From assembly GCA_012842565.1 (NCBI GenBank), contig DUSO01000137.1:1-32191 (forward strand): a stretch of 32,191 nt of DNA. Direction: 5' to 3'. Of the stretch, positions 1-32,191 are shown in pieces. Source of the DNA: Bacillota bacterium. Its GTDB lineage: Bacteria; Bacillota; SHA-98; Ch115. Within the stretch, counting starts at the first letter, position 1; each line of letters starts with the position of its first letter. The position numbers and the translations under genes were made by a program. The notes under the pieces were generated by a model. The model worked only from the letters and a program-made list of their open reading frames with translations. It searched no databases and was not told the DNA's origin.

Positions 1-2
1 CA

Positions 3-284
3 TTTCCCGACGGGAGGAAGATATACCTGATAGCACAGGGCCGCCTGGTCAACCTTGCGGCGGGCGATGGGCACCCGGTGGAGATCATGGACCTCTCCTT
101 CGCCGTACAGGCCCTCGCACTCGAATACTGCGCCTGCAATGCTAGGAAGCTCCCGGCGCGTCTTGTGCCTGTGCCGGACGAGATAGACCAGCGGATTGCC
201 CGGATAAAGCTCAAGACCGCCGGGATTTCGATAGACGATTTGACCGAAGAACAGGTGCGTTACCTCTCTCAGTGGAAGGCCTGA
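3..284 (+). CDS. ahcY: Adenosylhomocysteinase, C-terminal fragment
   Basis: This is the last 93 residues of S-adenosyl-L-homocysteine hydrolase, the NAD-dependent cytosolic enzyme that splits S-adenosylhomocysteine into adenosine and homocysteine in the methyl cycle. The 5' part lies outside the window. The visible frame holds the family's C-terminal signatures: GRLVNLAAGDGHP followed by MDLSFAVQALA, then the PVPDEID...IARIKL stretch and the terminal LTEEQVRYL motif. The usual C-terminal lysine-tyrosine pair is not evident; the protein ends in LSQWKA, as in shorter prokaryotic forms. It lies about 95 bases upstream of the DUF3842 gene on the same strand, possibly in the same transcript. The ATG at 78 is internal and is not a start. 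Confidence 0.93.
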   Translation, partial: FPDGRKIYLIAQGRLVNLAAGDGHPVEIMDLSFAVQALALEYCACNARKLPARLVPVPDEIDQRIARIKLKTAGISIDDLTEEQVRYLSQWKA

Positions 285-378
285 GAGGAATCTGAGTTCG
301 AGCAGCGAATATACCTGTATCAGAGGACCCGGCCTGCAATTGAAGCAGGCCTGGAGCAATGGTAAGGGAGCACTGCAC

Positions 379-801
379 ATGCGTATTGCCGTAATTGATG
401 GACAGGGGGGAGGTATCGGGAAGAGCATAATCGAGAGGCTCAGGAAAGACCTTACTCAAGAGGAGTTGAGTCGCGTTGAGATCATCGCCCTCGGGACTAA
501 CGCTCTGGCTACGGGAGCGATGCTGAAAGCCGGAGCTGACGAGGGGGCCACGGGCGAGAACGCAGTGGTCCGTACGGTAGAAACCGTCGATGTGATCCTG
601 GGCCCGATTGGTGTTGTACTGGCGAATTCGATGTTGGGCGAGCTCACTCCCAGGATGGCTGAAGCCATTGCTTCCAGCAAGGCCAGGAAGCTTCTTATTC
701 CCATGAACCGGTGTCGCGTAGACATCGTCGGTGTAGAGCCGCAGCCCCTGCCTCATCAGATTGAGGCGTTGGTACAGCAGGTGCGAGAGATGTTGCGTTA
801 A
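379..801 (+). CDS. DUF3842 family protein
   Basis: This is a 140-residue protein of unknown function that matches my memory of the DUF3842 family found in anaerobic Firmicutes. It opens MRIAVIDGQGGGIGK, a beta-strand followed by a glycine-rich loop resembling a nucleotide or dinucleotide binding turn. A second segment (VDVILGPIGVVLANSMLGE, about residues 70-90) and the late stretch KLLIPMNRCRVDIVGVEP complete the family pattern. I chose the ATG at 379 because the family motif starts there and AAGGGAG lies 9 bases upstream; an upstream ATG at 340 would add 13 unrelated residues. The gene sits between ahcY and an ECF transporter S gene. No signal peptide or membrane segment is seen, so it is probably cytosolic. 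The biochemical role is unknown. Confidence 0.8.
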   Translation: MRIAVIDGQGGGIGKSIIERLRKDLTQEELSRVEIIALGTNALATGAMLKAGADEGATGENAVVRTVETVDVILGPIGVVLANSMLGELTPRMAEAIASSKARKLLIPMNRCRVDIVGVEPQPLPHQIEALVQQVREMLR

Positions 802-1091
802 TGACTTGTGCTTGCTGATTTGGCTGCAAAGTTGATGCAGTTCGCAACGGGGCAATGCGGTTCACGGGTTCACGTGTCTTGTGAATATGAATACTGGAAG
901 CCCAGGCCACGAAGGTCTGTTCATCCTTGTCAGTAGGCGGGGATGGCCTCGCGGCTTTTTTGTTTGTCCCGCGGGGGTAATATTAGTCTTGCCCACCTGG
1001 GGGAAGAGGGAACAAGGATGATGGTCTCTGTTCCCCGCCGTCACTCCAGGCTGGAGCGGAGGGCAAACAAGCTGAGGAGGGCTTCAAAGTC
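802..1091 (+). other. Structured leader / intergenic region before ECF S gene
   Basis: These 290 bases hold no gene. A short GC-rich stem followed by six T residues (about 945-961) resembles a weak intrinsic terminator. Further on there is a hairpin with GGGAACA pairing to TGTTCCC (about 1008-1036) and a compact CTCCA-GGC-TGGAG hairpin (about 1045-1058), followed by the GGAGG ribosome binding site about 12 bases before the ATG. The layout of terminator-like element plus several hairpins before a vitamin-transporter-type gene would fit a cis-regulatory RNA. I could not match it to the cobalamin, TPP or THF riboswitch consensus. Confidence 0.35.
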
Positions 1092-1634
1092 ATGGTACGG
1101 TCGGAATTGCGTAATCTCACGTGGGGCGCACTTTTTGTAGCCCTGGGGATCATCTTCCCGATGTTATTTCATTCCATCGGAGCAGGGCCGGTCTTCCTTC
1201 CCATGCATATCCCAATCCTCCTGGCAGGGTTTCTCATCGGTCCTGCCGTTGGCTGCGTTGTCGGCCTGGTAACACCCTTGCTGAGCGCCTTCCTGACAGG
1301 AATGCCACCCCTTATGCCGCCCAAGGCCCAGATGATGACGGTGGAGTTGGCCGTGTATGGGTTTCTGGCAGGGCTTCTTTACCGTGTTCTCAGGCAAAAC
1401 CTCGTATTATCGCTCGTGGTGGCCATGATAGCCGGCAGGGTCGTGTACGGACTGCTCGGGGCGTACCTCCTGCCCATGTTTGGGCTCAAGGCGATTCCGG
1501 TATTCTATCCCATTACTGGGGGGATCGTGGGAAGCCTGCCGGGAATCATAATCCAGTTGATCTTTGTGCCCACAATAGTTTGGCTAATAGAGCGCCGGCT
1601 AAAGGTCGGCTGGCTCGAAAGGCGAGCCCAGTAG
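1092..1634 (+). CDS. ECF transporter S component family protein
   Basis: This is a 180-residue, very hydrophobic integral membrane protein with about six transmembrane segments, the size and fold pattern of substrate-binding (S) subunits of energy-coupling factor transporters. Helix 1 (LTWGALFVALGIIFPMLF) has the small-residue AxxxA-like face that S subunits use to dock the EcfT subunit. It is followed by the recurrent pattern PMHIPILLAGFLIGPAVG and a PLLSAFLTGMPPL loop. Substrate cannot be read from sequence; vitamins or their precursors are usual for the family. No EcfA or EcfT gene is nearby, which fits a group II system sharing one module encoded elsewhere. The start is the ATG after a GGAGG site. 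The gene follows an apparently structured leader, which suggests RNA-level control. Confidence 0.75.
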   Translation: MVRSELRNLTWGALFVALGIIFPMLFHSIGAGPVFLPMHIPILLAGFLIGPAVGCVVGLVTPLLSAFLTGMPPLMPPKAQMMTVELAVYGFLAGLLYRVLRQNLVLSLVVAMIAGRVVYGLLGAYLLPMFGLKAIPVFYPITGGIVGSLPGIIIQLIFVPTIVWLIERRLKVGWLERRAQ

Positions 1635-1711
1635 CACCGGGCAGCTCCTCAATGTTTACCTGCCGATTCTTGACCAGAACATACCCCTGGCAAGCCCACG
1701 CATTCTCGGGT

Positions 1712-1740
1712 TTGCGTGAAACAGGATCAAGGGATAAAAT
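1712..1740 (+). promoter_or_regulatory. Candidate sigma-A promoter for UPF0251 gene
   Basis: TTGCGT and TAAAAT are separated by 17 bases. The -10 matches consensus at 5 of 6 positions and the -35 is weak at 3 of 6. It sits 48 bases upstream of the GTG start of the UPF0251 gene. Moderate support only. Confidence 0.4.
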
Positions 1741-1787
1741 TACATTAGTGAAGGGGATAGTGATGATCGAGGATCGGGGTTGAGAGG

Positions 1788-2288
1788 GTGCCAAGGCCGA
1801 CCAAGTTCAGGAGAGTTGAATTTGTACCCGAGGTGACCGTGTTCAAGCCCGCAGGGGTGCCCCTGCGGGCATTGGAAGAGGTTGTACTTACGGTGGAGGA
1901 GCTGGAAGCCCTCAGGCTAAAGGACCTTGAGGACTTGGAGCAAGAAGAATGCGCCGAGCACATGCAGGTTTCGAGGCCCACTTTCCAGCGAGTATTGGAA
2001 TCAGCAAGGCGTAAAGTAGCGGAAGCCCTTACCCAGGGGAAGGCCGTCAGGATAGAAGGTGGTACCTATCGGGTGGCCATGCGTCGATTCCGCTGCCCGG
2101 AGTGCGAGCAGGAATTTGAGGTACCATACGGCACAGGGCAGCGCGGGATAGATATGTCATGTCCTCGCTGCGGGGCGCCCCGCGTCTACCGAGTAGACGG
2201 CGACGCCGTACGTGGCCCCGAGGGGAGGCCGTGCAGATGGCAGCAGCGGGGACACGGTGGCCCTGATGGGCCGCCGGAGAAGTCGTGA
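1788..2288 (+). CDS. UPF0251 (DUF134) DNA-binding protein
   Basis: This is a 166-residue predicted DNA-binding protein of the UPF0251/DUF134 family. The N-terminal [23 protein letters not shown] is the family hallmark. It is followed by a sigma-70 region-4-like helix-turn-helix (about residues 35-80, with [22 protein letters not shown] and [16 protein letters not shown]). The C-terminal part carries a CPEC...CPRC pair (about residues 104-130) likely to bind one zinc. The start is a GTG. In other anaerobes such genes sit next to NifX-type and Mrp/MinD ATPase genes. Here that block lies 6-10 kb away on the other strand, so a regulatory link is inference. Targets are unknown. Confidence 0.88.
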
Positions 2289-2583
2289 GGTACACGTGCC
2301 TCTTTGCCGGGGTTATCCAGGCTTGTTATATCCAGTATACTGCTCGCAACACCCCGCTCGCAGTTTAGTGTTGGAGCGCCCTTGTTGCTTCGTCAATCAT
2401 ATCCTGATACCGTCTTTTTGTACCGCCTTATAGAAGGGAGAGGCTCTTAAGGGCCCTTCATCTATTTTCCCGGCGGGTAAAGACCGCGGGTAAAGACCGT
2501 TGGAACAATGAGTACACCCCTTGGCTTCTCTGCCAATATGTCGACAGAGTGGCCATGGCAATGATCGACGTACACCTCTATCT
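2289..2583. other. Intergenic region with a 13-bp tandem duplication
   Basis: This lies between the convergent UPF0251 and BON genes. No convincing gene is present. The motif GCGGGTAAAGACC occurs twice head to tail at 2473-2485 and 2486-2498. No clear T-tailed terminator hairpin was found. Confidence 0.4.
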
Positions 2584-3099
2584 TCACTTATCAGCCTTTT
2601 CGACCTTCAACCTGCTCACCACATTCCGGGCCCCACGGGACTTTGAGGCCGCCCGCATTGCAGCGTCCTTCTCCTCCTGGTCCTCCACCCTGCCTTCCAG
2701 TATCACGGTGCCTCCCTCTGAGCGAGCCCCCACCCGTTTCAGGTCGACTCCGGGTTCAAGGGCAAGCTCCTCCATAGCCTCAAAGGCCGTCCCGGAATCG
2801 GTAATCCTCCCGTCCGTGGAAATGGTGAGATCATTCACCACCTCTTCCACTCCGGGGACGCTTAGAGCTATCTGCTCGGCCCGCTGCTTTTCGGCCAGCA
2901 CGTCCACAATTCCCCAGAGGCGGACCTTTTGACCGTAAGCCTCAGCCTTGATCCCGTAGGGGCGCATACCCTCGTCATTTTCGAGGGCATTCACGACCCG
3001 CGCGGCGATGTCCCGGCTGCTGGATGCGTTCCGCTGATCTCCATTCCGTTGATCTCCGGCACCGTCATTTCCCCCATTATCTGATATGTTGTGTGACAT
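2584..3099 (-). CDS. BON-domain protein (two BON domains)
   Basis: This 171-residue protein begins with a hydrophilic, Asn/Gly/Asp-rich segment (about residues 1-28, including a short GDQRN GDQRN duplication). It continues with two BON domains: residues about 29-95 (DIAARVVNALENDEGM...VRLWGIVDVLAEKQRAEQIALSVPGVEEVVNDL) and 105-170 (DSGTAFEAMEELALEPGV...VILEGRVEDQEEKDAAMRAASKSRGARNVVSRL). BON domains are small alpha/beta modules that bind phospholipids or other ligands and are often found in periplasmic or envelope-stress proteins. No signal peptide is visible, so this one is probably cytosolic. It is transcribed away from the helicase gene, with which it shares an upstream region. Function unknown beyond the domain assignment. 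Confidence 0.85.
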   Translation of the reverse strand: MSHNISDNGGNDGAGDQRNGDQRNASSSRDIAARVVNALENDEGMRPYGIKAEAYGQKVRLWGIVDVLAEKQRAEQIALSVPGVEEVVNDLTISTDGRITDSGTAFEAMEELALEPGVDLKRVGARSEGGTVILEGRVEDQEEKDAAMRAASKSRGARNVVSRLKVEKADK

Positions 3100-3264
3100 G
3101 GCGCATCAACTCCGAAGGGTTGTATTCATATAGCCGCAGGCGCAAATCCCGCCGTTCCGAATCTATCGTCCTGCCAGGAGACAAAGCACGGCTATCTTCG
3201 GGTCTTAGTTTGTCCACCACCCCAATATCTCAATCAGTTGGGGAGATTGGCTTGAAGTTTTCTA

Positions 3265-3293
3265 TTGCCATTTATTCCCTCTAATGATATAAT
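3265..3293 (+). promoter_or_regulatory. Sigma-A promoter for the helicase gene
   Basis: TTGCCA and TATAAT are separated by exactly 17 bases. The -10 is perfect and the -35 matches at 5 of 6 positions. Transcription would begin near 3300, giving a leader of about 14 bases before the ATG at 3314, with AGGGAAAG as ribosome binding site. Confidence 0.8.
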
Positions 3294-3313
3294 AACACGG
3301 CAGGGAAAGTGCT

Positions 3314-5617
3314 ATGCTAAATGAAGGCCACGGCCCGGCCATTGACAAGGAGGAGGGGTTGGAGGTCGGACTCGACAATCAGGCACTCGACAACCGCGCA
3401 AGAGATGTGGAAGCCGTCGTTGAATATCGAGGCGTCATTCTTGACGAGTTTCAGGAGGAGGCCATCAGGAGCCTCATGGAGGGGCAGTCGGTCCTTGTCT
3501 CCGCCCCAACCGGGGCAGGCAAGACCCTGATCGCAGACTACCTCATAGAACAGGTCATCTCCCGTCAAGATAGGGCGATATACACCGCGCCCATAAAGGC
3601 GCTGAGCAATCAAAAGTATAAAGATTTCAAGGCCTTGCACGGGGCCGATAAGATCGGGATAGTGACCGGGGATGTGGTGATCAACGACTCTGCCCCAATC
3701 CTGGTCATGACCACCGAGATCCTACGCAATATCTTGCATACTGACGTTTATAGGCTTGAGGGCGTCTCCCACGTCATCTTCGACGAGATCCATTACATCG
3801 GCAATGAGGAGCGCGGGAGCGTCTGGGAAGAAGCCATTATCTTTTTGCCCAAGCAAATCAGGATCCTGGGTCTCAGCGCAACCATTCCGAATGCCACTGA
3901 TCTCGCAAGGTGGATGTCGGAAGTGCGCGGGGAAAAGGTGAGGGTAGTCCGGCATCAGGAGCGTCCGGTGCCCCTGGATCACTATGTATTTGAGAAGAGC
4001 ATGGGGCCCACCACCATTAACAAGCTGGTCAAGCACTATGATAGGCTAAGGTTCAGACGTGCGCTCTTGCCTTCCACAACGCACCTTGATCTCATCAAAT
4101 ACCTCTCGCCTGATCTCTTGCCATGCCTGTACTTTCTCTTCAGCAGGCGGCAGTGCGAGATCAAAGCCCGTGAGTTGGCCCAGTCATACTCATTCTTAAA
4201 GGGGGATGACCGGCGCAGGGTCAGGCAGTTTTTCGATAGCAAGATCGAGGGGCTAGGAATCGAAGGGATGGCGAGCTGCAAGGCCCTCCGGCAGGTTCTT
4301 TCCAGAGGGATCGGGTTTCATCATGCGGGGCTACTGCCGGTCCTCAAGGAGATTGTCGAGGAACTCTTTGCGCAACATAAGATCTCGGTGCTCTATTGCA
4401 CCGAGACCTTTGCGCTGGGAGTAAACCTCCCCGTCAAGACGGTATGCTTCGATTCGCCGGAAAAATTCGACGGGATAGGCTTCAGGCCCATGACGCACCA
4501 GGAGTACTTTCAGATGGCGGGCAGGGCGGGGAGGCGTGGAATCGACAGCCGCGGGTATGTCTTTACGCTGGCTGATCTCAGTTGCTTTCGCAGGGAACAG
4601 TTTCCTACCTACGACGAACGCAAAATAGAGGACCTTGAAAGCCAGTTCAAGCTTTCCTACAATACGGTGCTAAACCTGGTTTCCAATTATGACAGGGATG
4701 AGATACAGACTCTTTTGGACAAGAGCTTCGCAGCCTATCAGAGGCGGCGCCGTGTTGAGGAACTGGAGGAACAGCTTGAATCCGCCGAGGCAAAGCGGGA
4801 AAAGCTCGGCGCCGATGAAGATGCACGAGGCAAGGTCGGTTTTACGGGCGAAGCTGTCCGTGAAGATAAGGCTTATTTCAAGCAGTTACGGCGTCTTGAG
4901 AGGAAGATCTCACAACTCCGGAATGAGCTTTCAATGCTTACCCCTTCCGGTCACCTGATGGTGGAGTTTGATGCAAAGGTCCGGCTGCTCAGTCGTCTCG
5001 GATATATCGAAGGCCAGCCGGCTGATTCCGCATGGGCCATGCTGACCGAGAAGGGCAGGATCGCATCACGTATCAACGTGCAGGAACTCCTGGTTACAGA
5101 ATTGATCGCGGACGGGATGTTCCATCAGCTCGATGAAGACCAGATAAACGCCCTTGCGGTGGCCATAGATTATGAATCCAGGAGGGAGGTGACCCCGGTC
5201 AGGAGGGCGCCCTTTGATCTTGACAGGGTGCTGGCCATCGCCCGGTTCATCCAGAAGGCGGAGGTCCAGGAGCTCGGGGCTTCTACCGTCATATTTGACC
5301 CGAGCCTCTCAGCTCTCGCCTACATGTGGAGCAGAGGGGCCGAATTTGCTGATATAATGGCGGTTGCTGCGGTGACCCCCTGGAGCATTGGATTGTTGCG
5401 CCATTATGAAGAATTGGTAGGCATCCCTGCTAAGGCACTCCGCGGCATGCTCTCTTTTGAACCCCTCGACGAGGGAGACATAGTAATGGCTTTCAGGCGC
5501 GCAATCGACCTCATCCGGCAGGTCAAGCTCGCCATGTCCGACGATCATGAACTCGTAAGGAAGCTCAATCGCTGCATGGACAAGATGGACAGGGACGTGG
5601 TGAGGGTCGACCTCTAG
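3314..5617 (+). CDS. SKI2/MTR4-type DEAD/DEAH-box RNA helicase
   Basis: This is a 767-residue superfamily 2 ATP-dependent helicase. Motif I is SAPTGAGKT (residues 63-71), motif II is DEIH (157-160) and motif III is SAT (188-190). The second RecA domain ends in the QMAGRAGRRG motif VI (about 400-409). Residues about 495-545 are strongly coiled-coil, rich in Glu, Lys and Arg. The C-terminal about 170 residues resemble the DSHCT domain of Ski2/Mtr4/HelY helicases (LDEGDIVMAFRRAIDLIRQV near the end). Eukaryotic relatives feed RNA to the exosome; bacterial roles are less clear and RNA turnover is only inferred. It is a single-gene unit with its own strong promoter. Confidence 0.9.
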   Translation: MLNEGHGPAIDKEEGLEVGLDNQALDNRARDVEAVVEYRGVILDEFQEEAIRSLMEGQSVLVSAPTGAGKTLIADYLIEQVISRQDRAIYTAPIKALSNQKYKDFKALHGADKIGIVTGDVVINDSAPILVMTTEILRNILHTDVYRLEGVSHVIFDEIHYIGNEERGSVWEEAIIFLPKQIRILGLSATIPNATDLARWMSEVRGEKVRVVRHQERPVPLDHYVFEKSMGPTTINKLVKHYDRLRFRRALLPSTTHLDLIKYLSPDLLPCLYFLFSRRQCEIKARELAQSYSFLKGDDRRRVRQFFDSKIEGLGIEGMASCKALRQVLSRGIGFHHAGLLPVLKEIVEELFAQHKISVLYCTETFALGVNLPVKTVCFDSPEKFDGIGFRPMTHQEYFQMAGRAGRRGIDSRGYVFTLADLSCFRREQFPTYDERKIEDLESQFKLSYNTVLNLVSNYDRDEIQTLLDKSFAAYQRRRRVEELEEQLESAEAKREKLGADEDARGKVGFTGEAVREDKAYFKQLRRLERKISQLRNELSMLTPSGHLMVEFDAKVRLLSRLGYIEGQPADSAWAMLTEKGRIASRINVQELLVTELIADGMFHQLDEDQINALAVAIDYESRREVTPVRRAPFDLDRVLAIARFIQKAEVQELGASTVIFDPSLSALAYMWSRGAEFADIMAVAAVTPWSIGLLRHYEELVGIPAKALRGMLSFEPLDEGDIVMAFRRAIDLIRQVKLAMSDDHELVRKLNRCMDKMDRDVVRVDL

Positions 5618-5650
5618 CATCTCTACGGGTCTATACGCATCTGCACAGGG

Positions 5651-6364
5651 TCACACAGCAAGAGCGGGAGAGATTCCCCTTATTTCGACTCTCTCAAAAA
5701 AGGGCTCGAGTTTGCGGGCGACGTCTTTAAGCCAGGTCCCGCTGTAGGGATGTCTCCTGGAGAATGCATCGTCAAGTGTCGGACCCGGCGCATACTGTTG
5801 GAGCACGTACTTCTTGGCGCCTGCCAGCCACCGGCCTATTCGGATTAGGTCTTCCTCCGCGATGAGCCCCGGGGCGACCGTCGTCCTGAATTCATAGTCT
5901 ATATGGCTTTCTTTTATGAGCCGGATTGACGCCTCAATATTGGTGAGGCTTACGCGGGAACGCGTAACCTCCTCATAGCGGTCGCCCGGCGCCTTTATGT
6001 CCATTGCGATGTAGTCGACAGTGCTTTTCTCTATCAACTCATCGAGGACCGCTGGATTGGTGCCATTGGTATCCAGTTTGATCCTAAGGCCCAGGGCCCT
6101 CGCGCGATCTATGAACGGCATGAGATCCGTTTGCAGGGTCGGCTCACCCCCGGTGATGCAAATCCCGTCCAGGAGGCCCCTTCTTTTCTCCAAGAAGGTC
6201 AATACTGCTTCTTCCGGGATCGCTGGGAGGCTCTCAGTCTCCAGAACCAAATCCCTATTGTGGCAGTACGGGCACCTCATATTGCAGCCGCCTACGAATA
6301 TGGTGGCCGAGATATATCCCGGGAAGTCTACCAGGCTTGTTTTCTGGATGCCCCTTACTACCGT
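5651..6364 (-). CDS. nrdG: Anaerobic ribonucleotide reductase activating enzyme, start uncertain
   Basis: This radical-SAM enzyme uses a [4Fe-4S] cluster and S-adenosylmethionine to create the glycyl radical on NrdD. The frame reads RGIQKTSLVDFPG, then GGCNMRCPYCHN, the CxxxCxxC cluster motif, then GGEPTLQ and a conserved LDTNGTNP strand. The first in-frame ATG (6280) lies inside the cluster motif and would drop its first cysteine, so translation must start upstream. Upstream to the stop at 6407-6409 there is no in-frame ATG, GTG or TTG. An ACG at 6362-6364, 9 bases after AGGGAG, is the best-placed candidate. An ATT or frameshifting out of nrdD is also possible. It overlaps the nrdD stop by a few bases, so translation is probably coupled. 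Confidence 0.88.
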   Translation of the reverse strand, partial: TVVRGIQKTSLVDFPGYISATIFVGGCNMRCPYCHNRDLVLETESLPAIPEEAVLTFLEKRRGLLDGICITGGEPTLQTDLMPFIDRARALGLRIKLDTNGTNPAVLDELIEKSTVDYIAMDIKAPGDRYEEVTRSRVSLTNIEASIRLIKESHIDYEFRTTVAPGLIAEEDLIRIGRWLAGAKKYVLQQYAPGPTLDDAFSRRHPYSGTWLKDVARKLEPFFERVEIRGISPALAV

Positions 6365-8460
6365 ATCGACCCGCTCCCTATGGCATATTCCTTTCGATCT
6401 GCAAATTCACTCCGCTTGCCCTTGTTCCAGTTCTGAACCGGCCTGTAGAAGCCTACTACTCTGCTCCATACTTCAGCTTCTCGTCCACATGTCGGACAGG
6501 TGGGGTGTTCACCCGCTATGTAGCCGTGCTCCGGACAGATACTGAATGTTGGCGTTATGGTGAAATACGGCACCCTATAGGTGGACATCACCCTGTAGAG
6601 CAACTTCTTCACCACGCTCACGTCATCAATTCGTTCCCCGACGAAGCCGTGGAAGACCGTGCCGCCCGTGTACCTTACCTGCAGCGCCTCCTGGAGATCT
6701 AGGGCCTCAAAGATGTCATGGGTGAAATCCACTGGGAGCTGCGTGGAATTCGTATAGTAGGGTTCCTCTTTGCCGGCAGTAATAATATCGGGGTAGGCCT
6801 GCCGGTCCAACCTGGCGAGCCTGTACGCCGTTCCTTCTGCGGGCGTGGCCTCGAGGTTGAACATCTGTCCTGTTTCCTCCTGGTACTCTACCAGGACCTC
6901 CCGCATGAAGTCCAGGACTTCTATGGCAAATCTGTGACCTTCCGGCGTGGTGATGTCCCGTCCCATGAAGTTGAGAAGCGACTCATTCATCCCGACCAGG
7001 CCTATGGTGTTGAAATGATTGTGCCAGTATGTGCCGAAGCGCTTTTTTACGGAATCCAGGTAATGACGAGAGTATGGATAGAGTCCTGCCTCCGTCATCC
7101 GTTCAAGAACTTCCCTCTTGATGAGCAGGCTTTGCTTTGCGAGGTCCATGAGATTCCTTACCTGGCTCAGGAAATCCTCCTCTGATCGAGATAGATAGCC
7201 AATTCGCGGCATATTCAATGTCACTACACCGATCGATCCCGTAAGGGGATTTGCCCCGAAAAGTCCACCTCCGCGCCTACGTAGTTCACGGTTGTCAATG
7301 CGGAGGCGGCAGCACATGCTGCGCACGTCTTCCGGCGACAGGTCCGAGTTGATGAAATTAGCGAAATACGGGATGCCGTATTTCGCTGTCATTTCCATGA
7401 CTTTCGTAATCACCGGGCTATCCCAATCGAATTCCGGCGAGACGTTATAGGTTGGGATAGGAAAGCTGAATATCCTCCCCCTGGCATCCCCCTCCATCAT
7501 CACTTCGCAAAAGGCCGTATTGAGCATATCCATCTCGTTTTGAAAGTCCCTGTATTGGGCATCTTGCACTTTGCCACCAATGATGACGGGCTCTTCCGCC
7601 AGTATGTTGGGGACCACGACATCCATCGTGATGTTGACGAAAGGAGTTTGAAAGCCTACGCGAGTCGGCACATTGAGATTGAAGATGAATTCTTGAATTG
7701 CCTGCTTGACTTCCTTATAGCTTAGGCCGTCAAAGGCAATGAAAGGCGCGAGATAGGTGTCGAAGTTGGCAAAGGCCTGGGCACCGGCTGCTTCGCCCTG
7801 GAGGGTATAAAAGAAATTGACCACCTGTCCCAGGGCTGTGCGGAAATGCTTTGCAGGAGCGCTTTCGATCTTCTGCGCCACTCCGCCGAACCCTTGTAAC
7901 AGGAGGTCCGCGATGTTCCATCCGCAACAATAGGGCGCAAGCAGGCTTAAGTCGTGGATGTGGATGCTTCCGCTCTTGTGGGCCTCGCGCACTTCCTCGG
8001 GGTAGACCTTCTCCAACCAGTACCTTGACGTAAGGGCCGATATGAGGTGATTATTCAGCCCTTGCAACGAATAATTCATGTTGCTGTTTTCATTTACCTG
8101 CCAGTCCCGGCCGCCCACATAATCCTCGATCATCCTCTCGGCATTGACGAGGAGGTTGTGGAATTCTCGTAGTTCTTGGTGCTGTTTACGGTAAAGGATA
8201 TATGCCTTGGCCGTCTTGGCCTGCCCGTGCTCGATCAGCACCCTCTCGACGATGTCCTGCACGTCCTCGACCGCAGGTATCCTGTCTTCAAACTCCCGGA
8301 GAAGAACATCAACCACCTTGTTGGAAAGCTCACAGGCCAGACGTCGATCTTCGCAGCCGACCGCCTTGCCTGCCTTGAAAATGGCGTTGATTATCCTCTC
8401 CTGGTCAAAATCTACCACTCTCCCGTCTCTCTTGATTATCTTTTTGAGCACCGTCATCAT
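6358..8460 (-). CDS. nrdD: Anaerobic (class III) ribonucleoside-triphosphate reductase
   Basis: This is the glycyl-radical enzyme that reduces ribonucleotides to deoxyribonucleotides without oxygen; about 700 residues. Residues about 5-95 form an ATP-cone allosteric domain (KKIIKRDGRVVDFDQERI ... EHGQAKTAKAYILYRKQH). The barrel core follows, including HIHDLSLLAPYCCGWN and NFDTYLAPF. Near the end, a four-cysteine zinc site (CPEHGY...CPTCG) precedes RVVGFYRP, whose glycine should carry the radical. I place the start at the MMTVLKK methionines just after AAGGAG; the second ATG (8457) or the GTG at 8451 gives better spacing. An ATG at 8613 lies within the riboswitch and is rejected. NrdG follows directly. 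Confidence 0.95.
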   Translation of the reverse strand: MMTVLKKIIKRDGRVVDFDQERIINAIFKAGKAVGCEDRRLACELSNKVVDVLLREFEDRIPAVEDVQDIVERVLIEHGQAKTAKAYILYRKQHQELREFHNLLVNAERMIEDYVGGRDWQVNENSNMNYSLQGLNNHLISALTSRYWLEKVYPEEVREAHKSGSIHIHDLSLLAPYCCGWNIADLLLQGFGGVAQKIESAPAKHFRTALGQVVNFFYTLQGEAAGAQAFANFDTYLAPFIAFDGLSYKEVKQAIQEFIFNLNVPTRVGFQTPFVNITMDVVVPNILAEEPVIIGGKVQDAQYRDFQNEMDMLNTAFCEVMMEGDARGRIFSFPIPTYNVSPEFDWDSPVITKVMEMTAKYGIPYFANFINSDLSPEDVRSMCCRLRIDNRELRRRGGGLFGANPLTGSIGVVTLNMPRIGYLSRSEEDFLSQVRNLMDLAKQSLLIKREVLERMTEAGLYPYSRHYLDSVKKRFGTYWHNHFNTIGLVGMNESLLNFMGRDITTPEGHRFAIEVLDFMREVLVEYQEETGQMFNLEATPAEGTAYRLARLDRQAYPDIITAGKEEPYYTNSTQLPVDFTHDIFEALDLQEALQVRYTGGTVFHGFVGERIDDVSVVKKLLYRVMSTYRVPYFTITPTFSICPEHGYIAGEHPTCPTCGREAEVWSRVVGFYRPVQNWNKGKRSEFADRKEYAIGSGSIR

Positions 8461-8497
8461 CTCCTTGCCTCGTCTCGCGAAGGCCTTGGAATTCAGC

Positions 8498-8654
8498 GGA
8501 TAGGCAGGTCTCCTGGCTCCCGGATCATAGCTCCCTTCCCGCCTTCCCCGGCAGGGTGGCACCCTGGGAAGCTGCTCCCCGGTTACAGTGGCGCGTCCGC
8601 CCAGGCCTTGCACCTGGTTCCCTATTCTCCCCCATTAGAGGGGGGCACCTATCC
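8498..8654 (-). promoter_or_regulatory. Cobalamin (B12) riboswitch
   Basis: Read on the minus strand, the RNA begins GGATAGG (8654-8648), which pairs perfectly with CCTATCC (8504-8498) as closing stem P1. Inside are the cobalamin-riboswitch landmarks in order: GGAACCAGGTGCAAGGCCTG, GCGCCACTGTAACCGGGGAGC (core B12 box), GGGAAGG and GAGCCAGGAGACCTGCC. The 3' end is 38 bases before the nrdD start codon. No T-tailed terminator lies between, so control probably works by hiding the AAGGAG site. Adenosylcobalamin binding is expected to shut off nrdDG. Confidence 0.95.
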
Positions 8655-8714
8655 AGCATCTATGTTGATTCTTCTTTTTTCCTAACCGATGGGGTTATAC
8701 CAAGAGTATATTCG

Positions 8715-9665
8715 TCAGGCGGGAGCAAACTCCTTCAGAATGTGCTCCAATTTTTCCCATATTGCCTTCATGGCTTCTACTGCTGGACCTTCTCCATAGT
8801 CAATCACGGGAATACCATTTATCAGTGCCCGGACTACGTCCTCGTCAAAAGGTATCCTCCCCAAGACTTCTATCCCTTCACCACGGCAATAGTCCTCGAT
8901 TTCCATCGACTTCCGTTGGTCAAGGTCATGCTTATTTATGCATACAGCAGCCCTTACGCCAAAGTGTTGCGCCAACTCTAATGCCCTTGTGAGGTCGTGT
9001 AGTCCCGAAATGGTCGGTTCTGTGACGACAAGGGCCAGGTCTATCCCTGACATTGAAGATATGACAGGACAACCTATCCCCGGTGGGCCGTCGATGATTA
9101 TGTAGTCCAGCCCGTGTTCCTCAGCGATAGCCTTGGATGCCTCTCTGACTTCAGCGACAAGTTTGCCGGAATTTTCTTCGGCGATTCCAAGCCTGGCATG
9201 AACCAGGGGGCCATAGGGGGTGTCAGAGACAAACCAATGGCCTGAGAGGTGGTCCTCCATCTCTATTGCGCCATGTGGGCAAGCGTGATAACATACGGCG
9301 CATCCCTCACAGTAGATTGGGTTGATCGTGTATGAGGGGCTGGCCGAGTTATCATTCGGACCGTAGTAGATGTCGCCGTGGTTGCCCTTAGGCTCATCAG
9401 GCCCGGTGACGGCGTGAAAACGGCAGACTTGCTCGCACCTGCCACAGCCGGCGCACCTCCCTTGATCTATTACAGCCTTTCTGGAGCCACAGAATTCATG
9501 GGCTTCACGAGCTACAGGCTTCAGGAGAAGGTGAAGGTCGGCGGCATCTACATCGCAGTCCGCCAATACCTTGTTTTTGGCCAAGGTTGCGAAAGCCCCT
9601 ACGATGGATGTCTTGCCTGTGCCACCCTTGCCGCTAATGACCAGCAGTTCTCTTGGTTCTTTCAT
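8715..9665 (-). CDS. MinD/ParA-type ATPase with inserted double [4Fe-4S] ferredoxin domain (1)
   Basis: This 316-residue P-loop ATPase of the MinD/Mrp branch has a deviant Walker A motif (SGKGGTGKTS, residues 11-20). A bacterial ferredoxin module is inserted after the first half of the ATPase fold. Cysteines 71, 74, 77 and 81 (CAGCGRCEQVC) and 119, 122, 125 and 129 (CEGCAVCYHAC) should bind two [4Fe-4S] clusters. The fold resumes with YIIIDGPPGIGCPVIS (switch II) and a TEPTISGLHD segment. The ATG follows GAGGAG by about 9 bases, and the start lies within the 3' end of the paralogous ATPase gene, so the two are translationally coupled. The family is common in anaerobes beside NifX/Mrp genes and is thought to act in metallocluster handling, but no reaction is established. 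Confidence 0.9.
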   Translation of the reverse strand: MKEPRELLVISGKGGTGKTSIVGAFATLAKNKVLADCDVDAADLHLLLKPVAREAHEFCGSRKAVIDQGRCAGCGRCEQVCRFHAVTGPDEPKGNHGDIYYGPNDNSASPSYTINPIYCEGCAVCYHACPHGAIEMEDHLSGHWFVSDTPYGPLVHARLGIAEENSGKLVAEVREASKAIAEEHGLDYIIIDGPPGIGCPVISSMSGIDLALVVTEPTISGLHDLTRALELAQHFGVRAAVCINKHDLDQRKSMEIEDYCRGEGIEVLGRIPFDEDVVRALINGIPVIDYGEGPAVEAMKAIWEKLEHILKEFAPA

Positions 9666-10521
9666 TTTCTAAAGTCTCCTCGATCTTTTGCCAGAGCTCC
9701 TTAAAAGCGCGTTTGAGCTCAGCGAATTCCTCCACGAGACGGCCCCCTCGAGCATAGCAGGCGGCGTACCTCCGATCAAAGGGGATCTCCAGCAGGATAG
9801 GTATCCCTTCCTGCTGGCAATACGATTTGATGGAGACAAGATCACCGAGTCCCGAACGATTGATGACCACTCCGAATGGTACGCCGAGCTGTCTTACCAT
9901 GCCTACTGCCAGGATAAGGTCATTCAGGCCGAAGGGCGTCGGCTCGGTAACCAGCAGGCAGAAATCTACGCCTGCCACCGAATTTACCACAGGGCAGGAG
10001 GTGCCTGGTGGTGCATCGATGATGGTGACCCAGCCTTTGACGTCTCCCATGGTCTTTCGCCTTACGGCCCTGATTACCGGTGGGGCGAGGGCGGAGCCGA
10101 CACTGAGCCTTCCCTGGACAAAACCAATCCTTCCGGCTTTCCCGCTTTCTATGACGCCTATCTCAACTGGCTTTTCCGAGATAGCGCCTGTTGGACAGAA
10201 TAGGCTGCATCCTCCACATCCGTGGCAGAGCTCCGGGAAGGTAATCGCCTGATTGCCTGTCATAATTATGGAATGAAAGGCACAGACCTTCGCACACCTT
10301 CCACACCCATTGCAACGGGAACTGTCGATATCCGGCACAGGCATCGTTACGCCTTCGGCCATATCAAGGGTGGGGCGAAGGAAGAGATGGCAATCAGGTT
10401 CTTCGACGTCGCAATCCAGGACCTGCACGTGGAGTGTCGCTTCGAGGGTGAGGGCCAGGTTAACGGCGATAGTGGTTTTGCCTGTGCCTCCCTTTCCACT
10501 GGCTACTGCGAGGATCATCAT
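9634..10521 (-). CDS. MinD/ParA-type ATPase with inserted double [4Fe-4S] ferredoxin domain (2)
   Basis: This is a 295-residue paralogue of the downstream ATPase with the same layout. Walker A is SGKGGTGKTT (residues 8-17 from the chosen start), and ferredoxin cysteines are at 70, 73, 76, 80 (CNGCGRCAKVC) and 99, 102, 105, 109 (CHGCGGCSLFC). Switch II is IIDAPPGTSCPVV, followed by TEPTPFGLNDL. I chose the tandem ATG at 10521/10518 because the ATPase fold begins directly there; an in-frame ATG at 10572 would add an unrelated Pro/Gly-rich tail overlapping the upstream gene. The pair probably works as a heterodimer, an inference from their adjacency and 32-base overlap. Confidence 0.9.
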   Translation of the reverse strand: MMILAVASGKGGTGKTTIAVNLALTLEATLHVQVLDCDVEEPDCHLFLRPTLDMAEGVTMPVPDIDSSRCNGCGRCAKVCAFHSIIMTGNQAITFPELCHGCGGCSLFCPTGAISEKPVEIGVIESGKAGRIGFVQGRLSVGSALAPPVIRAVRRKTMGDVKGWVTIIDAPPGTSCPVVNSVAGVDFCLLVTEPTPFGLNDLILAVGMVRQLGVPFGVVINRSGLGDLVSIKSYCQQEGIPILLEIPFDRRYAACYARGGRLVEEFAELKRAFKELWQKIEETLENERTKRTAGH

Positions 10522-10535
10522 ATCACCGCGATTTA

Positions 10536-10931
10536 TTACTGGGCCCGGCGATCCTGGTTGTGCCAGCTGCATAAATGGCGACCCCTGTCGTGGTGGCTCC
10601 CATCATGGTCGCAGAGGCTTTCGCCGGCCTGGAGGTTTCCTGCCAGATACGCCTTGACAACCTCATCTACATATCCTGAGACGCCTACCACCGTCTCAAG
10701 GCCCTTTTCACGGAAAAGCCCTTGTGCCCTTGGGCCCATGCCACCCGCTATGATGCAAGAGATTCCCAGCTGGGCAAGATAACCCGGCAAAAATCCCGGC
10801 TCATGCCCGGGGTTAGGGATGACAATCGAGTTTTGCACCCTGCCGTTATCTACGGTCACTATGGTATATTCGGGGCAGCGCCCGAAGTGCCCGGCAACCA
10901 TATTCCCGTCTGTTGCTACGGCAATTTTCAC
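10536..10931 (-). CDS. NifX/NifB-C type FeMo-cofactor-binding-like protein (2)
   Basis: This is a 131-residue protein of the dinitrogenase iron-molybdenum cofactor biosynthesis (NifX, NafY, NifB C-terminal) fold. It shows KIAVATDG, the VAGHFGRCPEYTI motif (His/Cys region that binds cluster precursors in nitrogenase relatives) and LGISCIIAGGMGPRAQGLF, a strand-loop typical of the family. The tail is rich in His, Cys and Asp (CDHDGSHHDRGRHLCSWH), a likely extra metal-binding segment. I prefer the GTG at 10931, which follows GGAG by 9 bases and restores the usual MKIAVATDG opening; a TTG at 10940 is also possible. No nif structural gene is visible, so a role in nitrogenase is not implied. Confidence 0.88.
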   Translation of the reverse strand: MKIAVATDGNMVAGHFGRCPEYTIVTVDNGRVQNSIVIPNPGHEPGFLPGYLAQLGISCIIAGGMGPRAQGLFREKGLETVVGVSGYVDEVVKAYLAGNLQAGESLCDHDGSHHDRGRHLCSWHNQDRRAQ

Positions 10932-10936
10932 AGACT

Positions 10937-11317
10937 TCAACTCCTGTTCATTCCAGAGTGAGAGCTTACCGTCGCTATGGAGAGCGCTACAAGTTCGCCC
11001 TTTTTGTAGCTTTCCAGTGCTTCACGTACGGTCCCGGAACCTGCCGCATATACTTTTATTCCTGCCATCCGGAGCGCGCGCATTGCATTTGGGCCAACAT
11101 TTCCTGTAATTACAGCCTCGACATGCTTGTCAGCCAGGAATTGTGCGCTCTCTGGCCCTGCGCCTCCCGAGGCCGTGGCGGCCTGGTTGACTAAAGATTC
11201 GAAATGCCCACCTTCCGGATCGCCGATTATGAAGTACCTACACCGTCCGAAACGGGGATCCAAAGGTGAATCGAAATCGGGTCCTTGTGCCGTAATGGCC
11301 ACTTTCACATGCCCCAC
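10937..11317 (-). CDS. NifX/NifB-C type FeMo-cofactor-binding-like protein (1)
   Basis: This is a 126-residue relative of the next gene. Features are VKVAITAQGPDFDSPLDPRFGRCRYFII (the conserved DPRFGRC loop), NQAATASGGAG, and VEAVITGNVGPNAMRAL followed by GIKVYAAG. These place it in the NifX-like fold that carries Fe-S or FeMo-type clusters in nitrogenase-bearing organisms; here the client is unknown. The ATG follows GGGGAGG. Five bases separate its stop from the preferred start of the second NifX-like gene, so the two are one operon. A strong hairpin and tandem repeats lie upstream and may insulate it from the DUF5320 gene. Confidence 0.88.
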   Translation of the reverse strand: MGHVKVAITAQGPDFDSPLDPRFGRCRYFIIGDPEGGHFESLVNQAATASGGAGPESAQFLADKHVEAVITGNVGPNAMRALRMAGIKVYAAGSGTVREALESYKKGELVALSIATVSSHSGMNRS

Positions 11318-11338
11318 CTCCCCAGGTCCATTCTTTCC

Positions 11339-11428
11339 TTCCGAAGCTTGGCGAGGTTCTGATGCTCAGCAAAAGTCCGACGCCCAGCGAAATTCTGATG
11401 CCCAATGAGATCCCGATGCCCGGCGAGC
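11339..11428. repeat. Five imperfect 18-bp tandem repeats
   Basis: Five consecutive 18-base units start at 11339, 11357, 11375, 11393 and 11411, with approximate consensus TTCYGATGCCCAGCGARA on the plus strand. Every unit keeps the GA and GC core. The array lies between the DUF5320 gene's hairpin and the first NifX-like gene, hence in the 5' leader of the latter. Eighteen bases is a whole number of codons; one plus frame reads SDAQxx repeats, but I see no real gene there. Confidence 0.7.
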
Positions 11429-11469
11429 AAAAAGGGGATAGATGGAGGCGGACACGGCACGCCTCCATC
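11429..11469 (-). terminator. Hairpin terminator after DUF5320 gene
   Basis: On the minus strand a perfect 9-base stem, GATGGAGGC pairing with GCCTCCATC (11469-11461 with 11449-11441), has an 11-base loop and is followed by TATCCCCTTTTT. It lies about 30 bases after the DUF5320 stop. The T-run starts seven bases after the stem, so termination may be partial, allowing read-through into the NifX/MinD genes. Confidence 0.55.
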
Positions 11470-11500
11470 TAATCCCATAGTGCATTGGGCGGAGTTTGCT

Positions 11501-11944
11501 TTACTTACTGCCTTCGGCTTTGTCCTTTTCAGAACTTCCGAGATCCTTCAGGCGTTCCTCAATCTCTTTGAGTTCTTCCCTAAGGTACTCGGCCTGTTGC
11601 TTGAGGAATGCCATTTCCTGTTCGGAGGTTGGCTGGGCTACCTGCCCTGCGTATGACGCTCCGGGAAAGGGAGCCCCGTAGTAGGCGGGATAGCCAGGTG
11701 TAGCCCAACCAGGGTAACCAACCCAACCAGGGTAACGAAAGCGGGCCCAGCCTGGCAGGCCGGTTGCGTAATACATCCACCTCCAACCCCGGCCCCGGCC
11801 CAATCCCAGACCGCGGCCGAATCCAAACCAGCGGCCTCCAATGGGGTTCATAAACCCGGGGACTGGATAACCTGCGCAGTACCCCGCCGCCCTTCCTGTC
11901 ATGGGACCAAGTCCCATCGGTCCAGTACCGTCACCTCGTGGCAT
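11501..11944 (-). CDS. DUF5320 family Gly/aromatic-rich protein
   Basis: This 147-residue protein starts with MPRGDGTGPMGLGPMTGRAAGYC, the signature of DUF5320 proteins found beside Mrp/NifX genes in anaerobes. The middle (about residues 25-105) is low-complexity and rich in Gly, Trp, Tyr, Phe and Pro (repeated YPGWVGYPGW-like units). The end (about 107-140) is a coiled coil (EQEMAFLKQQAEYLREELKEIEERLKDL). Function is unknown; a scaffold or oligomerising partner is a guess from composition. The start lies 3 bases after the mrp stop and AAGGAGGG sits at the end of mrp, so translation is closely coupled. Confidence 0.85.
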   Translation of the reverse strand: MPRGDGTGPMGLGPMTGRAAGYCAGYPVPGFMNPIGGRWFGFGRGLGLGRGRGWRWMYYATGLPGWARFRYPGWVGYPGWATPGYPAYYGAPFPGASYAGQVAQPTSEQEMAFLKQQAEYLREELKEIEERLKDLGSSEKDKAEGSK

Positions 11945-11947
11945 GTC

Positions 11948-12757
11948 TTAACCCTCCTTTGCCACTCGTGTTGATGCCAGGTTAGCGATATCTACCTGGT
12001 TAATGATGTCCTTCACCAATGGACTGCTGTAAGTCTCGATCTGGCCTTTGTCACATAATTCTGCAAGTCTAGCATCGATGGGTAAAGTCCCTAGAAACGG
12101 TATCTCCATAGCCCGGGCTACTTCTTCCCCCTTGCTCGGGCCAAATATCCTGAGTATCTCACCGCACCTGGGGCATACCGCGTAGCTCATATTCTCAATG
12201 AGTCCAAGTACAGGTGTCTTCATTATTGAGGCCATCTTGATGGCCTTTTTTACCACCATAGTCGCCAGCTCCTGAGGCGAAGATACGATTATCAAGCCAT
12301 CCAAAGGCAGAGACTGCATCACGGTGAGTGGTGCGTCCCCTGTGCCCGGCGGGAGGTCTACCAGCAGGTAGTCAAGGTCGCCCCAAACGACGTCCGTCCA
12401 GAACTGTTTGACTGCCCCCGCAATAAGAGGGCCACGCCAGACGACAGGGTCATCCTCGTGCGCAAGGAGGAGGTTCAGCGACATCACTTCTATCCCGAGC
12501 TGAGTCTTTGCGGGGAGGATTCCAAATTCAAAGTTCTCGGCATGTGAATGGATGCCAAATATCTTGGGTATGCTTGGACCGGTTATGTCGGCATCAAGGA
12601 CGCCGACCTTGTACCCCTTTTTTGCAAAGGCTACGGCCAAAAGGGCTGTCACCGAGGATTTGCCGACCCCGCCCTTGCCGCTCATTACCGCCATGACATG
12701 TGCGATTTTGCTCAATTCGTTCTGTTTTTCCTTGGGCAACTCACTTTGTCTTTCCAT
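11948..12757 (-). CDS. mrp: Mrp/NBP35-type Fe-S cluster carrier ATPase
   Basis: This is a 269-residue Mrp/ApbC-family P-loop ATPase that holds and transfers [4Fe-4S] clusters as a dimer in the cytosol. It shows Walker A SGKGGVGKSS (residues 26-35), DADITGPSIPKIFG (51-68), VVWRGP and DYLLVDLPPGTGD (129-141). The dimer-interface CPRC cysteines (195 and 198) after ENMSY bind the cluster. The extra N-terminal DUF59 domain found in some Mrp proteins is absent, as is usual in anaerobes. It is the first gene of the Mrp-DUF5320-NifX-NifX-MinD-MinD set and follows a strong promoter with a roughly 115-base leader. Confidence 0.92.
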   Translation of the reverse strand: MERQSELPKEKQNELSKIAHVMAVMSGKGGVGKSSVTALLAVAFAKKGYKVGVLDADITGPSIPKIFGIHSHAENFEFGILPAKTQLGIEVMSLNLLLAHEDDPVVWRGPLIAGAVKQFWTDVVWGDLDYLLVDLPPGTGDAPLTVMQSLPLDGLIIVSSPQELATMVVKKAIKMASIMKTPVLGLIENMSYAVCPRCGEILRIFGPSKGEEVARAMEIPFLGTLPIDARLAELCDKGQIETYSSPLVKDIINQVDIANLASTRVAKEG

Positions 12758-13112
12758 CTACTTGCCCCCAGGGTTCATCATAATAGCTTCATAATAGCCG
12801 CCCATGCCACCCTGGTGGACCACTGAAAGGATGAGAATAGCGTCGGGTTATCTTCAGGGTAGTGGGCTTATGCTCATTTATAGTATAACCCTGTTTTGGG
12901 CATATGTCAACAAATATAGTGAAAATCTTGACGTGGATAGATGAGGGAGGAGGGAACGCCTGGCCTTCAGGTGCAAGATTTGGAGGGGTGATGCCTCGTT
13001 CCTGCCCAGATTATACGTCAGGTTTTCCGCGGAAACAGGTGAGTCCCGTTATGGTCACCCAGCAGTGAACTCTATGGATGTCGGCGAAAGAGGCACCGCA
13101 ACCATCACCCGG
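12758..13112. other. Intergenic region upstream of mrp
   Basis: This 355-base region holds the mrp promoter (12882-12910) and leader but no convincing gene. In the leader a 10-base motif TCATAATAGC is repeated at 12778-12787 and 12789-12798, one helical turn apart. Farther upstream is a perfect 12-base palindrome, TTTCCGCGGAAA, at 13024-13035, between the promoter and the end of the metallo-beta-lactamase gene. No terminator with a clear T-run was found. Confidence 0.5.
12882..12910 (-). promoter_or_regulatory. Sigma-A promoter for the mrp operon
   Basis: On the minus strand a perfect TTGACA (12910-12905) is followed by 17 bases and TATACT (12887-12882), 11 of 12 consensus positions. Transcription should begin near 12875 and leave a leader of about 115 bases before the mrp ATG at 12757. 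Confidence 0.85.
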
Positions 13113-13997
13113 TTATGGCGGGGGTATTATGAACTCCTTACCACAGCTCAATGGGACAAATCTATCTGCCAGGCCCGCATAGAGAGCCATCTGGGCCCGG
13201 AAGCCCGTACAATGCCCTGCAGAAATCCACCTCGGGTTCTGCTTGTTTATTTCTTCCACAGTCCGCTTTATCCGGTCTTCAGGCGCCTCAAGCAGGTGAA
13301 ATCCACCAACGACTCCGTCGAGTTTTTCTCCCGGGTACATGGTCATTGCCTGCCTTATAATGTTCACTATGCCCGCATGGCTGCATCCTGTTATTACCAC
13401 TATTCCGTGATCTTTTACATTCGCGACCAGTGATATATCATCAATCATGTCATCCCGTACCGTTCTCCCGTTCCTTATTGTATAGAGATTCAATCCGACT
13501 TCCTCGAAGTCGGTGACTCGCGGCACCTCTCCTGTAGTTGATAGCCCTGGCATAAGTTGAAGGGGATCTCTGGTGAGATACAGTCTTCCGCCATTTGAGG
13601 TAATATCGGGAGCCTGGTTTCCCTGCGCGACGCCGGAATGTCTGAGGTACGGATCTGTGACAAAGTTTAACCTAAAACTATCAGGATGCGCTATCACAGG
13701 TAGGTCGTCTTTTCCGATGTCTGTGAGCAGCGCTGCGACCCCCGTTGTGTGGTCATAGTGGCAATGGGTCAACACAACCATATCTATATCCCGTGGATTG
13801 ATTCCCAGGAGATCCATGTTATGGCGCAGGGCAGCGTAATTTTGTCCCACGTCCACGACTATTCGCTTCGATGTCTCGCCCGTCCTGGCCTCGACGAGGA
13901 ATGAAATTCCATGCTGCGCCAAAAGACGCCTCCCGTGACCAACTGTATTCTCGGTCAATACGAGTATCCTCAGATAATCTAACTGTTTGTTGGACAT
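13113..13997 (-). CDS. Metallo-beta-lactamase-fold metallohydrolase
   Basis: This 294-residue hydrolase has the HxHxDH metal motif (THCHYDHTTG; H78, H80, D82, H83), a third ligand region TGCSHAGIVN (about 203-212) and a late SAGHCTG histidine. The general pattern and length match the subgroup annotated as 7,8-dihydropterin-6-methyl-4-(beta-D-ribofuranosyl)aminobenzene 5'-phosphate synthase-like, but that specific activity is not demonstrated for most members. I call it only an MBL-fold hydrolase with two likely metal ions, cytosolic. It follows a frameshifted small ORF whose last codons contain its AGGATGAG ribosome binding site, and it precedes the mrp promoter region on the same strand. Confidence 0.87.
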   Translation of the reverse strand: MSNKQLDYLRILVLTENTVGHGRRLLAQHGISFLVEARTGETSKRIVVDVGQNYAALRHNMDLLGINPRDIDMVVLTHCHYDHTTGVAALLTDIGKDDLPVIAHPDSFRLNFVTDPYLRHSGVAQGNQAPDITSNGGRLYLTRDPLQLMPGLSTTGEVPRVTDFEEVGLNLYTIRNGRTVRDDMIDDISLVANVKDHGIVVITGCSHAGIVNIIRQAMTMYPGEKLDGVVGGFHLLEAPEDRIKRTVEEINKQNPRWISAGHCTGFRAQMALYAGLADRFVPLSCGKEFIIPPP

Positions 13998-14219
13998 TTA
14001 GTATCTCATCCTCATGATTGCCATCTCCGCCGCGTTGACCAGTTGATATGCGATTGGCGAGGCGTAAGAACACAGTGAGTTCCTGTCTGGAAAATAGCCA
14101 TGTCATCTGCCTTTACGCAGAATTCCTCATCGTAGGTGAGCATAAGACAATGTCTCAGGCATTTCAACGACAGTGATATTAATACCGGCCGCCTCTTTTG
14201 CATTCTTCGGCAAGATCCA
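13998..14219 (-). pseudogene. Disrupted small ORF, frameshifted
   Basis: Between the zinc-ribbon and MBL genes the minus strand reads as protein-like sequence only if the frame changes twice. One frame gives ILPKNAKEAAGINITVVEM then PETLSYAH; it stops at TGA 14127-14129. A neighbouring frame continues YDEEFCVKADDMAIFQTGTH. The first frame then resumes with SPIAYQLVNAAEMAIMRMRY and stops at 13998, right against the MBL start. The two shifts compensate, as in a recently damaged gene or a sequence error. I do not recognise the family. Its tight placement in the gene series supports a real ancestral gene of about 74 codons. Confidence 0.4.
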
Positions 14220-14423
14220 CTACGATAAACCCGCTTTGGCCCCGCATTGAAGGCATGTCATTTGGTAGCAGGGAACTCCCCTCTGGTGAGGTACAATCGC
14301 GCCACAAGCCGGGCAGATGCACTCGCCGACCGGACCTACGCCGGGCATGGACCCCCTCATTCTTCCTCTGCCGCCAGCGACCCCTCTAACGAGGGCCCGG
14401 CCGGTGCCGGGCCCCTGTACCAT
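14220..14423 (-). CDS. Small zinc-ribbon protein
   Basis: This 67-residue protein has an N-terminal Gly/Arg-rich stretch (GPGTGRALVRGVAGGRGRMRG) and a C-terminal four-cysteine ribbon (CICPACGAIVPHQRGVPCYQ then CLQCGAK). The pattern CxxCG-x-PHxxGxPC-x(n)-CxxCG recalls small proteins near DUF5320 and Mrp genes in anaerobic Firmicutes. It would bind zinc or an Fe-S cluster; which is not evident. It starts 11 bases after the corrinoid gene's stop, with AGG upstream, and is probably co-transcribed. Length and cysteine spacing argue that it is not a chance frame. Confidence 0.65.
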   Translation of the reverse strand: MVQGPGTGRALVRGVAGGRGRMRGSMPGVGPVGECICPACGAIVPHQRGVPCYQMTCLQCGAKAGLS

Positions 14424-14434
14424 GCAACCTGTTT

Positions 14435-15073
14435 TTACACGAGCAGCCGCCTGGCCAGTTCAACAGCAGAAGCGGCGTCCGGCGCATAACCGTCAGCCCC
14501 TATCTTGTCGCAGTAGGCCTGGGTAACCGGCGCGCCGCCTATCATGACCTTGACTCGGTGCCTCAGGCCTGCCGCGATCAGGGCGTTGATCGTGTCCTTC
14601 ATCGCCGGCATGGTCGTGGTAAGAAGGGCCGACATCCCGATATGAGTCGGGTTGAACTCCTCTACCGCCTTGACGAATTGCTGGGGAGAGATGTTGGTGC
14701 CGAGGTCGATGACCTGAAAGCCTCCGCCTTCCAGCATCATTCCCACGAGCTTTTTCCCTATATCGTGTACATCCCCGCGGACCGTTCCCAGGACGACCTT
14801 GCCCAGAGGCCTTGTATTGCTTATCGCGAGCAATGGGCGCAGGATGTCCATGGCGGCGTGCATGGCACGAGCAGCCATGATCACCTCCGGGAGATAGATC
14901 TCGTTGTTCTTGAATTTCTCTCCGACTACCGCCATCCCCGCGATAAGCCCTTTGTCAAGTATCTCAGTCGCCGGGATTCCTATCTCCAGGGCATTCCTGG
15001 TCGTCTCTGCTGCAGAAGCCTGGTCCCCGCGAAGCAGGCAAGATGCAAGATTTTCAAGGATTTCTGCGTTCAT
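14435..15073 (-). CDS. Corrinoid (B12-binding) methyltransferase carrier protein
   Basis: This is a 212-residue corrinoid protein of the MtbC/MtmC/MetH-cap type. Residues 1-85 form the helical cap (B12-binding-2) domain, and residues 90-212 the Rossmann-like B12-binding domain. The cobalt-coordinating motif is DVHDIG (D101, H103, G106) in GTVRGDVHDIGKKL, followed by the usual IDLGTNISPQQF, SALLTTTMP and IGGAPVT strands. Such proteins carry a methyl group on cobalt between two methyltransferases, often from methylamines, methanol or methoxy compounds. No substrate-specific partner (MtmB, MtbB, MttB) is nearby. An AcsE-like methyltransferase gene diverges from it across a 258-base spacer and is the likely partner. 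A weak promoter (TTGTAT-17-TATTAA) lies upstream. Confidence 0.92.
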   Translation of the reverse strand: MNAEILENLASCLLRGDQASAAETTRNALEIGIPATEILDKGLIAGMAVVGEKFKNNEIYLPEVIMAARAMHAAMDILRPLLAISNTRPLGKVVLGTVRGDVHDIGKKLVGMMLEGGGFQVIDLGTNISPQQFVKAVEEFNPTHIGMSALLTTTMPAMKDTINALIAAGLRHRVKVMIGGAPVTQAYCDKIGADGYAPDAASAVELARRLLV

Positions 15074-15265
15074 AAGGCTCGGCCACCAACTTTCCTTCGC
15101 TCTCCTGCTCGACGCACCGATTCCCTCCTAAACCTTAATATCACAAGAGACGGCTAAATACAAGACGGTGCGGCAGACAGCAATCCGCCAACAGCCACCG
15201 GGGGGTCCGGCTGATAACAAGAATGTAGGAGAATGCCAGCCCGTCCAAATGCCGGCCGGTCCGTC

Positions 15266-15294
15266 TTCCCAAGATGCGGGCTGTGTGCTATACT
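15266..15294 (+). promoter_or_regulatory. Candidate promoter of the methyltransferase gene
   Basis: TTCCCA and TATACT are spaced by 17 bases, about 38 bases before the ATG at 15332. The -10 matches 5 of 6 and the -35 matches 4 of 6. Confidence 0.4.
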
Positions 15295-15331
15295 TCGCAC
15301 ATAAGACGGATGATGGCGGGGGGATCGGAGT

Positions 15332-16123
15332 ATGCTAATCATCGGCGAGAAGATCAACTCGACCCGCAGGCCTGTCCAGGCGGCGGTTGCCAGGAGGGAT
15401 GAGGCATTCATCCATGATCTCGCCAAGAGACAGGTGCAAGCCGGGGCCGGGATGCTTGATGTGAATTGCGGCACTCTCGAGGATGAGGAGCCCGAGGCGC
15501 TGGCCTGGGCGGTCAGGATAGCGCAGGACGCAGGCGGCGTCCCTATTTCCATCGACACGCCAAACGCCTGTGCAATGGAGGCTGCGTTGAAGGTCCATCG
15601 CGGCAAGCCCCTTATCAATTCCATTACCGCCCAGCGCGAGCGCCTGGAAGGGATGTTGCCCATCATCAAGGGTTATAGCTGCTCTGTGATAGCCCTGTGC
15701 ATGAATGACGACGGCGTCCCGGAGCTGGCCGAGGGCAGGGTGGAGGTGGCGCGCTACCTGGTGGAAGCCCTGGCCGGGGTAGGGGTTTCACCTCCAGATA
15801 TCTATCTTGACCCCCTGGTCGAGCCAGTCAGTGTGGCGCCCGGCGGCGTACGGGTCGTGCTGGATACTATTGAGCGGCTGCGCGAGCTTTTCCCCGAGTG
15901 CCATATAATCTGTGGGGTGAGCAATGTATCATTCGGGTTGCCCCGGCGGTCCCTCCTCAACAGGTCTTTTCTCGGAATGTGTATGGCCTTCGGGGCTGAT
16001 GCGGTGATCGTTGATCCCGAGGATCGTGATCTAATGGCTACTCTGAGGGCGTCTGATACCCTGCTGGGGAGAGATGAATTTTGCGCGCAGTATATGGCGG
16101 CCTTCCACGAAGGACTCTTATAG
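15332..16123 (+). CDS. AcsE-like methyltetrahydrofolate:corrinoid methyltransferase
   Basis: This 263-residue TIM-barrel enzyme of the pterin-binding (MeTr/AcsE, MtvA) family moves a methyl group between methyltetrahydrofolate and a corrinoid protein. It shows LIIGEKINSTRRPVQ (strand 1, pterin contact), GAGMLDVNCGT, PISIDTPNACAMEAAL, INSITAQ and CGVSNVSFGLPRRSLLN, all in family order and covering the whole length. The chosen ATG follows a G-rich AGGAG-like site. It is divergent from the corrinoid gene, which suggests a pair for methyl-group entry or exit. The other Wood-Ljungdahl genes are not in the window, so a full acetyl-CoA pathway is not implied. Confidence 0.92.
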   Translation: MLIIGEKINSTRRPVQAAVARRDEAFIHDLAKRQVQAGAGMLDVNCGTLEDEEPEALAWAVRIAQDAGGVPISIDTPNACAMEAALKVHRGKPLINSITAQRERLEGMLPIIKGYSCSVIALCMNDDGVPELAEGRVEVARYLVEALAGVGVSPPDIYLDPLVEPVSVAPGGVRVVLDTIERLRELFPECHIICGVSNVSFGLPRRSLLNRSFLGMCMAFGADAVIVDPEDRDLMATLRASDTLLGRDEFCAQYMAAFHEGLL

Positions 16124-16158
16124 GAGCTCTTATAGCGCGCTGAGGTATCACGACCGGC

Positions 16159-16187
16159 TTGACGGCGGGATGCGCCCGGGGTATAAT
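16159..16187 (+). promoter_or_regulatory. Sigma-A promoter of the csoR-like/thioredoxin operon
   Basis: TTGACG and TATAAT are separated by 17 bases, 11 of 12 consensus positions. Transcription should start near 16194, giving a leader of about 115 bases. Confidence 0.85.
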
Positions 16188-16195
16188 AGAGCTGA

Positions 16196-16216
16196 ACCCA
16201 CCCCCGGGGGAGGGGT
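16196..16216 (+). promoter_or_regulatory. GC-rich near-palindrome, likely CsoR-type operator
   Basis: ACCCACCCCC is followed directly by GGGGGAGGGGT. The two halves are reverse complements with one base missing. CsoR-family proteins bind G/C-tract palindromes of this form. It lies just downstream of the -10 at the start of the transcript, where binding would block transcription, so autorepression is likely. Confidence 0.6.
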
Positions 16217-16308
16217 CGAATGCTCAGCAGGTAGCTGTATGCCGGGAATATAATAACCCCCGGTCAGCGGCAGCACCGGACTTCCAGGGCAGGGGAGTAC
16301 ATACAAAG

Positions 16309-16638
16309 ATGTCGAGTTTGCTGGGACAAGATGGGGAAAACAGGTCAGCTGCACAAGGAGAGGATGCCAGGGGCGCCGGGGAAAAGGCGGAGCTTTTGAG
16401 GCGTCTTAGGATCATAAGGGGCCACATTTGCGGCATCGAAAAGATGATCGAAGAAGGGAAGGGTTGTTCCGAGGTCCTGACGCAGCTCGCAGCCATAAAG
16501 TCCTCGGTCCGCAAGGTTGAGGAGTGCGTCCTCGAGCATTATGCCTACCAGTGTTTGAGCCGGTCAGCCTCGGGATCTCGTGATGTCTCGCAAGGAATCC
16601 GTGAGGTTGTGAGCACAATAATGAGGTTCGTGAGGTGA
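16309..16638 (+). CDS. CsoR/RcnR-family metal- or thiol-sensing repressor
   Basis: This 109-residue all-helical repressor has the DUF156 core: [42 protein letters not shown], then [10 protein letters not shown]. Copper-sensing CsoR uses Cys, His and Cys at relative positions 0, +25 and +29. Here C53 and C82 fit, but the middle residue is Tyr78 with a His one residue earlier. CstR-type persulfide sensors likewise keep only the two cysteines, so sulfane-sulfur or thiol sensing is a reasonable alternative to copper. Two further cysteines (C41, C73) are present. Start ATG 16309 follows AGGGGAG by 11 bases; the upstream frame is ignored. The last codons overlap the thioredoxin start. Confidence 0.88.
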
Positions 16639-17126
16639 GGCTTGTGCCGTATCCACGGAGAGACTGGAGGATCGCCATCGCCGTATTGGCCCTGGTGGTC
16701 GGCATAGTGGCTGCCGGCGTCTGGTACGCAACCAGACAAGGTGTGGCTGCTCCCGATAAATCTCAGGTCTCACAGTCGAAGGAGGGAAATAGAACAGATA
16801 TGGTTCATCCAGTAGAGGTTACAGATGCCAATTTTGAGGCGGAGATATCCAATTACCGTGGCGTTGCGCTGGTGGACTTTTGGGCAGAGTGGTGCGGGCC
16901 GTGCAGGATGATGACTCCAACCGTTGCCGAGCTGGCCTCTGATTTCCAGGGTAGGGCAAAGATAGCCAAGCTCAACGTGGATGAGAACCCCGAGACGGCT
17001 TCGGCGTACGGGATAATGAGCATTCCTACCCTCATCATCTTCAAGGATGGCCGTCCCGTCGACAAACTCATCGGGGTACAGCCGAAATCCGTGCTAACCC
17101 AGAGAATCGAAAAGTGGCTTCAATAG
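16635..17126 (+). CDS. Membrane-anchored thioredoxin
   Basis: This 163-residue protein has a membrane segment at residues 12-31 ([20 protein letters not shown]), a short linker and a full thioredoxin domain (60-163). The active site is WCGPC (C87, C90), with the cis-proline motif [10 protein letters not shown] near 135. It would reduce disulfides, or persulfides, outside the membrane. The GTG start overlaps the repressor stop (GTGA), so it is translationally coupled. An internal ATG at 16800 lies 14 bases after a perfect AAGGAGG and would make a cytosolic thioredoxin of 108 residues. Both forms may be produced; that is an inference. Confidence 0.9.
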
Positions 17127-17205
17127 CCGGTCAGGTGCAGGGGGTAGGCTGCAGTAGTTGGCCGTGCTCCGCTGGTCCGGCCAGCCGGACGATCGTTAGC
17201 GAAAT

Positions 17206-17237
17206 ATGCCGCTCTCGTATGGCTCCGAGAGCGGCAT
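17206..17237. terminator. Strong hairpin between convergent genes
   Basis: A perfect 12-base stem (ATGCCGCTCTCG with CGAGAGCGGCAT) has an 8-base loop and lies between the convergent thioredoxin and FmdB genes. It lacks a T-run on either strand, so it may stop transcription weakly or stabilise 3' ends. Confidence 0.5.
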
Positions 17238-17246
17238 AATCGTTCC

Positions 17247-17507
17247 TCAATGGGCGGCCGAACTTGCGGCAGTGCTCGAGGTGCTAGTCGTAGCCTCGTT
17301 CTCCTTCTTTGCCTGCTCCTTGTATTCCTTGCTCCTGTTATCCGTGGTGTAAAATCCGGAGCCCTTGAATATGATACTTACGTTGGAGCTTATGAGCCGC
17401 TTGACAGGGCCCCCACATCTGGGGCATGTCTTGAGGGGATCGTCGGTGATACGCTGAAACTCCTCGAAGCGTCCGCATTTCTCGCAGCGATATTCATAAG
17501 TAGGCAT
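17247..17507 (-). CDS. FmdB-family zinc-ribbon regulatory protein
   Basis: This is an 86-residue protein beginning [12 protein letters not shown], the hallmark of the FmdB family, with a second CPRCGG at about residues 29-34 and a [21 protein letters not shown] core that is almost universal in the family. The tail (about 70-86) is Ser/Thr/Ala-rich and unstructured. The four cysteines form one zinc ribbon. Some members are named as regulators of formamidase genes, but the real role is unknown. I chose the ATG at 17507 because the motif begins there and GGGAGG precedes it; an upstream in-frame ATG at 17558 adds 17 residues with no match. Confidence 0.9.
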
Positions 17508-17613
17508 ATTCGCTATCGCCTCCCAGAGCTCAGATGATTTTGCAGGCGGAACGCTCAAAGACTAATAATTAATATAGGAAACGCAACAGGCCCTGTCAAG
17601 GGGAGGAACCTAC

Positions 17614-18240
17614 ATGTCTGACATCGCCGGCGCCGTCTACCAGTTTATACTGAGGTATGGCTACCTTGCACTTTTCCTGGCGACCGCCCTGGAAGGGACA
17701 GGCCTCCCCGGGCCAATCCAGATCGCGTTCTTTGCCGCAGGATATATGATCGGCAGGGGAGAAATGGATCTCGCGATGGTGGTTATCACCGCGGCGCTGG
17801 GCAATCTAGCCGGCAACGCGGCAGGTTACGCCATCGGGGCCATAGGGGGAAGAGCCTTCATCAAGAGGTGGGGCCGGTATTTCAGGATCGGAGAGCAGCA
17901 GCTTGACCAGATCGAAGGCTGGTTTACCCGGTATGGCAGCCTCACTGCCTTTGTCGCGAGGATATTCGGGATCATAAGGACCCCTACTATTCTCGGGGCG
18001 GGGATCGCCAGGATGCGGCTCGGCCTGTTTCTCCTCTTTTCCGGCCTTGGAGACCTGGTATGGTCCACCTTCTGGACCTATCTCGGCCTCCTGTGGGGAA
18101 GCCGGGCAGGAGATCTTGCCGTGATGCTCCTGAAAGCCCTTACCACGCCCTCGCCCCAGATCGCAGTTGCCATATTCCTTGCCGCGCTTCCATTCCTTGC
18201 TGTCGTATTCCTCAGGGCCTACCTGCGGGCCGGCCACTAG
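17614..18240 (+). CDS. DedA-family membrane protein
   Basis: This 208-residue integral membrane protein belongs to the DedA/SNARE-associated family. Typical elements are the reentrant-loop segment EGTGLPGPIQIAFFAAGYMIGRG (about 27-49), GNLAGNAAGYAIGAIGG (about 63-79), FTRYGSLTAFVARIFGIIRTPTILGAGIARM (about 108-138) and two or three C-terminal helices. DedA proteins take part in lipid flipping, membrane homeostasis and resistance to cationic compounds; no exact substrate is known here. GGGGAGGA precedes the ATG by 6 bases. It ends close to, and converges with, livF. Confidence 0.9.
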   Translation: MSDIAGAVYQFILRYGYLALFLATALEGTGLPGPIQIAFFAAGYMIGRGEMDLAMVVITAALGNLAGNAAGYAIGAIGGRAFIKRWGRYFRIGEQQLDQIEGWFTRYGSLTAFVARIFGIIRTPTILGAGIARMRLGLFLLFSGLGDLVWSTFWTYLGLLWGSRAGDLAVMLLKALTTPSPQIAVAIFLAALPFLAVVFLRAYLRAGH

Positions 18241-18289
18241 CCACTCACCCGGGTCCTCAGGGGGTCAGTAACGTCGCGCTGTCGTCAGG

Positions 18290-18994
18290 CTACTCGCCCA
18301 GGTAAGCCTTTCTCACGAGTTCGTTTTCCAGTAACTCGCGGCCGGTCCCCTGCATAGTTATCCGCCCCGTCTCCATCACGTAGGCGCGATCCGCCAGTTG
18401 CAGCGCGGCCTTGGCATTCTGTTCGATCAGGAGGATGGTCTTGCCCTGTTCGTGTATCTGTTTTAGTATCTGAAATACCTCCTGGACCAGTACCGGGGCA
18501 AGGCCGAGGGATGGCTCGTCGAGCGCAAGGAGCGAGGGTGAAGACATGAGGCCTCTTCCTATGGCGAGCATCTGTTGTTCGCCCCCGGAGAGGGTACCAC
18601 CCTTCTGGTTCCTCCTCTCCTTCAGCCTCGGGAAAAGGGAGAACACGCGTTCAAGGTCCTCCTTGATTCCATTCCGGTCGGTACGGGGGTATGCCCCCAT
18701 CATGAGGTTTTCGTAGACAGTAAGGTTCCGGAAAATCCGCCGTCCCTCGGGTACCATAGCAACCCCTTTGCTCACGATTCGGTGTGCCGGTTGGCCGGTG
18801 ATTTCCTCGTCATTCAGGGTAATGGTGCCCTTGCGCGGGCGCACCAGCCCTGTTATGGTCTTGAGCATGGTGCTCTTACCCGCCCCATTGGCCCCGATAA
18901 GGGTTACTATCGACCCCTCCGGCACATCTATGGACACGCCCTTTAAGGCATGGATGCCTCCGTAATAAACATGGAGGTCTTGCAGCTTAAGCAT
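18290..18994 (-). CDS. livF: Branched-chain amino acid type ABC transporter ATPase LivF
   Basis: This 234-residue ATP-binding subunit powers import. It has Walker A GANGAGKST (34-42), signature LSGGEQQ, Walker B LLALDEPS and the H-loop region before AYVMETGRI. The YYGGIHALKGVSIDVPEGSIVTLIG start and the conserved GRGLMSSPSLLALDEPSLGLAP region are LivF-type. It is the last gene of the liv cluster, its start overlapping the end of livG by 8 bases. The substrate is decided by the binding protein and permeases, so it may be another amino acid or amide. Confidence 0.93.
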   Translation of the reverse strand: MLKLQDLHVYYGGIHALKGVSIDVPEGSIVTLIGANGAGKSTMLKTITGLVRPRKGTITLNDEEITGQPAHRIVSKGVAMVPEGRRIFRNLTVYENLMMGAYPRTDRNGIKEDLERVFSLFPRLKERRNQKGGTLSGGEQQMLAIGRGLMSSPSLLALDEPSLGLAPVLVQEVFQILKQIHEQGKTILLIEQNAKAALQLADRAYVMETGRITMQGTGRELLENELVRKAYLGE

Positions 18995-19826
18995 AGGCTC
19001 TTTCCTCCTCGCCGAGGTACGCCTGGATCACCCGCTGGTTATGTTGAATCTCCACCGGTGATCCTTCGGCGATGGATATCCCATAGTCCAGGACCCGTAT
19101 CCTTTCGCAGATTCCCATGACCACATGCATGTCATGTTCGATAAGCAGGATGGTAAGCGCGTATTTATCCCTTATATCCTGGATGAACTTCATCAGTTGC
19201 CTGGTTTCCTCCGGGTTCATCCCGGCAGCGGGTTCATCCAAGAGCAGGAGTTTGGGGGATGTAGCTAGCGCCCGCGCAATCTCAAGACGCCTTTGTTGCC
19301 CGTATGGCAGGTTTCCTGCTTCCTCGTTAGCAAGGTGTTCGAGGCCTACCTGTCTCAATAGGTCTATCCCGTTCTGGCGCATGGCCTTTTCTTCCTCGAG
19401 ATGCCTCTTCGTGCGGAACACAGCCTCGAGGAAGGATGACCTGATGCGTGAATGATAAGACACAAGCACATTATCCAATACTGTAAGGCCATTGAATAAC
19501 CGCACGTTCTGAAAGGTCCGCGCTATTCCCCTCGTTACGATAATGTCGGGCGGGAGGCCCGTAATGTCGTCTCCATCAAACAACACTCTGCCATCGCTGG
19601 GCGTGTACTGGCCTGTGATCACATTGAAGACAGTAGTCTTTCCTGCCCCATTGGGGCCAATCAGGCCAACCAGTTCGCCGCGCTTCATGGACAGGGAAAA
19701 GTCATTTACGGCGATAAGTCCGCCGAATTTCATGGTCACATGCTCGATCTTCAATATCTCATCCTGGCTATCCCGCAAGACAGCTGTATCTATTGATCGT
19801 GCGACTCGATTCCTGTCCTTGTCCAT
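18987..19826 (-). CDS. livG: Branched-chain amino acid type ABC transporter ATPase LivG
   Basis: This 279-residue second ATPase has Walker A GPNGAGKTT (57-65), a GIARTFQNVRLF Q-loop typical of LivG, signature LPYGQQRRLEIARAL, and Walker B LLLLDEPAAGMNPEE. The first 25 residues (MDKDRNRVARSID...) precede the ATPase fold and overlap the 3' end of livM by 37 bases, so a shorter start is possible but none is better supported. It forms a heterodimer with LivF under the LivH/LivM permeases. Confidence 0.93.
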   Translation of the reverse strand: MDKDRNRVARSIDTAVLRDSQDEILKIEHVTMKFGGLIAVNDFSLSMKRGELVGLIGPNGAGKTTVFNVITGQYTPSDGRVLFDGDDITGLPPDIIVTRGIARTFQNVRLFNGLTVLDNVLVSYHSRIRSSFLEAVFRTKRHLEEEKAMRQNGIDLLRQVGLEHLANEEAGNLPYGQQRRLEIARALATSPKLLLLDEPAAGMNPEETRQLMKFIQDIRDKYALTILLIEHDMHVVMGICERIRVLDYGISIAEGSPVEIQHNQRVIQAYLGEEERAYA

Positions 19827-20902
19827 GATTTCACTTCCTTCCTCCTAAGACGTTCGAAGAACTCCCGGACCCGCCCGGGAAGCGCAAACAACCCGTCCCA
19901 GGAAGCCTCTCCCTTGCCAAAGAGCCCTCGCCGGTAAAACAGCATGAGAAGTATCAACATAATTGAGAATACTATCATGCGCATTCCGGTGATACCCGGG
20001 ATGTGGATAGGCCCTATTGTCCTTGGCGCCTCCACCTCACGCAGGAGTTCCTGGAGGACTGCAAAGATGATGGCTGTAACGGTCGATCCTGTAATGCTGC
20101 CCAGCCCCCCCAGCACGATTATGATAAGGAGGTTGAATGTCATCGTGAACATGAATAGACTGGGGGACACCGTCGTTATGAGCGTAGCAAGAAGTCCGCC
20201 GGAGACCCCGGCAAAAAATGCGCTTACCGCAAACGCCAGCATCTTATGGCGGAACAGATTTATACCCATGGCCTCTGCTGCCACTTCGTCCTCTCGAATT
20301 GCCTTCATCGCCCGCCCGTAGCTGGAATTAACCAGGTTACGTATGAATAGGACTGTGATCACGGCGCAGCCGACAGTCCATGGTAGGGTAGAGTACTCGG
20401 GGATGCCTTTGATGCCAAGAGCACCGTTGGTTATTGAGATGGCATTGTTGGCAAGCACTATCACTATCTCGCCGAATCCAAAGGTAGCTATGGCGAGGTA
20501 GTCCCCCCGCAGCCTGAGACACGGGACACCAACTATAAATGCGCCGGCTGTTGCCACTAAGCCTGCCAGAATAAGGGAGAGGCCGAAGAGCCATTGCGGC
20601 AAGGAAAAGGAGTTGAATGGCCAGATAAGAGGCTGCAGGAAGTAGACCATTTCCTTTTGAGGCAGGGGCAACATGAGAAGCGCGACAGTGAAGCCACCGA
20701 GGGCCATAAAAGCGTTGGGCCCAAGCGAAAACTGTCCAGTCACGCCATTGACGAGGTTATAGCTCACAGCCGCCACTATGTAGATCGCAGCCGTATTCAG
20801 GACCCGCAGGATATACGGGTTTAGACGGTCTTTCGCCCACCATACGGATAGAGCAATTAAGACGATTAGGGCCAAGTTTAATCGAAAGTTGCGCTCCTTC
20901 AT
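19790..20902 (-). CDS. livM: Branched-chain amino acid type ABC permease LivM
   Basis: This 370-residue integral membrane protein has about nine to ten hydrophobic segments and the LivM landmarks: VSYNLVNGVTGQFSLGPNAFMALGGF (about 46-71), CLRLRGDYLAIATFGFGEI (about 127-145), and the cytoplasmic EAA-like loop GRAMKAIREDEVAAEAMGINLFRHKMLAF (about 192-220). It forms the inner-membrane channel with LivH. The start is 7 bases after the livH stop, and the C-terminal tail is charged and overlaps livG. Confidence 0.93.
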   Translation of the reverse strand: MKERNFRLNLALIVLIALSVWWAKDRLNPYILRVLNTAAIYIVAAVSYNLVNGVTGQFSLGPNAFMALGGFTVALLMLPLPQKEMVYFLQPLIWPFNSFSLPQWLFGLSLILAGLVATAGAFIVGVPCLRLRGDYLAIATFGFGEIVIVLANNAISITNGALGIKGIPEYSTLPWTVGCAVITVLFIRNLVNSSYGRAMKAIREDEVAAEAMGINLFRHKMLAFAVSAFFAGVSGGLLATLITTVSPSLFMFTMTFNLLIIIVLGGLGSITGSTVTAIIFAVLQELLREVEAPRTIGPIHIPGITGMRMIVFSIMLILLMLFYRRGLFGKGEASWDGLFALPGRVREFFERLRRKEVKSWTRTGIESHDQ

Positions 20903-20909
20903 AAGCCCC

Positions 20910-21803
20910 TCACACCTTCTCCTTTAACGGTTCGCCGAGAAACCCCGTGGGCTTGAAGAGCAGGAAGGCAATCAGGATTATGAAGACAAATGCATCCTTG
21001 TATCCCGAAAGCCATGGCAGGAATGCCACGATCATGATCTCGACGATGCCTATGACAAGTCCACCGAGCATGGCGCCAATTATGTTGCCGATGCCCCCCA
21101 CAACTGCTGCCGTAAAGGCCTTCCATCCCGGCAGGATGCCCATAAGCGGGTTTATCTGGGGAAACTTAAACGCCCACATTATGCCCCCTGCGGCGGCAAG
21201 CGCGGATCCGAGGGCAAATGTAAAGGAGATCACCCGGTCGATGTCGACCCCCATGAGCCGTGTAGTTTCCATGTCCGTTGAGACCGCCCGCATGGCAGCC
21301 CCGATTTTCGTGCGGTAGACGATGAAGAGCAGCGCAGCAAGTATGAGCAGTGTCAGGACGGGGACCCATACCGATACCCCTATTATGCTTGCCCCGGCGA
21401 GGGTATAGACCTTGCCCATTATCTCCGGGCGTGGGAATCCCTTGGGTCTCGCTCCGAGAACGACGATCCCGCCATTTTCCAGGAGGAATGATACCCCCAC
21501 AGCTGTGATGAGAGCAGAAATACGCGGTGCATTCCGGAGCGGGCGGTATGCAACCCTGTCTATGCTCATACCGACGAGCGCCGCCAGCAGTACAGCGAGG
21601 GTGATGCCGAGCCACCACGGCAACATATATATGCCGACCAGATAATAGGCAAAGTACGTGGCCAGCATGAATACATCGCCGTGGGCGAAATTAATGAGCC
21701 TCAGTATCCCGTATACCATCGTGTAGCCGATGGCAATGAGGGCATATAGCCCTCCCAGGGAGATCCCGTTTAGAAGCTGCTGGATAAAAGTAGATAAGTC
21801 CAT
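20910..21803 (-). CDS. livH: Branched-chain amino acid type ABC permease LivH
   Basis: This 297-residue permease of the LivH type has about eight membrane segments. It has QQLLNGISLGGLYALIAIGYTMVYGILRLINFAHGD at the N-terminus (diagnostic), and the loop GAAMRAVSTDMETTRLMGVDIDRVISFTF (about 167-195), where the ATPases dock. VVGGIGNIIGAMLGGLVIGIVE near the end is also conserved. It lies about 150 bases after livJ and just before livM. Confidence 0.94.
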   Translation of the reverse strand: MDLSTFIQQLLNGISLGGLYALIAIGYTMVYGILRLINFAHGDVFMLATYFAYYLVGIYMLPWWLGITLAVLLAALVGMSIDRVAYRPLRNAPRISALITAVGVSFLLENGGIVVLGARPKGFPRPEIMGKVYTLAGASIIGVSVWVPVLTLLILAALLFIVYRTKIGAAMRAVSTDMETTRLMGVDIDRVISFTFALGSALAAAGGIMWAFKFPQINPLMGILPGWKAFTAAVVGGIGNIIGAMLGGLVIGIVEIMIVAFLPWLSGYKDAFVFIILIAFLLFKPTGFLGEPLKEKV

Positions 21804-21951
21804 TGACTACCGCCTTGCCTTTCCCAAATCGTCGATAACAGCAACCGGGGGAAGCCGGATAAGGAGAATAGCCCTACCCAGCTTCCCACCCGTCGTGTAC
21901 TCCTGTTTACCCCGCAATCACACTATGTCACAGTCATGTCATGTTTCCAGG

Positions 21952-23073
21952 TTATGGTTGAACGATATCTAGATACTGGAATTCTCCCTTCTCCACCCGC
22001 CTTATGACGATCGGCTTGATTGCATCGCCGTTTTCTATAGTGACTGGTCCCGTCACCACCTGGAGTCCACTTGTGGCCTCGATGGCATCGCGGATTTTCT
22101 TAGGATCCACCGAGTTGGCCCTCTTGATGGCGTCCAGCAGGATGAGATATGAGTCTGCCGCCAGGGCACCGAATGCATTCGGCGCTTTGCCATACTTTGC
22201 CCTGTACTTCTCGATATACTTCTTGCCCAACTCAGTGACCGCCGCTTTCTCATGCCAGAAAGCAGTATGCATGAGCCCCTCCACTGCCGGGCCGCCAATT
22301 TGTATAAGCTCGGGCGCATCTGCGCCGTCACCTGAAAGTATGGGCTGCTTCAGGCCGAGATCGCGGGCCTGGCGCGCGGCGAGGGCAATTTCCTGGTAAT
22401 AATTAGGCATGTAGATCAGGTCCGGGTTAGAATTCTTGATAGCGGTGAGCTGAGCCGAAAAATCCTGATCTCCTGTCCGGAGGTAGACTGTTGTGACCAC
22501 TTTCCCGCCCAGGCGTGTGAATTCCCTTGCAAAGAAGTTGCCCAGGGCTACACAATAGTCCTGAGAGATATCAGAGATTATTGCGGCGGTACGGGCCTTG
22601 AGGTTGTTATAGGCGAATTTTGCGGCGATAGTGCCCTGGAATGGGTCAATGAAACATGCGCGGAAGACATACTGCTTCCCCTGGGTGGTGAGGGGGTTGG
22701 TAGTGCTGGGGCCGATGATGGGGATACCGTACTTTTCGGCTATAGGGCCTGCAGCCAGCATGTTGCCGCTGATCATGGGGCCTATGATTGCCACGACCTT
22801 CTCCTTTTCTATGAGGCGGCTTGTAGCATTGGCAGCCTCCACCCTGTCCGTCTTGTTATCCACCACGACCAGCTTTACAGGCCTTCCTAATACTTCGGGC
22901 TTGACCAGCTCCTGGATGAGCTCGAGGCCTTCCCACGCCATTTGCCCGTATGCCGCTGTGCCGCCAGTCATTTCGAGGTTGCAGCCAATCTTAATTGGTT
23001 CTGCGCCCGCGGCGGAGAGTGCAAGGGAAAGAAGCACTGCCAACACGAAAACAAAGCCAAGGATCCTTCTCAC
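21952..23073 (-). CDS. livJ: Branched-chain amino acid type ABC substrate-binding protein
   Basis: This 373-residue extracellular ligand-binding protein has a signal peptide (about 1-24, hydrophobic, ending AAGA|EP with no lipobox cysteine). The mature part has the type I periplasmic fold: PIKIGCNLEMTGGTAAYGQ, AIIGPMISGNMLAAGPIAE, PIIGPSTTNPLTT, and later FGALAADSYLILLDAI and the C-terminal FQYLDIV. The lack of a lipobox is unusual for a Gram-positive binding protein, which is normally lipid-anchored; a diderm envelope or a cell-wall interaction are possibilities. The start is GTG, 9 bases after AGGAGG. It is the first gene of the liv set. Confidence 0.92.
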   Translation of the reverse strand: MRRILGFVFVLAVLLSLALSAAGAEPIKIGCNLEMTGGTAAYGQMAWEGLELIQELVKPEVLGRPVKLVVVDNKTDRVEAANATSRLIEKEKVVAIIGPMISGNMLAAGPIAEKYGIPIIGPSTTNPLTTQGKQYVFRACFIDPFQGTIAAKFAYNNLKARTAAIISDISQDYCVALGNFFAREFTRLGGKVVTTVYLRTGDQDFSAQLTAIKNSNPDLIYMPNYYQEIALAARQARDLGLKQPILSGDGADAPELIQIGGPAVEGLMHTAFWHEKAAVTELGKKYIEKYRAKYGKAPNAFGALAADSYLILLDAIKRANSVDPKKIRDAIEATSGLQVVTGPVTIENGDAIKPIVIRRVEKGEFQYLDIVQP

Positions 23074-23201
23074 TTCTCCATTCCTCCTCTACTTGTATCT
23101 CGTGTTACGAACATGGGCCTATCTGAAATAGCGGGCAACGTGGTCCTCTCGAGTCTCACCTCCGTTCCCGGACGTATAGGCCTCGAAAACCTAATGTATA
23201 A

Positions 23202-23231
23202 ATTATACTATGTACCAAGCGGGTAGGTCAA
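23202..23231 (-). promoter_or_regulatory. Sigma-A promoter of the liv operon
   Basis: On the minus strand TTGACC (23231-23226) and TATAAT (23207-23202) are separated by 18 bases. Transcription would begin near 23195, leaving a leader of about 120 bases before the livJ GTG. Confidence 0.75.
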
Positions 23232-23443
23232 CACATATATGGAATAATATGGAAGAGAAACAGCCAGGAAGATGTCCCCTGAGGAGCTTTTTGGGAAATT
23301 CCTTATAGGCGAGCTTTTCAGGCGTGAGGCCACCGAGTATACAAGAGGATCGGGGGAGATATTGCCCATGTAAGGCAGGAACTCTTTAGCCTTTGGGCGA
23401 AATAATAAATCAATAATATATTGGGAATGGGGGGTGATCTTGC
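23232..23443 (+). other. Intergenic region before plsY-like gene, with a doubtful 33-codon ORF
   Basis: No convincing gene. A plus-strand ORF from 23272 to 23373 encodes 33 residues (opening MSPEELFGKFLIGELF) with AGGAAG almost touching the ATG. I do not recognise it and the spacing is poor, so it is not annotated. GGGGGGTGAT lies before the ATG at 23444. Confidence 0.3.
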
Positions 23444-24040
23444 ATGAGGAACGTATGGCTCGCCATCATGAGTTACTTTTTGGGCTCAATTCCATCTGCC
23501 TACATTATTTCCAAGTTGTTTAAGGGAATAGACATACGGCGGGTCGGCACCGGCAATGTGGGCACGGTGAACGTGATAAGGCAGGTGGGCATTCTTCCTG
23601 GTATCCTTACCGGACTGTGTGATAGCGCCAAGGGGATGTGTGCTGTGGGGCTGGCGCGTCTTACCTCGACAGACTTTCCCCATGCAGCCCTTCTCGCCCT
23701 GTTATTTGCCATGATCGGCCATAATTGGTCTATATGGCTGCGGTTTCAGGGAGGCGGCGGGCTTGCCACGTGTATTGGCGGGCTCATGCTGGTTTCGGTT
23801 ATTCCTATGCTCTTGGTGGGCATCCTATGGTTTGCAGCCTTCATCTTCACCCGCCATAAGTATGCGAGCTCCCTTTTCGCCTGCATGTCACTGCCCGTAA
23901 TGCTCGGGCTCGCGTATGGATCCTGGTCGAGCTTCGGCTACGGCCTGAGCTTGGGAGTGGTCCTGGGGGTGAAACAGGCTATAGCCTGGGTTAAATACGG
24001 CCTCAAGAAAGGCATAGAAAAGGTTGAGACCGGGTTTTGA
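23444..24040 (+). CDS. plsY: PlsY-like acyl-phosphate:glycerol-3-phosphate acyltransferase
   Basis: This 198-residue membrane protein has about six segments. PlsY transfers acyl groups from acyl-phosphate to glycerol-3-phosphate in phospholipid synthesis. Motif 1 (SYFLGSIPSAYII, about 9-21) is intact. Motif 2 reads RRVGTGNVGTVNV where the family has RKVGSGNIGATN. Motif 3 reads GHNWSIWLRFQGGGGLAT where most members have FKGGKGVAT. The substitution of Gly for the conserved lysine in GGKG suggests altered activity. It may be a diverged paralogue rather than the housekeeping enzyme. The last base of its stop overlaps a possible maltokinase start. Confidence 0.8.
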   Translation: MRNVWLAIMSYFLGSIPSAYIISKLFKGIDIRRVGTGNVGTVNVIRQVGILPGILTGLCDSAKGMCAVGLARLTSTDFPHAALLALLFAMIGHNWSIWLRFQGGGGLATCIGGLMLVSVIPMLLVGILWFAAFIFTRHKYASSLFACMSLPVMLGLAYGSWSSFGYGLSLGVVLGVKQAIAWVKYGLKKGIEKVETGF

Positions 24041-25734
24041 ACCGCCCTCCTGAACACGATGTAGACAGGGATTTTGTGGCACTACCGGATGCCCTGCCGG
24101 AGTTGGTGGGACTTTTTGACCCAAACTACTTCAGGCAATCAAGGTGGTTTGGGGATAAAGATCTGGATGTCAGCCGGATCTCTGTGGTCGATTATTTCTC
24201 TCACAGGCTTCCATGTACAGATAGCTGTCCGGACAAGATCGCCATTTTTGCTATCCTGCGATTCCACCTTGAATCCTCCCGGGGCGAGGATACAACCAGG
24301 CAGGATTACTTCATACCCCTCGTGTTCACCCATCTGGGGCCAGGCGGGCCCCTTCCGGCCGGGCCCATCTCGGTTTCTGCGCCCGTGGAACGGGAGCCGC
24401 TCTTGATCATCCACGGTCCTTCTTGTCGAGCGACAGTCTATGATGGCCTTGGGGATCCCGACTTTGTGGCTGGCTACTCCCTGCTGGTCAGCAAGGCAGC
24501 CAGTATTCCCGGGAACCATGGCACCTTTGAATTCAGGCCGGTGCCGGCCGGTGACACGAGGATATGGTCGGAGCCCGGGAGGATAGAAAGGGTAAGCGGT
24601 GAGTACAGCAACAGCCTGGTGATCACCGGGAATGGTCTGATACATAAGGCCTTCCGGCGTCTTTCTCCGGGCAGGTCCCCGGAGCTCGAGATAAACCTGG
24701 CCCTAAAGGCGGGGGGCCGGTTTAACCGCATGGCGCCCGTACGCGGGTATGTTTCATACAGGCCGCGGGATGGAACAGAGGTTACCCTGATACTTGCTCA
24801 GGAGTTCATTCCAAATGAAGGGGATGCGTGGGAACTGGTCACCCGGCTGGCGCGGGATTACTACGAGGGATGCCGTGCCTGCAAGCTGTCCGGTGGCCAG
24901 CTATCCAGCGGTCAGGGCGGGACTGCGGAATTCAATGCGTCAAACGCACTGGGTGCCCTCGAGGAGACCGCCGCAGGCATGGGCGGCCTGCTCGCCGAGC
25001 TCCACTCGGCGCTCGCCAGCGTGCCGGGTAAGGCTTTTGAGCCGGACCCAGTCGGTGTCAAGGATATAGAGGAGTGGATTCAGCTCGTCCGCCGGAGGTC
25101 GGAGGAGGCTCTGGATGTCGCCCCTGGGGTCGCGCGAGGGACATCCCGTGAAAGGGAACCCCGCGGGGGAACCGCCCTGGAGAAGCTGACCGGTATTCAT
25201 GGTGAACTCCGGGAGTATCTCGGGCGCATGCATGACTATCTTGCCAGTCTGGCCCGCAGCGGTGATCTGGGCAAGAAGATACGCATCCACGGGGATCTTC
25301 ACCTGGGCCAGTGGATCAAGGCAAAGGATGGGTTTTATATCCTGGACTTTGAGGGTGAGCCTCTTTTGAGCCCCGGCGAACGCAGGGCAAAGAGATGCCC
25401 TCTCGCGGATGTTTCAGGCATGCTCCGGTCATTCAGCTATGCGAGTTATGTGAGCCTTGCCCCCGGGGCGGAGGGCCTCAGGCCCAGGGTCGAGGCAACC
25501 CTGTCAGAGGCCTTTCTCAGGTCATATCTGGGAAGGATCTATGAATTGGCACCGGGCTTGATGCCCGTGTCCGAGCAGGAAGTGAGGACTATGCTCAGCC
25601 TCTTCAACTTGAGTAAGGCCCTCTATGAGCTTATCTATGAGGCCAAGAGCCGTCCTGATTGGGTTGAGATACCGCTCAACGGGGTCCTGGATTGCCTTTC
25701 GGAGATTGAAATACACTTTAGGAAGGATTCTTGA
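24037..25734 (+). CDS. mak: Maltokinase (Pep2/Mak-type) phosphotransferase
   Basis: This 565-residue aminoglycoside-phosphotransferase-like kinase has an N-terminal maltokinase cap (about 1-170). It contains WFGDKD, EINLALKAGGRFNRMAPVRGYVSY and the catalytic IHGDLHLGQW (about 417-426), followed by ILDFEGEPLLSP (about 435-446) that binds Mg2+. Maltokinase phosphorylates maltose at C1 to maltose-1-phosphate, the substrate of GlgE. Many relatives are fused to trehalose synthase; this one is stand-alone. Residues 295-310 and 365-390 contain Gly/Arg-rich linkers. The start is a TTG overlapping the plsY stop (TTGA); a GTG about 12 codons later is an alternative. The glgM gene follows closely. Confidence 0.85.
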   Translation: MNRPPEHDVDRDFVALPDALPELVGLFDPNYFRQSRWFGDKDLDVSRISVVDYFSHRLPCTDSCPDKIAIFAILRFHLESSRGEDTTRQDYFIPLVFTHLGPGGPLPAGPISVSAPVEREPLLIIHGPSCRATVYDGLGDPDFVAGYSLLVSKAASIPGNHGTFEFRPVPAGDTRIWSEPGRIERVSGEYSNSLVITGNGLIHKAFRRLSPGRSPELEINLALKAGGRFNRMAPVRGYVSYRPRDGTEVTLILAQEFIPNEGDAWELVTRLARDYYEGCRACKLSGGQLSSGQGGTAEFNASNALGALEETAAGMGGLLAELHSALASVPGKAFEPDPVGVKDIEEWIQLVRRRSEEALDVAPGVARGTSREREPRGGTALEKLTGIHGELREYLGRMHDYLASLARSGDLGKKIRIHGDLHLGQWIKAKDGFYILDFEGEPLLSPGERRAKRCPLADVSGMLRSFSYASYVSLAPGAEGLRPRVEATLSEAFLRSYLGRIYELAPGLMPVSEQEVRTMLSLFNLSKALYELIYEAKSRPDWVEIPLNGVLDCLSEIEIHFRKDS

Positions 25735-25750
25735 TGGCAGATGATGGTAG

Positions 25751-26959
25751 GTGGAGACTGTGAAGAGAGTTCATTCTCCGGAGACGTTAACCGTGTCTAT
25801 CTTCACCAACGAATACCCGCCGAATGTCTATGGGGGCGCCGGCGTGCACGTAGACTACCTCTCCCGGGCGCTTGCGAAGCTCATGTACGTAGAGGTAAGG
25901 TGCTTTGGTGACCAGCGCCTGGATTGCGCCAACTTGAGGGTGAAGGGGTACGGTCCGTGGGATCTCATGGTAGAGGGCATCGAAGGAGGCCCGGCCAGGA
26001 TCTTCAGGCCCATGACCACAGACATAGCCATGGTCCGGGACCCGGTCACCTCGGATATAGTACATTGCCATACCTGGTACACGTTCTTGGCCGGCTTCCT
26101 TGCTAAGACTCTCTATGGGGTTCCCCTTGTGGTGACTGTTCACAGCCTCGAGCCTCTTCGCCCCTGGAAGGAAGAACAGCTCGGCCGCGCATATAAGTTG
26201 AGCAGCTGGTTCGAAGAGGTTGGCGTCAAGGCGGCAGACCGGATCGTTGCCGTTTCCGGCAGCATGAAGGGAGACATCCTGTCGTGCTATCATGTGCCGG
26301 AGGACCGCATTGTCGTAATTCACAATGGCATAGACTTGGAAGAATACCGGAGGGATCTGGGACAGGCGGAAGCCGTGAGGCGGAAATATGGGATTGGGGA
26401 GCGCTACATCCTGTTTGTCGGCCGGATATCCAGGCAAAAAGGGATAATGCATCTTCTTGACGCTGCACCTCTCTTGCCCGGGGATATTAAGATCGTGCTC
26501 TGCGCGAGTGCCCCGGATACACGGGAACTCGAAGATGAATTGAGAGAGCGTATCAAGTACCTGGGTAACGTGATATGGATTGACAAGATGTTGCCGAAAG
26601 AGGAATTGATCGGCCTCTATAGCGGGGCGTCTGTCTTCGCCTGCCCTTCTATCTATGAGCCTTTCGGCATTATCAACCTGGAAGCCATGGCATGTGAGGT
26701 CCCGGTTGTTGCAAGCGCCGTAGGGGGCATAAAGGAAGTTGTCATAGACGGCGAGACCGGCTTTTTAGTGCCGCCTGGAGATCCTGCGGAACTGGCGTTG
26801 GCGATAAACCGGGTACTTGAGGACCGGTCGCTGGCAAGGTCCTTCGGTCAAAAGGGGCGCCGGCGGGTTGAGGATCACTTCAGCTGGGATGCGGTCGCGA
26901 AAAAGACGAGGGAAATGTACCTCGATCTTCTCGCCTCCTTGCCAGGAGCGCCGTTTTGA
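25751..26959 (+). CDS. glgM: GT4 alpha-glucan / maltose-1-phosphate synthase (GlgM/GlgA-type)
   Basis: This 402-residue GT4 glycosyltransferase of the actinobacterial GlgA/GlgM type joins a glucosyl unit from ADP-glucose to glucose-1-phosphate (forming maltose-1-phosphate) or to glucan. Motifs are FTNEYPPNVYGGAGVHVDYL (about 18-37, sugar-nucleotide entry), VHCHTW (about 105), VSGSMKGDI, IPxxIxVIHNGID, FVGRISRQKG, and the retaining-GT4 E-x7-E signature in YEPFGIINLEAMACEVPVV. Together with the preceding maltokinase it points to maltose-1-phosphate as the hub metabolite. The start codon is a GTG at 25751 or 25760. The last 80 bases overlap the MerR gene on the other strand. Confidence 0.9.
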   Translation: METVKRVHSPETLTVSIFTNEYPPNVYGGAGVHVDYLSRALAKLMYVEVRCFGDQRLDCANLRVKGYGPWDLMVEGIEGGPARIFRPMTTDIAMVRDPVTSDIVHCHTWYTFLAGFLAKTLYGVPLVVTVHSLEPLRPWKEEQLGRAYKLSSWFEEVGVKAADRIVAVSGSMKGDILSCYHVPEDRIVVIHNGIDLEEYRRDLGQAEAVRRKYGIGERYILFVGRISRQKGIMHLLDAAPLLPGDIKIVLCASAPDTRELEDELRERIKYLGNVIWIDKMLPKEELIGLYSGASVFACPSIYEPFGIINLEAMACEVPVVASAVGGIKEVVIDGETGFLVPPGDPAELALAINRVLEDRSLARSFGQKGRRRVEDHFSWDAVAKKTREMYLDLLASLPGAPF

Positions 26960-27170
26960 TGCCTTCGAGTAAATAACCCCGATTGATCATGTCCCTGATC
27001 TCCAGGAGGGTCTCCACATCGCTTTGGGAGAACATTCTCCTGTTTGTGCTGGTCCTGGCCGGCTTTATCAGGCCGCATTGCTCGTAATATCGAATCTGGC
27101 GGCAGGACAGGGCGGTCAGCCTTTGGACCACCCCGATCGGGTAGATGTGCTCCGGTGATAATGGATTCAT
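26880..27170 (-). CDS. MerR-family regulator, GlnR/TnrA-like
   Basis: This 96-residue regulator opens MNPLSPEHIYPIGVVQRLTALSCRQIRYYEQCGLIKPARTSTNRRMFSQSDV, very like the winged-helix N-terminus of GlnR/TnrA (LSxRQIRYYE, NRRLFS). It would bind TGTNA-N7-TNACA operators and respond to glutamine through glutamine synthetase. The C-terminus is short. The last roughly 27 codons overlap the end of glgM in antisense, so the tail may not be conserved. I start at 27170 because a good promoter sits at 27206-27233 and the family homology begins there; ATG 27281 would lie upstream of that promoter. Confidence 0.78.
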   Translation of the reverse strand: MNPLSPEHIYPIGVVQRLTALSCRQIRYYEQCGLIKPARTSTNRRMFSQSDVETLLEIRDMINRGYLLEGIKTALLARRREDRGTFPSSFSRPHPS

Positions 27171-27205
27171 GTCTTCTGCCCCCGTAGAGCCTTTCCTGCA
27201 CCCAT

Positions 27206-27233
27206 GGTATAATGCCTTGCTCTTGCCCGTCAA
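27206..27233 (-). promoter_or_regulatory. Promoter of the GlnR-like gene
   Basis: On the minus strand TTGACG (27233-27228) and TATACC (27211-27206) are spaced by 16 bases, giving a start near 27199 and a leader of about 29 bases. Confidence 0.6.
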
Positions 27234-27250
27234 CTTTGATGTAAGATGAA

Positions 27251-27267
27251 TGTCAGCAAACCTTACA
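27251..27267. promoter_or_regulatory. GlnR/TnrA operator box, shared
   Basis: TGTCAGCAAACCTTACA fits the GlnR/TnrA consensus TGTNA-N7-TNACA at every fixed position. It lies between the divergent regulator and amtB promoters, centred about 60 bases upstream of each predicted start site. Confidence 0.75.
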
Positions 27268-27284
27268 AGATTCTGACTCAAACG

Positions 27285-27314
27285 TTGACCACCCCTTGCC
27301 AGGCGATCTAGAAT
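27285..27314 (+). promoter_or_regulatory. Sigma-A promoter of amtB
   Basis: TTGACC and TAGAAT are separated by 18 bases. Transcription would begin near 27321 and give a leader of about 48 bases that includes a perfect 14-base palindrome, GCTTTCGCGAAAGC (27325-27338), before the AAGGGG ribosome binding site. Confidence 0.6.
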
Positions 27315-27368
27315 CTACCCATAGGCTTTCGCGAAAGCATAAGAAATCTGACATAAGGGGTGCTCAAC

Positions 27369-29036
27369 ATGAACCATGCTGAAAGCCAGCCGGGTCTCCG
27401 GCATAAGGCTGCCACCTTGGCTCTCCTCGCGTGCGTTACCCTTGTGCTGGGGTATGTGTCTCTGGGCCACACGGGCGACCCCTCGGGCGCGTCAACCGGG
27501 GGTATCAACGACGTTGCGGCCCAGGTTCCCGGGGCGCCTACCTTCGTTGAGCTTGCAAACCAGGTCGGGCGCAATAAGCTGGGACTCAACTTTGTGTGGA
27601 CGTTACTGGCGGGATTTCTCGTATTCTTTATGCAAGCCGGGTTTGCCCTCGTCGAGACAGGGTTTACCCGCGCCAAGAACGCGGCCCATACCATGACCAT
27701 GAATTTCATGGTCTTCCTCGTAGGCGCTGTTGGGTACTACCTGGTAGGCTTTGCGCTCCAGTTTGGGGGCATAATGTCCGTGCCGAATCTGGGCGGGGTG
27801 GGCCCCCTTAATGGTGAATTCGCGCCCGGGGGACTTGGCCTGTTTGGCTATAAGGGCTTTGCCCTGGGCGGCGCCGCATATGATGTGGGAGTCTTTGCCC
27901 TCTTCCTGTTCCAGATGGTGTTTATGGACACTGCCGCCACCATTCCGACGGGCGCCATGGCGGAGCGGGTGAAATTCCTGGCCGTAGTAGCCTCCACCCT
28001 GTTCATCTCCATGATCCTTTACCCGCTCTACGGGAACTGGGTCTGGGGAGGAGGATGGCTCGCCGGGCTTGGAGCTAGGTTTGGCCTGGGCCATGGCGTA
28101 GTGGACTTCGCCGGCTCCGGGGTAGTTCATATGATTGGAGGAATGGCCGCCCTCGCGGGAGCGAAGGTCCTTGGGCCAAGGATAGGCAAGTTTAGAGAAG
28201 ATGGTACGCCGCTCCCGATACCCGGCCACAATATCCCCCTTGCCGTTCTCGGGACCATCATCCTGTTCTTTGGCTGGTTTGGGTTCAACCCGGGCAGCAC
28301 CCTTGCCGGTGGTGACCTGAGGATATCTGTCGTGGCCGTCAACACCATGATGGCCGGGGCCGTGGGTGGTTTAGCGGCTATGGTATATACATGGGTAAGA
28401 AGCGGTAAGCCCGACCCTGGCATGATCTGTAACGGATCGCTTGCGGGCCTGGTCGCAATCACCGCTCCATGTGCATTCGTAAATGCGGCCTCCGCCTGCC
28501 TTATCGGCCTCGTCGCTGGAATCCTTGTAGTGGCCGGCGCACAGTTCATAGAACACAAGCTAAAGATAGATGACCCCGTGGGAGCTATTGCCGTTCATGG
28601 CTTGAACGGGCTCTGGGGGCTCCTAAGCCTGGGTATCTTTGCAGACGGGACTTACGGAGCCGGGTGGAATGGCGTTGGGGCTCAGATATATCAGGGCATT
28701 CCTGGACGGGGGATTGCGGGTCTCCTTTATGGAGATCCCGGGCAGTTCATGGCTCAGCTGATAGGCGGTGGAGTTGCCATAGTGTGGGGTTTCGGCCTGT
28801 CGTACGCCTTCTTCAAGCTACTTGACTGGGTTTTTGGCATCCGCACGAGCGCAGCAGATGAAATGGCGGGCCTCGACATCCCCGAAATGGGGGTTATGGC
28901 ATATCCTGATTTTGTCCTGCCGCAGTCCGTGCCGACCGAGCCCGACGATTCAGGGTCCGCCGGGTCTAGACTGTCGCGTCCTGTTTGGAAGCCAGTGCCT
29001 CAGCCGGCAGAGGTAGGGGTAACGGGACCGAAATAG
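27369..29036 (+). CDS. amtB: Ammonium transporter AmtB
   Basis: This 555-residue ammonia/ammonium channel of the Amt/MEP/Rh family has an N-terminal signal-like segment (about 10-32) and eleven membrane helices. Family motifs are WTLLAGFLVFFMQAGFALVETGFTRAKNAAHTMTMNF, FQMVFMDTAATIPTGAMAERVKF, DFAGSGVVHMIGGMAALAG, ILFFGWFGFNPGSTL, and IAVHGLNGLWGLLSLGIFA. His residues in the pore (VVHMIGG and AVHGLNG) correspond to the twin-His. The cytoplasmic tail (about 490-555) ends in a long Pro/Ser-rich extension. The ATG at 27369 is chosen because AAGGGG lies 8 bases before it; a GTG three codons earlier lies on the ribosome site. No glnB/glnK gene is adjacent, which is unusual. Confidence 0.95.
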   Translation: MNHAESQPGLRHKAATLALLACVTLVLGYVSLGHTGDPSGASTGGINDVAAQVPGAPTFVELANQVGRNKLGLNFVWTLLAGFLVFFMQAGFALVETGFTRAKNAAHTMTMNFMVFLVGAVGYYLVGFALQFGGIMSVPNLGGVGPLNGEFAPGGLGLFGYKGFALGGAAYDVGVFALFLFQMVFMDTAATIPTGAMAERVKFLAVVASTLFISMILYPLYGNWVWGGGWLAGLGARFGLGHGVVDFAGSGVVHMIGGMAALAGAKVLGPRIGKFREDGTPLPIPGHNIPLAVLGTIILFFGWFGFNPGSTLAGGDLRISVVAVNTMMAGAVGGLAAMVYTWVRSGKPDPGMICNGSLAGLVAITAPCAFVNAASACLIGLVAGILVVAGAQFIEHKLKIDDPVGAIAVHGLNGLWGLLSLGIFADGTYGAGWNGVGAQIYQGIPGRGIAGLLYGDPGQFMAQLIGGGVAIVWGFGLSYAFFKLLDWVFGIRTSAADEMAGLDIPEMGVMAYPDFVLPQSVPTEPDDSGSAGSRLSRPVWKPVPQPAEVGVTGPK

Positions 29037-29092
29037 AAAGGTTAGCGTCTGTCTCTCGGAATTTGCGTGTACCATTATGGAGCATATAGAGC

Positions 29093-29128
29093 GATGGTCG
29101 CGCGGCGTGATCGTCGCGCGACGCCATC
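29093..29128. terminator. Bidirectional hairpin terminator
   Basis: TCGCGCG pairs with CGCGCGA, extended by GATGG with CCATC (small bulge), in the gap between the convergent amtB and XRE genes. No T-run follows, so it may work as a barrier or 3'-end stabiliser. Confidence 0.5.
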
Positions 29129-29131
29129 ATC

Positions 29132-29506
29132 TCATCGAGTGGCACGCTCGGACAGGGTCCGGACGTTGCCGTCGGAGGCTGTCTCCACCGCCTCCAGGAA
29201 GACCCGGGCCAGCCGTGTAACAGACTGTATCTCCCGCGCTGTCGCCTTTGAGAGCACGATTTCCAGGTCTTGTAGTGCCTTGTCCCTGTCGGTATCAGTC
29301 TCCATGAACAAGGCTTTGAGGCTTACCCCTAAAGCCGAGGCAAGGCTTTCTAGAGTGGTTATCGACGGTTGCCGGACTCCCCTCTCGATCTGGCCCACGA
29401 AACTCGAATTGAGTCCTGCTTTCTCCCCGAGTTGTTCTTGTGTTAGTCCTTGAGCTTCTCTAAGTTCTCTGAGCTTTTTCGAAATGCCTTTCATCACGTC
29501 CGGCAC
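29132..29506 (-). CDS. XRE-family helix-turn-helix regulator
   Basis: This 124-residue protein has a Cro/C1-type HTH near the N-terminus (KKLRELREAQGLTQEQLGEKAGLNSSFVGQIERGVRQPSITTLESLASALGVSLKALF), followed by a short helical tail without a recognised sensor domain. Start choice: the GTG at 29506 lies 6 bases after AGAGGTG and downstream of a possible TATAAC -10 (29543-29548 on the minus strand). A TTG at 29536 lies too close to the -10, and an ATG at 29494 is also possible. It is divergent from the MerR-type gene and may regulate it or itself. Confidence 0.88.
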   Translation of the reverse strand: MPDVMKGISKKLRELREAQGLTQEQLGEKAGLNSSFVGQIERGVRQPSITTLESLASALGVSLKALFMETDTDRDKALQDLEIVLSKATAREIQSVTRLARVFLEAVETASDGNVRTLSERATR

Positions 29507-29572
29507 TCTGTTCACCTCTACCACTATCAACCCCAATGTAATGTTATACTGGGTTGGTGTTTGTTTGAAGAA

Positions 29573-29614
29573 GCTTACAGCACTCGTGTCGAATTGTTCA
29601 GGGGCTTACAGCAC
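29573..29614. repeat. 11-bp direct repeats spaced three helical turns apart
   Basis: GCTTACAGCAC is present at 29573-29583 and 29604-29614, start-to-start 31 bases, in the spacer between the XRE and MerR-type genes. This spacing would place both copies on one face of the helix, as in an operator pair. Confidence 0.6.
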
Positions 29615-29647
29615 AGAACCAGTACTTCGCTGATTCTTAGACACTTA

Positions 29648-29664
29648 TGTTAATTTCTTTTACA
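29648..29664. promoter_or_regulatory. GlnR/TnrA operator box
   Basis: TGTTAATTTCTTTTACA fits TGTNA-N7-TNACA at every fixed position and lies 6 bases upstream of the -35 of the MerR-type gene, a position suited to activation or exclusion of polymerase. Confidence 0.7.
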
Positions 29665-29670
29665 TTAATG

Positions 29671-29699
29671 TTGACATATACCACATATGGCAGTATAAT
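29671..29699 (+). promoter_or_regulatory. Consensus sigma-A promoter of the MerR-type gene
   Basis: Perfect TTGACA and perfect TATAAT with a 17-base spacer, 12 of 12 consensus bases. Transcription should start near 29706. Confidence 0.9.
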
Positions 29700-29721
29700 G
29701 GAAACGCAGGGAGATAGAGGT

Positions 29722-30381
29722 ATGGGGGGTGATCATGTGGGGGCTGCGGGCCGAACGTCACGCAAGGACCAGGACAATAAAATGGCGTCATATGAGTCCA
29801 CGGGGAACGTCCGGCAGACAACGTCGTCCTGCCCCGGGGAGAAGTGCGAGATATGGCAATTGCTCAGTAATCTCGAGCTGAGTGCAAGCCAAGTTGCTCA
29901 GGCCTGCGGGATCACGCCGAGGCAGCTGACGTATTGGGCCAGAGTGGGGATAATCCCGTCCGTCATCCATTCCGAAAGGGGGCGGGGTTATACTGTTGAA
30001 TCCCTGAGGCGGGCGGCGCGGGTCAAACAGATGATGGATAGCGGATTTACTCTGAGGAGGGCAGCGCAGGAAGCATCTGCCTTCGACGGGGTCATGCTTG
30101 ACGGGGACGCGGCAGGGGGTAGCGAGCCGTGCCCCATGGTGGCCGACTCCGGGGGAACATACGGTAAGCTCGGTCAGGCGGGAGGACGGGGTCCTGCGGC
30201 AGTGCCGGGTAAAGCGGTGGCGGCAGGGGAGCTCGCGCCCGGAGGTAGCTACCTTCGGGAGGTTGCACTCCATCAGCGTCTTGACTTCATCGAGAGGCGG
30301 CTCGTTGATCTCGAGAGGCGTTTTTCCCAGGTCGTCGAATCCACGCTCAAAGCAGGGGGGCACAGTGGACGACATGTGTGA
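29722..30381 (+). CDS. MerR-type HTH regulator with C-terminal coiled coil
   Basis: This is a 219-residue protein. After a hydrophilic lead of about 45 residues it has a MerR-like winged HTH (LSASQVAQACGITPRQLTYWARVGIIPSVIHSERGRGYTVESLRRAARVKQMMDSGFTLRRAAQEASA, about 50-115). Next comes a Gly/Ala-rich low-complexity linker (about 125-180) and a C-terminal coiled coil (LHQRLDFIERRLVDLERRFSQVV). The effector is unknown. I start at the ATG 29722 because the consensus promoter would start transcription near 29706; ATGs at 29647 and 29698 lie before or in the promoter. A GlnR box precedes it. Its stop overlaps the next gene by 17 bases. Confidence 0.78.
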   Translation: MGGDHVGAAGRTSRKDQDNKMASYESTGNVRQTTSSCPGEKCEIWQLLSNLELSASQVAQACGITPRQLTYWARVGIIPSVIHSERGRGYTVESLRRAARVKQMMDSGFTLRRAAQEASAFDGVMLDGDAAGGSEPCPMVADSGGTYGKLGQAGGRGPAAVPGKAVAAGELAPGGSYLREVALHQRLDFIERRLVDLERRFSQVVESTLKAGGHSGRHV

Positions 30382-30859
30382 CAGGTGCGAGAAAATCGAT
30401 GCACGGCTCAATTCTATAGCCACGCAGCTCAACAGCATCCAGGAACGCATCCTCCATAAGTCAGAATTCTCGGGCTGGCAGGACAAGCTGGATGCGCTCG
30501 TTGCAGAGATCCAGGACCTCGCAATGATAAAACGCCTGTCTTTTGAGAACGGCAGGAGGCTTGGCGAGTTGTATGATAAGGCCAGGTACCTAATGGCGAT
30601 GGCTCAAGACCTGGCGCTCTCCCAGGATATCCTGGCACTTCAAGAACAGCTCAAATCCATAATATCAGGAGAGGCCTGGGATCTCTACATGGCGATTGAG
30701 GCTGTCTCAAATGCCAGGTTAAATTGCCAGGCCGAGTGCTGGGGAGCTGCCCGACATTTTCCGGGGCAGTCCTCCGTGCCGGCAGACCGGCTCTATCGAA
30801 ATATGGAAATTGACGCTGTATTTTCAAACGGAATGGAGACCCGCGGAAGGAAACTGTAG
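30365..30859 (+). CDS. Coiled-coil protein of unknown function
   Basis: This is a 164-residue hydrophilic protein that I do not recognise. It starts with a CDRC pair (MDDMCDRCEKIDARL, counting from GTG 30365; ATG 30374 is an alternative) and is mostly helical with heptad-like repeats (LNSIATQLNSIQERIL, LDALVAEIQDLAMI, LALSQDILALQEQLKSI). Two further cysteines near residue 124 (LNCQAECWG) could pair with the first two. It overlaps the end of the MerR-type gene, so translation is likely coupled and the product probably works with that regulator or with its own dimer. No membrane segment or known domain is seen. Confidence 0.6.
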   Translation: MDDMCDRCEKIDARLNSIATQLNSIQERILHKSEFSGWQDKLDALVAEIQDLAMIKRLSFENGRRLGELYDKARYLMAMAQDLALSQDILALQEQLKSIISGEAWDLYMAIEAVSNARLNCQAECWGAARHFPGQSSVPADRLYRNMEIDAVFSNGMETRGRKL

Positions 30860-30915
30860 AAGAAAGTCGAAAGCCTCAATAGAGGCAAAACCGCAGCCAG
30901 GAGGCCTGGAGTCCC

Positions 30916-32191
30916 ATGGTAAAGCGGGATCCTTTATTGAGGCTTGGCAGGAAATTAGCCATAGAGGCGTTGATCCTCCTTGTGGCAATCCCGGCCTTCA
31001 TGACCACCCTGGGCGCTTCGACGGCGTCTGCGGAAGCGAGTGGCCCACCACGTTTAATGTCTGTGGAGTTTATGGAGAACGAAGGTCGGGGCCAGGCGAT
31101 TATAGAGGTGTCGCACCCTGTAACTTACACGAGCCACTGGGTCTCTGACCCCGATCGCCTCATAGTGGATATAGACAGGTGCATACTTGGCACAAGAATA
31201 AAGCCGGTGCCGGTCCATGACGGGATAGTGAAGCAGGTCAGGGTTGCACAGTTCTCCCCGAGTGTCGTCCGTGTTGTGTTCGATCTTGAGAGATCTGCAG
31301 CCTGTTCCATCACGAGGGTGGGGGAAGACGGTAGGAAGATTCTGGTAAGATTTAATCGCCGTCTTGAAAAGGTCGCTTTTGAGAATGTCTCGGGTCGTCA
31401 GCGGCTGGTTATCGAGGCGACGGGCAATATAGAATACAAGACGCTGGTCCTGAGCGGTCCCGACCGGATAGTCCTGGACTTCCCTGAGACAACCGTGACA
31501 TCGAGTATCGCGGAGATTCCCGTGGATAATGGGCTGGTAAGACGGATCAGGATCGGCCAGAATTCCCCCGGGGTCGCACGTGTGGTCATTGACCTGGACA
31601 AGAAGACCAGGTTCCGGGTATATACACCGGATGCAGATGAGGGTAAGGTTATAGTGGATTTCGGATTTCGCCTGGCCGGGATATCCGTGGATAGCCATCA
31701 AGACCTAACAGAGGTGAATATCCGGGCCGGGGGAGCAACCCCGAGCAAGGTAGAACAGTTTACAGGTCCCGAGCGAATCGTCATGCGGTTTGATGACACA
31801 GTGGTGGACATGCACCCCCAGGGACTCATCGTGGGGGATGGGGTGATAGACAGGATAGAAGTAAGTCAGGAAGAGCCCATGGCCAGTGTAGTCACATTCT
31901 ATCTGCCATATTACTTAAAGCACGTCGAGAAGCCCGGAAAGCAACCGGGCGACATCGCAGTGGAGTTTACACGGTCGTTTTGCTGGCAAAAGACGATTGT
32001 AATAGATCCAGGGCATGGCGGTCAGGATCCAGGTGCGGTGGGTTTTACCGGGCTGCAGGAGAAGGACGTGGCTCTGGACATATCGCTGAGACTGGCGGAA
32101 CTGTTGAAGGCTGCTGGTGCCAAGCCCGTGCTGACCAGGTCATCCGCTGAATATGTGTTCTTGCCCGACAGGGCCCGAATCGCCAATAGCA
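30916..32191 (+). CDS. N-acetylmuramoyl-L-alanine amidase with AMIN domains, 3' truncated by window
   Basis: This is an exported zinc hydrolase that cuts the bond between muramic acid and the peptide of peptidoglycan. Residues 1-40 are a signal peptide (hydrophobic IEALILLVAIPAFMTTLG, ending ASTASA). Residues about 45-345 form three tandem AMIN-type beta domains that target cell wall (for example QAIIEVSHPVTYTSHWVSDPDRLIVDI and VRRIRIGQNSPGVARVVIDLDKKTRF). The Amidase_3 domain then begins at about residue 356 with KTIVIDPGHGGQDPGAVG (zinc His) and GLQEKDVALDISLRLAELL (zinc Glu). The window ends before the catalytic C-terminus. The ATG at 30916 follows AGGAGG by 11 bases. Confidence 0.93.
   Translation, partial: MVKRDPLLRLGRKLAIEALILLVAIPAFMTTLGASTASAEASGPPRLMSVEFMENEGRGQAIIEVSHPVTYTSHWVSDPDRLIVDIDRCILGTRIKPVPVHDGIVKQVRVAQFSPSVVRVVFDLERSAACSITRVGEDGRKILVRFNRRLEKVAFENVSGRQRLVIEATGNIEYKTLVLSGPDRIVLDFPETTVTSSIAEIPVDNGLVRRIRIGQNSPGVARVVIDLDKKTRFRVYTPDADEGKVIVDFGFRLAGISVDSHQDLTEVNIRAGGATPSKVEQFTGPERIVMRFDDTVVDMHPQGLIVGDGVIDRIEVSQEEPMASVVTFYLPYYLKHVEKPGKQPGDIAVEFTRSFCWQKTIVIDPGHGGQDPGAVGFTGLQEKDVALDISLRLAELLKAAGAKPVLTRSSAEYVFLPDRARIANS

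Follow-up and report, generated by a model that had tools for sequence, protein, structure and literature searches.

The stretch of DNA analysed here (the window) comprises 32,191 nucleotides of a Bacillota bacterium genome and carries a cobalamin riboswitch, directly followed by nrdD and then nrdG, all on the minus strand. A cmscan search of the window against Rfam placed RF00174 (Cobalamin) at 8667–8486 on the minus strand, with a score of 120.4 bits and an E value of 6.2e-30 (gathering score, 31.5 bits). The match spans the full length of the model (positions 1–189 of 189), and was the sole Rfam match at gathering threshold in the window. The P1 stem, read directly from the sequence, consists of seven perfect pairs between GGAUAGG (8654–8648) and CCUAUCC (8504–8498); its ends define the span 8498–8654 given in an earlier note on this DNA, which had described a complete riboswitch with a perfect 7-base P1 stem before nrdD and had proposed the covariance-model check. 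Both the complete aptamer and the stem were confirmed. As a B12-dependent isozyme of NrdD is encoded in the genome (see below), the nrdD leader was counted as that of a B12-linked gene, and the aptamer lies within this 5' leader on the same strand.

The open reading frame downstream of the riboswitch (6358–8451, minus strand) was identified by profile search as nrdD, encoding the class III anaerobic glycyl-radical ribonucleoside-triphosphate reductase (NF006126, 1096.3 bits, cut-off 548; TIGR02487, 592.1 bits, cut-off 326.35). It is adjoined, in the same direction, by nrdG (5651–6340, minus strand), encoding the activating radical-SAM enzyme of the NrdG2 type (TIGR02495, 211.7 bits, cut-off 131.15). 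A mechanical listing of open reading frames opens the nrdD frame at GTG 8613, inside the aptamer. Since the NrdD proteins of relatives begin with Met-Leu-Lys-Lys-Ile, GTG 8451 is the likelier start, and it is located nine bases past the Shine-Dalgarno sequence AAGGAG (8466–8461). In-frame ATG codons at 8460 and 8457 are possible alternatives, but are 0 and 3 bases from AAGGAG. The gap of 38 bases to nrdD given in the earlier note is counted to ATG 8460 and ends short of the likelier start. Across 6280–6360 (minus strand), the nrdG frame has no in-frame ATG, GTG or TTG before 6280, upstream of the CNMRCPYC motif, and continues without a stop into the 3' end of nrdD; translation of nrdG may begin at a rare codon, or the sequence may contain an error.

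Upstream of the riboswitch, the minus-strand region 8718–12757 encodes two Nitro_FeMo-Co domain proteins and a cluster of MinD/Mrp-like ATPases, of which two contain ferredoxin-type regions. We considered whether the aptamer might be a relic, or whether nrdDG might be mainly the tail of this upstream gene run, with little effect of B12. In line with such a reading, all annotated genes between 12757 and 5651 share the minus strand, the end of the upstream gene (8715) is 47 bases from the aptamer, and a search for promoter-like sites between this gene and the leader found none. However, decay would be expected of a relic, and the full-length aptamer match scores 120.4 bits in the window, with 120.3 bits in the nearest relative (G001), despite the NrdD proteins of the two genomes being only 91% identical, which counts against a relic. 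An aptamer within a longer transcript can, moreover, still act on translation. We therefore regard a relic or a passive tail as very improbable.

Next, we examined the ribonucleotide reductases encoded elsewhere in the genome of the window (2.55 Mb, 199 contigs, 97.81% complete). A profile search of the contigs with PF02867 gave four matches in two genes. The first gene, on contig C44, encodes a protein of 1018 residues matching NF006417, "vitamin B12-dependent ribonucleotide reductase" (1177.3 bits, cut-off 961), and TIGR02504, NrdJ_Z (739.6 bits, cut-off 399.95). The earlier note had predicted such a class II NrdJ from the riboswitch and suggested a search for nrdJ, which yielded this gene and the 3' part of a second on contig C124. 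The N-terminal half of the latter was not found in the genome search. As both genes were matched best by a class II model, a class I reductase was rejected, the class I large subunit not being found in the PF02867 search of the contigs. Judged by these profile matches, the genome encodes reductases of classes II and III, the C44 NrdJ being a B12-dependent alternative to NrdD. No Rfam match was present in the scanned stretch containing C44 nrdJ and approximately 1.2 kb before it (L003), so that this B12-dependent isozyme has no riboswitch there.

Within the C44 NrdJ, residues 430–452 gave an intein C-terminal splicing match, and an intein of approximately 160 residues lies between the ESTNPC and NCGEQP motifs (L003:199–3252); NrdJ matches split within one frame were also seen in three other genomes (G001, G002, and G027). 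In the second nrdJ (C124; L004/L121:1–240), homology breaks off sharply close to base 225, the sequence before this point being unrelated, and the contig has no Rfam match; the break may reflect an insertion, misassembly or contamination. An FMN riboswitch is located upstream of the nrdJ region in G001 (contig C8; L127:5231–5384). The membrane protein encoded just before nrdJ in the window's genome (L003:3485–4075) shows a resemblance to a riboflavin-type transporter component.

The corrinoid supply of the host was examined in the same genome. A single further cobalamin riboswitch was found (contig C92, 74.1 bits), preceding a gene for a substrate-binding protein that scores 130 bits with the BtuF model (cut-off 234) and is described here as BtuF-like. 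Profile searches of the genome gave no match for CbiL or CobS. The single tetrapyrrole-methylase match in the genome falls in a 330-residue open reading frame, which from its sequence we take to be RsmI, an rRNA methylase. B12-binding domains scored over cut-off at four places in the genome, one of them in the window (14438–15073). There, a minus-strand gene for a corrinoid-binding protein (PF02607 and PF02310) neighbours a plus-strand gene for a pterin-binding enzyme (PF00809), the two spanning 14438–16120. The genome thus appears to be that of a corrinoid user that lacks corrin-ring synthesis, gaps in the draft being a caveat, and for this reason the nrdD riboswitch probably reads imported corrinoid.

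To examine the prevalence of the arrangement, riboswitch and nrdD coordinates were compared by hand across 61 genomes, of which 49 had an nrdD match. RF00174 preceded nrdD in seven of the 61 (the window's genome G000, and G001, G007, G028, G029, G037, and G047), a count for which G029 and G037 were rechecked and from which filters can lose weak matches. All seven carry a class II enzyme over the curated cut-off. In G029, which has no NrdJ_Z match over cut-off, the reductase is a class II enzyme of another type (TIGR02505, RTPR, 394.5 bits, cut-off 340.05), and this genome was accordingly rejected as a counter-example. NrdJ_Z scored over cut-off in six of the seven riboswitch-nrdD genomes versus 33 of the 42 other nrdD genomes, a comparison in which the latter figure covers NrdJ_Z and not RTPR. 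There was no signal of association between an nrdD riboswitch and NrdJ, and since NrdJ_Z is so frequent in the other nrdD genomes, the co-occurrence of class II enzymes is agreement, not proof. CbiL scored over cut-off in one of the seven riboswitch-nrdD genomes versus 14 of the 42 others, which is the direction expected for an association with B12 auxotrophy, with numbers far too small to claim one. In G037 (contig C1; L124), a gene for a class I large subunit (NF006665) lies downstream of nrdD on the same strand, and both B12-independent reductase classes may be under one switch in this genome.

A search of nrdD loci in genome_contigs (the best 80 of 590) revealed a cobalamin-clan riboswitch before nrdD in 13 of the 80, at least four loci with less than 300 bases of upstream sequence (L053, L064, L086, and L116) being scored as misses. 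Eleven of the 13 matched RF00174, one matched RF01689 (L069), and one was a borderline match to RF01482 (L103). These loci are labelled as coming from Moorella, Tepidanaerobacteraceae, Bittarella, Bacteroidales, Ancylomarina, Puteibacter, Elusimicrobia, Acidobacteria, Berkelbacteria, and others. In Bacterium BMS3Bbin09, two divergent cobalamin riboswitches are present upstream of nrdD (L068:159–359, minus strand, and 522–665, plus strand).

The leader between aptamer and nrdD bears on how the riboswitch would exert control. Neither a terminator-like nor a sigma-70-like site was found in 8400–9000, in keeping with the earlier note, which had reported no T-run between riboswitch and start. Partition-function folding of the whole window leader predicted an expression platform (8461–8491, minus strand) in which UCC of UUCC (8491–8488) pairs with GGA of AAGGAG (8466–8461), enclosing an inner hairpin; the pairing probabilities of the GGA bases were 0.94, 0.95, and 0.89. 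The same hairpin was predicted for the leader of G001, with GGA pairing probabilities of 0.91, 0.91, and 0.86. However, 22% of 500 dinucleotide shuffles of the window leader and 28% of 500 of the G001 leader folded as strongly, so that a hairpin strength above chance was rejected and the predicted fold is suggestive only. No competing ligand-free structure for the leader was identified.

The same riboswitch and physiological logic could instead operate through transcriptional control (Rho-dependent termination or RNA decay, for instance), without hiding of the ribosome-binding site. Besides the chance-level strength of the sequestering hairpin, the neighbouring genomes speak for this alternative: all five riboswitch-bearing relatives in the phylum outside the window's family (G007, G028, G029, G037, and G047) have a terminator-like hairpin in the leader, and transcriptional control is thus the commoner mode nearby before nrdD. 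Terminator-like hairpins were also found in six of the 13 riboswitch-bearing named nrdD loci from genome_contigs, the match in L071 being weak (present in 23% of 30 shuffles). In contrast, the interval from aptamer to start contains no terminator-like site in the window, nor in G001, which has a similarly short leader, and only 25 bases on the minus strand separate the end of the Rfam match from the first in-frame nrdD ATG. Given the missing terminator and a Shine-Dalgarno sequence predicted to be paired in both genomes, we consider transcriptional control of the window leader unlikely and translational control the likely mode. As far as can be told from these leaders, the window's family (the window and G001) and its terminator-bearing neighbours differ in output stage.

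Collectively, these observations suggest the following model. The genome encodes two reductases, of which NrdJ (class II) needs adenosylcobalamin and NrdD with NrdG (class III) does not. Imported corrinoid bound in the aptamer would favour the hairpin that holds the nrdD Shine-Dalgarno sequence, translation of nrdD would fall, and ribonucleotide reduction would be left to NrdJ; under corrinoid shortage, NrdJ would be without its cofactor, the leader would open, and NrdDG would be made. From the behaviour of this riboswitch family we infer that nrdD is regulated by cobalamin, that is, that the aptamer binds its ligand and that B12 acts on nrdD in this direction; control is placed at translation by the predicted leader structure. 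With high confidence, we propose that a cis-acting cobalamin riboswitch lowers expression of the nrdDG operon in the presence of corrinoid. A more specific proposal, which we put forward tentatively and rate slightly below even, is that the output stage in the window's family is a compact leader that hides the ribosome-binding site, as opposed to a terminator in relatives outside it, that the host is a corrinoid auxotroph, and that its supply of DNA precursors is set directly by scavenged corrinoid. The locus would extend to a further lineage the known principle that cells choose their reductase by vitamin supply. Because its only reductases are of classes II and III and it is apparently auxotrophic for corrinoid, the host would depend on corrinoid from its neighbours for its DNA precursors, which makes it a well-defined natural system in which to test the switch.

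Several related systems have been described. Passages of a 2004 study (PMC545781) report B12 elements preceding NrdDG in Desulfovibrio vulgaris and Desulfuromonas, with NrdJ present in all delta-proteobacteria studied there, and propose that B12 turns off the B12-independent enzyme, a pattern described earlier still. The window resembles these cases in the kind of element, the target operon, the presence of NrdJ elsewhere and the proposed logic; unlike them, as they are presented in those passages, its host belongs to a different phylum and seems unable to make corrin. In Propionibacterium acnes, the annotation given in part of PMC3848588 places cobalamin riboswitches before nrdDG and nrdAB and not before nrdRJ, and the authors propose that B12 moves reductase production to NrdJ. 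The riboswitch at nrdDG and its absence before nrdRJ, as annotated there, are matched here by the nrdD leader and the scanned stretch at C44 nrdJ, whereas P. acnes differs from the window's genome in having a class I nrdAB under a riboswitch and RNA-seq evidence of early termination. A cobalamin riboswitch also precedes nrdD in Candidatus Chlorobium antarcticum, according to a section of PMC8620254, where translational control is said to be usual in Chlorobi; this organism differs from the window's host in phylum and in having such sites also before btuB, btuF, and metE. A passage of PMC3766115 lists "isozymes of B12-dependent enzymes" among the standard components of cobalamin regulons. The closest named relatives among the matches listed, the nrdD loci of Moorella (L041 and L042; NrdD 70–71% identical), likewise have RF00174 in front, with a 12-pair terminator-like hairpin that the window leader lacks. 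What appears new here is the apparent lack of corrin-ring synthesis in the host. The arrangement itself has been known in other bacteria for about twenty years, and since the Desulfovibrio, Desulfuromonas, P. acnes, and Chlorobium cases are already in print, the earlier note's account is a correct reading of known regulation in a new genome.
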